IMG/VR virus record: IMGVR_UViG_3300034418_012968
Span: 1 to 43,071 of that record
Direction: 5' to 3' (one strand)
DNA length: 43,071 bases
DNA from: a virus
The position numbers and the translations under genes were made by a program. Below the pieces are notes generated by a model. That model was not told the DNA's origin. It ran no database searches and worked only from the letters and a program-made list of their open reading frames with translations. Positions 1 to 43,071 of this stretch are shown here, piece after piece; positions within the stretch are counted from its first letter, which is position 1, and each line of letters begins with the position of its first letter.

Positions 1-20
1 TACCATTCCACCACTTCGGC
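1..20 (-). tRNA. Partial tRNA, probably tRNA-Leu, cut by the window edge
   Basis: Read on the minus strand, the first 20 bases give the 5' end of a tRNA: an acceptor half GCCGAAG followed by TGGTGGAATGGTA, which resembles the D-arm opening of bacterial tRNA-Leu. The rest, including the anticodon, lies outside the window, so the isotype is an inference. It is only 6 nt from the 3' end of the next tRNA, consistent with a polycistronic tRNA array. Confidence 0.6.
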
Positions 21-26
21 AATTTG

Positions 27-100
27 TTCCCCCTCAGGGACTCGAACCCTGGACTCCCACATTAAAAGTGTGGTACTCTAGCCAACTGAGTTAAGAGGGA
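27..100 (-). tRNA. tRNA-Lys (anticodon UUU)
   Basis: The minus strand folds as a full cloverleaf. The acceptor TCCCTCT pairs with AGGGGGA, the anticodon stem CCACA/TGTGG encloses loop CTTTTAA (anticodon TTT), and the T arm contains GGTTCGA. The discriminator is A and CA follows, so CCA is only partly encoded. Lysine AAA codons are abundant in this AT-rich genome, which fits a phage-supplied tRNA-Lys(UUU). Confidence 0.95.
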
Positions 101-155
101 ATGTTCAATACTTTTAAGTGTTCATTGTCACTGAACGGGTCAATTCGTTGAACAT
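101..155 (-). ncRNA. 55-nt tRNA-shaped spacer RNA
   Basis: The spacer between tRNA-Ser and tRNA-Lys is bounded by a perfect 8-bp inverted repeat (ATGTTCAA / TTGAACAT on the minus strand). Inside is a 5-bp stem GTTCA/TGAAC with a 7-nt loop GTGACAA, which has U at the position of U33 and would present GAC. Eleven bases separate the outer and inner stems on each side. It could be a processing signal, a degenerate tRNA or a minimal armless tRNA-like RNA. The structure is seen in the sequence; any function is unknown. Confidence 0.4.
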
Positions 156-157
156 TG

Positions 158-244
158 CGGAAGATGAAGGATTCGAACCTTCGGACCCCTTGCGAGGTCA
201 ACACCTTAGCAGGGTGCCGCTTTAAGCCACTCAGCCAATCTTCC
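158..244 (-). tRNA. tRNA-Ser (anticodon GCU)
   Basis: An 87-nt class II tRNA on the minus strand. The acceptor GGAAGAT pairs with ATCTTCC, the anticodon loop is CTGCTAA (anticodon GCT), the long variable arm GACCTCGCAAGGGGTC is typical of tRNA-Ser, and the T arm contains GGTTCGAATCC. The discriminator is G, as is usual for serine tRNAs. Confidence 0.95.
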
Positions 245-249
245 TGATG

Positions 250-319
250 TTGCGTGTTCGGGGTTCGAACCCGATTGACCTTCCTTATGAGAGAAAGTTC
301 TTTTCCTCTAAGCCACGCA
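250..319 (-). tRNA. tRNA with CAU anticodon (Met or Ile2), shortened
   Basis: The acceptor TGCGTG/CACGCA, the T arm TCGGG/CCCGA with loop TTCGAAC and an anticodon loop CTCATAA (CAT) identify a tRNA. The anticodon stem lacks the G-C triplet of initiator tRNA, so elongator Met, or Ile read through a lysidine-modified C34, is more likely. The 5' half is about three bases short: the usual U8 and purine 9 linker between acceptor and D arm is not obvious and the seventh acceptor pair is G-A. It may be functional but is atypical. Confidence 0.75.
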
Positions 320-325
320 ATGTTG

Positions 326-400
326 TGGTGATAACTGGATTCGAACCTTGACATCTCTTGGTCCGTAGCCAAGTGTTTTATCCAGTTAAACTATTAGTCC
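326..400 (-). tRNA. tRNA-Arg-like gene (anticodon ACG) with aberrant 3' half
   Basis: The 5' half is a textbook tRNA-Arg(ACG): acceptor GGACTAA, T8 A9, D arm GTTT/AAAC, and anticodon stem CTTGG/CCAAG with loop CTACGGA. The 3' half does not match it. GGTTCGAATCC is present, but the T stem has only two good pairs and the acceptor 3' strand is AGTTATC where TTAGTCC is expected. Instead the 3' segment ATCCAGTTA is perfectly complementary over 9 bases to TAACTGGAT in the D loop. It is either a tRNA pseudogene or an RNA with an alternative fold. Confidence 0.6.
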
Positions 401-406
401 ATATAG

Positions 407-481
407 TAGTCACGGCAGGACTTGAACCTGCGACCTCAACGGTATCAGCGTTGCGTTCTAAACCAACTGAACTACGTGACT
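407..481 (-). tRNA. tRNA-Ile (anticodon GAU)
   Basis: A complete cloverleaf on the minus strand: acceptor AGTCACG/CGTGACT, D arm GTTC/GAAC with AGTTGGTTTA, anticodon stem CAACG/CGTTG with loop CTGATAC (anticodon GAT), T stem GCAGG/CCTGC, and discriminator A. It is the first tRNA of the array and lies about 38 nt downstream of a host-type promoter box. Confidence 0.95.
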
Positions 482-519
482 ATTTTGGCTTCCAATATGT
501 CAAAGAACTTTTAACGGGA

Positions 520-527
520 CAAATATA
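520..527 (-). promoter_or_regulatory. Host-type -7 box TATATTTG for the tRNA array
   Basis: CAAATATA on the plus strand reads TATATTTG on the minus strand and matches the Bacteroidota TAnnTTTG box. It lies between a terminator and the first tRNA. No clear TTTG -33 element is seen at the expected distance. Confidence 0.55.
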
Positions 528-530
528 AAC

Positions 531-557
531 AAAAAAACCCGAACATTTCTGTTCGGG
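531..557 (-). terminator. Rho-independent terminator
   Basis: On the minus strand an 8-bp stem CCCGAACA / TGTTCGGG with a 4-nt loop is followed by seven T. It separates the accessory-gene transcription unit to its right from the tRNA promoter to its left. Confidence 0.85.
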
Positions 558-593
558 CTTCATATTTTGGTTATTTGGTTTGTCTTAACTATA

Positions 594-680
594 TCATGAG
601 TGCCCGAACGTATTTTGCATAACATAGCTAAACCATCTTTGGTTTGAGAGACAAATGTTATGTTTAATTCGGTTGTTCAT
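594..680 (-). CDS. Putative 28-residue peptide in a short transcription unit
   Basis: The minus-strand stretch between the TATATTTG box at 721-728 and the terminator at 531-557 holds an ATG-initiated frame of 28 codons beginning MNNRIKHN and ending NTFGHS, with an A-rich leader. The sequence resembles nothing I recognise. The 180-nt unit could equally make a small non-coding RNA. It is listed because the 558-746 gap is bracketed by a promoter and a terminator and is otherwise empty. Confidence 0.25.
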   Translation of the reverse strand: MNNRIKHNICLSNQRWFSYVMQNTFGHS

Positions 681-720
681 TTTTAAATAAAGTATTTCCG
701 TGTTTTTATTAAATATGTTA

Positions 721-728
721 CAAATATA
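721..728 (-). promoter_or_regulatory. Host-type -7 box TATATTTG
   Basis: A perfect TAnnTTTG match on the minus strand just after the stop of the 747-1103 gene. It would drive a transcript of about 180 nt ending at the terminator at 531-557. Confidence 0.45.
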
Positions 729-746
729 TAAAAGTTTTCTTTAATG

Positions 747-1103
747 TCAAATTTCTTTGGTAAAGTCTTCAACTAGTATTTCGATTATTGATTCTCTTAA
801 TGATCTACCTGTTATTTCTTTGACAGCCCATCTCATTACATCAAAAATGAGATCTTTTTCTTTTTGGGTATATTTTTGATCTTTATTTTCAATTTCTTTA
901 AGATCTTTGATGGGTAAGAAAGTTTCTGTTGAATATAAAATATGTGTTTTAACTACATCCCATTTTTCAGATTTTATGGATGTAAAACATTCATCATTAA
1001 AACTTTCTGTTTTTATATTAACATTATCTGTACAATCAACGGTGAAGGTATTTCCTTGTTGATCAGTAAATTCTATGGTATATGTTTTATATGGTTTGTT
1101 CAT
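747..1103 (-). CDS. Hypothetical protein, 118 aa
   Basis: A small soluble protein with no family I recognise. The N-terminal half is predicted beta-rich (TYTIEFTDQQGNTFTVDC) and the C-terminal half is helical and charged, with KEKDLIFDVMRWAVKEITGRS followed by a short amphipathic tail. No signal peptide or membrane segment is visible. It is the last gene of a minus-strand run of small genes starting near 2757, with a 23-nt gap to the next gene. It is probably an early accessory gene of the phage. Confidence 0.7.
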   Translation of the reverse strand: MNKPYKTYTIEFTDQQGNTFTVDCTDNVNIKTESFNDECFTSIKSEKWDVVKTHILYSTETFLPIKDLKEIENKDQKYTQKEKDLIFDVMRWAVKEITGRSLRESIIEILVEDFTKEI

Positions 1104-1126
1104 TTCTCTTTGGTGTTAAAGGTTTA

Positions 1127-1318
1127 TTACCATCCAGTTAACCCATTGGGGTATTTCTTGTTATACTCTTTCAACAAGGATTGTAACTTTAATGGGTACT
1201 CTTCAATCGGTATAGTCCCACTCTGATTCTTAAGACCTCTTAAGTTGTGAGTCTCGTTGAGCCAATATAAAAATCCAATTGTTGTCTCAAATGGCGTTGT
1301 AGATATTATTTCTTTCAT
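1127..1318 (-). CDS. Hypothetical protein, 63 aa
   Basis: A short soluble protein starting MKEIISTTPFETTIGFLYW and ending in a Lys/Tyr-rich helix. Its start overlaps the stop of the upstream gene as ATGA, which supports both frames being real and translationally coupled. No known domain is recognised. It sits in the minus-strand accessory cluster of small phage genes. Confidence 0.65.
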   Translation of the reverse strand: MKEIISTTPFETTIGFLYWLNETHNLRGLKNQSGTIPIEEYPLKLQSLLKEYNKKYPNGLTGW

Positions 1319-1614
1319 CTCTCTTCGGTGTTATTGTAACCTAAATTTAACTCTTGTGATTGTTCTGTCAAAAAATCCAACATATTATCTCTGTTAAAGT
1401 GTTCTATAATCTCAGCGATGGTAACTTCTTGATTTTGAGAGTTGGTATAATAAAAACTCTTGCTCACATCATCAGTTGCGGTATTATAGTGTTTGAGTAA
1501 CCAGTTAAGGAATATACCTAAATCGGTATCCTTATTGATGTTGGAATTTTCATGTGTGACATAAAATCCTGTTGTTGTGATTGGTCCTTTAATTTTTACT
1601 TCTTTCATTTTCAT
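1315..1614 (-). CDS. Hypothetical protein, 99 aa
   Basis: A soluble acidic protein beginning MKMKEVKIKGPITTTGFYVTH. The start could be M1 or M3. The central DLGIFLNWLLKHYN and later TIAEIIEHFNRDNMLDFL look helical. Its stop overlaps the next start as ATGA (1315-1318). No family is recognised, and context suggests a phage accessory gene expressed together with its small neighbours. Confidence 0.7.
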   Translation of the reverse strand: MKMKEVKIKGPITTTGFYVTHENSNINKDTDLGIFLNWLLKHYNTATDDVSKSFYYTNSQNQEVTIAEIIEHFNRDNMLDFLTEQSQELNLGYNNTEER

Positions 1615-1617
1615 TAT

Positions 1618-1797
1618 TTATTCGCTTCCGATCACATCTAAGAATAAATCGGTTTGTGAAATTACTAAGTCAGGATATTTGTTCTTCATAAGTTTTGACC
1701 AGTTCCATGCCCAGTCATGTGCTGTTTCTTTTTGTTTGGGTGTTATGCAACTGTTAATCATTCGCTTAACATAAAGAAATTCTTGATGTAATGTCAT
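1618..1797 (-). CDS. Hypothetical protein, 59 aa
   Basis: A compact frame of 59 codons from ATG at 1797 to TAA at 1618. It begins MTLHQEFLYVKRMINSC and ends TDLFLDVIGSE, with a Trp-rich middle (HDWAWNWSKLMKN). It fills the gap between its neighbours with 3 nt to the next gene and almost no spacing to the previous one, as in a tight operon. The aromatic, helical composition looks like real coding sequence. No function is recognised. Confidence 0.7.
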   Translation of the reverse strand: MTLHQEFLYVKRMINSCITPKQKETAHDWAWNWSKLMKNKYPDLVISQTDLFLDVIGSE

Positions 1798-1798
1798 T

Positions 1799-2074
1799 TT
1801 ATCCTAAAATTTTAACTTCTGATGTTGTTTCCATTATAACTCTTGCTCCGCAATTAATCAAGGGTTTTTGATCTCCTGAACCACAATAACTTATTTTGGA
1901 TGGTCCCATGATTTCAATTTGATTGCAATAATAATTCTTTGATCCAATTTTAATGGTTATGACAGGTAAATCCGTGTATTTTGTTTTATTGGATCGGATA
2001 TTATGTTGATTGATATGGATTTTCTTAATCTTTCCATTATCTTCCAAAACATCTCCTGAATTAAGTGTAATCAT
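1799..2074 (-). CDS. Hypothetical protein, 91 aa
   Basis: A small, probably beta-rich protein: MITLNSGDVLEDNGKIKKIHI, then a strand-like segment and a C-terminal part with Cys residues (YYCNQ, SYCGSGD, LINCGA). Four cysteines could bind a metal, but the spacing matches no zinc motif I know. It sits 1 nt from the next gene and 5 nt from the previous one in the minus-strand cluster. Function unknown. Confidence 0.7.
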   Translation of the reverse strand: MITLNSGDVLEDNGKIKKIHINQHNIRSNKTKYTDLPVITIKIGSKNYYCNQIEIMGPSKISYCGSGDQKPLINCGARVIMETTSEVKILG

Positions 2075-2079
2075 TTTTT

Positions 2080-2391
2080 TTATTCAATAATTGATAGTTC
2101 TATACGTAAAACAGAATCAATTGGTTTGTTCTTTTTCAAAACTTCATGAATATAAGTCTCAGCATTTGGTAAAGTTTTAAATCGGATCGCTTCAAATTTG
2201 ATGCCGTTTTCAATGTGCACCTTATGAATTACATAACTCCACCAAGTCCATATTAAAAACCTTTTCTGTTTCATTATATAAAATCGTGGTTCTCCAATTT
2301 CTGATTTTGCTCCCCAAAATGTTTCTCTTACGATTTTATATTTTGTGGATTTGCAAAAGACATTATTTTTAAATTCAATCAACCATTTCAT
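2080..2391 (-). CDS. Hypothetical basic protein, 103 aa
   Basis: A basic protein beginning MKWLIEFKNNVFCKS with an aromatic centre (RFLIWTWWSYVIHKV). This stretch is short and bordered by Lys/Arg, so it is more likely a buried strand pair than a membrane span. Its start overlaps the 3' end of the upstream gene by 17 nt. No family recognised. Part of the minus-strand accessory operon. Confidence 0.65.
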   Translation of the reverse strand: MKWLIEFKNNVFCKSTKYKIVRETFWGAKSEIGEPRFYIMKQKRFLIWTWWSYVIHKVHIENGIKFEAIRFKTLPNAETYIHEVLKKNKPIDSVLRIELSIIE

Positions 2392-2641
2392 CTTTTATTG
2401 TATTATGATTTAAGACATTATATAGTGATACCAAATACTTATGGTCGGTAATTTTTAGTGTTTCTGAATCAAATATGGATACTTCCCATGTGGTTTTTTC
2501 TGCGTCCCAATTATCATTTGAGATCAGTGTAATGTCTCCAAATTCTTGGGTATAATAGTAGAAATCCTGATCCGCACCTGATTCTTCTTTGGTTACGTAA
2601 TTTTTTGTAAATTTTAAATTAATAAGTGATTGTTCGGTCAT
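2375..2641 (-). CDS. Hypothetical acidic protein, 88 aa
   Basis: A soluble acidic protein, MTEQSLINLKFTKNYV through the C-terminal TIKDEMVD. The middle (DITLISNDNWDAEKTTWEVSIF) alternates like beta strands. Its ATG overlaps the stop of the small membrane protein upstream (ATGA at 2638-2641) and its 3' end overlaps the next gene, so translation is probably coupled. Function unknown. Confidence 0.65.
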   Translation of the reverse strand: MTEQSLINLKFTKNYVTKEESGADQDFYYYTQEFGDITLISNDNWDAEKTTWEVSIFDSETLKITDHKYLVSLYNVLNHNTIKDEMVD

Positions 2642-2757
2642 TTTTTGTTGTTTTTTGTTTTGTTATATCCCCAACGAAAAGCCTCAGTCACAATAATTCC
2701 TGATAATGATGCTAAGATAAAAAATAAAAGTGAAAAAATAAAATCTTGAAGGTTCAT
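2638..2757 (-). CDS. Small single-span membrane protein, 39 aa
   Basis: ATG at 2757 opens a 39-codon frame: a short polar start (MNLQD), one hydrophobic segment of about 20 residues (FIFSLLFFILASLSGIIV) and a basic Lys/Asn-rich tail. The topology is N-out or N-in single span with a cytoplasmic basic tail. The stop overlaps the next start as ATGA. It lies between the MarC-family gene and a run of small unknown genes, so a role at the host inner membrane is plausible but unproven. Confidence 0.65.
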   Translation of the reverse strand: MNLQDFIFSLLFFILASLSGIIVTEAFRWGYNKTKNNKK

Positions 2758-2761
2758 AATA

Positions 2762-3352
2762 TTAAATTTGTAAGGTTGCGTAGTTTATACTTAAAATTAA
2801 GTTTTGTAATAAAATTTTCATTCCGATTGCGATCAATATAATTCCAAAAACTCGTTCCATTATGGTGATCCCCATTATTCCTATTTTATCTTGGATCCAC
2901 GAGGCTGATTTCAGGACCAAATAAATCACCAATGAGTTTATAAATATGGCTGGTATGACCGTATAACTTCCGAATTCTGCTTGTAAGGACATAATGGTGG
3001 TTAAGGTACCGGGTCCTGATATTAAGGGAAATGCGATTGGAAAGATGGTTGCTTTGATTGCTTGTTTTTGTTTTTTGCTGCTTTCATCTAATCCTAATAC
3101 CATTTTCACTCCAAAATATAAAATAAGGAAGGAACCTGCCAGACCGAAATGGAATGTTTCAATGCCCAACAGTTTAAATAACGTTTCACCGATGAGTAAT
3201 ATTGCGATCATAATTGTTGCAGATATGACGGTCCCTTGAAACGAGTTGATTTCTCCGTGTTCTTTTCTCAACTTGATAATCAAGGGAATATTTCCGACCA
3301 TATCAATTACGGCGAATAATGTAAGTGCTGCGGTTAAAATATCTAATAACAT
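2762..3352 (-). CDS. MarC-family integral membrane protein
   Basis: A 196-residue, very hydrophobic protein with about six predicted membrane spans. The sequence matches the MarC/YhgN (UPF0056) family: an N-terminal FAVIDMVGNIPLI segment, the central FPIAFPLISGPGTLTTIM motif typical of the family and a C-terminal ERVFGIILIAIGMKILL helix. MarC proteins are inner-membrane proteins of uncertain transport function and are common in Bacteroidota chromosomes. Length is normal for the family. Finding it among phage genes suggests an acquired host gene, perhaps altering the envelope or metabolite flux during infection; that role is inference. Confidence 0.85.
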   Translation of the reverse strand: MLLDILTAALTLFAVIDMVGNIPLIIKLRKEHGEINSFQGTVISATIMIAILLIGETLFKLLGIETFHFGLAGSFLILYFGVKMVLGLDESSKKQKQAIKATIFPIAFPLISGPGTLTTIMSLQAEFGSYTVIPAIFINSLVIYLVLKSASWIQDKIGIMGITIMERVFGIILIAIGMKILLQNLILSINYATLQI

Positions 3353-3356
3353 AATC

Positions 3357-3980
3357 TTAACTTATTGTTTCACCATCATTGGTGTATATTTCCACTGTTG
3401 CGGCTTTTCCATTATTATCCAAATAATCTTCAATCTCCAATTCTTGGTCTTTAAAGAAAATTCGTGAAACAAAATCCCATTCGGCTTCAGGTGTTTCAAT
3501 TGTTCCCCCCATTAATGAGAAGTCGGATGCTTTTGGTTCTTCGTCAGATTCAAAACTACATTCAAACAACCCACCTTTGTTCTCATCAACAACAAACAAC
3601 ACATTGTCGGTGTCATCCAAAAACTCAGGTAATGCAACGTAATTTTCATAAGGATATTTATCTTCAATTTCGTTATCATCACCTATATTATCATAAAGAT
3701 CACCAAAATCTGTGTATTCAATTTTCAATACAACATTGCCACTTTCATCTATTACCTGACCCCAAAAGGTGTCATTGTAAAGTGGTTTTGATAGATCAAA
3801 CAGATCACCAGCATCCCATATGTCAATGCCGAGGTCTTCCATTTCACTACGGATTTCCCATAGTTCATCAACACCATTTTCATCCATAAGTTCACGGATA
3901 TCTTCTACTTGTTCGTTATCAAGGGAATATGCGTTTGCGTTCATTTCCCAACCATAAAATTCAATTTTGTACTTTGCCAT
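3357..3980 (-). CDS. Hypothetical highly acidic protein, 207 aa
   Basis: A soluble protein very rich in Asp and Glu, starting MAKYKIEFYGWEMNANAYSLD and containing VEDIRELMDENGVDELWEIR and a long acidic middle. Internally it looks like mixed alpha/beta. No signal peptide is present. It lies 4 nt from the MarC gene and 6 nt from the phosphoesterase gene, so it is probably co-transcribed with both. I recognise no family. Its charge is compatible with nucleic-acid mimicry or a calcium- or metal-rich environment, but nothing specific supports that. Confidence 0.7.
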   Translation of the reverse strand: MAKYKIEFYGWEMNANAYSLDNEQVEDIRELMDENGVDELWEIRSEMEDLGIDIWDAGDLFDLSKPLYNDTFWGQVIDESGNVVLKIEYTDFGDLYDNIGDDNEIEDKYPYENYVALPEFLDDTDNVLFVVDENKGGLFECSFESDEEPKASDFSLMGGTIETPEAEWDFVSRIFFKDQELEIEDYLDNNGKAATVEIYTNDGETIS

Positions 3981-3986
3981 TTTGTT

Positions 3987-4679
3987 TTAATTTAAAAATT
4001 CTATTTCATTTGTTTCAGGGTCCCATTCAACGTTGAATGGTTTGTTTTCATAATTATATCTTTCACTCAGTGCTGCTGCGTTGAAGTAATGAGTGTCACC
4101 GTCAAACTTATAACCATAACCACTATGGATGTGTCCAAACACGTGTATCTTCGGTTTAACAACATTAATTCGTTCAGTTAATACTTCACACCCCAAATTC
4201 ATTGGGTTACCTATTACGGTATCCAAATGACCCCATGCGGGTCCGTGTGTCACAAGGATGTCAATATTCATCGGAATCATATCCCATTTCTCTTTGAGTT
4301 CTTCACCTGCTCGTGGTAGGTTGAATGCCCAATTGAAAAATTCAGGTTGCCACGGAGAACCCCATACCTTAACTGCGGTGTTATAGTCCTCACCGATCAC
4401 TTCCAAATTATCTTGAAGATAAGTTACCTTATCGTAAGACTCAAGAAGTTCTTGGCAGATTGTAGGACTGTCTTGAAACCCCCAATCGTGATTTCCTGCG
4501 ATGAAAATCTTGTGAGTGTAGTTATCCAAGTTATTGAACCATTTAAGGAATTGTTGTAATTCGTGCTTGTATCCCATAGATGAAACATCACCAGCATGAA
4601 TGATCACATCACCACCAGGCAAAAACGATGTTACCTGTTCGTGTTTGGTGTGAGTATCAGATATAAACGTGAGTTTCAT
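3987..4679 (-). CDS. Calcineurin-like metallophosphoesterase
   Basis: A two-metal phosphoesterase with all core motifs: SDTHTKH near residues 7-13 (D-x-H), GDVSS near 30 (GD), AGNHDW near 60 (GNHD), THGPAW and GHIHSGYG (GHxH). It resembles the small MPPED/cyclic-nucleotide-phosphodiesterase-like branch and could act on phosphomonoesters, phosphodiesters or nucleotides. ATG at 4679 (MKLTFISDTH) is preferred over the upstream in-frame ATG at 4706, because motif I starts at the usual place and the leader AAAGGAAAAAA lies directly before it. It belongs to the minus-strand accessory cluster, and the substrate is unknown. Confidence 0.88.
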   Translation of the reverse strand: MKLTFISDTHTKHEQVTSFLPGGDVIIHAGDVSSMGYKHELQQFLKWFNNLDNYTHKIFIAGNHDWGFQDSPTICQELLESYDKVTYLQDNLEVIGEDYNTAVKVWGSPWQPEFFNWAFNLPRAGEELKEKWDMIPMNIDILVTHGPAWGHLDTVIGNPMNLGCEVLTERINVVKPKIHVFGHIHSGYGYKFDGDTHYFNAAALSERYNYENKPFNVEWDPETNEIEFLN

Positions 4680-4758
4680 TTTTTTCCTTTTGGCTAATAT
4701 AAGCATTTTTTTTGAATTAATCCCACCATAAATGATAAAATATTTTTTTCATAATACA

Positions 4759-5358
4759 TCATCGGTTCGCAAACACATCTTTAAGATTTTCTCTTTCAAT
4801 AATTACCTTTAACGCTTCAACATAATTCTCAGCTTCGGCATAAGATTGATCCAAATATTCAAAATATTGTTCTTCTGTTTTAATTCTTGAAAGGTATGTG
4901 CTTTGGTAAAATGCATAATCATATACTGATTCAATCCAGTTATTATAAAACGCATGACCATATTGTGTTCCTTTTGCAAGATTGACTCGGATTTTCGCCT
5001 CTTTCATTCCAAACAAATTATGATTCTCTTTGAATATGTTTGATTTGAATTGACCTGTTTCTAACTTTGATTGTGCCAAAACAATATGAGGGAACTTGAT
5101 ATTAAGATCCGTTAACACACCAATCAATTTTTCTTCACTAAACTCATTTTTGGATTCAGACACATTTAATACAACGGATTCTGGCTCATAAAAATCGGCA
5201 TACATAATCTTAATCACGCTGCTTTTATATATTGATGGAACGATCAAAATGGAGGCAAATAATGAAATACCAAACAACAAGATTAATGTTCTTAGATTGA
5301 CTCTCTTGAATTCCAATGTTTCTTCATCAAAATAATAAAAAGGAAATAGTCTCTTCAT
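4759..5358 (-). CDS. Membrane-anchored glucosaminidase (GH73-like)
   Basis: A 199-residue protein with a cytoplasmic N-terminus, one hydrophobic segment at about residues 22-43 (TLILLFGISLFASILIV) and a periplasmic domain resembling GH73 N-acetylglucosaminidases: VLAQSKLETGQFKSNIF with candidate catalytic Glu100, then NHNLFGMK and a YDYAFYQS/Y-rich tail as in FlgJ/LytF-type lysozymes. It would cleave the glycan backbone of host peptidoglycan from the inner membrane, either as a signal-anchor endolysin or for remodelling. It overlaps the tiny membrane protein downstream of 5474 by 4 nt, a pairing reminiscent of holin and endolysin. Confidence 0.8.
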   Translation of the reverse strand: MKRLFPFYYFDEETLEFKRVNLRTLILLFGISLFASILIVPSIYKSSVIKIMYADFYEPESVVLNVSESKNEFSEEKLIGVLTDLNIKFPHIVLAQSKLETGQFKSNIFKENHNLFGMKEAKIRVNLAKGTQYGHAFYNNWIESVYDYAFYQSTYLSRIKTEEQYFEYLDQSYAEAENYVEALKVIIERENLKDVFANR

Positions 5359-5474
5359 CTTAATTTAGTTTTTATGATTTTATAAATGATGATCAAAGAT
5401 AATATAATAAAACCACCAGGTAAAATAAAAAGGGACGAAAGTAAAAATTTCCCTATCGCCCCCTTTGGTCTCAA
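5355..5474 (-). CDS. Small membrane protein, possible holin-like partner
   Basis: The frame ends by ATGA-type overlap with the glucosaminidase start (5355-5358). Its only convincing protein part is RPKGAIGKFLLSSLFILPGGF followed by a second hydrophobic stretch and a basic tail, a hairpin of about 39 residues if a TTG at 5474 is the start. A longer version from ATG at 5567 has a poly-Lys segment that overlaps the neighbouring gene and looks non-coding. Small size, hydrophobicity and position next to a cell-wall hydrolase suggest a holin or regulator, with low certainty. Confidence 0.4.
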   Translation of the reverse strand: MRPKGAIGKFLLSSLFILPGGFIILSLIIIYKIIKTKLR

Positions 5475-5490
5475 CCTATAATCATTAATT

Positions 5491-5640
5491 TTAAAACTTA
5501 TCTTCAAGATCAGGTTTTTTTGTTTCTTCTTCTTCTTCGGGATATCCCAAATCAGAATTATTATCAAAACTCCAACTCCAAGAATTCTTAACTGAACTCT
5601 GTTGAACTTGATACTCTAAGTCCTTCAATTTCTTTGTCAT
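5491..5640 (-). CDS. Hypothetical small acidic-tailed protein, 49 aa
   Basis: An ATG at 5640 inside the 3' end of the upstream gene opens a 49-codon frame: MTKKLKDLEYQVQQSSVKNS, then a Trp/Ser/Asn stretch and a tail with five consecutive Glu ending PDLEDKF. The composition looks like real protein, and it overlaps the upstream gene by 53 nt in another frame. It could instead be the C-terminus of the upstream protein separated by a frameshift. No known family. Confidence 0.45.
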   Translation of the reverse strand: MTKKLKDLEYQVQQSSVKNSWSWSFDNNSDLGYPEEEEETKKPDLEDKF

Positions 5641-6088
5641 AATAATCTTCAGGGTTTGACATCCAACTATGATGTTGAGTTTTATCAAAGTATTCTTTAT
5701 CAGCCACCAAACCATCGGGTTGACCCCAATTAAGTGCCATCTCAATGAACTCTTCAACATCAATCTGTTCACCATACTCATCAACGACCCTACCCTTCCT
5801 GATGAAGTTTAAAAGTTCTTCTTTTGTGTTGTAATATTTACCATTATGGAAATTCCAACAGAACTTCCAACCACCACTTCGCTTACCTAAGTGAATCTTC
5901 ATACCATCTACGAATTCATCCCACGGACTAAGTGGTGACCACTCATCTTCGGGGTTCTCAATGAAACGGAACTTATCAAAGATTAAAGATGTATCCCATA
6001 TGTTCATTTCTTGAAACCGTTGATTTAGTTTTTGGTAACGAGAGTTAATCTCACTTACTTTTGGTACTCTGTAATAATTTGTTCCCAT
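5588..6088 (-). CDS. Conserved phage-type protein, 166 aa (MGTNYY start)
   Basis: It begins MGTNYYRVP, an opening I associate with a family of small phage and bacterial proteins of unknown function. It is rich in Trp, His and acidic residues, with motifs IHLGKRSGGWKFCWNFHNGKYY and LLNFIRKGRVVDEYGEQIDVEEF that look like a compact alpha/beta fold. A host-type promoter box lies 18 nt upstream of the start. It probably heads the transcription unit containing the glucosaminidase. No catalytic signature is evident. Confidence 0.75.
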   Translation of the reverse strand: MGTNYYRVPKVSEINSRYQKLNQRFQEMNIWDTSLIFDKFRFIENPEDEWSPLSPWDEFVDGMKIHLGKRSGGWKFCWNFHNGKYYNTKEELLNFIRKGRVVDEYGEQIDVEEFIEMALNWGQPDGLVADKEYFDKTQHHSWMSNPEDYYDKEIEGLRVSSSTEFS

Positions 6089-6105
6089 GATGATTATATT
6101 TTTGA

Positions 6106-6113
6106 CAAATATA
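6106..6113 (-). promoter_or_regulatory. Host-type -7 box TATATTTG
   Basis: Perfect TAnnTTTG match on the minus strand, ending 17 nt before the ATG of the MGTNYY gene at 6088. Confidence 0.6.
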
Positions 6114-6118
6114 AAAAA

Positions 6119-6547
6119 TTAATTCAATTCCACCAACTCAATTTCAAAATTTAATTCTTTTCCTGCAAGAGGGTGGTTAAGGTCCAAAACAATTGAGTTT
6201 TCTTTTTCTTCAAGGATTTTTGCTTGGATCGGCATTCCTTGTTCAGTTTGACCTTGAACCATTGCTCCGATTTCAACAACGAAATCAGGTGGGAAATTTG
6301 CCTTATCTACCTCCGTGATTGCTTCATCCATACGAGTTCCATATGCATTCTCAGGAGCAATCGTTACCGATTTCTTATCTCCTTGTTCCATACCCATTAC
6401 AGAATCTTCAAATCCTTTGATCATTTGTCCTTGACCAACCTCAAAATTCAAGGTATTACCTCGCTTATATGAGTTGTCAAATTCCACACCGTCATTTAAA
6501 GTCCCGATGTAATGAACTTTTACTTTACTTCCGTTTTCTACTTTCAT
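6119..6547 (-). CDS. slyD: SlyD-type FKBP peptidyl-prolyl isomerase
   Basis: A 142-residue FKBP-type isomerase. It has the SlyD layout: an N-terminal FKBP half (VKVHYIGTLNDGVEFDNSY, GQMIKGFEDSVMGMEQGD), an inserted chaperone-like IF flap (about residues 70-120) and a C-terminal FKBP strand with LDLNHPLAGKELNFEIEL, the family's LNHPLAGK signature. The His-rich metal-binding tail of E. coli SlyD is missing, as in many Bacteroidota homologues. It is expected to be cytoplasmic and to help protein folding. It sits 10 nt from a thioesterase gene, probably in the same operon. Confidence 0.92.
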   Translation of the reverse strand: MKVENGSKVKVHYIGTLNDGVEFDNSYKRGNTLNFEVGQGQMIKGFEDSVMGMEQGDKKSVTIAPENAYGTRMDEAITEVDKANFPPDFVVEIGAMVQGQTEQGMPIQAKILEEKENSIVLDLNHPLAGKELNFEIELVELN

Positions 6548-6557
6548 TTGATTATAT

Positions 6558-6965
6558 TTAATTTTGATTTATATACTTTTCTTTAACTCTTTCAGAGATT
6601 GGAACCGGATCCCCTTGTTCATCAATCCGAACAAATGTAATATTTGTTTTTAACACCACATTTTGTTGTCCCGAATATACATTGTGAGATCGTGCTTCCA
6701 AATATATGGTAATTGAAGTTCTACCAAATTTCAACACTTTTGCATAGATTTTTAATAACTGACCTTCCTTTGCGGGTCGTTGAAAAAGGCATTCGTCAAT
6801 TTTAAGGGTGACCATCCTTGGGGTGTCACACACTTGAATTGCATAAGACGCAGCCGAGGAGTCAATCCACGACAATAAAGTTCCCCCAAATAAATTTCCG
6901 TGAAATCCGAGATCCTGTTTCTTAACAGGATGGGTGGTGATAAGTTCCATTTCGTGTAAGTTCAT
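6558..6965 (-). CDS. Hotdog-fold acyl-CoA thioesterase (YciA/ACOT type)
   Basis: Hotdog domain with the ACOT/YciA signature: HGNLFGGTLLSWIDSSAASYA (catalytic Asn/Asp region and central helix), then TLKIDECLFQRPAKEGQLLKIYAKV, and SITIYLEARSHNVYSG strands. It would hydrolyse acyl-CoA thioesters in the cytoplasm, and family members usually act as hexamers. ATG at 6965 is preferred because it overlaps the upstream nuclease stop as ATGA; an upstream in-frame ATG at 6989 would overlap by 28 nt. Its presence in a phage suggests interference with lipid metabolism, which is inference. Confidence 0.88.
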   Translation of the reverse strand: MNLHEMELITTHPVKKQDLGFHGNLFGGTLLSWIDSSAASYAIQVCDTPRMVTLKIDECLFQRPAKEGQLLKIYAKVLKFGRTSITIYLEARSHNVYSGQQNVVLKTNITFVRIDEQGDPVPISERVKEKYINQN

Positions 6966-7543
6966 CTTCTTAATAAATAATTGTTCCAATCTGTACCTGA
7001 TGTGTCTTTGTTTGGAAAATAAAAAACAAAAGTGGAATTGTCAAATGTAATGGTCTTATAAAATCCTCTTGGAATTTTTGCACCACTTTTCATGCTCTTA
7101 CAATCTTCATCCACATCCACTTTTATGGTCACATATACATTTGGATATAACCTTGCCAATGCGATCTCCACTTGTTCCAATTGATTCCATACCCCCCTGT
7201 TTAATTTTTCATGCTGCAACGCACAATTCACATAAGTAAAAGTCTCATATAACATCTCTTTGTTGCAAGACATTGCATTTGCGGGTACCATATGACCTTT
7301 GTCCCATATATTTTTATAATAGTCCTCATCTGTGGTTGTTATAATGGTATCGTTGGTATAAAAGTCCATACCACTTCTGCTCGCATCACCATTCGGACAC
7401 AATACACGATAACTGATTTCCAAAGGTTGTTTGAATTCTTGCGAATACTCAATACAGAATAAGGGGTTTTGATATGTTACGTTTTCTTGAGCAAAGGCAA
7501 ACGTAAAAACCAATACTGCCAATAAATTTAAAAATATCTTCAT
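6962..7543 (-). CDS. Exported DNA/RNA non-specific endonuclease (NUC1 type)
   Basis: A beta-beta-alpha-metal nuclease of the NUC1/Serratia family. From ATG at 7543 the protein starts with a clear signal peptide (MKIFLNLLAVLVFTFAFAQ, cleavage probably after Ala18). The catalytic DKGH motif is at residues 81-84 (DRGH in most relatives) and the metal Asn is in KLNRGVWNQLE near residue 115. It would degrade DNA and RNA in the periplasm or outside the cell. An in-frame ATG at 7573 adds ten residues before the signal and is less likely. It could scavenge nucleotides or destroy incoming DNA. Confidence 0.88.
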   Translation of the reverse strand: MKIFLNLLAVLVFTFAFAQENVTYQNPLFCIEYSQEFKQPLEISYRVLCPNGDASRSGMDFYTNDTIITTTDEDYYKNIWDKGHMVPANAMSCNKEMLYETFTYVNCALQHEKLNRGVWNQLEQVEIALARLYPNVYVTIKVDVDEDCKSMKSGAKIPRGFYKTITFDNSTFVFYFPNKDTSGTDWNNYLLRR

Positions 7544-7595
7544 AATAAAATGTTTTTTGTAATGACTGACCAAGCAATCAAACTAATAGTTTCAA

Positions 7596-7603
7596 TATTT
7601 ATA
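7596..7603 (+). promoter_or_regulatory. TATTTATA late-type motif
   Basis: A perfect TATTTATA followed by GAAAAAA, 28 nt before the amidase start. One member of a motif set found before most plus-strand genes here. Confidence 0.5.
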
Positions 7604-7631
7604 GAAAAAATAAATACAAAACTAACATTAA

Positions 7632-8474
7632 ATGAGAATTTTTGAAAAATTATTACCAGAAGATGAATATTTCACCACAACATCAGAAAAAACAACAATC
7701 GTACTTCACCACACCGCTGGTAGTCATAGACCTGATTGGGTAATATCGTCGTGGGATAAAGATAAATCAAAAGGAGGGAAACCATTAAAAGTTGCAACCC
7801 ATTATGTAATCGGAGGAAAATCAAGAGAAGGTGATGAAAAATGGGACGGGGTCATTTATCAAGCAATGCCATTAGAAAATTGGGCACATCACTTGGGGAC
7901 CAAAAACTCAAATAACACCCAACTAAATAAACAATCCATAGGAATTGAAATTTGTAACTACGGACCCCTTACCAGAACAACCGATGGTGAATATTTTACA
8001 TATGTAAATTCAAAAATAGAAGAAAAAGATGTGGTGGACCTCGGAAAAAATTTCAGAGGTTATAGATACTATCAAAAATATACCGATAAACAACTTTCAT
8101 CTTTGGCATTTCTCTTAACAAAATTATCTAAAGAATTTAACATTGGCTTGTGTTGGGGTTTAAATGAAGTCTTTGAAAAAAAGAAAAGGAATGTTGAAAA
8201 TATGGAAGTGTTAGATATCCAACAATTTTTAAATTCAAAAGGATATACGGGAATTGATGGTAAAAGGTTGGAAGAAGATGGGTTAAATGGAAGAAATACC
8301 AAATATGCATTGAGAACATATATGGACGTAAAAAGAGGTGATTGGAACGCATTTGAATATCAAGAAAGAGCAAATGAAGGTCACGGTGGTGTTTGGTCAC
8401 ATACCAATTATAGAAAAGATAAAACAGACGTTTATCCATATGACGGATTAATTGAAATGTTGAAATCTTTTTAA
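7632..8474 (+). CDS. N-acetylmuramoyl-L-alanine amidase with inserted PG-binding domain
   Basis: An Amidase_2/PGRP-type zinc amidase that cuts between muramic acid and the stem peptide. Zinc ligands can be placed at His27 (IVLHHT), His257 and Asp266 (SHTNYRKDKTD). HYVI near 57 and SIGIEICNYG near 102 are core strands. Unusually, a peptidoglycan-binding-1-like segment (about residues 190-232, LDIQQFLNSKGYTGIDG, EEDGLNGRNTKYAL) lies between the core and the last two zinc ligands rather than at a terminus. No signal peptide is present, so export needs a holin or the protein is carried in the virion. Probable endolysin or tail lysin. Confidence 0.88.
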   Translation: MRIFEKLLPEDEYFTTTSEKTTIVLHHTAGSHRPDWVISSWDKDKSKGGKPLKVATHYVIGGKSREGDEKWDGVIYQAMPLENWAHHLGTKNSNNTQLNKQSIGIEICNYGPLTRTTDGEYFTYVNSKIEEKDVVDLGKNFRGYRYYQKYTDKQLSSLAFLLTKLSKEFNIGLCWGLNEVFEKKKRNVENMEVLDIQQFLNSKGYTGIDGKRLEEDGLNGRNTKYALRTYMDVKRGDWNAFEYQERANEGHGGVWSHTNYRKDKTDVYPYDGLIEMLKSF

Positions 8475-8487
8475 TTGATGATTAACA

Positions 8488-8495
8488 TATTTATA
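8488..8495 (+). promoter_or_regulatory. TATTTATA late-type motif
   Basis: Perfect motif followed by TAAAAAG, ending 17 nt before the ATG at 8513. Confidence 0.55.
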
Positions 8496-8512
8496 TAAAA
8501 AGACTAAGTAAA

Positions 8513-9001
8513 ATGGATTTTGATAAAGAATGGGGTGATATGAAGAGTATGGTTGATGAGGCACCAAAAAAATATGCCAAGTCTATTAAATTCTTAAAAA
8601 ATCACACATTTAAATTTGATGGGAATTATAAATTTTTTTATACAACTGAAAGTGTCAGCGGTGAATATAAATTAATTCCAAAATCATTTAAAGCACTTAT
8701 AAGTGTAGGTGAACCAAAACCCTTTTTAGTTTGTGATGTTGTTTTTGATAGTATTAAATTTGATAATGAAAAATTTGCAAATGCAATTAATGAATTGATT
8801 AGAAAAAAAACGATTTCTGCAATGACGGGGGTGAATGAAAAAGATCCTAAGTTTTATGAAAATTTATCTTATGATTTATTTTCCAAACAGATAAAGGAAG
8901 ATTTTGATCAATTCAAACAATTTATAAATATGGGTGATTTTTCATTAATAATTAATAATATTACAGTAGAAAAAGAATTTGAAAGTAATGAACAAAACTG
9001 A
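8513..9001 (+). CDS. Hypothetical protein, 162 aa
   Basis: A soluble Lys/Phe/Asp-rich protein: MDFDKEWGDMKSMVDEAPKK, then alternating beta-like segments (HTFKFDGNYKFFYTTESVSG) and helical segments toward the C-terminus. No signal peptide, membrane span or known motif. It is the first gene of a plus-strand run downstream of a late-type motif and overlaps the next gene's start by 14 nt. Probably a late phage protein of unknown function. Confidence 0.75.
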   Translation: MDFDKEWGDMKSMVDEAPKKYAKSIKFLKNHTFKFDGNYKFFYTTESVSGEYKLIPKSFKALISVGEPKPFLVCDVVFDSIKFDNEKFANAINELIRKKTISAMTGVNEKDPKFYENLSYDLFSKQIKEDFDQFKQFINMGDFSLIINNITVEKEFESNEQN

Positions 9002-9809
9002 ATTTGAAGATTATTATGATGGAGTAATTGAGTTGATAACCAATAGTGTCAATTCAGAAAAATATGCTCGTTCATTAGCGAAAAAAAATTACTTTAGAAT
9101 AAAGACTGGGTTTTATGAAGATGAAACTCCAGAAAACGTGGCCAAGGAGTTATCATTTCAAACAATCGGTGATCTTAAAGAATCCAGAATATTAGAAGAG
9201 GGTAGTGTTACTGATGGACCAGTTAGAAAGATAACCAGAGATTTAATGTTTTTAATAAAAAAACAAGAAGAAGGTGAATTTTATTTACCTGAAGATGTTG
9301 GTCAAATGGAGGCCGGATATTCATTTGAAGGTAAAGCCAAAAATGTACCTTATTTTTCGGTAATTTTTCAATTGAATTTTGATGATTTTATGAAACAAGA
9401 TTATCAATTAGATGGGAGCACATTAAGTGATAATGATACCATTTTTATATCTTTAAAAATAAACAGAAATAAGTATCCTCAGTTACTTTATGATTTATTG
9501 GCAGACTTAAATGATATTGTAAGACACGAACTTGAGCATATTTATCAACAAGAATATGATTTACCTGAAAAGATGCCGGATGATAAAGGATATGAAGAGC
9601 CAAAAGACATTGAATATTATAAACAACCGTGGGAAATACCTGCACAAATTAAAGGGTTTAGAAGAATAGTCAAATTAAGGAATAAACCGCCTTATGAGGT
9701 TATTTATGATTGGTTTCAAAGAAATAAATGGAAAAGTGGTTTAGATGATGATGATATTAAAGATATCACTGAATTTTTAACACAAAAATATAAAGAATAT
9801 TATGGATAA
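8988..9809 (+). CDS. HExxH metallopeptidase-like protein
   Basis: A 273-residue protein with a zinc-peptidase helix DIVRHELEHIYQQ (HExxH) at about residues 176-188 and a downstream Glu in KQPWEIPAQIKGF that could be the third ligand, as in gluzincins. The N-terminal half is helical and charged, and the C-terminus (KYKEYYG) is basic and aromatic. ATG at 8988 (MNKTEFEDYYD) is chosen; the frame extends upstream only to TTG. It is followed with an 8-nt overlap by another unknown gene. It may be a virion-associated or intracellular protease, and the substrate is unknown. Confidence 0.65.
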   Translation: MNKTEFEDYYDGVIELITNSVNSEKYARSLAKKNYFRIKTGFYEDETPENVAKELSFQTIGDLKESRILEEGSVTDGPVRKITRDLMFLIKKQEEGEFYLPEDVGQMEAGYSFEGKAKNVPYFSVIFQLNFDDFMKQDYQLDGSTLSDNDTIFISLKINRNKYPQLLYDLLADLNDIVRHELEHIYQQEYDLPEKMPDDKGYEEPKDIEYYKQPWEIPAQIKGFRRIVKLRNKPPYEVIYDWFQRNKWKSGLDDDDIKDITEFLTQKYKEYYG

Positions 9810-10524
9810 AGATAAAATAAAAAGGGTATTAAAGTCATATTTGACTATGAACTTAGTTAATATAAATAACATAAGTGATATTGACGTAATAATGATATCA
9901 ATAAATGATGAACCCGATAAAATATACTTTCTTGTTAAAATAGGCATATCCTCACTACCGACAAATAGTACAAGAACACTAAATGAAGCAATAATAACTA
10001 GTGAAAGTCTTTTAGAGGAAAATATAAGTGAAATTCAGATAACAAAAGAGGGAAAAATAAGTCTTACTAAGGATAAATCAAGTTTATCCTTTTTTACTAC
10101 TTTTTTAGAAACAGTAAACTACCAGTTTGTCAGAGCAGGTAACGATCTGAATATGACTTTTTATGTTCAATATAATCTTGCCGATACTAATAAAGTGAAT
10201 GAGTCTAAGTTATACGGAGATCCAACAGATGTTGTGGATTATGATTTACCTGAATATTTGTCAGACATTATTATTTTAAGTGATCTTAAATCATTTAATG
10301 ATGTTGAAAAATCAATGAAAGAAGTTCATAAGAGATTAGTGGAATTAGAAAAGGGTTTGGAACACGGAGGTCAACACCAAAAAGCATATAAAACAGGTGG
10401 TATATATAGTGATAAGTCAAGAAAATACAAAGATTTTGAAACCAGACAAGACTCTATGGATAGAGATGAGGAGATTAAACAGGAAATAGAACGTCTTAGA
10501 AAATCACTTGACTTGGAAGATTAA
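9802..10524 (+). CDS. Hypothetical protein, 240 aa
   Basis: It overlaps the metallopeptidase-like gene by 8 nt, so it is probably translated together with it. The N-terminal two thirds are mixed alpha/beta (NNISDIDVIMISINDEPDK, IYFLVKIGISS). The C-terminal third is a charged, probably coiled-coil helix with GLEHGGQHQKAYKTGG in the middle and DEEIKQEIERLRKSL at the end. No catalytic motif is recognised. It could be a partner or substrate-presenting factor of the upstream peptidase, which is inference from the overlap alone. Confidence 0.7.
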   Translation: MDKDKIKRVLKSYLTMNLVNINNISDIDVIMISINDEPDKIYFLVKIGISSLPTNSTRTLNEAIITSESLLEENISEIQITKEGKISLTKDKSSLSFFTTFLETVNYQFVRAGNDLNMTFYVQYNLADTNKVNESKLYGDPTDVVDYDLPEYLSDIIILSDLKSFNDVEKSMKEVHKRLVELEKGLEHGGQHQKAYKTGGIYSDKSRKYKDFETRQDSMDRDEEIKQEIERLRKSLDLED

Positions 10525-10530
10525 TTTTCG

Positions 10531-10538
10531 TATTTATT
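10531..10538 (+). promoter_or_regulatory. TATTTATT late-type motif (variant)
   Basis: One mismatch to TATTTATA, ending 19 nt before the SAP-protein start. Confidence 0.35.
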
Positions 10539-10557
10539 TTAAATAAATCTAATCTTT

Positions 10558-10881
10558 ATGTCTTATAGTAAAACAGATTTAGATAAAAAAACAGTAATTG
10601 AACTGAGGTATATATGTAAAAAACATAAACTACCTTTATCTTCAAAAAAATCAGATCTTATAAAAAATATTCTTGAACATTTCACCGTTCCTGAACCAAT
10701 AATTAATACAAATAAAACACTTAAAGTTGTTGGTGGTAAAAAAATAGTAGGTGTAAAAATTACTGACAAATCTAAGTTGATTGAAATTAGTAAACAACTA
10801 ACCGATAACGGTAATAAGATATTATATTACTCAATGGGGGTAGTTTACTATTTAGTTGATGAACAATTTAATTTCGTTTAA
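10558..10881 (+). CDS. SAP-domain protein, 107 aa
   Basis: The first 40 residues match a SAP motif: LDKKTVIELRYICKKHKLPL followed by SSKKSDLIKNILEH, the helix-extended-helix pattern of a DNA-binding SAP domain. The rest (VVGGKKIVGVKITDKSKL, ILYYSMGVVYYLVDE) looks like a small beta-rich domain. SAP domains bind AT-rich DNA, and in phages they occur in packaging, recombination and termination-factor-like proteins. The protein probably binds DNA in the cytoplasm or head. The next gene starts 1 nt after its stop. Confidence 0.65.
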   Translation: MSYSKTDLDKKTVIELRYICKKHKLPLSSKKSDLIKNILEHFTVPEPIINTNKTLKVVGGKKIVGVKITDKSKLIEISKQLTDNGNKILYYSMGVVYYLVDEQFNFV

Positions 10882-10882
10882 T

Positions 10883-11197
10883 ATGGTTAAGTTTGATGAT
10901 TTACCAACTAAAGTATTAAAAAAATTTGTAATTTTTGAAAATACAGACGAAAGAGGTAATAGACTCTTTATTATAAAAAAGAGATATAGAAAAGGAATAA
11001 AAATTATTTTCACTTCTGAAAATATCCCACACAAATATCAACAGAATAATTCATTAGAAGAGGCGGAATTTTCATTAAGGAAATATATTATAAATGATTT
11101 AAAAATCAGACCTCTTGAGGAAGGATATCATCCTGATTATTCATTTCTTCGCGTTTTTCGTAAATTTTTTCAGCTAAGAAATCAAAAAAATCTTTAG
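10883..11197 (+). CDS. Hypothetical basic protein, 104 aa
   Basis: ATG at 10883 follows the previous stop by 1 nt (MVKFDDLPTKVLKKFVIF). An earlier in-frame ATG at 10856 lies inside the SAP gene and is unlikely. The protein is basic, with KKRYRKGIKIIF and a C-terminal VFRKFFQLRNQKNL. The last 92 nt overlap, in convergent orientation, the end of the minus-strand gene 11106-11777, so the end region codes on both strands. No known family. Confidence 0.6.
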   Translation: MVKFDDLPTKVLKKFVIFENTDERGNRLFIIKKRYRKGIKIIFTSENIPHKYQQNNSLEEAEFSLRKYIINDLKIRPLEEGYHPDYSFLRVFRKFFQLRNQKNL

Positions 11198-11777
11198 CGG
11201 CAATACCTACCATATTTATCGCTAAGGTAGTTGGTACTGTTTGGAAAAATATATCAACTTGGTCTGAATTAATTCCGTGATTACTAATTATATCAACCAA
11301 GATTCTTAGAACTGGTAAAAAATTAGCATAGGCCACAAAATCTGCCCCTCTATGTACACTTAAACCCAATGTCTTTAAAAGAATATAATATTTCTTTTTA
11401 ATACCTTCAACATATCTAATACCATCAAAAAATGCGTCTTCAACACCGAGTTTTTTTATTCTTTTAAATAAATTACTGACATCTTTATAAGAATAAAATA
11501 CACTGAAAATGGATGCGATGGCGATTAATGTCACCTCTTCAGATGTTAAGTGTGAATATTTACCTATTAAACCTTCTTCTACTGTTCTTATTAACCCTGA
11601 AATACCGGCACCATAGGTTAGTAAAAATCTTATGTGTGTATTAATTAATTGACCACCAACGTGTTTAAGAAGATTTTTTAAGTATTCTTGAGATGATTTA
11701 TATGCGTTGTTAATTTTTTGAGAAATATCACTTTCAATCAACAATTTATTCTGTTCTTCAGTAATTATAATTTTCAT
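11106..11777 (-). CDS. Membrane-associated phage protein with ITEEQ-type N-terminus
   Basis: A 223-residue protein opening MKIIITEEQNKLLIESD, the same kind of (L/I)xE start seen on several plus-strand proteins here. The middle contains hydrophobic helices (FLLTYGAGISGLI, EVTLIAIASIFSVFYSY, FLPVLRILVDII) that could insert in a membrane. It is the only minus-strand gene with the late-type TATTTATT motif before it, which groups it with the plus-strand virion-type genes. The 3' end overlaps a convergent gene. It could be an injected or head-internal protein. Confidence 0.65.
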   Translation of the reverse strand: MKIIITEEQNKLLIESDISQKINNAYKSSQEYLKNLLKHVGGQLINTHIRFLLTYGAGISGLIRTVEEGLIGKYSHLTSEEVTLIAIASIFSVFYSYKDVSNLFKRIKKLGVEDAFFDGIRYVEGIKKKYYILLKTLGLSVHRGADFVAYANFLPVLRILVDIISNHGINSDQVDIFFQTVPTTLAINMVGIAAKDFFDFLAEKIYEKREEMNNQDDILPQEV

Positions 11778-11793
11778 ACAATGTATTTTCTTT

Positions 11794-11801
11794 AATAAAT
11801 A
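11794..11801 (-). promoter_or_regulatory. TATTTATT late-type motif on the minus strand
   Basis: AATAAATA on the plus strand, reading TATTTATT toward the gene at 11777 with 16 nt of spacing. It is divergent from the plus-strand copy at 11816-11823. Confidence 0.4.
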
Positions 11802-11815
11802 TTCCGTTATTTTAA

Positions 11816-11823
11816 TATTTATA
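11816..11823 (+). promoter_or_regulatory. TATTTATA late-type motif
   Basis: Perfect match followed by GAAAAAAG, ending 10 nt before the ATG at 11834. Confidence 0.55.
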
Positions 11824-11833
11824 GAAAAAAGTT

Positions 11834-12997
11834 ATGAAACAAATTAATCCAACATTAAAAAAAGGTGATAGAGTAGTCTGTGTCCATATGGATGATAAGT
11901 ATTCACCTGTACCTGCTGGTACTGCCGGTACAGTTAAACGTATAGTTGGTGATCCATTTGAAGAAAGTGAGAATCTTATTGAAGTTGAATGGGATAATGG
12001 ATCTACACTATCTCTTGTTTCGTCTGAAGATATGTGGGTACTTGAAAGTGATATTGAAAATGAAAAAACTTCTAAAAAACCAATACAAGAAGGTGTAAAA
12101 AAACTAACGAATTGTTCTCAATTTACCACAGGTAGACAATTTTGTGAGAAACTAACAAAAAAATTACAGTCAAAACCTTTAAGTGATTTAGCGAGAAAAT
12201 TCTTTAATCAATTACAAAAAAATATAGACTTAACAGCGACAGGTAAAAAGATAAAATTAGAACCCGGAACCGCTCATTTTGATGAAAGATATTCTGAACT
12301 ATTAAGATTTTATGAATTATTAAAAAACTCAGGACAATGTACTAAAATGCTTAATTCCATTGAACAGGACTTAGAAAGTGTAAAACAAAAAGGTTTGGTT
12401 ATGGTTGTTGATAATGACGAAAAATATTCATTATTTAATAGGTTGAATACTCACTACACTAACCAAGGGGTTATTTTAACACAAGCATTATTAAACGATA
12501 ATAAAAATTGGAAATCACTTAGTGATATTGATACTTGGAAAGATAGTGTTTTAGATAGTAATATCAAAGATTATTTAGAACCGACAATTGAAAATTTAAA
12601 ATTGGTTGATGATACCATAATGGGTTTGATGGAGGATGAGTCGTTTAGTGAGACAATAAAAAGTAATTTTGAGTATTCAAGAGGTAGAGGATATCAGGTT
12701 GAAAGTGATGTTGCCAAAGCATTTAGAGAGAAGGGATATGAGGTTTTTGAATTTGGTACTGACTTTGGTTTTGTTGATCACTTTGGTGTGGATATGGTGG
12801 TTATTAAGAATGGTATACTACATCCGGTTCAGGCATCTTCAACTAGAAAAAATCAACCTAAATTTTTTCAGTTTAATGAACCTAATTGTAAATGTTGGTC
12901 AGTTTTTCCTTACGGTAAAACTTTTAGAGTTGAGACATTGTTGGAACAAACTAAAGATATCATACCCAATCCCAAAAGAAGTACTTTTTTACTTTAA
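11834..12997 (+). CDS. Two-domain protein: SH3/KOW-like start and nuclease-like C-terminus
   Basis: The first 75 residues (LKKGDRVVCVHMDDKYSPVP, GTAGTVKRIVG, IEVEWDNGSTLSLV) look like an SH3/KOW-type beta barrel. A long helical middle follows. The C-terminal 110 residues have GYQVESDVAKAFREKGYEVF, then FGVDMVVIKNGILHPVQASS, the order of a PD-(D/E)XK nuclease: a helix Glu, a central Asp, and Gln where the second acid usually lies. The final catalytic Lys is not in the standard place (QAS), so it may be degenerate or Mrr-like. It is 387 aa long and follows a late-type motif. Confidence 0.6.
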   Translation: MKQINPTLKKGDRVVCVHMDDKYSPVPAGTAGTVKRIVGDPFEESENLIEVEWDNGSTLSLVSSEDMWVLESDIENEKTSKKPIQEGVKKLTNCSQFTTGRQFCEKLTKKLQSKPLSDLARKFFNQLQKNIDLTATGKKIKLEPGTAHFDERYSELLRFYELLKNSGQCTKMLNSIEQDLESVKQKGLVMVVDNDEKYSLFNRLNTHYTNQGVILTQALLNDNKNWKSLSDIDTWKDSVLDSNIKDYLEPTIENLKLVDDTIMGLMEDESFSETIKSNFEYSRGRGYQVESDVAKAFREKGYEVFEFGTDFGFVDHFGVDMVVIKNGILHPVQASSTRKNQPKFFQFNEPNCKCWSVFPYGKTFRVETLLEQTKDIIPNPKRSTFLL

Positions 12998-13009
12998 ATA
13001 ATTTAAATT

Positions 13010-13017
13010 TGTTTATA
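13010..13017 (+). promoter_or_regulatory. TGTTTATA weak late-type motif
   Basis: Seven of eight bases match TATTTATA, directly before the ATG at 13020. It may be a weak promoter or chance. Confidence 0.2.
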
Positions 13018-13019
13018 TT

Positions 13020-14012
13020 ATGCAAAATGATATTAAAATCACTAATATCGGTATAGAACCTATAGGTGATGGAAAAAAGATCAGGATAGATTTTTCATAT
13101 CACGGACAAGAAATTAAAATTGCAACGGTTAAAATAAAAGAAGAATTTTTTAAGTTAGGTTACCGTGCAATAGGAGGTGAAATTGCATTGGTAAACGGAA
13201 TGAATTACTGGGTTGTTGATGGGTTTAACAAAGGACTGTATTACCGATTCAGTGATAAAATCAAAATTACCGTTGAAGATTTTGAAAATGATAATGATAT
13301 ATTATATTCTGATATTATCAACATAGGTAATCAAAACCTACGTATGAGGAGTCAAGGGAGGGAACTTCACCTTAGAAATATATGGTATATTGGTGACTCA
13401 AATGCACATCATTACTTTTCAAAATATCCATATGGTTCTGATGAGTTTCTATTTGATGATAAAATATTAAACCCTATTGATGTCTCTGAACTCACCATTA
13501 ATAGATTTGTTAATTCTTCATATAAGAAATTTATTGATTCGTTACCTTTGATGAAAGGTGATTATGTGGTTTTAAATTTGGGTGAGATTGATTGTAGGGT
13601 CTCCCTTTATAGAAATGCGAGATTAAAAGGATTAGAATTAACCAAACATATTGATAATGTTTTGGATAGATATGTTTTTGCGATAAATGATTTATCATTA
13701 TCTTTTCCTGAGATTGAAATAGTCACTGTTTTACCTCATCCAACATTGAGAGACGGTTGGATGGCTGATCATGATGTGGATTATTATCTTAAGGATAGCA
13801 ATGAAAAAGAAAGATTATTTATTCACAAATATCTTTGCAAAGGTTTGACGGATAGACTTGAAAAAATCAACAAAAAAGTCGTCAACCCTCTCGTTATTTT
13901 GAATGATGAAGAGGGTTATATTGATAGTAAATTTTTGATACCTAATGATACACATACAAAAGACAATGATGTGATATTAGAAGAGATAAAAAAAATAATG
14001 AAGGATTTATAG
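13020..14012 (+). CDS. SGNH/GDSL hydrolase-like protein
   Basis: A 330-residue protein in two parts. Residues 1-115 form a beta-rich domain (KIRIDFSYHGQEIKIATVKIK). From about 120 the SGNH blocks appear in order: IWYIGDSNAHHYF (GDS with nucleophile Ser127), VVLNLGEIDCRV near 183-194 (block III/oxyanion), and NDTHTKDND near the C-terminus (D-x-H catalytic pair). Such enzymes deacylate sugars or lipids. The N-terminal domain could be a structural or tail-attachment module, so a virion enzyme acting on surface glycan is plausible. No signal peptide. Confidence 0.7.
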   Translation: MQNDIKITNIGIEPIGDGKKIRIDFSYHGQEIKIATVKIKEEFFKLGYRAIGGEIALVNGMNYWVVDGFNKGLYYRFSDKIKITVEDFENDNDILYSDIINIGNQNLRMRSQGRELHLRNIWYIGDSNAHHYFSKYPYGSDEFLFDDKILNPIDVSELTINRFVNSSYKKFIDSLPLMKGDYVVLNLGEIDCRVSLYRNARLKGLELTKHIDNVLDRYVFAINDLSLSFPEIEIVTVLPHPTLRDGWMADHDVDYYLKDSNEKERLFIHKYLCKGLTDRLEKINKKVVNPLVILNDEEGYIDSKFLIPNDTHTKDNDVILEEIKKIMKDL

Positions 14013-14264
14013 ATCTTCAAAAGAAGTTAAGAAAATCGGGTCTCGTTCTCCGTAATGTCCACCAGCGATATTGTAGTAAAAATGTTCTAATGCGTCTTCT
14101 TCACTCATATTATCTTCCATAACAAGTTTATTTATTATTTTGTCTTTAGAATATACAACACGCGTTTCAGCACCAAACTCTTCACTAAATCCAACAATAC
14201 AGTCTTCATAACCTGTAAGAAGAATTGCACCTTCGGCAATTTCGTTAATTAATTCAATTTTCAT
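14007..14264 (-). CDS. Hypothetical protein, 85 aa
   Basis: ATG at 14264 (MKIELINEIAEGAILLTGY) is preferred to an upstream ATG at 14396, because the added 44 residues are low-complexity Phe/Ile and would run through the promoters. The C-terminal AGGHYGERDPIFLTSFEDL resembles an opening/closing motif of small phage proteins. It is acidic and soluble. A TACATTTG host-type box lies 40 nt upstream. It overlaps the SGNH gene end by 6 nt (convergent). Confidence 0.65.
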   Translation of the reverse strand: MKIELINEIAEGAILLTGYEDCIVGFSEEFGAETRVVYSKDKIINKLVMEDNMSEEDALEHFYYNIAGGHYGERDPIFLTSFEDL

Positions 14265-14303
14265 ATTTTTTATTTTAAATGTAATAAACGATAAGTTTGG
14301 TGT

Positions 14304-14311
14304 CAAATGTA
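14304..14311 (-). promoter_or_regulatory. Host-type -7 box TACATTTG
   Basis: CAAATGTA on the plus strand, a TAnnTTTG match 40 nt before the ATG at 14264. Confidence 0.5.
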
Positions 14312-14329
14312 CAAAATAAAATTGAAACA

Positions 14330-14337
14330 TATTTATA
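14330..14337 (+). promoter_or_regulatory. TATTTATA late-type motif
   Basis: Perfect motif followed by TTAAAAAAG, ending 15 nt before the ATG at 14353. It is divergent from the host-type box at 14304-14311, so the two promoter classes sit back to back. Confidence 0.6.
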
Positions 14338-14352
14338 TTAAAAAAGATTATT

Positions 14353-15138
14353 ATGAGATCATATTTAACAATTTCAGATGAAGAAAAAAATTCCATCTTG
14401 CAAAAACATTCAGCTTTTTATGATGGATATGCTACGGGAAATGTCCCATCAAATACTCGTCCATTAGGTGTTGATCCAGGACCGAGTGATGTACAAGGTA
14501 TTACCGTTGATAATAAAGGTAATGTAAAAACATATCAAAATCATAATATTAATGAATCTGTTATATCAGAAAAGAAAAAAGATGATAAGTGGATTCAAGA
14601 TATTGATATGGATGAAGGTAGTTTTACAAAATATTGTAAAGGTAAGGTGACTTGTGGATGTGTTGGTAAAGCATTAAAAGGTGACGATGAAAAAAGAAGA
14701 AAACAAGCACAACTTTATTTAAATATGAATCCTGATAAATGTAAGTCATTACAAGAAAATACTTTAAAAGAAATTGAAGCGGACGACATGGACGTTTCAA
14801 GTGTTGATCCAGCATATGACTTTAAATCTGAAGGTCCTGAACAATTTGATAATGCATATTCTGACGATTCTTATGAGTCTGATATTGATTCAATTATTAA
14901 AATGTTTGGTAGTGATATGTCACCTGAAGATTATGATGATATGGAAGGTATGATGGATTCGGATATTGATGGTAAAGAAATGTATGGTGATGAGGAAGAT
15001 GCTTATGATTTTGATTCTGAAGGTGGTAATGTTGATGTTTACTATGAAGAAGAGCAATGTGAAGGTTGTGGTTCAGAAATGAAAGAAAGTGTTGATAAAA
15101 TAAAAGAAATGTTTGATAGGTTTAAAAAGTTTAATTAA
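14353..15138 (+). CDS. Acidic cysteine-containing protein, 261 aa
   Basis: It opens MRSYLTISDEEKNSILQKHS, closely resembling the start of the 30468 gene (LSEEEKNNIRKLHE). Then come a disordered linker, a Cys-rich block CKGKVTCGCVGKALKGDDEK ending NPDKC, a long Asp/Glu/Ser-rich tract (about 160-235) and a final CEGCGSEMKE motif before a basic helix. The cysteines could bind zinc (CxxC near 245). The charge pattern, the leader and the promoter type suggest a head-internal or scaffold-like late protein. A strong terminator follows. Confidence 0.7.
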   Translation: MRSYLTISDEEKNSILQKHSAFYDGYATGNVPSNTRPLGVDPGPSDVQGITVDNKGNVKTYQNHNINESVISEKKKDDKWIQDIDMDEGSFTKYCKGKVTCGCVGKALKGDDEKRRKQAQLYLNMNPDKCKSLQENTLKEIEADDMDVSSVDPAYDFKSEGPEQFDNAYSDDSYESDIDSIIKMFGSDMSPEDYDDMEGMMDSDIDGKEMYGDEEDAYDFDSEGGNVDVYYEEEQCEGCGSEMKESVDKIKEMFDRFKKFN

Positions 15139-15164
15139 AAAAATATTATTTGTAATTTGATTTT

Positions 15165-15192
15165 AAACCCGTCATAATAGACGGGTTTTTTT
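15165..15192 (+). terminator. Rho-independent terminator
   Basis: A 9-bp stem AAACCCGTC / GACGGGTTT with a 6-nt loop followed by a T run. It ends the 14353 transcription unit. Confidence 0.85.
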
Positions 15193-15230
15193 ATTATTTG
15201 TTATACATAATTTATTTAGTATATAGTTTT

Positions 15231-15238
15231 TATTTATA
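15231..15238 (+). promoter_or_regulatory. TATTTATA late-type motif, distal copy
   Basis: First of two perfect copies in the 15193-15315 intergenic region, which otherwise is AT-rich with no other feature seen. Confidence 0.4.
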
Positions 15239-15250
15239 AAATTTTTGATT

Positions 15251-15258
15251 TATTTATA
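15251..15258 (+). promoter_or_regulatory. TATTTATA late-type motif, proximal copy
   Basis: Second perfect copy, 12 nt after the first and 57 nt before the ATG at 15316. A degenerate third copy (ATATTTCTATA) lies nearer the gene. Confidence 0.4.
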
Positions 15259-15315
15259 TACTTTTGCTTTTTTTTAATATATTTCTATAAAAAATAAAAC
15301 TTAAAAAAGTATATC

Positions 15316-15621
15316 ATGGAAGTTGTTGAAATTTTGATGCATTTCATTAACAAAGAAAATAATATGTTGAATGTTGAATTTCGTTTGAGAGATGATGATG
15401 AAGATTCAGTTAGACAGGACATAATTGAATATGCGTATGTTGAAGATTTTGGATATGATGAAACTTCGGGTTTATTAGGTTCTTATAGTGATTTTGATGA
15501 TGAATTTGACCTTTTTGATGATGAGGAAGAAATATATATGGATGAAGAAAGTTTATTATCATTTCTTAATGAATATTATACAATTTATCCAGATAGAATT
15601 CCATCACAAGAAATGAATTAA
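15316..15621 (+). CDS. Very acidic small protein, 101 aa
   Basis: Over a third of residues 25-85 are Asp or Glu, e.g. RLRDDDEDSVRQ and DFDDEFDLFDDEEE, with very few basic residues after residue 30. It begins MEVVEILMHFINKENNMLNVEF; an internal ATG could shorten it. The charge and size resemble DNA-mimic anti-restriction or nucleoid-inhibitor proteins, but no family is recognised. It is preceded by up to three late-type motifs and followed 16 nt later by another gene. Confidence 0.65.
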   Translation: MEVVEILMHFINKENNMLNVEFRLRDDDEDSVRQDIIEYAYVEDFGYDETSGLLGSYSDFDDEFDLFDDEEEIYMDEESLLSFLNEYYTIYPDRIPSQEMN

Positions 15622-15624
15622 GAC

Positions 15625-15632
15625 TATTTATT
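15625..15632 (+). promoter_or_regulatory. TATTTATT late-type motif (variant)
   Basis: One mismatch, ending only 5 nt before the ATG at 15638. A transcript from it would be leaderless or nearly so. Confidence 0.3.
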
Positions 15633-15637
15633 ACTAT

Positions 15638-16099
15638 ATGGAATCAATACAAAAAATTATGAAGAGTCTATTAGGTAAAATATTCCTAACCAAAACAAGT
15701 TTTTTTGGTTTGGACAAACAAAGAGTTGTGCTTTTTGTTAGTCCATCAATGAAACTATACAAAATAATTTCTTCACCACAAAGTCTTAAAAATAAAGTAC
15801 CTTTTGAAGAAAATAAAATAATATCCACCGAACAAATTAAACAATGGGCAGAAAATAATAATTTTCAAATATCTTTTGATGCCACAATACCTAATTTGAG
15901 AAATAGGTTATTTACTGAATTTGGTGATGTTATTGTTGAAAATGATGAGGAAAAACGATCCCATAAGGGTGGGATTGATTTAATAATGACTGAAGTACAA
16001 AATTCAAATTTACCTGATTCCATAAAAGAATGGGCAAAAGACAATCCTGAGAAGTTTAAACAGAATATTGATAGAGTACAAAAACTTTTAAGAGATTAA
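15638..16099 (+). CDS. Hypothetical protein, 153 aa
   Basis: A soluble Lys-rich protein starting MESIQKIMKSLLGKIFLTK, with a beta-like middle (KQRVVLFVSPSMKLYKII) and a helical C-terminus (LPDSIKEWAKDNPEKFKQ) ending VQKLLRD. I recognise no family. Its stop overlaps the end of a convergent lipoprotein gene by 4 nt. It probably belongs to the same late group as its upstream neighbour. Confidence 0.7.
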   Translation: MESIQKIMKSLLGKIFLTKTSFFGLDKQRVVLFVSPSMKLYKIISSPQSLKNKVPFEENKIISTEQIKQWAENNNFQISFDATIPNLRNRLFTEFGDVIVENDEEKRSHKGGIDLIMTEVQNSNLPDSIKEWAKDNPEKFKQNIDRVQKLLRD

Positions 16100-16608
16100 T
16101 TAGCTTCAAGTCTTAGTGAATACGTATGTTGGTTATCGTAACCATCTAAACTATATTGTTGGGTACATTCCAGTACTAAATATTCTAAACCATCTTCAAT
16201 AATACGGTAATTTCGTTTGGTAAAGGTGTTATCTATAATATAGTCAACCTCTAAGTAAACCCACTCCCTTGATAAAATATCTTGAGATATTGTGTAATAA
16301 AATTCGTTTTCCCATTGAGGGTCTCCGTTAATCATATAAAATCCCATATATAGCTTGATTCCAGAAAAGTGTAACCGAGTTTGACCTACTGTCATTGAGT
16401 CTAAGGGACCAATTGGGTTTTGATATGAGAATACACCATCATATAAAACAGTGTCAAACAGAGTGGAAGTATGGTTGTCTATATGGTGTATAGTAACACT
16501 TCTTACTATATAGTCACCATCTAAACTTGGATATGTCGGAAATTCATAACGAACACAACCGAAAAGTAAAATAAGTAAAACCCAAATAAAACGCATTTTT
16601 ATTTTCAT
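16096..16608 (-). CDS. Lipoprotein, 170 aa
   Basis: The N-terminus MKIKMRFIWVLLILLFGC has a basic start, a hydrophobic core and a lipobox LLFGC with Cys18, so the mature protein should be lipid-anchored. No Asp follows the Cys (CVRYEF). The remainder is predicted beta-rich (DYIVRSVTIHHIDNH, YIIDNTFTKRNYRIIED), as in many Bacteroidota surface lipoproteins. No family is recognised. A phage lipoprotein can act in superinfection exclusion or in disguising the host surface, which is inference. An ATTAGTTTG element upstream is only a weak promoter candidate. Confidence 0.75.
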   Translation of the reverse strand: MKIKMRFIWVLLILLFGCVRYEFPTYPSLDGDYIVRSVTIHHIDNHTSTLFDTVLYDGVFSYQNPIGPLDSMTVGQTRLHFSGIKLYMGFYMINGDPQWENEFYYTISQDILSREWVYLEVDYIIDNTFTKRNYRIIEDGLEYLVLECTQQYSLDGYDNQHTYSLRLEAN

Positions 16609-16642
16609 TATAGTTTTTTTTTATCATTATGTCAAACTAATA

Positions 16643-16650
16643 TATTTATG
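16643..16650 (+). promoter_or_regulatory. TATTTATG late-type motif that decides a start
   Basis: The motif includes an in-frame ATG at 16648 as its last bases. A transcript starting from it could not use that ATG, so the ATG at 16654 is the likely start. Confidence 0.35.
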
Positions 16651-16653
16651 GTT

Positions 16654-17271
16654 ATGAGATTAAACGAAGAAATATCAAGAATTAAGACCGTAATGGGTCT
16701 AAATGAAAAAGTTGAGACCAAAGGTGTTCAGATGGATTCATCCGATAAAAAGATCATTGATGATTTTGTTGAGTTTATTAAAAAAGAACTCGGTATTGAA
16801 TATGATGTAAATATCATTTTACAAAACAATAAAGATGGTATTAAAACAACTGCGGTTTATAGATATCAGGATGAAGGAGATGAGAATTTTGAACAATCAG
16901 AAATTAGAGTGTTTGTGTTAGATAGAGCATTAGTTGACATTCTTCGTTCAATTGCACATGAGATGACTCACCATAGACAAAATGAAGATGGTGATCTAAA
17001 AGGAAAAATTTCAAATGTCGGTGGACCAATTGAAGATGATGCCAATGCAACTGCTGGTGAATTAATCAAAAAGTTTGGTATTCAACATCCTGAAATATAC
17101 GGTGAAGAGAGTAAAGAGGAAGTTGGTGAACAAGAAGATGGTGGTGCACCTGCAACTGCATCAATGTCAAAATGGGAAACCGGTTTAAGGAGAGGACCTG
17201 CGAATATGATAGAGCCAACGAGTAAGTGGGAGTCCGGTGTGTCTAGAGGCAAAGCGAACCCACTTTGGTGA
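16654..17271 (+). CDS. HExxH metallopeptidase-like virion protein
   Basis: It opens MRLNEEISRIKTVMGLNEK, an (L/I)xE-type N-terminus. The core has SIAHEMTHHRQ (HExxH) at about residues 108-118 and EDDANATAGELIKKFG about 25 residues later, where a Glu can serve as third zinc ligand, the pattern of short phage metallopeptidases. The C-terminus ends in a tandem SKWETGLRRGPAN and SKWESGVSRGKAN. The 3' end overlaps the convergent gene 17185-17577 by 87 nt. It is likely a late, packaged protease; the substrate is unknown. The upstream ATG at 16648 is disfavoured by the promoter position. Confidence 0.65.
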   Translation: MRLNEEISRIKTVMGLNEKVETKGVQMDSSDKKIIDDFVEFIKKELGIEYDVNIILQNNKDGIKTTAVYRYQDEGDENFEQSEIRVFVLDRALVDILRSIAHEMTHHRQNEDGDLKGKISNVGGPIEDDANATAGELIKKFGIQHPEIYGEESKEEVGEQEDGGAPATASMSKWETGLRRGPANMIEPTSKWESGVSRGKANPLW

Positions 17272-17577
17272 CGATTGCTCAACTAGTTCTGCATGTTTCT
17301 TATTTATTTGATTCTTAAAACTTTCAGTTTTTGCATATTCCATCATATTTTTAATTACCTCTTTTTCATCACCGTAATCCCTAATCTTTAATTTTTTTCC
17401 TTTTGCTTTTCTTTTGTCACGGTATTCTTGAGCATTCATTAATATAGTTTCGGCGTACCAGGCTTGATCTCTTTCATAGTAATAATGTAAAACATCATCA
17501 ATAACCATAGTTCTTTTTACAGCAAATACGCTTTTTGTTTTTTTTGCCCGAACAGTTTCACCTCTTTTAAATTTCAT
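17185..17577 (-). CDS. Hypothetical basic protein, 130 aa
   Basis: A basic protein starting MKFKRGETVRAKKTKSVFAV, an SH3-like strand pattern, with a Lys-rich centre (RDKRKAKGKKLKIRDYGDEK) and a helical part after it. A perfect host-type TATATTTG box lies 15 nt upstream, supporting a real minus-strand gene. The last 87 nt overlap the convergent metallopeptidase-like gene, so the C-terminal residues coincide with the repeat-coding DNA on the other strand. Possible nucleic-acid binding; no family recognised. Confidence 0.6.
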   Translation of the reverse strand: MKFKRGETVRAKKTKSVFAVKRTMVIDDVLHYYYERDQAWYAETILMNAQEYRDKRKAKGKKLKIRDYGDEKEVIKNMMEYAKTESFKNQINKKHAELVEQSSPKWVRFASRHTGLPLTRWLYHIRRSSP

Positions 17578-17592
17578 AATTTAAATTTTAAA

Positions 17593-17600
17593 CAAATATA
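17593..17600 (-). promoter_or_regulatory. Host-type -7 box TATATTTG
   Basis: Perfect TAnnTTTG match on the minus strand, ending 15 nt before the ATG at 17577. Confidence 0.6.
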
Positions 17601-17624
17601 TTAAATTTTTTTTAGTGAAACAAG

Positions 17625-17632
17625 TATTTATA
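17625..17632 (+). promoter_or_regulatory. TATTTATA late-type motif that decides a start
   Basis: Perfect motif 12 nt before the ATG at 17645. The frame is open upstream to a GTG at 17615, but this motif lies inside that extension, so ATG 17645 is the better start. Confidence 0.55.
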
Positions 17633-17644
17633 GGAAAAGCTTTT

Positions 17645-19816
17645 ATGAAATCAGGTGTGGTTATTAATGAAATTATGTCTCCAGATGAAAAGTATGTTAT
17701 TTTCATGGATGATCTAATTGATATTGAAAATAAGAAAAATTATGGTGATATATGGGAAAACTTTGAAAATTTAAAGTTCTTCTTAAGATATTCATTTAAT
17801 CACGAAAATACACCTATTGAACTTCGTGAAGAAGCTAACCTAATATTAAACAAATCACTATTATCTGAATCAGTTTCAGAAATTACTCAATATAAAGAAA
17901 TTATTTCTGAATTTTTAAATGAAGCCAAATTATGGGATCGTTTTAAAGATTGGGCAAAAGAAACTGGCAAATCCACCGTATCAGGGATAAAAGATTTTGT
18001 AAAAACATCAGCAAAAGGTATTTCCTCTGTGGTTGATAAAATAGCCAATGCCGAATGGATGGAAGTTGTGGAACTTCTAAAAAAAGGAACTGTTTATGTA
18101 TTGAAAAAATTACGTGATGCTGTTTATAGTCCGGTCGGTATGATCTTAGAAACTATATTGGTCTTAACAGGTATCGGTAAAGTACCACAAGCAATTTTAT
18201 GGGGGTTGATTGTTGGTTTAGACATATATGAAATTATAAGTGGTGATTACGAGGGAACAATATTCTCAAAAATATTAGATACACTATTTGATGTATTTGC
18301 GATGGTTGCGACTGGTAGTGCCGCTAAAGTGATGAAAAAACTTTTTAAAGGGATAGATTCCACTGAAGACCTTGTTAGACTTTTAAAAAGTAACAAACAA
18401 GCCCGATCATTTTTTGAAAAGATACCTCAAATGATGGACAAATTAAAAGGGAATATGTCTAAAGTGGTTACCTTTTTAGCTGACAGATATCCAAAAGGTG
18501 CGAAATTCTTAAAAAATATAATCGCAAAAATTGATAGTTTTAAAAAACAGGTAAATAAATTTGTAAGTGACGGTGAATTAGCTTTAACAGGTGCTTCGGT
18601 TGCTACATCAAGAAAAGAGGAATTACCTGTTGATTTAACTGTAATATTTGAATCTGAACAATTAAATGAGAGTCTCGCTTCTCTACTGGGTCGGGCAGGA
18701 AGATCAGTGGCCAGAGGTTTAAAAAGGGTATTTATAGATGCAGATACGTTTAATAATTTAAAAAAAACAGCTAATCTTGACAGAACATCAAAACTAATGA
18801 TTGATGATATTTTAGACACTACACTTTCTTCTGAGGATAGATCAAAACTCATAAAAAAATTAATACAGAGTAATCAAGGAAACGCAGATTTCCAAAGCAG
18901 AATTGCGAAAATATTAACAAATGATATTAAATCATTAAAAGGAATTTCCAAAACTGAACTTAGTAAATCATTGAAAAAATCAGGTTATTCTGATGACTTT
19001 ATTGATGAGGTTTTATCTAAATTAGATAAAAGTAAGGGTAAGAATTCGGGTAAAGTAAGAAATCTGACAGGAAAATCAATAGGTTCAAAAATTAATCTAG
19101 GTGTTATGGATGGACTTAAACAACCAGGATTTTTGTCTTTTATACGAGGAAAAATGTCGTGGAGTGAAATGCTTAGTTGGTTGAGTTTTGGTTCAACAAA
19201 ACTTGGTGGTGGTTTACCATATATGTTATCAAGAGCCGTAGGTATTGGATTAAAGAACTGGTTAACCGCATCAATAACGTTAACACTTATAAAGTCAGTT
19301 TTGTCATTTCAAGAAGAGAACAATATGACAGAATCAGAAATGGAAGAATATTTAAGTAAAAGTGATACCGAGAGACTCTTAATTGATATAGAATCATTTT
19401 TTGAAAATTTTTGGACAAATAGTGATTTTAAATATGTAGTTCCTTTTAAGATGATTTTTGATTTTGCAAAACCATTATTATTAAGTGTATTTGATATTCT
19501 TAAAACCAGATCTTTTGATCCGACTACCATCAAAGAAATTATTGAAAGAAACACGGATTTAAAAGAAAAGAGCGAAGAAGATCTGATGTTAATATATGAT
19601 GAAAAAGAAGAAATACTAAATAGTTCAAGTGAATATTTAAGAAATTACATTAATGAAAATCCAGATTCTTTATCTAAATCAGAAACGACAAAAGATAGAT
19701 GGATACTAAATCATGAAGGTACATCATACCTAATTGAAAAATATCAAAATAAATGGATGATCGTATCACTTGATGGAAAAAATTATTATTCTTTAAAAGA
19801 CGTTAAGAAAAAATGA
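17645..19816 (+). CDS. Large probable virion/injected protein, 723 aa
   Basis: From ATG 17645 it begins MKSGVVINEIMSPDEK, with an IxE site. A second region, ISEFLNEAKLWDRFKDW, has the LNE-A shape of a gp21 cleavage site near residue 93. Residues about 165-240 are hydrophobic and glycine-rich (SPVGMILETILVLTGIGKVP, GLIVGLDIYEI), reminiscent of pre-toxin or membrane-inserting segments. The rest is Lys-rich helical with a further hydrophobic block near 535-565 (LSRAVGIGLKNWLTASITLTL). No enzyme motif is seen. The next gene overlaps by 4 nt. Best guess: a head-internal protein injected with the DNA. Confidence 0.7.
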   Translation: MKSGVVINEIMSPDEKYVIFMDDLIDIENKKNYGDIWENFENLKFFLRYSFNHENTPIELREEANLILNKSLLSESVSEITQYKEIISEFLNEAKLWDRFKDWAKETGKSTVSGIKDFVKTSAKGISSVVDKIANAEWMEVVELLKKGTVYVLKKLRDAVYSPVGMILETILVLTGIGKVPQAILWGLIVGLDIYEIISGDYEGTIFSKILDTLFDVFAMVATGSAAKVMKKLFKGIDSTEDLVRLLKSNKQARSFFEKIPQMMDKLKGNMSKVVTFLADRYPKGAKFLKNIIAKIDSFKKQVNKFVSDGELALTGASVATSRKEELPVDLTVIFESEQLNESLASLLGRAGRSVARGLKRVFIDADTFNNLKKTANLDRTSKLMIDDILDTTLSSEDRSKLIKKLIQSNQGNADFQSRIAKILTNDIKSLKGISKTELSKSLKKSGYSDDFIDEVLSKLDKSKGKNSGKVRNLTGKSIGSKINLGVMDGLKQPGFLSFIRGKMSWSEMLSWLSFGSTKLGGGLPYMLSRAVGIGLKNWLTASITLTLIKSVLSFQEENNMTESEMEEYLSKSDTERLLIDIESFFENFWTNSDFKYVVPFKMIFDFAKPLLLSVFDILKTRSFDPTTIKEIIERNTDLKEKSEEDLMLIYDEKEEILNSSSEYLRNYINENPDSLSKSETTKDRWILNHEGTSYLIEKYQNKWMIVSLDGKNYYSLKDVKKK

Positions 19817-20922
19817 AAAATATAAAAGAACAAGAGGATAATTTAGATTTACCGGGAGATCCTACGCCAAGACCAGAAAGCACAGGACCTATTGATAGTG
19901 TGAAGAATAAGTTTGATGAATTCACAAAAAAGAAATGTGGTAAATATTACTTATCTGATTTAGATAGTAAGTTTGAAGATGTAATGATGAATTATATTAC
20001 AAATCTATCTGATTTTGACACAGATAAAGAATCATTACATTGTAGAACAGGTGATATTTATTTTTGGGGTCAAGATAAAGATAGAAACAAAAAAGCTTAT
20101 CGTGTTATAGTTAAAAACGGAGGTGATGATTTTGATTTTATTGATGATGACGGTAAACAAAAACACATAAGCCAGTTTTTTAACCAAAAAATTGAAGAAA
20201 CTTTAAATATTAGTGAACAGAAAAACAATAATATGGAAAATATTTCCCAAAGATTAGATGAAATTTATTTTTATACGGTAAGTAGAGATGGTGTGAGTAA
20301 AAGAGTAATCTTTACAACTGAAGATATTTCAGAAATCAAAAAACACCTTGAAAAACTAATGCAATTAGGTGAAACAGGTGATACCGCATTTATTAAAGCC
20401 GTTGTTTTATCAAAAGGGTTTGATAAAAATAACGAACCAATAATTAAACTTGGATCATTTCCTCCAAGTACAAAATTAGATATAGGAAAAACACCTGGTT
20501 TGATGTCAGTGTTAAATACAATTTATTTTTCAATTATAAACAAAGAAGGTCCAGATCCAAGAGATCTAAAAATTGTAATCGGAGATAAGTATTCAGGAAA
20601 AAAAGTTAATCCAACAACACAAGAACAACCAATGTCTGACGAGAAAAATTATATGGAACCTCAAATGACTCAACCAACAAAAGAAGAACCATTTGAGCAA
20701 GTTATGAAACAAAAAGAAAAAAAGGGATTGGAGTCGTTGTTAACAAAAGATGAAGTGTCAAATGACTTAACAAAAAAACAAAAAGAAATATTAAAAAAAT
20801 TAAAAAGAAAAGGGTTCAAATTTAGTGAACCAAAAGAAAATAAAGATAATTATAGTAAGAAGAAAATTAAATCGCGAGAATTTTCTGAGAATTTAGATGT
20901 TTGGGTACCTAAAAATCAATAA
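19813..20922 (+). CDS. Hypothetical protein, 369 aa, probably virion-associated
   Basis: Its start overlaps the stop of the 723-residue protein (ATGA), so the two are likely co-produced. It begins MKNIKEQEDNLDLPGDPTPR, an IKE-Q start followed by a Pro-rich linker. A small domain with two Cys (KKKCGKYYLSD, SLHCRTGDIYFW) follows, then a second domain (YFYTVSRDGVSKRVIFTTED), and a Lys-rich, disordered C-terminal third. No family recognised. Terminated by a strong hairpin at 20956. Confidence 0.65.
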   Translation: MKNIKEQEDNLDLPGDPTPRPESTGPIDSVKNKFDEFTKKKCGKYYLSDLDSKFEDVMMNYITNLSDFDTDKESLHCRTGDIYFWGQDKDRNKKAYRVIVKNGGDDFDFIDDDGKQKHISQFFNQKIEETLNISEQKNNNMENISQRLDEIYFYTVSRDGVSKRVIFTTEDISEIKKHLEKLMQLGETGDTAFIKAVVLSKGFDKNNEPIIKLGSFPPSTKLDIGKTPGLMSVLNTIYFSIINKEGPDPRDLKIVIGDKYSGKKVNPTTQEQPMSDEKNYMEPQMTQPTKEEPFEQVMKQKEKKGLESLLTKDEVSNDLTKKQKEILKKLKRKGFKFSEPKENKDNYSKKKIKSREFSENLDVWVPKNQ

Positions 20923-20955
20923 ACACTAATAAAAAGGGGGGGTGTGTACGTATCT

Positions 20956-20985
20956 AAAAAGGGGTTTTAAACCCCTTTTTTTTAT
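20956..20985. terminator. Bidirectional rho-independent terminator
   Basis: A near-palindrome AAAAAGGGGTTT / AAACCCCTTTTT with A and T runs on both sides between convergent genes. It overlaps the last codons of the HNH gene. Just upstream, 20935-20942 contains an unusual run of G. Confidence 0.8.
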
Positions 20986-21473
20986 TTAAAAGATTCAGTA
21001 AAATCTTCCCATACTTTTCCAATACCCTGATATAAAACATCTGAAAATATGGATGGTTCATAGGGTTTAGATAAAAGTTTCATATTTGCTTCAGAAGGTG
21101 TGCGATCACCTTTTAAACTGTTGCAACGAGAACAAGAAGTAGTTAAATTTTGCCAAGAGTTACCCCCACCTCGTGATCGTGGTAATATATGATCAATAGT
21201 TAGATTTCTTTTTGTACCACAATATTGACAGGTGTGGTTATCCCTTTGGAATATCCGTCTGCGACTAACTTTGGTTATTCTTGGTCTATACTTAATATAT
21301 TCTAGTAGTCTGATAATAACAGGTCTAACATAGTTTCCTATGGATGTTATGATATCATTTTCTCCTTTTTTCACTACTTCTGCCTTTCCCTTACTCACTA
21401 ACACAAAACCTCTTGTTAGTGTGGTAATATTCAGAGGAGAATAATCTGAATTCAACACTAATACTTTGTCCAT
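20982..21473 (-). CDS. HNH endonuclease (chromosomal HNH_5-like type)
   Basis: A 163-residue HNH protein. The N-terminal MDKVLVLNSDYSPLNITTLT and GKAEVV are typical of a family common in bacterial chromosomes. The nuclease core holds two zinc CxxC pairs (TCQYCG and SCSRCNSLKGD) around LTIDHILPRSRGGGNSWQNL, giving the catalytic His of DH and the downstream Asn/His positions. It would nick or cut DNA. In phages such proteins act in homing, packaging or host DNA breakdown. No intron or intein context is seen. A host-type box lies 66 nt upstream. Confidence 0.88.
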   Translation of the reverse strand: MDKVLVLNSDYSPLNITTLTRGFVLVSKGKAEVVKKGENDIITSIGNYVRPVIIRLLEYIKYRPRITKVSRRRIFQRDNHTCQYCGTKRNLTIDHILPRSRGGGNSWQNLTTSCSRCNSLKGDRTPSEANMKLLSKPYEPSIFSDVLYQGIGKVWEDFTESFK

Positions 21474-21538
21474 ATATTTTGTGAATTTTTTCTCTATTAT
21501 AAATATAAGATCAAGTATAGTTAAAATAGATTTTAAAA

Positions 21539-21546
21539 CAAATATA
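21539..21546 (-). promoter_or_regulatory. Host-type -7 box TATATTTG
   Basis: Perfect TAnnTTTG match on the minus strand, 66 nt before the HNH gene start. It also lies just behind the end of the DUF6011-like gene at 21564. Confidence 0.5.
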
Positions 21547-21563
21547 TATTAATAAAATTTTAA

Positions 21564-22307
21564 TTACAATTTCATAAAGATCTTTGCGGTTCCTTTCCAT
21601 TCTACGATAGATCGTTTGGGGATCCAAAACTCAAACTCACCGATTTCATCTATTTTGTTTGACATTTCTTGCTTGAATTTGCCGATCTCATCTTTTGTTT
21701 TGGGGTGTTTAACTCCGACGTTTTTTGCACATACTGGTCCGATGCCAGTTATTTGTGACATTTCATCAGTAAGGGTTCGTCCGCAACAGCTACAGATGCC
21801 TCCGTTTTCTTTGGTTAATTTTGCTTTGATTTTGAATGCTTTATTTGACATAATCAATACTTCTGTAACATCAACCAAAATGGGGTGGAAGTCCAAGTTG
21901 TAATTTTCTTTGATATCCAGGGCGATTTTGCGGTTTAATTTAATGGTATTTCCGACCATTTTAATATTGATTTCTTTTTGTGAACTTTTTTGGGTTTCAC
22001 GGTCAATTGCCTTGTAACCTGCAGATATTTGCTTATCAGTTAACTTGCGGTACTTCTTGTACTTCATTTTCAAGTCGTTAACGAAGGTAGACTCACCTGT
22101 GTATTCAACGATTGCTCGTAGTTCAGTTGGGAGTTCTTCTACGTTAATTTCTTTTTGACGTTCTTCGTTGAGAATGATTTTCTCGGCTGCGGCGTATTGT
22201 TTTGCAGTTAGACGACCCCATTTTGATAATGATGGACGGATTGCTTTGATGAAGTTGTTGGTTCCTTGGTAGTTTCTTACTTTTTCTTCTATGTTAATCC
22301 CGGTCAT
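21564..22307 (-). CDS. DUF6011-like zinc-ribbon protein
   Basis: A 247-residue protein. The C-terminal half carries CSCCGRTLTDEMSQITGIGPVC, matching the DUF6011 pattern CxxCGRxL...SxxxGxGPxC, probably a zinc site. The N-terminal half contains two copies of a short motif, FIKAIRPSLSKWGRLTAKQ and FVNDLKMKYKKYRKLTDKQ, each followed by a helix with Ala and Lys. Proteins with such repeats occur in phages and plasmids and are thought to bind nucleic acid, though the function is unproven. A host-type TATCTTTG box lies 39 nt upstream. Codon use is less AT-biased than in neighbours. Confidence 0.75.
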   Translation of the reverse strand: MTGINIEEKVRNYQGTNNFIKAIRPSLSKWGRLTAKQYAAAEKIILNEERQKEINVEELPTELRAIVEYTGESTFVNDLKMKYKKYRKLTDKQISAGYKAIDRETQKSSQKEINIKMVGNTIKLNRKIALDIKENYNLDFHPILVDVTEVLIMSNKAFKIKAKLTKENGGICSCCGRTLTDEMSQITGIGPVCAKNVGVKHPKTKDEIGKFKQEMSNKIDEIGEFEFWIPKRSIVEWKGTAKIFMKL

Positions 22308-22346
22308 GATGATGATGTTTTTAATTCCTTACTGATGATTACCATA

Positions 22347-22354
22347 CAAAGATA
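22347..22354 (-). promoter_or_regulatory. Host-type -7 box TATCTTTG
   Basis: CAAAGATA on the plus strand; a TAnnTTTG match 39 nt before the ATG at 22307 and just downstream of the terminator at 22375-22407. Confidence 0.5.
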
Positions 22355-22374
22355 AGTTAAAATATGACTTAAAC

Positions 22375-22407
22375 AAAAAAAAGGTCAGATAATTCTGACC
22401 TTTTTTT
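22375..22407 (-). terminator. Rho-independent terminator
   Basis: A 10-bp stem AAAGGTCAGA / TCTGACCTTT with a 4-nt loop and runs of A and T on either side. On the minus strand it ends the lipoprotein transcript. Confidence 0.85.
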
Positions 22408-22424
22408 ATAAACTGATCCGTAGT

Positions 22425-22583
22425 TTATTCGGATACTGTAGTGTCGGCCTCCACTGTGGTAGAATCCACAGGTGTAACCTCAACTTGTACGGTATCAACT
22501 TCAACAGTTTCAACTTCAGTTGTTTCAGTTGTGCATGATGCTAACATCGCAACTGACATAAGGGAGAAAATTACTTTTTTCAT
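22425..22583 (-). CDS. Small Thr/Val/Glu-rich lipoprotein, 52 aa
   Basis: An ATG at 22583 opens a 52-codon frame with a lipoprotein signal MKKVIFSLMSVAMLASC (lipobox LASC, Cys17). The mature 36 residues consist almost only of Thr, Val, Glu, Asp and Ser (TTETTEVETVEVDTVQ...) with no basic residue. The dedicated terminator downstream and a near-consensus TATAGTTG element upstream support expression. Such a flexible acidic stalk anchored in the host envelope could block receptors against competing phages, but this is inference. It is shorter than most annotated lipoproteins and easily missed. Confidence 0.8.
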   Translation of the reverse strand: MKKVIFSLMSVAMLASCTTETTEVETVEVDTVQVEVTPVDSTTVEADTTVSE

Positions 22584-22651
22584 TTTTTATTGTGTTTTAT
22601 ATTAATCACAACTATAATATTGAAAAAAAATTAAAGGGTCAAGTTAAAAAG

Positions 22652-22966
22652 TTAATTTAATTCAATAACTTCATTTAAAACTTCTTGTATGACTTCAATT
22701 TTATTCCCTTGAGACTGTTTTACTAATTTTCCATCCACGAATCCTGCGAATGTTGGTAAGTTTGTAACCTCAGCAAACTGACGAGTACCAGGTAATTTTT
22801 CTGCGTCCACGTAAATAAATTTGATGTCTTCATTTTCGGTGGATAATCTTTTAAACTTTGGTTTGGTTAATTTGCAATTACCACACCACGATGCTCCGTA
22901 TTGAACCATTACTTTTTTGTTTGAGGATAATACCTCACCTAAGTTATCTTGTGTTAAATCTTCCAT
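22652..22966 (-). CDS. Thioredoxin-like protein
   Basis: A 104-residue thioredoxin fold from ATG 22966 (MEDLTQDNLGEVL); an upstream in-frame ATG at 22993 adds nine residues. The active site is WCGNC (Cys28 and Cys31), differing from the usual WCGPC by Asn for Pro, which usually raises or shifts redox potential. The cis-Pro motif NLPTFAGF is present, and YVDAEKLPG follows the third strand. It is cytoplasmic, with no signal peptide. Phage thioredoxins and glutaredoxins support ribonucleotide reductase or act as polymerase partners; which applies here is unknown. Confidence 0.9.
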   Translation of the reverse strand: MEDLTQDNLGEVLSSNKKVMVQYGASWCGNCKLTKPKFKRLSTENEDIKFIYVDAEKLPGTRQFAEVTNLPTFAGFVDGKLVKQSQGNKIEVIQEVLNEVIELN

Positions 22967-23033
22967 AATGTTTTTTATTATAAAATAGTCCAATAAAGGT
23001 AAAAGTGAAATAGATTATATCTATATTATATTG

Positions 23034-23057
23034 AAAAACCCCTCACGTGGAGGGGTT
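23034..23057 (-). terminator. tmRNA terminator
   Basis: On the minus strand a 6-bp GC-rich stem CCCCTC / GAGGGG, extended by AA/TT, is followed by TTTTTC directly after the tmRNA 3' end. The 17-nt hairpin is the same sequence as in the plus-strand terminator at 30412. Confidence 0.8.
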
Positions 23058-23059
23058 AT

Positions 23060-23448
23060 TGGTGGAAGTGGGCGGAGTCGAACCGCCGTCTTGCCCGCAC
23101 CGTCCATAAAGGACTACACGCTTAGGTCAGGGTTTCTCTTACCCTCCGAAATAGTCGGTTTGTTCTTCACCATCGTAAACCTAACAACCAATGGACGACC
23201 CGATTTTAGGTTCAGTCGTTTTTCCACCTATATAAAGACTTCTGTTTCTAGGTTATATGTCCACCGACCCACTTCACTGTGAACGTCTTACGCTACAGCT
23301 ACTTCTTCAGCGCGGATAAGACCAACTGCCTGAAGATCTGCGATTGTTTCGCCATGTAAAAAGTCGTATCCGTAGATTAAAGTGATAGGAAACATCTCAC
23401 TGCGTGCCCCGTATGGAAAATTACGTCAATCGATACCAATTCACCCCC
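23060..23448 (-). ncRNA. ssrA: tmRNA (transfer-messenger RNA)
   Basis: A 389-nt RNA on the minus strand. The 3' end is a perfect tRNA half: T arm GGCGG-TTCGACT-CCGCC and acceptor CACTTCC followed by A and CCA, with CCA encoded. It pairs with the 5' GGGGGTG. A tag frame runs 23353-23288, GGC GAA ... GCG TAA, giving a 21-residue tag that starts GETIADLQ and ends AEEVAVA. The GGC GAA opening fits Bacteroidota tags, but the tag is long and lacks the usual ALAA end. The 5' TATCGATTGACG differs from the common TTCGACGGG. It rescues stalled ribosomes and marks peptides for proteolysis. Confidence 0.9.
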
Positions 23449-23475
23449 ATATTTTCAAAGAACTAATTTCTTCTA

Positions 23476-23483
23476 CAAATATA
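23476..23483 (-). promoter_or_regulatory. Host-type promoter of the tmRNA (TTG-N19-TATATTTG)
   Basis: A perfect TATATTTG on the minus strand with TTG exactly 19 nt upstream, matching the Bacteroidota TTTG-N19-TAnnTTTG layout. It leaves a leader of about 20 nt before the mature 5' end at 23448. Confidence 0.7.
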
Positions 23484-23507
23484 AATACTTTTTTTATTCT
23501 AACAAGC

Positions 23508-23515
23508 TATTTATA
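23508..23515 (+). promoter_or_regulatory. TATTTATA late-type motif
   Basis: Perfect motif followed by AGAAAA, ending 16 nt before the ATG at 23532. It overlaps the -33 region of the divergent tmRNA promoter. Confidence 0.55.
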
Positions 23516-23531
23516 AGAAAATATTATTGTT

Positions 23532-24071
23532 ATGGGAAAAAAAGTTGTCAAACTAACAGAATCAGATTTAAAGGGTATTATAGAAAGGGTTATTAGAGAG
23601 CAATCTAATATAGGTTCTTTTGATAGAACAGCAATTAATAAATATTTATCAACGACCATACCAAATAATTATGTTCCAGGTTCTATACTAAAAGATAAGA
23701 CAAAAAATTCTGAAGATATTTTTAAATTTATTAATATATTAGAAGGTTTTGATATAAATGATATGAAAACCATAGGGTTATCTGTTAATCCTTCTAGCAG
23801 AGGAGTGTATTCACCTCATCTTGGTGAACCAGGTAATGAGGAAATGTCCTTTAAAGTTTGGTCAATGATTACAGATGATATGATTTCTGCGGCGAACACA
23901 CCTTTGGAAATTATTTGTAAAAATGGTTTAAATAGATTTTTAGAATCTATAGCAAAACAAAACAAAGAAATGAATAACTTATATAGTAATTATCCTGCGG
24001 TTTTTGTGGATGTTTTTAATAAACAGTTATCAAATGTAGGTATTGATCAAGATACTTTGTGTGATTCTTAA
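23532..24071 (+). CDS. Hypothetical protein with LTES-type N-terminus, 179 aa
   Basis: It opens MGKKVVKLTESDLKGIIERV and continues VIREQ, a leader containing three (L/I)xE sites (LTE, IIE, IRE), typical of the shared N-terminal type in this window. The remainder is a compact mostly helical domain with IINKYLSTT-like and FKVWSMITDDMISAANTP segments, ending with a Cys near the C-terminus. No enzyme motif is recognised. It has its own late-type promoter motif and is likely a protein packaged in the head. Confidence 0.7.
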   Translation: MGKKVVKLTESDLKGIIERVIREQSNIGSFDRTAINKYLSTTIPNNYVPGSILKDKTKNSEDIFKFINILEGFDINDMKTIGLSVNPSSRGVYSPHLGEPGNEEMSFKVWSMITDDMISAANTPLEIICKNGLNRFLESIAKQNKEMNNLYSNYPAVFVDVFNKQLSNVGIDQDTLCDS

Positions 24072-24583
24072 TCTATATTTTTATATTTAATCGTCCTTAC
24101 CACGTGAGTTAGTCCTCCCGATTCCTCTGAGTACCGAACTCCCAAATCCATATATACACCCAGATAGACTATAATTAGGTGGGGAGCCATTGCTCCTGCC
24201 ACGGAATATTGATACATGATCCAATATGAAGTGTTTCCATCTATGTCGGTTGCCTCGTGAAACCTATTAATTAAAAAGTAATCACCACCCTGAAAGATCT
24301 CACCCGTACGAGATTCAGGATCCCATTTTATCTTAATATGATAATCAAGATTTCTTTTGATATCAATTGGTACAAGACACGTACACTCTTCGGGATCTTT
24401 ATCCCAATTGGCATTCAACATCTCAGATAAAAACAAAGCACTATCAATTGCCATTGCTTCACTATACCAATCATTGTGATGGAATACATACATGCTATCG
24501 GCATCTATATCAATTGTAATTTGTGAAAATGAGGTCAGTGTGGTGAATAGACCGGCCAGAATTGTAAGGAGTATATTTTTCAT
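24068..24583 (-). CDS. Exported protein, 171 aa
   Basis: A clear signal peptide MKNILLTILAGLFTTLTSFSQ, cleavage probably after Ser18 or Phe19 as in Bacteroidota exported proteins ending FSQ. There is no lipobox. The mature part contains two close cysteines (CTCLVP) and probable beta strands (DYHIKIKWDPESRTGEIFQG, SYWIMYQYSVAGAM). No family is recognised. A TACATTTG host-type box lies 16 nt upstream. It overlaps the end of the convergent gene by 4 nt. A periplasmic or surface role during infection is inferred. Confidence 0.75.
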   Translation of the reverse strand: MKNILLTILAGLFTTLTSFSQITIDIDADSMYVFHHNDWYSEAMAIDSALFLSEMLNANWDKDPEECTCLVPIDIKRNLDYHIKIKWDPESRTGEIFQGGDYFLINRFHEATDIDGNTSYWIMYQYSVAGAMAPHLIIVYLGVYMDLGVRYSEESGGLTHVVRTIKYKNID

Positions 24584-24599
24584 GATTTATTATTTTTAA

Positions 24600-24607
24600 C
24601 AAATGTA
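24600..24607 (-). promoter_or_regulatory. Host-type -7 box TACATTTG
   Basis: CAAATGTA on the plus strand, 16 nt before the ATG at 24583. Confidence 0.55.
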
Positions 24608-24639
24608 AGTATTAAAATTAAATTATCCAAATAATCAAG

Positions 24640-24647
24640 TATTTATA
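24640..24647 (+). promoter_or_regulatory. TATTTATA late-type motif
   Basis: Perfect motif followed by TTAAAAAAG, ending 14 nt before the ATG at 24662. It is divergent from the host-type box at 24600-24607. Confidence 0.6.
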
Positions 24648-24661
24648 TTAAAAAAGTATTT

Positions 24662-26617
24662 ATGTCCTTATTGAATATTTTATTGGAAGGGAAGAAAGAG
24701 ACCCTTATTGATAGATACAAAGATAGTATTAATTTTGAAGACTTTGAAAGTTTATTGGGAGATTTTATTGATCAGGACCCTTCTGCAACCAAAAAGTATT
24801 CTGAATGGATGATTAAAGAACTTGTCCGTCTATGGAATTCTGATTATGATGGTAGAAGTTTGGTGGATTTAATGAATTTTATGGGTGATGAAATCAAAAA
24901 ATTCCACGAATATTCAAATTCTATTTCTGAAAACGATGTTGAGTTTTTCTTTAAGAAAATTAACGAAGCTGAGGCTCGTGGAATAAAATATTTTGATTCT
25001 GAATCTAAAGCAAATCAACTGAAAAGGTCTCCAAAGCATATCAATTCATATCCGACAATATGGACGGTGCAGGTAATGAATAACTCTGTTGATATTCGTA
25101 AAAGAATTAAAAAGGAAGAGGAAGAAGCCAAAAAGAATGTGAATAAAATCTATGAAGATGATAGATTTTTGATTGTTGAGCCTTTCAATTATAAGGCATC
25201 TTGTTTTTATGGTGCAAACACCAAATGGTGTACGACCGGTACTGAGAGGGACTTCAATAGATACACTAATGAAGGTAGGTTAATTTATATAATTGATAAA
25301 AGTGCGGTGGGTAATGCTACCTTAGGTAAAATGGCTCTTCTTGTAGAATGGGATGGGTCCGTATCGGTATGGGATCAACAGGACAATGTGCGTAGTTTGC
25401 AATTTTTATTGGATAGGTTTAGTCCGATTGAAGAGTTAATTAAAAAAATTATAAAATCAAAAAGTGATTATGGAATATTAAAACAAGCGATTGAAGGTGG
25501 AGCATCGGCTCTTAAGCAACCATTAAGTTCTGAATATTTTGATTACTATAAAGATGGAAACGTTTATTTTACTTTTCCAAACGAATCCGATTATTTCAGT
25601 TGGTTCAGTGAAGTTATGAATGAATATGAAATAGATTTATTAAGTGTAGTTTTGAATGACCCTAATTTCTATTATGATCAAACATCCAGTGAATTTGATT
25701 CTGCATTGGAAGAAAATAGTTTTATAAACTATATTTTACCTGAAAGTTTTTTAAAAGATATGAAAGAACTTTTCAGAATTTTTAATAACGAACTTACAGA
25801 TTGTTTTCCTTATTCTAAGAAAATTGATATGGAAAAATTAAAAAGTTTGAAAGGAAAAAAAGGTTTAAAAAAATCTGACGTTTATCCTATTGAATTTAAC
25901 AATACGGAAAGATGTAGAACTCAAACACAAGAGTTTCTTGTGGATGAATTTCCCACATTAATTGACTCAATTAGAGATAGTTTCACGGAAATTCAAAGCG
26001 AATTGGCAATTGAAGGTGTGATAAAAAATATTTATGAAACATACTGTAATGTCTTAGATGTTTTAGGATTTAAACTTTATAAAGATGATAATGATTATTG
26101 TTTTTTTAGATATTATATATCAATTGAAGATTTAATTGCGTTATATGACTATTTTAATTTTGAAAATCCTGATGATTATTTAATTGATGATATAATAAGA
26201 TACAGTATTGATAGTCAAAACATAAATGTAGGTTTTGTTGAAGATCTTGTTTATGATCATTTGGGTAATATAGATTATGATAAATTAAATGAACGATTAT
26301 CTGAAGAATTAGAAATTATTTTTGAAAAATTTATGTCAGATTTGTGGGAATCGGATTCTTTTGAAGATTATGATAAGTACAAAGAAATTAGTGAATATGT
26401 TAAAAGTAAATATGGATTTAATAAGCCGATTAAAATAAAGAATATAGATCAAGATATTCAATTAATTATTAAAAATGTGGATCCTAAAACTAATGGGTTA
26501 CAATTTGAAATAATGAATAAAGATACTGATCAAAGTAAAACCGTAAAATCTAAATTATCAACATTTGAAAGTCTATTGAACAATTATTCTATGTTTGATA
26601 TTTTGGATATTTTTTAA
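24662..26617 (+). CDS. Large protein with CxYGxxTKWC phage domain, 651 aa
   Basis: It opens MSLLNILLEGKKETLID, with an LLE-G cleavage-like site. At residues about 155-235 lies a domain with FLIVEPFNYKASCFYGANTK followed by WCTTGTERDFNRYTNEG and LIYIIDKS; the C-x-x-YGA-x-TKWC block recurs in proteins of large phages but has no assigned activity that I know of. The remaining 400 residues are acidic and mostly helical, with several DYFDF-type clusters and a beta C-terminus. Its stop overlaps the convergent peptidase gene by 4 nt. Probably a late packaged protein. Confidence 0.7.
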   Translation: MSLLNILLEGKKETLIDRYKDSINFEDFESLLGDFIDQDPSATKKYSEWMIKELVRLWNSDYDGRSLVDLMNFMGDEIKKFHEYSNSISENDVEFFFKKINEAEARGIKYFDSESKANQLKRSPKHINSYPTIWTVQVMNNSVDIRKRIKKEEEEAKKNVNKIYEDDRFLIVEPFNYKASCFYGANTKWCTTGTERDFNRYTNEGRLIYIIDKSAVGNATLGKMALLVEWDGSVSVWDQQDNVRSLQFLLDRFSPIEELIKKIIKSKSDYGILKQAIEGGASALKQPLSSEYFDYYKDGNVYFTFPNESDYFSWFSEVMNEYEIDLLSVVLNDPNFYYDQTSSEFDSALEENSFINYILPESFLKDMKELFRIFNNELTDCFPYSKKIDMEKLKSLKGKKGLKKSDVYPIEFNNTERCRTQTQEFLVDEFPTLIDSIRDSFTEIQSELAIEGVIKNIYETYCNVLDVLGFKLYKDDNDYCFFRYYISIEDLIALYDYFNFENPDDYLIDDIIRYSIDSQNINVGFVEDLVYDHLGNIDYDKLNERLSEELEIIFEKFMSDLWESDSFEDYDKYKEISEYVKSKYGFNKPIKIKNIDQDIQLIIKNVDPKTNGLQFEIMNKDTDQSKTVKSKLSTFESLLNNYSMFDILDIF

Positions 26618-27642
26618 TATTTGTCATTAAGTTGTTCTTTTAAGAACAAATAAAGTTCAACAGTTTGTTCGTAATCTAAACTTATAAAATTATCGGTTCG
26701 GTGATCTTCAATGGTGAACTCATCATTAGTATACTCCATTTCAATATTATCCCATATAGTTGAATTAAAAGTATATAGGTCATCATCATCATAATCGTTT
26801 TCATATGTGTCATTCGGACCTAAAAATTCGTATAGTTCAAATCCGAGTTCATTAACCATATTAAGTGCTGAATTGAATGCGTTTTCAACATCCTGTACCA
26901 CAACAAATTCTTTGCTGGTGTGCATATTGTAATATCCACAAGAAAAATTGATACAAGAAAAATCACCTTTTAATTTGATTTGTGAGACATCGGTATATGG
27001 ATGTGATTGCTGATCAATATCACATCCCATTGCTTTGGAGAAGATGGGAAGGATTTTATTGATGAACTCACCATTTTTTTGGTATAATTGAACTCCCGAG
27101 CAATACTCGGTAATTAGGTGATCACCTGGACAGTCAAATTGAATTGCGTATCCTACATCCTCTAAAAAACTCAAATCACACTGACTTGATCCGATACATC
27201 CGGTCTCTTCTGAAACAAACAAACCAACTTTACAGTAGTTTAAGGTTTTGAGTAGTTCAATTGCAATGAAAATACCAACTTTATCATCACCACCAATTCC
27301 GGTGGGTGTTCCATCTTCAAGATATCCTTTAAGTGACAAATATTCCGTATCATCATATGATTTGCCAAATGTATTTGGTTTTCTAAGGTATTCTTCTTTA
27401 ACTACGATTTTATCTTGCAGTTCGTGTACGGTATCGGTGTGTGCAATAAACATTGGATAATATTTACCTTCGGGTAATTTCCCTTTGGTTGCATAGACAT
27501 TCATCTTATGATCCAAATAATAACTAACACCTTCAATATTATCTAATACAGAGGTAATATATTTGACCATTCCTTCTTCTTTATAAGTTTTTGAAGGTAC
27601 GGAAAGAAGATCTTTAAAATCCTGTAGTTGGGTTGCGTTCAT
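26614..27642 (-). CDS. M20-family metallopeptidase (peptidase T / dipeptidase-like)
   Basis: A 342-residue di-zinc exopeptidase. Zinc and catalytic motifs are in order: FIAHTDTVH (His and Asp), TGIGGDDKVGIF (bridging Asp), VSEETGCIGS (Glu-Glu base and ligand), QFDCPGDH (Asp) and NMHTSKE near the C-terminus (last His). The region between is shorter than in host PepT, so the dimerisation lid may be reduced. The C-terminal 60 residues are very acidic. It should trim short peptides in the cytoplasm, for example ClpP products. TACTTTTG box just upstream. Overlaps the neighbour by 4 nt. Confidence 0.88.
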   Translation of the reverse strand: MNATQLQDFKDLLSVPSKTYKEEGMVKYITSVLDNIEGVSYYLDHKMNVYATKGKLPEGKYYPMFIAHTDTVHELQDKIVVKEEYLRKPNTFGKSYDDTEYLSLKGYLEDGTPTGIGGDDKVGIFIAIELLKTLNYCKVGLFVSEETGCIGSSQCDLSFLEDVGYAIQFDCPGDHLITEYCSGVQLYQKNGEFINKILPIFSKAMGCDIDQQSHPYTDVSQIKLKGDFSCINFSCGYYNMHTSKEFVVVQDVENAFNSALNMVNELGFELYEFLGPNDTYENDYDDDDLYTFNSTIWDNIEMEYTNDEFTIEDHRTDNFISLDYEQTVELYLFLKEQLNDKY

Positions 27643-27655
27643 GTTATATTTTTTT

Positions 27656-27663
27656 CAAAAGTA
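27656..27663 (-). promoter_or_regulatory. Host-type -7 box TACTTTTG
   Basis: CAAAAGTA on the plus strand, TAnnTTTG on the minus strand, 13 nt before the ATG of the M20 peptidase. Confidence 0.45.
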
Positions 27664-27683
27664 ATAAAAATATTCATATAATC

Positions 27684-27715
27684 AAAAAAAAAGACCCAAT
27701 AAATGGGTCTTTTTT
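27684..27715 (-). terminator. Rho-independent terminator after the ClpC-like gene
   Basis: A 9-bp stem AAAGACCCA / TGGGTCTTT with loop ATAAA and A/T runs on both sides. On the minus strand it ends the ClpC-like transcript before the peptidase promoter. Confidence 0.85.
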
Positions 27716-27731
27716 AATATTAAGTTAGAAA

Positions 27732-29738
27732 TTACTGTATTTTGATCTCATCATCTTGTAAAATCATATTATACGGTGTTTCTTCTTTGATTTCTCCACG
27801 CAATATACTTTCAGAGATTAGGTCCTCAAGTTTTTCTTGAATTGCTCGTTTGATTGGACGTGCACCATATTTCTCATCAAATCCCACTTCTGAAATATAA
27901 GTAACCACTTCTTCAGAAATTGTGATCTTGTAATTCAGGTCCTCAATACGTTGAAGTAATTTGTTAATTTCAATCTGTGTGATTTTTTTAACTTCATCTT
28001 CTTTAAGAGGGTTAAACACAATCACCTCATCAACACGGTTCAAAAATTCAGGTGTGAAATGGTTTTTCAATTCCTTTTGAAGAAGGACTTTTTTCATTTC
28101 TTCATTATTTGACACTCGTTTTTCGGTTGCAAAACCAACTCCCGTTCCAAAATCTTGAAGTTTTTTAACACCCAAATTTGAGGTCATAATGATCAAAGTG
28201 TTACGGAAATTAATTCTCCGACCAAAGCTATCAGTTAAGAATCCATCATCCATTGTTTGCAATAACAAAGAGAAAATATCCTTGTTTGCTTTTTCCACCT
28301 CATCAAATAATACCACCGAATAAGGTTTGTTTTTAACTGATTCCGTCAATTGACCTCCTTGATCATAACCCACATATCCAGGAGGAGAACCAATCAATCG
28401 GGACATTGAATGTTTTTCTTGATATTCAGACATATCCACACGGATTAATGCATCTTCATCTCCGAATATTTCTTTTGCCAACTGTTTTGCCAAGTGAGTT
28501 TTACCAATACCTGTTGAACCCAAGAAGATAAAGGAACCGATTGGACGATTTGGGTCTTTAATTCCAACTCGGTTTCTCCGAATTGATTTTGATATTTTGG
28601 AGACCGCATCTTCCTGACCAATAACACTCATATTGAGGTTTGATTCCAAATCCAAAAGACTTTGTTTGTCATCGGTGGTTAATTTGGAAATAGGTATTTT
28701 GGTCATTACCGATACGACTTCATATACCATTTCTTCGGTCACAGGATGACGTTCGGTGTCTTTTGATTCTTCAAACTTGCGTTTCTCATCTTCCAGTTGT
28801 TTCAGGATTTTCTTTTCCTTGTCTCGTAATTGTGCTGCTTGTTCATATCGTTGAGACTTAACCACTTGGATTTTTTCTTCCCGAATTTCTGCCGCCTTTT
28901 CTTTAAGTTCTTCAATAATCTCAGGTAACTTCACATTGATTTGACAACGAGCACCAACCTCATCCATAATATCAATTGCTTTATCAGGGAATTCACGATC
29001 GGTGATGTAACGACCCGCAAGAGATACACATGCTTTTAGTGATTCAGGTGAATAAGAAACTTTGTGGTGTTTTTCATAACGTTCCTTAAGATTTGTAAGA
29101 ATTTCCATTGTCTCTTCAGGTGTTGCACCATCAACGATCACTTTTTGGAAACGACGATCCAATGCTCCGTCTTTTTCAATATTCTCACGGTATTCGTCCA
29201 ATGTGGTTGCTCCGATACATTGGAGTTCTCCACGAGCAAGAGCGGGTTTAAAGATATTGGACGCATCCAATGAACCACTTGAATTACCAGCACCGATCAT
29301 TGTGTGAATCTCGTCAATAAACACAATAATATCTGTGTTATTTTCAAGTTCTTCCAAAATGACTTTGATACGTTCTTCAAACTGACCACGATATTTGGTT
29401 CCCGCAACGATTGAAGTCATATCCAATGATACGATTTTCTTATCACATAAGTTTTGCGGACAATCACCATTATATATCTTCATTGCCAGTCCTTCCACAA
29501 TCGCAGTCTTTCCTGCACCAGGTTCTCCGATGATGATGGGGTTATTTTTCTTGCGACGTGAGAGTATTTGCGCAATCCGATTGATTTCACGTTCTCTTCC
29601 GATTACTGGATCAAGTTTTCCTTCTTGTGCCAATTTGATCAGGTCACGAGAAAAGTTATCCAACACGGGAGTTGATGAACCTGAGGTGTCTTTGGATGAA
29701 CTTGCACTTTTTTGATTTGGATCAATTTCTTCAATCAT
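27732..29738 (-). CDS. ClpC-like AAA+ unfoldase lacking the N domain
   Basis: A 668-residue two-ring Clp/Hsp100 ATPase. D1 has Walker A GEPGAGKT at 71-78, Walker B FIDEIH near 140-145 and Arg finger region DRRF near 195. A short middle domain contains a UVR-type motif ([19 protein letters not shown], about 298-316), as in ClpC. D2 has Walker A GSTGIGKT at 407-414, LFDEVE near 477, and a VGF tripeptide at 534-536 where ClpC carries its ClpP-docking loop. The usual N-terminal Clp-N repeats are replaced by about 25 Ser-rich residues. It should unfold proteins into host ClpP, with altered adaptor use. Confidence 0.93.
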
Positions 29739-29766
29739 TCTATTTCAATTTTAAGTTTATACGAAA

Positions 29767-29774
29767 CAAATATA
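29767..29774 (-). promoter_or_regulatory. Host-type promoter of the ClpC-like gene (TTG-N19-TATATTTG)
   Basis: A perfect TATATTTG on the minus strand with TTG 19 nt upstream, 28 nt before the ATG at 29738. The first of three operator-like repeats begins just upstream of its -33 element. Confidence 0.65.
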
Positions 29775-29802
29775 ACAAAAACTATGTAGTTATCAACTTT
29801 TA

Positions 29803-29867
29803 GACAAAATGTCAGTGTAATTTATTTTTTTACTGTCATTTTGACATTTTTACTTACAAAACGTCAG
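29803..29867. promoter_or_regulatory. Three operator-like repeats in a divergent region
   Basis: Three copies of an ACTGaCATTTTG-like site occur in 65 bp: 29803-29816 (minus orientation, containing the palindrome GACAAAATGTC), 29832-29846 (plus orientation, containing TGTCATTTTGACA) and 29856-29867 (minus, CTGACGTTTTGT). They lie between the ClpC-like gene and the UVR gene. The arrangement is that of a repressor or activator array controlling both genes. The binding protein is unknown; CtsR- or LexA-like control would be a family-level guess only. Confidence 0.5.
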
Positions 29868-29915
29868 ATCTTATCTTTTTTTATTTTGATGGCATGATAT
29901 TTACATAGTGAGGGA

Positions 29916-29923
29916 CAAAGATA
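29916..29923 (-). promoter_or_regulatory. Second host-type box TATCTTTG toward the ClpC-like gene
   Basis: CAAAGATA on the plus strand. It overlaps TATAAATA at 29922-29929, the T4-late sequence in plus orientation, 24 nt before the UVR gene start. Its use is uncertain. Confidence 0.3.
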
Positions 29924-29953
29924 TAAATAAAACTTTTAAAACCAAAAAAAATT

Positions 29954-30403
29954 ATGTTTAGAAGAAGAAAAACTTGGATTGATGATTTAAATGATCTTTT
30001 TAAAGACTTCAATTTTAATTCTGATTATTTGTTTTATCCACAAACAGATAGAACAGGAAATACCGAAAAGAAAAATTATTCAACGGAAATAGGTGAGTGG
30101 GAAAAAGAGACATTCACATCTAATGATGGATCTTTTGTTCAAACTAAAATCTATTTCACACCTCGTGGTTTTGAGGAAAAAATGATGAACCCTGAAAATA
30201 TGGACCTCAAAAATCAACTCCGTATTGCTGTTGAAAATGAAGATTTTGAAAAAGCAGCAGAATTGAGAGATCAAATTAAGAACTTGGAAAAAAATAAAGA
30301 AGAAATTTCAAATCTTAATTTAGAACTTAAAAAAGTAATTTCAGAACAAAACTTTGAACGAGCAATTGAAATTAGAGATCAACTGAAAGAACTTAAATCT
30401 TAA
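29954..30403 (+). CDS. Double-UVR-motif protein (McsA-like adaptor candidate)
   Basis: A 149-residue protein. The first 80 residues are basic then beta-like (MFRRRKTWIDDLNDLFKDF, FVQTKIYFTPRGFEEKMM). The C-terminal half holds two UVR-type coiled motifs, LKNQLRIAVENEDFEKAAEL followed by RDQIKNLEK (about 86-115), and LKKVISEQNFERAIEIRDQL (about 125-145). UVR motifs occur in UvrB, UvrC, ClpC and the ClpC adaptor McsA. No zinc CxxC of McsA is present. The divergent location beside a phage ClpC whose middle domain also has a UVR motif suggests a partner or regulator of that unfoldase. Confidence 0.75.
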   Translation: MFRRRKTWIDDLNDLFKDFNFNSDYLFYPQTDRTGNTEKKNYSTEIGEWEKETFTSNDGSFVQTKIYFTPRGFEEKMMNPENMDLKNQLRIAVENEDFEKAAELRDQIKNLEKNKEEISNLNLELKKVISEQNFERAIEIRDQLKELKS

Positions 30404-30411
30404 TTTAATAT

Positions 30412-30434
30412 CCCCTCCACGTGAGGGGTTTTTT
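30412..30434 (+). terminator. Rho-independent terminator
   Basis: CCCCTC-CACGT-GAGGGG followed by six T. The 17-nt hairpin equals that of the tmRNA terminator on the opposite strand. Confidence 0.85.
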
Positions 30435-30445
30435 ATTTGTCCATA

Positions 30446-30453
30446 TATTTATA
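30446..30453 (+). promoter_or_regulatory. TATTTATA late-type motif
   Basis: Perfect motif followed by TTAAAAATAG, ending 14 nt before the ATG at 30468, directly after a terminator. Confidence 0.6.
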
Positions 30454-30467
30454 TTAAAAATAGAACT

Positions 30468-30983
30468 ATGAAACATTTACTAAATAACCTTAGCGAAGAA
30501 GAAAAAAATAATATTCGCAAATTGCATGAAGGTGGTATGAATTTAGCCATTGATAATTTTAAAAAATTAATTGAGACAAAGTCAGGTGATGTAAAACCTT
30601 ATTTACTCGAACAAGAAGAAACTAAAATGGACCGTAATAGTCCTGAATGGAAAACTTTATTTAACAAATTAAAAGATTTGTATAATCCGAAAATTATAAC
30701 TTTTATGAGTTATGATGACTCTAGTGAACCACATCAAAGTTTAAACTGGGGTACAACTCAAGGTAACTTTAATGTAGGATATGGTCTTTCTATTAGTTCG
30801 GGTAGAAAAGATTTTACTTTAATTTCGGATGATAATGATTTAAAAAAACAAATAGATGATTGGTGGAAACAAAAAGGTTATAAATCTGACGGTCGTATTA
30901 ATTTTGAATTTGATATTAATAATCCACAAAAAATACATGATGATTTAGAGTCTTTCTTTGTGGAATACCCACCTAATAAATAA
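30468..30983 (+). CDS. Hypothetical protein with LSEEEK...LHEGG N-terminus, 171 aa
   Basis: It begins MKHLLNNLSEEEKNNIRKLH followed by EGG, giving an LHE-G site that fits the gp21-type cleavage pattern (L/I)xE then Gly/Ala. After a linker ending YLLEQEE, a small domain follows (TLFNKLKDLYNPKIITFMSY, NFNVGYGLSISSGRKDFT) with a Trp-rich helix DDWWKQKGYKSDG. No enzyme signature. It has its own promoter motif and terminator, so it is a single-gene late unit, probably a packaged protein. Confidence 0.7.
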   Translation: MKHLLNNLSEEEKNNIRKLHEGGMNLAIDNFKKLIETKSGDVKPYLLEQEETKMDRNSPEWKTLFNKLKDLYNPKIITFMSYDDSSEPHQSLNWGTTQGNFNVGYGLSISSGRKDFTLISDDNDLKKQIDDWWKQKGYKSDGRINFEFDINNPQKIHDDLESFFVEYPPNK

Positions 30984-31004
30984 TTAAAAGGTAAAATAGA
31001 TTTT

Positions 31005-31032
31005 AAACCCTTCCCAAAAAGGAGGGTTTTTT
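31005..31032 (+). terminator. Rho-independent terminator
   Basis: A stem AAACCCTTCC / GGAGGGTTT with a short A-rich loop and a T run. One G-T pair lies in the stem. Confidence 0.8.
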
Positions 31033-31050
31033 ATTTTTCAAAATATCATA

Positions 31051-31058
31051 TACTTATA
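31051..31058 (+). promoter_or_regulatory. TACTTATA late-type motif (variant)
   Basis: One mismatch, followed by GAAAAAAA and ending 14 nt before the ATG at 31073, the usual spacing. Confidence 0.45.
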
Positions 31059-31072
31059 GAAAAAAATAAGTT

Positions 31073-31321
31073 ATGGCTATTAAAAGTGAAAAAATTGAAG
31101 GAAAGTTAATTATTAACGAGATTGAGTCATCAAATCTAAAAAAAACGATTTATGATACATCATCTAAAACGTTAACAACCACATTTAATAATGGTTTGAT
31201 CTATGAATACCAAGAGGTTCCTCATTCAATTTACACAAAATTCAGAATGGCAAAGTCTCAGGGTTCGTTTTTCTCAAAAGAAATTGCAAAGAATTTTAAA
31301 TACAAAAAAATAGAAAAGTAA
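31073..31321 (+). CDS. KTSC-domain protein, 82 aa
   Basis: Nearly the whole protein is a KTSC domain: SSNLKKTIYDTSSKTLTTTF, then NNGLIYEYQEVP and AKSQGSFFSKEI, matching the YD...L...F..G..Y.Y..VP pattern. KTSC domains were named from the C-terminus of lysyl-tRNA synthetases and occur as stand-alone small proteins in bacteria and phages; nucleic-acid or RNA binding is suspected. Its first residues MAIKSEKIEGKLIINEIE carry an INE site. It is followed 21 nt later by the nucleotidyltransferase-fold gene. Confidence 0.8.
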   Translation: MAIKSEKIEGKLIINEIESSNLKKTIYDTSSKTLTTTFNNGLIYEYQEVPHSIYTKFRMAKSQGSFFSKEIAKNFKYKKIEK

Positions 31322-31330
31322 TTTTTAATC

Positions 31331-31338
31331 TATTTATT
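31331..31338 (+). promoter_or_regulatory. TATTTATT late-type motif (variant)
   Basis: One mismatch, 4 nt before the ATG at 31343; a transcript from it would be essentially leaderless. Confidence 0.3.
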
Positions 31339-31342
31339 GTAG

Positions 31343-32086
31343 ATGAAAACATTTGATGATATTTTAAGTAGTTTTTACATTCAAAATGATTTGAATGAAG
31401 AAATTTGGGAAAAGACATATAATGATTCTTATGTCATGAGACCCCCAATACGAGATATTTTATTAGAAATCGCAAACGAGTTTGTTGATTATTTGGGTTA
31501 TGATATTTTTGTTTTGGATGTGGTAATGACGGGATCTTTGGCGAATTATAATTGGTCAGATTTTTCTGATATTGATTTGCACATTATGTTTGACTTTAAA
31601 GAAACGGGAGAACAGAAAGATTTATTTTCTGATTTATTCAAATTAAAAAAGACCTTATTTAATTCAACTCACGATATCAAGGTAAAGAGTTTTGATGTGG
31701 AGTTATATGTTCAAGACACCAATGAACCACACGTATCAACGGGGGTTTATTCGGTTTTATATGACAAATGGATTGAACAACCAAATATGGAAGATGTTAA
31801 GATCAATAAAGAATTCTTGGAACAAAAGGTTAATTCTTGGATTGATAAAATTGATGCGATTATTGAAAATAGCAAAGATGAGGATTTGATAACGGCCAAC
31901 GAAATGATCAACAAATTAAAAGAAAAATTGAAAGATTATAGAAATTCAGGGCTTAAACAAGAGGGAGAATATTCTTATGAAAATTTGGTATTTAAGTTCT
32001 TAAGAAGAAATGGATATATTCAAAAACTGTTTGATTTTCAGAACGAATTGATGGATGATCGTCTATCATTAAAAGAAGCAAAATAA
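31343..32086 (+). CDS. Nucleotidyltransferase-fold protein, 247 aa
   Basis: It shows the Pol-beta-type nucleotidyltransferase signature: VVMTGSLANYNWSDFSDIDL (GS followed by D-x-D, about residues 60-80) and a third carboxylate in KSFDVELYVQD near 115. It could transfer a nucleotide to a protein, RNA or small molecule. The C-terminal half is helical with a basic patch (LKEKLKDYRNSGLKQ). It starts MKTFDDILSSFYIQNDLNEE, containing LNE-E. The location just upstream of the packaging genes recalls similar proteins in marine T4-like phages. Substrate unknown. Confidence 0.75.
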   Translation: MKTFDDILSSFYIQNDLNEEIWEKTYNDSYVMRPPIRDILLEIANEFVDYLGYDIFVLDVVMTGSLANYNWSDFSDIDLHIMFDFKETGEQKDLFSDLFKLKKTLFNSTHDIKVKSFDVELYVQDTNEPHVSTGVYSVLYDKWIEQPNMEDVKINKEFLEQKVNSWIDKIDAIIENSKDEDLITANEMINKLKEKLKDYRNSGLKQEGEYSYENLVFKFLRRNGYIQKLFDFQNELMDDRLSLKEAK

Positions 32087-32098
32087 CTTTTATTGTTA

Positions 32099-32106
32099 TA
32101 TTTATA
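32099..32106 (+). promoter_or_regulatory. TATTTATA late-type motif, distal copy
   Basis: Perfect copy followed by AGAAA, 44 nt before the small gene at 32151. Confidence 0.4.
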
Positions 32107-32131
32107 AGAAATTCTATATTTAGGATATATT

Positions 32132-32139
32132 TATTTATA
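32132..32139 (+). promoter_or_regulatory. TATTTATA late-type motif, proximal copy
   Basis: Perfect copy ending 11 nt before the ATG at 32151, overlapping a TATTTATT. It likely drives the head-gene block 32151-38287. Confidence 0.6.
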
Positions 32140-32150
32140 AAAAACTAATT

Positions 32151-32300
32151 ATGGCAGTTACTGGTTGCACAGCACAAACGGAGTACAAGGTGTATACGGG
32201 GAGTACCGAAACACCACATCCAATCTTTAGTGATGATAATGGGGAGCCATCAATCCAATGTTCTATGGTTAGATTGGGAGGAAACGGCCTTTATTCTTAA
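32151..32300 (+). CDS. Small conserved-looking protein, 49 aa
   Basis: A 49-codon frame MAVTGCTAQTEYKVYTGS ending LGGNGLYS, with higher GC and less Lys than its neighbours. It has two Cys and a PIFSDDNGEP loop, and could form a small beta structure. It directly follows a double late-type promoter motif and precedes the head-gene block by 15 nt, so it should be made at high level late in infection. It may be a minor virion component; no family recognised. Confidence 0.7.
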   Translation: MAVTGCTAQTEYKVYTGSTETPHPIFSDDNGEPSIQCSMVRLGGNGLYS

Positions 32301-32315
32301 AAAAAAATTAAAAAA

Positions 32316-33530
32316 ATGGGAGATTTAAAACCTTTAGGAAGTGAAAGATTAGAAGGATCTGATAAATTAAGAAGGATCATGGAAATCGCCAATTATGGCA
32401 AAGAATCTTTGACTGAATCAAATAATACCTCTGCGGACTATACAATACAATTGGCAGACGGAAATTACTACGGAATCGTAAAAGAAAAAGTAGGTTATAT
32501 AGTTAAAAAAGGAATCAATGAATCCGAGTTGGATTATATTGAACCGATGAAAAATAGAAAATATCACAAATCATTTTCTCAAGCAATGAAAAAAATCAAC
32601 CTATTGGCTGGTGAATTGAATAGAATTCACGAGAATCAAGAAGGGGTTGATTTAATTGGTGAGCAAAAGAAATTTGTATTAAAAACACCTGAGGCTGAAG
32701 TTGAAGCACCAAAAGAAGAACCAACACCAGACGAAACTGATTTGGATTTGGACTTAAATATGGGTGATGAAGAAGGATCTGAAGAAGAAATGGATTTGGA
32801 CTTAGATTTGGATATGGAAGCACCTGAAGGTGATGAAGAAATGGGTGATGAAGAAGAAGTTGATGTTGATGTTGAATCAGATGAAGAAGAAACTTCATTT
32901 AAGACCATTCAAAAGTTAACAGGAAAATTGGCTCAAAAACTTCGTTCATTTGATCAAGCAATGGGTATCAGATCTTCGGATATGAAATATGTTATTAACT
33001 CAATCTTATCTGCATTGGATTTGGAAAATTTGGATGAAGAAGATAGAGAAGAAATTTTGGAAAAATTTGAAGAACCAGAAGAAGATATTGATTATGGTGT
33101 GGATGATGAAGCAAAAATTGATGTTGAAGCGGGTGATGAGGATTTTGACTTGGATCTTGATTTAGACATGGACGAAGAAGAACCTGAAACTGAATTATCT
33201 GAGGATATGGAAGATAAAGAAATGGATCATATGTTTTCTGAATCAAAAATAGATAAAATCATTTCAAAATATTTTGTAATCACTGAAGAAGAAAAAAAGA
33301 TTAACGAAGAAAAACAAGTTAAAAACTTTATTCAATCAAAAGTGAAAAAAGTATCTGTTAATAAAGAAATCCAAAGATTATCAGAAACAGTTGAACAAGA
33401 AATGGCTTCAAATTCATTATTAAAAGAAAATAATGATTTAACATTTATTGGAAAAACTAATATGAAAAATTTGGTTTTCCAAAAAGGAGACAAAACATAT
33501 AAAATTTCTCCAAAAGGGGAATTGCTATGA
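32316..33530 (+). CDS. Acidic repeat-rich head-region protein, 404 aa
   Basis: It begins MGDLKPLGSERLEGSDKLRR and IMEIANYGKESLTES, a start I associate with phages of Bacteroidota. A folded N-terminal domain (to about 125) is followed by long Asp/Glu/Leu tracts with repeats of DLDLDLDM (about 145-160 and again near 275-285), each flanked by helical regions (SFKTIQKLTGKLAQKLRSF). The C-terminus is Lys-rich. Scaffold- or core-like proteins are often of this kind; the position before the terminase agrees. It overlaps the next gene by 4 nt. Confidence 0.7.
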   Translation: MGDLKPLGSERLEGSDKLRRIMEIANYGKESLTESNNTSADYTIQLADGNYYGIVKEKVGYIVKKGINESELDYIEPMKNRKYHKSFSQAMKKINLLAGELNRIHENQEGVDLIGEQKKFVLKTPEAEVEAPKEEPTPDETDLDLDLNMGDEEGSEEEMDLDLDLDMEAPEGDEEMGDEEEVDVDVESDEEETSFKTIQKLTGKLAQKLRSFDQAMGIRSSDMKYVINSILSALDLENLDEEDREEILEKFEEPEEDIDYGVDDEAKIDVEAGDEDFDLDLDLDMDEEEPETELSEDMEDKEMDHMFSESKIDKIISKYFVITEEEKKINEEKQVKNFIQSKVKKVSVNKEIQRLSETVEQEMASNSLLKENNDLTFIGKTNMKNLVFQKGDKTYKISPKGELL

Positions 33531-33937
33531 AACTAATATATGTAAATGGATTGGGTCCGAATTATAACGGTCAAAACATTTACGAATTTATTTTTTCTAA
33601 ACAAAAAGACATTTGGGGTGAAGAATGGGATAGTCAACCTGCATCAGGAAAACCATTCCCACCCCAAATTAATTATATAGAGAAGGTAGGTGTTCTTAAA
33701 AATTCTGACATTGAATTAAATTTGATCCAAGAATCAGATTTTTTTTCTATGTATGACGCCATGGATGATGTGATCGCGTTGGCTTGGGAGATAGACGACG
33801 ATGATTCACAAATTCCAACAAATTTAAAACGATTGGTCTTTAGGTTTGGTGAAGATATCAAATCGGTGGAAGACAAACTCTATGAAAGAGATATTATATT
33901 AAAATATGAAAAAAATTTAATAGAAGATGAAAACTAA
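33527..33937 (+). CDS. Conserved head-region protein, 136 aa
   Basis: It starts MKLIYVNGLGPNYNGQNIYEF, which looks like the opening of a conserved structural family adjacent to packaging genes in Bacteroidota phages. The rest is acidic with FSMYDAMDDVIALAWE and a C-terminal helix YERDIILKYEKN. It overlaps both neighbours (4 and 11 nt), which indicates a tight translational unit with them. No enzymatic signature is visible, so a structural or assembly role is inferred. Confidence 0.7.
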   Translation: MKLIYVNGLGPNYNGQNIYEFIFSKQKDIWGEEWDSQPASGKPFPPQINYIEKVGVLKNSDIELNLIQESDFFSMYDAMDDVIALAWEIDDDDSQIPTNLKRLVFRFGEDIKSVEDKLYERDIILKYEKNLIEDEN

Positions 33938-35231
33938 TATATTAAACGATTTAATCAATGAAGGTTTTTCAATTTCAACCATAAAATCTTTAAGTAAGAA
34001 TCAAATAAAAGCATTACATAAAAGATTGGTTAAAGAAGATTTGGATGCCAAAATAGAAAAAGTTATGCAACTTAAAAATGCTATTAAATCAACCGAAGAG
34101 GACTTAAACAATCTTGCCTCAAATTTGGAAGAGCAAGATGAGGAGGATGATCCACAAGAAATTACTGTTGGTTCATATCAAACAAAATATTTTGATGTTT
34201 GTCCTGGTGCTTCTGAATTATACGCAAATATTGAAGATAAAGTAGAGGATATGGATTTGGCTGAAAGAACAGCGAAATTACAAGATGCTTTATTTTATAT
34301 TGAAAAACATATATTAGAAGATGACGAGACCGGTACTGATGAAGGTTATATGGTTGTTGCCGAGAATTTGGCTGAGCAAATTATGGATATGGCAGAGATG
34401 ATGGGATTGGAAGATGAACACAGTTATATTCAAGGACACGTTGATACCATCCGTAAGGCGGTTGAAGGTGAAGAAGAAATAGAAATGGGTGAAGGTAAGA
34501 AACACTCAAAAAAAATGAAGACCCCTATAACTACATTAGGTATGTTTGAGGGTCAATCATCATTGGACTTAGATAAGATGTCAGGTCGTGATCCTTATGA
34601 GAAGGGTGGTAACTTAGATATGGGACCTGGGGAAGATGATGGTTTTAATGATAGTGATGATGGAATGGGTATTTTTGAAAAAGAAGAAATGAAGGAAAAA
34701 TTCCGTTCAAAAGCACAACAAGGTTATTTCTTTGCAAAATGTGAAGAAGAGGGACCAAAATCAAAATGGTGTAAAATGGCACGTGAGTTTGCTGATGATA
34801 CAAAAGACTTTAGCAAATTACCTGAAAAGGTAAAAAATGAATCTTATAAAAGAAAAGTTAGACAATTGGAAAATAAAATCTTATCTTTGTTGGAAAGTGA
34901 GAATAAACCAAGTATGACAAAAAAAGATTTATTGAATTTATTGGAAAATACACCTGGTACAAAAGAAGCACCGGTAGTTATTCCAACAAAAACTCCGAGC
35001 AAACCTGAAAGAAAAAGCCCTTTCAAACCAAAACACAAACCAAAACCAAAAGGTAGTAGTGATGTGGAAACCGCACCTACAAGAGTAAAACCTGGTACAA
35101 AAGAAAAACCAGAAAGAAAAAATCCTTTTAAACCAAAACACAAACCAAATCCGAAAGGAGAATCAGGTGATAATAAAGTTCCTGAATTTCTTTCATTTGA
35201 TAATTTAAATATTAAATTTAAAGATGAGTAA
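33927..35231 (+). CDS. Head-region protein with basic tail repeats, 434 aa
   Basis: It starts MKTNILNDLINEGFSISTIK, with an INE-G site near residues 10-13. A coiled helical N-terminus is followed by an acidic middle (about 115-260) and a region SKAQQGYFFAKCEEEGPKSK with WCKMAREFADD, a phage motif with two Cys. The C-terminus has two copies of PERKxPFKPKHKPxPKG separated by about 22 residues, a basic Pro/Lys repeat suited to binding DNA or membranes. Probably a packaged or portal-region protein. Overlaps both neighbours. Confidence 0.7.
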   Translation: MKTNILNDLINEGFSISTIKSLSKNQIKALHKRLVKEDLDAKIEKVMQLKNAIKSTEEDLNNLASNLEEQDEEDDPQEITVGSYQTKYFDVCPGASELYANIEDKVEDMDLAERTAKLQDALFYIEKHILEDDETGTDEGYMVVAENLAEQIMDMAEMMGLEDEHSYIQGHVDTIRKAVEGEEEIEMGEGKKHSKKMKTPITTLGMFEGQSSLDLDKMSGRDPYEKGGNLDMGPGEDDGFNDSDDGMGIFEKEEMKEKFRSKAQQGYFFAKCEEEGPKSKWCKMAREFADDTKDFSKLPEKVKNESYKRKVRQLENKILSLLESENKPSMTKKDLLNLLENTPGTKEAPVVIPTKTPSKPERKSPFKPKHKPKPKGSSDVETAPTRVKPGTKEKPERKNPFKPKHKPNPKGESGDNKVPEFLSFDNLNIKFKDE

Positions 35232-36492
35232 GAAGATTAAAGAACAGATAGAATACGAAGGACCAGAAAGAATGGATCCTTCAATACAATCAAAATTAGA
35301 AAAAGGTGAAACACCATTTTCTCAAAGTCCTGCTTTGCCTCGCAAGGATGAAGACGATGAAGAAGATAATTCATTTGAGCAATTATTGGCGTCAAAAAGA
35401 TTCAAAGATGTTGTAGATAAGGTTAAAAGATATACAGGTATGGAATCTGTAAGTCAAAACCAACTTACGAACCTTGGTTCTATGTTAATGAGATCTGTTC
35501 AAGAGATAAAACAAATTGAATCTAATAATGAAGGATATTTGGAACAACTTGCAGTTGATTTAGTAAAAAGAGAATTAGGTATTCCGGATGATGCATTTCA
35601 ATATGATGTTGAAATAATGTCAGGTCGTGGACAAATAGGTACATCAGGTATGCAAACTACTTCTGTTGAACCAGAAGATGAAGATGTGGTGGAACAATTT
35701 GGAGTTTCTGAAGATGAGGCCGAAGATGATTTGGAAAACTTCATTGCCGCTTTTGAAAAGTTTGATTTGGAAAAAGCAAAAAGACGTTTTGTTAATTCAC
35801 TTATTCAAGGTGCATCCAAAAAGGGACATTATATGTTTCATATGGTGGAGGAAGAATTAAATAAAATCAATCCACGTTTGTTAAATCTTTATGGTGTTGT
35901 AATGTCAGTAAATGATTTACTTTATTGGATCTTGCCGGATCAAATGACAATGTCTGCGGCTGAAGGTGGACAAGCAATGGAAGGTAAAGAAGAAGTTGAT
36001 GATGAAACTGACCCACCAACAATTATTGCTAAAGGGTTATTTTTTCCAATTTTGGTACACGAAATCATAAAAGGTGTATATGAAGCTTTGGGTACACAAG
36101 GGTTACCTGATGATCCTAAGGCGGCAGAAATGGTAATGGCATCTCAAGATACTTTACCTTATGAAATATGGGATTTACGTTTGGGACCTGTTTTCTGGGA
36201 GAAATTTACTGAAGCATATCCTGATAGATTATTTGATGATGATAAAAAGATCATTCAATCTTATTTATTTAGTCGTTTTTCATCTTTAACTACTGATGAA
36301 TTCTTTGAATTGGCAAAATATATCTTAAGTGGAGACAAAAGAGGTACTCAAATTATGAACCGTATGGTTGATGATATCATTGAGCAACTTCAAATGGAAG
36401 ACTATGAAGATGCTATGAGTGCAATGGAAGATGATGATGAGGACGATGCACTAGATAATTTATTGGGTGATTTAGGTATCTCTCTTTCATAA
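35224..36492 (+). CDS. Conserved head-region protein, 422 aa
   Basis: It starts MSKKIKEQIEYEGPERMDP, with an IKE-Q site, and then a disordered acidic linker. The folded part runs from about residue 50 to 395 and is mostly helical (FKDVVDKVKRYTGMESVSQN, KAKRRFVNSLIQGASKKGHY, ILVHEIIKGVYEALGTQ). The C-terminus is a run of acidic residues before LGDLGISLS. Position immediately before TerL suggests a head or neck component, perhaps a replacement of a small terminase, but there is no recognised motif. Confidence 0.7.
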   Translation: MSKKIKEQIEYEGPERMDPSIQSKLEKGETPFSQSPALPRKDEDDEEDNSFEQLLASKRFKDVVDKVKRYTGMESVSQNQLTNLGSMLMRSVQEIKQIESNNEGYLEQLAVDLVKRELGIPDDAFQYDVEIMSGRGQIGTSGMQTTSVEPEDEDVVEQFGVSEDEAEDDLENFIAAFEKFDLEKAKRRFVNSLIQGASKKGHYMFHMVEEELNKINPRLLNLYGVVMSVNDLLYWILPDQMTMSAAEGGQAMEGKEEVDDETDPPTIIAKGLFFPILVHEIIKGVYEALGTQGLPDDPKAAEMVMASQDTLPYEIWDLRLGPVFWEKFTEAYPDRLFDDDKKIIQSYLFSRFSSLTTDEFFELAKYILSGDKRGTQIMNRMVDDIIEQLQMEDYEDAMSAMEDDDEDDALDNLLGDLGISLS

Positions 36493-36511
36493 AATTTAAT
36501 TAAAATTATGG

Positions 36512-38287
36512 ATGTCAGTAACAAGAGAACAAGCATTATTGGAATATGCAAAAATTGTTAAAGATACTCCATATGCTCTTAAGACTTATCTAAAAACTTT
36601 TGATAATACACAATCAAGTTTCGTACCATTAAACCTTTTTAATGATCAGGTTTCTTTGGTTAATGACTACGAAAACTATGATGAAAATATTGCGTTGAAA
36701 TACCGACAAGCGGGTGTATCAACAGTAACTGCGGCTTGGGTATCCAAAAAACTCGTAACCGCATCCAAATCCAAACCTGAAAAAATTCTAATTATTGCAA
36801 ACAAAAAGGATACTGCCGTTGAAATGTCAACGAAAATCCGTTCCTTTTTGGATCAATGGCCATCTTGGTTGGGTATTGATTTTGATGCAAAGAAAAATGG
36901 TGCTGGTCACTACAGGTTAACTAATGGTTGTGAAGTTAAAGCCGTTGCAACATCAAAAGATGCATTAAGAGGTTATACCCCCACGATGTTGATTTTTGAT
37001 GAGGCCGCCTACATTGAGGCAGATGACGATTTCTGGTCTGCGTGTATGGCATCATTATCTACAGGTGGTAAAGTAATTGTAATTTCCACACCAAATGGTT
37101 TTGATTCAATTTATTATCCTATATACGATCAGTCACTTAAGAAAATGAATGACTTTAAGGTCACGGAAATGTATTGGTACCGTGATCCTCGCTATGCCAG
37201 TGACTTAAAACTAATAAAGGTCAAAGATATTGTTCATTATATGCTTAACAGAGAAGAATATAATGATGATGAGATAATAATTGATTTCACAAATATTGCT
37301 CCGAGAGAAAGGGATTTTTCTGAAATCAAAAGATTAATGTCTGATGGTTATAAACCATATTCTTCTTGGTTTGAGAAGATGGCTAAAAAACTAAAATTTG
37401 ACAGACGTAAGATCAGTCAGGAATTGGAATGTAATTTTCTTGGATCGGGGGATAATGTTATTCCACCTGATGTTGTGGAAAGAATTCGTGAGAGGGATAT
37501 TAAAGATCCGATTAATAAGTTTATGGGTGGTGCCATTTGGCAATGGAAGGAACCTGAAAATGGGAAAAAATATATTATGGGGTTGGATGTTTCACGTGGT
37601 GATAGCGAAGACTTTACAACTTTTTCTATTATTGATTTTGATGATAGGGAACAGGTATTAGAATATGTGGGTAAGATACCACCTGATGTTGCGGCTGAGG
37701 TCGCATATAAATGGGCGACAATGTATAATTGTTTTGTGGTAATTGATATCACGGGAGGTATGGGGGTATCTACTGCTCGTAAGATGCAAGAGTTGGGTTA
37801 TAAAAATTTATATGTTGATGGTACAAATGTTGCTGATAAGTGGAAGTATAATCCAAAGGCAATGGAAAAAATACCTGGCATAAATTTTAACACAAAAAGA
37901 GTTCAGATTGTTGCATCATTTGAGGAAGCGTTAAGACACAATTTTGTTATTCGGTCTCAAAGGTTATTAAATGAGATCGGTACCTTTGTATATATAAACG
38001 GAAGACCAGATCACCAAAAGGGTCAGCATGATGATTTGATTATGGCAATTGCGATGGCGATTTATGTGGGTGAAACATCTTTTTCTAAATTGGAAAAAGT
38101 GGATAATCAAACCAAAGCGATGATGGATAGTTGGATGGTACAGGAAAGTGAGCCAAAAAATACTGCTAGAGATTTTAATCCTGGTGTACCTGTTATGGGT
38201 AACCAACAAACACATAATCCATATGCAAATAACCATACCAAAGAGAATTATGAAAAATATGGTTGGTTGTTTGGATATAAAGGTTGA
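36512..38287 (+). CDS. Terminase large subunit (T4 gp17-like)
   Basis: A 591-residue packaging motor. The ATPase domain has a Walker A variant RQAGVST at 65-71, Walker B LIFDEAAY near 160-167, and coupling motif VISTPNG near 190. The C-terminal RNase-H-type nuclease has GLDVSRGDSEDFTT near 355, a second Asp in VVIDITGGMG near 410, and a last Asp in KGQHDDLIMAIAMAIY near 510. It cuts concatemeric DNA and pumps it through the portal. Length and motif order are close to T4 gp17. No small terminase gene is recognised next to it. ATG at 36512 lies 19 nt after the previous stop. Confidence 0.97.
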   Translation: MSVTREQALLEYAKIVKDTPYALKTYLKTFDNTQSSFVPLNLFNDQVSLVNDYENYDENIALKYRQAGVSTVTAAWVSKKLVTASKSKPEKILIIANKKDTAVEMSTKIRSFLDQWPSWLGIDFDAKKNGAGHYRLTNGCEVKAVATSKDALRGYTPTMLIFDEAAYIEADDDFWSACMASLSTGGKVIVISTPNGFDSIYYPIYDQSLKKMNDFKVTEMYWYRDPRYASDLKLIKVKDIVHYMLNREEYNDDEIIIDFTNIAPRERDFSEIKRLMSDGYKPYSSWFEKMAKKLKFDRRKISQELECNFLGSGDNVIPPDVVERIRERDIKDPINKFMGGAIWQWKEPENGKKYIMGLDVSRGDSEDFTTFSIIDFDDREQVLEYVGKIPPDVAAEVAYKWATMYNCFVVIDITGGMGVSTARKMQELGYKNLYVDGTNVADKWKYNPKAMEKIPGINFNTKRVQIVASFEEALRHNFVIRSQRLLNEIGTFVYINGRPDHQKGQHDDLIMAIAMAIYVGETSFSKLEKVDNQTKAMMDSWMVQESEPKNTARDFNPGVPVMGNQQTHNPYANNHTKENYEKYGWLFGYKG

Positions 38288-38308
38288 ATAAAAATAACTC
38301 TTTATTAG

Positions 38309-38316
38309 TATTTATA
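38309..38316 (+). promoter_or_regulatory. TATTTATA late-type motif
   Basis: Perfect motif followed by TAAAAAG, ending 15 nt before the portal ATG, the typical spacing. Confidence 0.6.
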
Positions 38317-38331
38317 TAAAAAGAATTTTAA

Positions 38332-40206
38332 ATGGCTGAAAATAATTTCACAATATGGCAACGTCTTACCAAAGTATTTGGTCCTGATTCAACAATTGAT
38401 CAGCAAGCACCGGTGTTTAAGTTTGATAAAAAAGAAATCTTAAAAACACCAGACAAAAAAGAATTTGAAAGAGAAAAACTTCAAAGCCAACAAACATTAT
38501 ATTTGGGTCAGCAATGGCAAAAGATTGAAAATAATTTATATTCTCAAGCGGTTTATTATGAACCCACACGTTTGGCATCTTTTTATGATTATGAATCTAT
38601 GGAGTATACTCCTGAAATTTCTGCGGCTTTGGATATCTATGCTGAAGAATCTACAACAACAGATGAAGATGGTTTTACTTTGCAAATATATTCTGAAAGT
38701 AAAAGAATAAAATCTATTCTTGCCGATCTGTTTAATAACAGATTGGACATCAGTACCAATCTTCCGATGTGGACCCGAAACACTTGCAAATATGGTGATA
38801 ACTTTGTTTATTTGAAGTTGGATCCTGTTAAAGGAGTTATGGGTGCTCAACAATTGCCGAATATTGAAATAACTCGCCAAGAACGTGGTATGAAAATCAA
38901 ACCTGAAAGGAATACCACCGAAACTGAAAACGATGCGTTAAAATTCTTATGGCAGAATAAGGATATGACCTTTAATACTTGGGAAATCGCCCATTTTAGA
39001 TTATTGGGTGATGACCGAAAATTACCCTATGGTACGTCTATGTTGGAAAAAGCTAGAAGAATTTGGAAACAACTTATTTTATCTGAAGATGCGATGTTAA
39101 TTTATAGAACATCAAGAGCACCAGAAAGACGTGTTTTTAAAATCTTTGTTGGTAATATGGACGACAAAGATGTGGAGCCGTATGTACAAAGAGTTGCCAA
39201 TAAATTTAAAAGAGATCAGATCGTTGATCCTTCAAATGGTAATGTGGACTTAAGGTATAATCAAATGGCGGTTGATCAGGACTTTTTTATCCCCGTTAGA
39301 GACCCTAACGCACCAAACCCTATTGATACCCTACCTGGCGCTCAGAACTTGTCTGAGATCGCAGATATTGAATACATACAGAAAAAATTACTCACCGCTC
39401 TTCGTGTACCAAAAGCATTTTTGGGTTTTGAAGATGTTGTCGGTGATGGTAAAAACTTGGCGTTACAAGATATTCGTTTCGCAAGAACTATAAATAGAAT
39501 TCAAAAATCTATGCTTCAAGAAATGAATAAGATTGCAATTATTCATTTGTTTTTATTGGGGTTTGAAGATGAACTTAATAATTTTACATTAGGTCTCACA
39601 AATCCTTCAACTCAAGCGGATCTTCTTAAGGTTGAAAATTGGCAACAAAAAATTCAATTATATAGAGATGCGGTTAGTGATCCTGGTAATGGAATACAAC
39701 CTGTATCATCATCGTGGGCTAAGAAACATATTCTTGGTTTCTCTGATGAAGAAATTAAATTGGATTTACAACAACAACGAATTGAAAAGGCTGTTGGATC
39801 TGAGTTGGAAAAAACAGCTGAGGTTATTCAGAAAACAGGTATATTCTCAAATATTGATAAGTTATATGGAACCAAAGCGCCTGCTGGAACAGAAGGTGAA
39901 CCTGCGGGTGAAGTTACTGAACCATCAAGTGATATTGGTGGAGGATTCGGTGGTAGTATTGGAGGTGATTTAGGTGGTGAAGACCTCGGTGGTGACTTAG
40001 GGGGAGAAGTTGGTGGAGAGACTGGCGGTGAAGCCGGAGGATTAGGTGGTGGTGAGGAAATTACTCCTGAATCTGTAAATAAAAACGATTTAAATTTGAT
40101 TTTAGAAGACAATATTATTAGTGGATCACAAACGATAGATTTATCAAAAGGAAGACAATCTTTGGGTGATATAGAAAAAGAATTGGAACGAATCTTAAAA
40201 AAGTAA
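38332..40206 (+). CDS. Portal vertex protein (T4 gp20-like)
   Basis: A 624-residue portal. It starts MAENNFTIWQRLTKVFGPD and contains gp20 landmarks: MEYTPEISAALDIYAEESTT near 84, LPYGTSMLEKARRIWKQL near 225, and SRAPERRVFKIFVGN near 258-272, followed by the KF-x-R-x-Q-IVDPSNG crown region. It forms a dodecameric ring at the head vertex through which DNA passes. The C-terminus departs from T4: a Gly/Glu-rich low-complexity stretch (about 535-580, GGDLGGEDLGGDLGG) precedes the final helix. Confidence 0.97.
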   Translation: MAENNFTIWQRLTKVFGPDSTIDQQAPVFKFDKKEILKTPDKKEFEREKLQSQQTLYLGQQWQKIENNLYSQAVYYEPTRLASFYDYESMEYTPEISAALDIYAEESTTTDEDGFTLQIYSESKRIKSILADLFNNRLDISTNLPMWTRNTCKYGDNFVYLKLDPVKGVMGAQQLPNIEITRQERGMKIKPERNTTETENDALKFLWQNKDMTFNTWEIAHFRLLGDDRKLPYGTSMLEKARRIWKQLILSEDAMLIYRTSRAPERRVFKIFVGNMDDKDVEPYVQRVANKFKRDQIVDPSNGNVDLRYNQMAVDQDFFIPVRDPNAPNPIDTLPGAQNLSEIADIEYIQKKLLTALRVPKAFLGFEDVVGDGKNLALQDIRFARTINRIQKSMLQEMNKIAIIHLFLLGFEDELNNFTLGLTNPSTQADLLKVENWQQKIQLYRDAVSDPGNGIQPVSSSWAKKHILGFSDEEIKLDLQQQRIEKAVGSELEKTAEVIQKTGIFSNIDKLYGTKAPAGTEGEPAGEVTEPSSDIGGGFGGSIGGDLGGEDLGGDLGGEVGGETGGEAGGLGGGEEITPESVNKNDLNLILEDNIISGSQTIDLSKGRQSLGDIEKELERILKK

Positions 40207-40214
40207 TATTTATT
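40207..40214 (+). promoter_or_regulatory. TATTTATT late-type motif (variant)
   Basis: One mismatch, ending 11 nt before the ATG at 40226 and overlapping the portal stop region. Confidence 0.4.
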
Positions 40215-40225
40215 AATAAAAACTT

Positions 40226-40960
40226 ATGAGAACTTTCGGACAAATAAAAAGTAATATTGAATACCTTTTGGTGAATTCATATGGAAAACCATCATTTAAA
40301 AATACAATGAAGGTTTTTAATGAGAATGTAATTAAGAATAAAAATATAGCTGAAATTTATCACGGTTATGATAAATTAAGTAAAAAATCAAATATATCTA
40401 AAGATATTGTAGATGAGTATCTTAATGAAATGGTTATTTCTTTAAAAGAAACGATTGAAAAATCTTCTGAAGAACTTAAAGAAATTAAAATGTGGTTAAA
40501 TGAAAATTTATCTGACACATCAGAAAATCACTACCAAGACATTGATAATATCGTATATAAAAAGGGCATCAAAGATATTGAAAAAGTTTTGGAGTCCAAG
40601 AAAAATATAAAAAACATTTTAACATCTTCCGAAAAGTTAGTAGAGAATGTTAGTTATTCTCAAATTCCAATTTCCTCAATGTTGAAGATCGTAACCAATA
40701 CTTTCAACAAAGAATATTCAAATATTTCAGAAAGTGAAAAAAAGGAATTGAAAGAAATTTTATCTCTTTCAAGATCTGAACTCAAAAAAGAAATTGAATC
40801 ATTAAAAGAAGAGGTTATTGAAAAATTAAGCACCAAGCTTAATGAATCTGATGATTCTGAATTAAAAGAGAAAATTGAATTATCAATTCAAAGAATTAAT
40901 GAATCTGAAGTTTCAGGTATAAGCCTATATAAACTCAAAAATTTAAAATCAGGATTATGA
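40226..40960 (+). CDS. Coiled-coil protein next to the portal, 244 aa
   Basis: A Lys/Glu/Ser-rich, almost entirely helical protein: MRTFGQIKSNIEYLLVNSYG, then long heptad-like segments (SLKETIEKSSEELKEIKMWL, KKEIESLKEEVIEKLSTKLN). It sits where T4 has the prohead core genes 67/68, between portal and protease, so a scaffold or core role is plausible. Several LNE and INE sites would be cut by a gp21-type protease, as core proteins are in T4. Overlaps the next gene by 4 nt. Confidence 0.7.
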   Translation: MRTFGQIKSNIEYLLVNSYGKPSFKNTMKVFNENVIKNKNIAEIYHGYDKLSKKSNISKDIVDEYLNEMVISLKETIEKSSEELKEIKMWLNENLSDTSENHYQDIDNIVYKKGIKDIEKVLESKKNIKNILTSSEKLVENVSYSQIPISSMLKIVTNTFNKEYSNISESEKKELKEILSLSRSELKKEIESLKEEVIEKLSTKLNESDDSELKEKIELSIQRINESEVSGISLYKLKNLKSGL

Positions 40961-41175
40961 AAAATGTTATTGAATATGTAAAAAAAGTTATTGGCTTAGT
41001 TAAGGCTTGGGCACAAACCATGGGTGTTGATGGTTTGGGTGGTGGTATCTTAGGTATCGTATTATGGATTTTAGGATACAAAATTTATGCAGGTTTTGCT
41101 TTGGGTATTTTCGCAAGCAAAAATATGGATATTATAAAAAAATATATATCGGACAAATTTTTAAAAAATGAGTAA
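40957..41175 (+). CDS. Small membrane protein, 72 aa
   Basis: A cytoplasmic-looking amphipathic start (MKNVIEYVKKVIGLVKAWAQ), then two close hydrophobic segments (GGGILGIVLWILGYKIYAGF, ALGIFASK) forming a hairpin, and a basic tail. It overlaps the upstream gene by 4 nt and the holin-like gene by 8 nt. Two successive small membrane genes suggest a holin and partner pair controlling lysis, though neither is a certain family match. Confidence 0.65.
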   Translation: MKNVIEYVKKVIGLVKAWAQTMGVDGLGGGILGIVLWILGYKIYAGFALGIFASKNMDIIKKYISDKFLKNE

Positions 41176-41374
41176 TTTTTTAAATGATGTTGACGGTAAC
41201 AGATCTTCCAAAAGGATAATTACATTTATCGCATTTATATTGGTAGCACTTGCATTCGGAGTGAATGTTTTTAAAGAGATACCTTTAAAAGAATATGTTT
41301 GGGAAGGTATGGTTGGAATAGTAATGGTTGGACTAGGAGCAACCGCAGTTGAACACTTTTCCAAAAAGATTTAA
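41168..41374 (+). CDS. Holin-like two-span membrane protein, 68 aa
   Basis: It starts MSNFLNDVDGNRSSKRIITF and continues into one hydrophobic span (FIAFILVALAFGVNVF), a short loop KEIPLKEYVWE and a second span (GMVGIVMVGLGATAV), ending in a basic tail. The NRSSKR...FIAF start resembles small holins of Bacteroidota phages. It would make the inner membrane leaky so that cytoplasmic endolysin can reach the wall. The gene ends 3 nt before a bidirectional terminator. Confidence 0.65.
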   Translation: MSNFLNDVDGNRSSKRIITFIAFILVALAFGVNVFKEIPLKEYVWEGMVGIVMVGLGATAVEHFSKKI

Positions 41375-41377
41375 ATG

Positions 41378-41406
41378 AAAGGGTCAGTCTTCTGACCCTT
41401 TTTTCT
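41378..41406. terminator. Bidirectional rho-independent terminator
   Basis: A 10-bp stem AAAGGGTCAG / CTGACCCTTT, loop TCTT, with A and T runs, between the convergent holin and bS21 genes. The bS21 stop codon lies inside the stem. Confidence 0.85.
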
Positions 41407-41575
41407 TTTGAATATAAATGGCGTTAAGTCTTTCTTCTCTTCTTTTAATTGATTTTTTGGTGTGTTCTTGCCTGTTTCTGATTTGTTCAAGCATTTTGGT
41501 TTTGTAAACCTTGTTTTTGTATTCCTTGAGGGCTCTTTCTATCCCTCCTTTATTTTTTACTTTTATAATTAGCAT
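41384..41575 (-). CDS. rpsU: Ribosomal protein bS21 homologue
   Basis: A 63-residue bS21: MLIIKVKNKGGIERALKEYK at the start matches the MLIIPIKxGENIDRALKxFK pattern of Bacteroidota S21, followed by a basic helix (EQIRNRQEHTKKSIKRREER) and the tail LNAIYIQKKK. bS21 binds the 30S platform near the anti-Shine-Dalgarno sequence. In Bacteroidota it helps hide that sequence, so a phage copy could alter which mRNAs are translated. The only minus-strand gene in the late head block, with a TATATTTA box upstream and its stop within a terminator stem. Confidence 0.88.
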   Translation of the reverse strand: MLIIKVKNKGGIERALKEYKNKVYKTKMLEQIRNRQEHTKKSIKRREERLNAIYIQKKKGSED

Positions 41576-41684
41576 AAAGTTTTTATATGATGATAAATAT
41601 AAAGATTTTATTATTTGTTTGATTTAACCTATTTTTTTTAATATAATTTAATCAAAATAAACTATATAATTATGAAAATAATAA

Positions 41685-42122
41685 ATGAAAAAAGGAAAAA
41701 CTTCAACACTAAAGGGGTTTAAAAATATTAAATCGTCTTATGGAACAGTAGATTCCATAGAAATGAAATCCATATATATTGTAATTCAAACGTGGATGGA
41801 ACCAAAAGAAGAATATGATAATTGGAACAGAATTACAAGGAATTTAGAAAGAAATGTAAGGTTAATGTTATCTGAAGTTCTTGATAAAGAAATTTTTGAA
41901 GACAATATGATTGTTGATTTGGATTTACGAACCAGCGGCATTCAACCAGGAAAAAGAAGTTTTATGAACTTGGAGGTGACATTATTTTTCAAGAAAAATA
42001 TGGAGTTTAAATCAGTCACACTCAGGGATAAAATAAAGGACATTGTAAAGTCTATTTATCAATATACTCTTATGAAAAATAAATACTTTACCCTACATAA
42101 AACAAAAAAAGAAAAAGTTTAA
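41685..42122 (+). CDS. Conserved head-region protein, 145 aa
   Basis: A basic start (MKKGKTSTLKGFKNIKSS) then an alpha/beta domain: SIEMKSIYIVIQTWMEPKEE, a helix NWNRITRNLERNVRLMLSEV, and strands MIVDLDLRTSGIQPGKRSFM and NLEVTLFF. The C-terminus is Lys-rich. No motif is known to me, but the compact conserved look and the position between portal and protease suggest a head-assembly or neck protein. It lacks a clear late-type motif directly upstream. Confidence 0.7.
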   Translation: MKKGKTSTLKGFKNIKSSYGTVDSIEMKSIYIVIQTWMEPKEEYDNWNRITRNLERNVRLMLSEVLDKEIFEDNMIVDLDLRTSGIQPGKRSFMNLEVTLFFKKNMEFKSVTLRDKIKDIVKSIYQYTLMKNKYFTLHKTKKEKV

Positions 42123-42124
42123 TA

Positions 42125-42132
42125 TATTTATT
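42125..42132 (+). promoter_or_regulatory. TATTTATT late-type motif (variant)
   Basis: One mismatch, ending 15 nt before the ATG at 42148, the typical spacing. Confidence 0.4.
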
Positions 42133-42147
42133 AATTAAACTTGAACT

Positions 42148-42552
42148 ATGAAATTCTTAATAAATGAATCTCAATATCTAAGATTACAAGATATGATCAG
42201 TGAACAAGAAAATGTCACACAAAGAATTAATAATCTAATTAATCTTAATGATTTTGTGTATGAATATGGATTTAGAGGTTCCAAAATAATTCCAAGTAAT
42301 ATCGTAATTCAAGGGGATCTAAAAAATAATGACATAGAAGTTCTTGTTCAAGTAGGTGAAATAATATATGAAGGAAATGATGTAACTGAATTCGCTAAAA
42401 ATTATGCGTTGTACTCAAGTGACTTTGATCAAGACACCGCATTAGCTTTTGATTATAAAACTTTTATCGCTAAACAAATGAATTCAAAAGTACTCAGTCT
42501 TATTAATCGTAGTATAAGTGAATTTGATGTGATACTTGAATTATATGGATAA
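42148..42552 (+). CDS. Hypothetical protein with INES-type N-terminus, 134 aa
   Basis: It opens MKFLINESQYLRLQDMISEQ, with two (L/I)xE sites (INE-S and ISE-Q), the same style as several other late proteins here. The rest is a small alpha/beta domain (YEYGFRGSKIIPSNIVIQGD, EVLVQVGEIIYEGND) ending in an amphipathic helix. It lies just before the prohead protease that could process it. Probably packaged in the head; the molecular function is unknown. Confidence 0.7.
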   Translation: MKFLINESQYLRLQDMISEQENVTQRINNLINLNDFVYEYGFRGSKIIPSNIVIQGDLKNNDIEVLVQVGEIIYEGNDVTEFAKNYALYSSDFDQDTALAFDYKTFIAKQMNSKVLSLINRSISEFDVILELYG

Positions 42553-42563
42553 AGTTATAAAAA

Positions 42564-42571
42564 TATTTAAA
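42564..42571 (+). promoter_or_regulatory. TATTTAAA weak late-type motif
   Basis: Seven of eight bases match TATTTATA, 9 nt before the protease ATG. Confidence 0.25.
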
Positions 42572-42580
42572 ATAAAATAA

Positions 42581-43071
42581 ATGAAAATATTAGGACCAAA
42601 CGATACGGGTAACGGTATATTAATTGAATGGGATGCCGGTTTCATTAATCCAAATGATACCAGAAATGCTGAGATCATAAAAGAATCTTACGGACAACTT
42701 GACCATTCTAAACCTTTTGAATTCTATGCGGTACTTCAAAAGTACGATACACCAAATAGAAACGGTAGAATTTATCCCGAAAAAATATTAAGACGAGAAG
42801 CTGAAAAATACCAACAAGCAATCAAAAAAGGATTGTCTATTTCAGAACTTAATCACCCTGAGTCATCATTAATTGACTTAGACCGTGTATCACACCTTAT
42901 TACTGATATGTGGTGGGAAGGTAATGTATTAATGGGTAAATTAAAATTATTAACCTCACCTGGTTTTCACGAACGTGGAGTAGTTTCTTGTCCTGGTGAT
43001 CAAGCAGCAAACTTGATGAGACAAGGTGTAACTATGGGGGTTTCTTCTCGTGGAATAGGAACATTAACAAA
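42581..43071 (+). CDS. Prohead core protease (T4 gp21-like), 5' part
   Basis: The first 163 codons of a gp21-type serine protease, cut by the window edge. It begins MKILGPNDTGNGILIEWDAG and has AVLQKYDTPNRNGRIYP near 50, then the catalytic His in SELNHPESSLIDLDRVSH (His92) and the nucleophile Ser in GVTMGVSSRGIG (155 or 156). In T4 this enzyme cuts core, scaffold and internal proteins after (L/I)xE during head maturation. Its presence makes the (L/I)xE N-termini found elsewhere in the window meaningful. Confidence 0.93.
   Translation, partial: MKILGPNDTGNGILIEWDAGFINPNDTRNAEIIKESYGQLDHSKPFEFYAVLQKYDTPNRNGRIYPEKILRREAEKYQQAIKKGLSISELNHPESSLIDLDRVSHLITDMWWEGNVLMGKLKLLTSPGFHERGVVSCPGDQAANLMRQGVTMGVSSRGIGTLT

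Follow-up and report, generated by a model that had tools for sequence, protein, structure and literature searches.

A tmRNA with a long conserved tag and an N-domain-less ClpC in large phages: a possible viral trans-translation and ClpCP proteolysis pathway

Phage tmRNA and SmpB have been recorded previously (PMC4131195; PMC7162821). ClpP, ClpS, and ClpA genes are known from jumbo phages (PMC7824862), a core "ClpA" and a "putative peptidase" from moraphages (PMC12619734), and chaperones with Clp protease from Bacteroidota bS21 phages (PMC9723584). In Staphylococcus aureus, it is the pore of ClpC, not its N domain, that recognises the SsrA tag; ClpC without this domain (deltaN-ClpC) shows no activity on GFP-SsrA, and deltaN-ClpC with an M-domain mutation is highly active (PMC5699869; PMC12583610). 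The characterised ClpC adaptors all bind the N domain (PMC12583610), and plastid ClpC has UVR proteins among its known partners (PMC8889267).

The DNA analysed here (the window) is IMG/VR record IMGVR_UViG_3300034418_012968, 43,071 nt, positions 1-43,071, itself a fragment of a larger genome. It is a piece of a large Bacteroidota phage genome, in which terminase, portal, and prohead-protease-like genes lie to the right of the proteostasis genes; in the ClpC-selected set, related IMG/VR contigs reach 321 kb. The hosts are most likely Bacteroidota, as judged from tmRNA promoters of the TAnnTTTG type, the nearest cellular ClpP and ClpC (from Flavobacteriia and Sphingobacteriia), and the assignment of similar phages to Bacteroidota in two published accounts (PMC12619734; PMC9723584). 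An earlier note on this DNA had placed a tmRNA, a peptidase, a ClpC-like ATPase, and a UVR protein here; all four features are at their places and all its coordinates were correct. In the reading preferred here, given a rough probability of 0.55, these phages bring along a pathway of their own that joins trans-translation to proteolysis by ClpCP.

Further protein-folding genes of the window encode an FKBP-type prolyl isomerase (6119-6547, minus strand) and a thioredoxin (22652-22993, minus strand). Unusual phage cargo comprises a MarC-family membrane protein (2762-3352), a hot-dog thioesterase (6558-6989), and a non-specific DNA/RNA endonuclease (6962-7573), all on the minus strand. A possible fourth, degenerate tRNA lies at 326-400 (minus strand; Rfam 29.3 bits, barely above cut-off; no ARAGORN call).

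The tmRNA and its tag

Features of the tmRNA gene:
23060-23448, minus strand: tmRNA (ssrA); RF00023 at 77.2 bits over the full length, and relatives
23288-23353, minus strand: frame encoding the tag GETIADLQAVGLIRAEEVAVA, closed by a stop codon, with GGC (23353-23351) as resume codon; sequence, 66 phage loci, and codon test
23476-23483, minus strand: TATATTTG, Bacteroidota-type -7 element (TAnnTTTG) of the tmRNA; sequence
23455-23463, minus strand: GTTCTTTGA, element immediately 5' of the mature tmRNA start; sequence, conserved at the same place in most relatives
23033-23055, minus strand: probable intrinsic terminator of the tmRNA, CCCCTC..GAGGGG followed by a T-run; read from sequence

The presence of a tmRNA, as first proposed, is borne out by Rfam model RF00023 (gathering threshold 47 bits, E 2e-28), aligned over model positions 1-374, i.e., full length; this alignment and the presence of the gene in relatives rule out a chance match. 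ARAGORN alone did not detect the tmRNA of the window. The 3' CCA is encoded, tRNA-like ends and tag frame are both present, and a G3-U70 pair (alanine identity) can be read in the acceptor stem. The TAnnTTTG element was found at 52 of 59 distinct tmRNAs vs 9% in shuffles, and GTTCTTTGA may be akin to the boxA-type leader elements found in rRNA operons of Bacteroidota. Because smpB is encoded in just three of 50 records (in two of them, G020 and G024, loci L041 and L054, less than 1 kb from the tmRNA), host SmpB is assumed for the phage tmRNA.

The tag frame reads GETIADLQAVGLIRAEEVAVA and ends in AEEVAVA, as had been claimed. Tags at 66 phage loci have 21 or 22 residues and end in -VxA, the consensus being Gly at position 1, usually Lys at 6, Met/Leu at 7, Gly-Leu at 11-12, and a terminal Ala. 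Among 46 distinct DNA versions, entropy at the three codon positions is 0.93/0.59/1.31, positions 1 and 2 being the least variable and position 3 the most; single-base codon differences are 3559 synonymous vs 2141 non-synonymous in the tag frame, and 2401/4681 and 750/7448 in the other frames. Since the synonymous excess is absent from the other frames, the codon pattern indicates that the tag itself is selected as a peptide, under strong protein-level selection. An accidental frame is ruled out by the same test, and a selected peptide supports a tagging role.

Among 34 Bacteroidota host tmRNAs sampled, 33 tags have 9-10 residues and an AA end (e.g., GENNYAMAA, DNNYSYRLAA); the remaining reading (L352, ARAGORN) is apparently wrong. 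Tags of other big phages are DNVNSFEQSILNELFAPVEMAVAA in LR756504, GKTNVWEAINSFGAPVSQVEFAVAA in the G087/G091 type, GNKNVWDAINAFGTPATEIELAYAA in G078, and GENPF..LAGL types in G058, G061, G082, and G083. Prevotella Lak phages (L285-L287, L293-L295) have tmRNA with a short host-like DDEIDFRMAA or DDEIEFRMAA, together with ClpP and without ClpC, and sister phage G077 has a ClpC-ClpP pair yet a short host-like tag, DNAELAMAA. A strict coupling of long tag and ClpC is ruled out by these two cases; judged over the sequences compared, long tags mostly accompany N-domain-less ClpC. Tag length by itself is not new, as bacterial tags range from 8 to 35 residues (PMC8012679); it is as a conserved peptide of 21 residues that the tag is a candidate new degron.

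ClpC, the UVR protein, and the peptidase

Features of the protein genes:
27732-29738, minus strand: ClpC-like AAA+ unfoldase, 668 aa, N domain absent, M-domain and the two ATPase domains intact; Pfam, alignments
28797-28904, minus strand: UVR/M-domain of ClpC, residues 279-314, with a tip of 12 residues; PF02151 (E 8e-5), alignment
28131-28139, minus strand: VGF (residues 534-536) of the ClpP-docking loop; aligned with a ClpC whose structure is known and with relatives
29954-30403, plus strand: two-UVR protein, 149 aa, divergent from ClpC; PF02151 twice (E 4e-18)
26614-27642, minus strand: M20/M42-like metallopeptidase, 342 aa; Pfam, PHROG, NCBIfam, residue conservation

By domain content and alignment, the unfoldase of the window is an N-domain-less derivative of ClpC and not a complete ClpC. 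Its Pfam domains are AAA, AAA_lid_9, AAA_2, ClpB_D2-small, and the UVR M-domain, and it aligns without a break to residues 149-785 of S. aureus ClpC (E 7e-225); as the alignment begins at residue 149, the Clp N domain (S. aureus residues 1-148) is missing. The earlier description of a ClpC-like ATPase with VGF and without the adaptor-binding N domain agrees with this alignment. The N domain is missing in all relatives, phage ClpCs having 648-738 aa vs 853-858 aa in hosts; an N domain masked by a wrong start is ruled out, starts being conserved and the relatives' open reading frames mostly 650-700 aa long. The [VI]GF loop is retained in the compared phage ClpCs bar one divergent MGF, and the pore loops KYRG and GYVG are retained in nearly all of them. 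The M-domain tip (..YEQAAQLRD) equals the host version; a derived change in the phage tip was considered and is ruled out, as hosts carry the same Tyr.

The window family (30 rows) forms one group in the ClpC tree (100/99). The placement of LR745206 and LR756502 beside host ClpC suggests that N-domain-less ClpC arose more than once, the deep part of the tree being unsure, with long branches. In the ClpCs of L096, L098, L099, and L102, a different N-terminal extension, starting MKIKIEEFFNLVKNEGGTYKIK[TS]PSGYKLVGN, replaces the Clp N domain.

From the S. aureus data it follows that host adaptors would go unrecognised by a phage ClpC that has lost the N domain and kept its M-domain intact; such a ClpC would suit tags read at the pore, and something would have to break its M-domain contacts. 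The phage protein would be the natural counterpart of the engineered S. aureus mutant, inactive until M-domain contacts are broken, and its natural occurrence points to activation of ClpC through the M-domain only.

The divergent two-UVR protein is indeed present, with its two PF02151 repeats; 57 distinct sequences were compared, the window's included (56 distinct relatives), from loci that are not independent. Its repeats NEDFEKAAELRD and EQNFERAIEIRD resemble the tip of the window's ClpC M-domain. The predicted structure (pLDDT 72) consists of an N-terminal helix, three strands, and helical hairpins; a fold search with this model against PDB gave no match below E 0.1. The McsA model scores 43 bits (cut-off 210), with the match confined to the UVR part, and the zinc-binding part of McsA is absent, no CxxC motifs occurring in the sequence. 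Because the repeats resemble the M-domain tip and the model shows helical hairpins, the UVR protein may be the release factor of ClpC M-domain self-inhibition.

A universal partner of ClpC it is not, the gene being found in 68 of 101 relatives and absent from about a third. An Hsp20 gene (PF00011) takes the same divergent position at 16 loci, and UVR and Hsp20 never occur together; Hsp20 was seen beside ClpC at L056, L015, L025, L033, L034, L060, and others. The UVR position holds DnaK at L064 and a small helical protein of unrecognised type at L026, L029, L041, L046, and L054; other loci lacking UVR have small unknown proteins, or nothing recognised, beside ClpC.

For the peptidase, Pfam M42 is barely over its cut-off, PHROG 4191 ("peptidase") matches with E 2e-37, and the nearest NCBIfam models, M20 PepT, are far under their cut-off; a sequence search against PDB gave no match. 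Residues H68, D70, D119, D120, E145, E146, D170, and H241 are invariant in 75 relatives and are presumably the metal-binding/catalytic positions expected of the family. The former label "M20-type peptidase" holds as to peptidase and is acceptable as to M20; "M20/M42-like" is safer.

Co-occurrence, ClpP, and readings of the gene set

Relatives were collected from four anchors, which avoids single-gene sampling: ClpC (L002-L081), UVR (L082-L102), ClpP (L151-L230), and terminase (L365-L444). Wherever a locus extends 5.9 kb or more behind ClpC, a tmRNA lies 2.0-6.3 kb past the end of ClpC (70 loci, two being cut copies at contig ends). ClpC is present in 27 of 27 terminase-selected loci whose right side spans 8.5 kb or more and in all UVR-selected loci, those searched as whole records having ClpC and the peptidase; the peptidase gene occurs in 50 of 50 records. 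Co-occurrence in relatives thus stands for three members of the set (tmRNA, ClpC, peptidase) and in part for the fourth, UVR (68/101). The same block holds KTSC (98/102), a nucleotidyltransferase-like gene (97/102), and terminase (85/102). Because these neighbours are equally conserved (core region), co-occurrence alone is no proof of a shared task, and synteny as proof of cooperation is ruled out.

This equal synteny, with the block adjoining terminase and portal genes, favours an explanation in which the genes do separate jobs in a shared genome block: tmRNA would rescue ribosomes, ClpC (with or without ClpP) would remodel or fold virion proteins, and UVR and Hsp20 would act as holdases. Hsp20 and DnaK beside ClpC in some relatives fit it as well, as does the finding that in the bacteria tested the vital part of trans-translation is ribosome rescue, not degradation (PMC8012679). 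The retained [VI]GF loops, the pairing of ClpC with ClpP in sister phages, and selection on the tag peptide far in excess of the needs of rescue speak against it, and we consider it unlikely.

No ClpP gene lies within the 43-kb window, which extends ~28 kb beyond ClpC on the tmRNA side. By PF00574, a ClpP of the S14 type and ~225 aa was found in 18 of 50 records (E about 1e-58); the active-site regions, read in 18 sequences, are intact (AASMG serine, LHQ histidine, RD aspartate), and solved ClpP structures are among the relatives of the phage ClpPs. All four close relatives reaching far enough (G001, G005, G006, G009) encode ClpP, at 41.6, 43.7, 46.9, and 48.5 kb from ClpC on the tmRNA side, respectively; ClpP was not within reach in ten records with 32-59 kb in that direction (G014, G015, G024, G034, G035, G043-G046, G048). 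At least 599 viral stretches hold ClpP. ClpP-selected contigs hold ClpC in 27 of 41 records, and in 32 of 80 ClpP-selected loci (sister phages) a same-strand ClpC gene precedes ClpP by no more than 3 kb; because ClpP-selected contigs often hold ClpC, neighbouring on the same strand, phage ClpC and phage ClpP plausibly form one machine. Bacteroidetes, Prochlorococcus, and Flavobacteriaceae MAG/single-cell contigs (L231-L233) carry a phage-type ClpP with 66-75% identity and are probably misbinned phage DNA.

The earlier note had phage ClpC engage host ClpP, turning host proteolysis to the use of the phage. The VGF docking loop, the window without ClpP, and the ten long-flank records would agree with this; phage ClpP, encoded by the four closest long relatives and by many other viral stretches and adjoining ClpC in sister phages, makes it quite improbable, and both host and phage ClpP could be used. 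The host-ClpP part of that account is probably mistaken, or not the whole story, given the ClpP genes of the window's relatives. The tag-unfold-degrade proposal as a whole is supported in part: co-occurrence and the selected tag speak for it, host ClpP is its doubtful point, and synteny by itself does not establish cooperation. That the long tag shields tagged proteins from host ClpXP or routes them elsewhere, rather than to destruction, would suit its difference from host tags in length and end and the short host-like tags of Lak phages, which have ClpP without ClpC, but is very improbable given a phage unfoldase and ClpP and a tag end still small and hydrophobic, as in degradable SsrA variants.

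In the preferred reading of a phage-borne pathway, the phage tmRNA would carry alanine, act together with host SmpB (a few relatives encode this protein themselves), rescue stalled ribosomes, and append the 21-residue phage-specific tag to the stalled chains. The tag would be the degron for phage ClpCP. Known adaptors and arginine-phosphate marks dock on the Clp N domain; ClpC lacking it would take tagged chains straight at the pore and thread them into phage ClpP, whose gene is expected about 14-21 kb past the left end of the window, and the M20/M42-like peptidase would trim the products. A release factor would be needed, because the M-domain, which holds S. aureus deltaN-ClpC inactive, is intact in phage ClpC; the UVR protein is probably this factor and would activate ClpC, its place being taken in other relatives by Hsp20 or further proteins. 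What the sequences establish is the genes and their conservation, the selection on the tag, the loss of the N domain, and ClpP in relatives; the roles of tag and UVR protein and the order of these steps are what we infer from them. Weighing against this reading are the window without ClpP and the ten long-flank records in which ClpP was not within reach, the equal synteny of unrelated neighbours, the missing UVR gene in about a third of relatives, and the short tag of G077 beside a ClpC-ClpP pair.

A stronger version is offered tentatively, as something we would rather doubt than assert: an orthogonal viral degradation system, in which the re-made trans-translation tag would be a two-part degron of a new kind (first half helical, then an invariant GL, an acidic stretch, and the VxVA end). 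N-domain-less ClpC would read this degron, a trans-acting UVR mimic of the M-domain would free ClpC from its resting state, and viral ClpP would receive the chains, so that host adaptors would be bypassed altogether. If true, a virus would bring tag, motor, protease, and activator of a bacterial protein-disposal route.

Comparison with known systems

The components are known singly in phages; the arrangement and the tag are new variants. No account of a long selected tag, of N-domain loss, of UVR/Hsp20 exchange, or of the set as one pathway was found in the open-access literature searched, which is no proof of novelty. Bacterial tmRNA-SmpB and the phage tmRNAs of the Bxz1 group, phage G, and huge phages share with the window a complete tmRNA, tRNA-like ends, and a tag frame; the window and its relatives differ in the tag, which has 21-22 residues, a conserved sequence not shared with the others, and a -VxA end, and in the link of tmRNA to N-domain-less ClpC. 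The Clp genes of jumbo phages, moraphages, and bS21 phages are alike in ClpP, ClpS, or Clp ATPase and in Bacteroidota hosts; in the accessible parts of these sources they are reported singly or as a proteostasis theme, without long tag, N-domain loss, or UVR partner.

ClpC and ClpP of S. aureus, Bacillus subtilis, and Bacteroidota are alike in two ATPase domains, M-domain, pore loops, and [VI]GF loop, and ClpP of the phage relatives is of the usual kind, but viral. Unlike bacterial ClpC, phage ClpC has no N domain and therefore no docking site for MecA, McsB, ClpS, or arginine-phosphate. McsA, plastid ClpF, UVR1-4, and EXECUTER (PMC8889267) resemble the phage UVR protein as small proteins with UVR motifs, the UVR part of McsA being a near-match. 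The phage protein is without the zinc-binding part of McsA and without a YccV or DUF151 domain; in it a short helix and three strands precede the tandem pair of UVR repeats, and it stands outside the McsA, ClpF, UVR1-4, and EXECUTER families.
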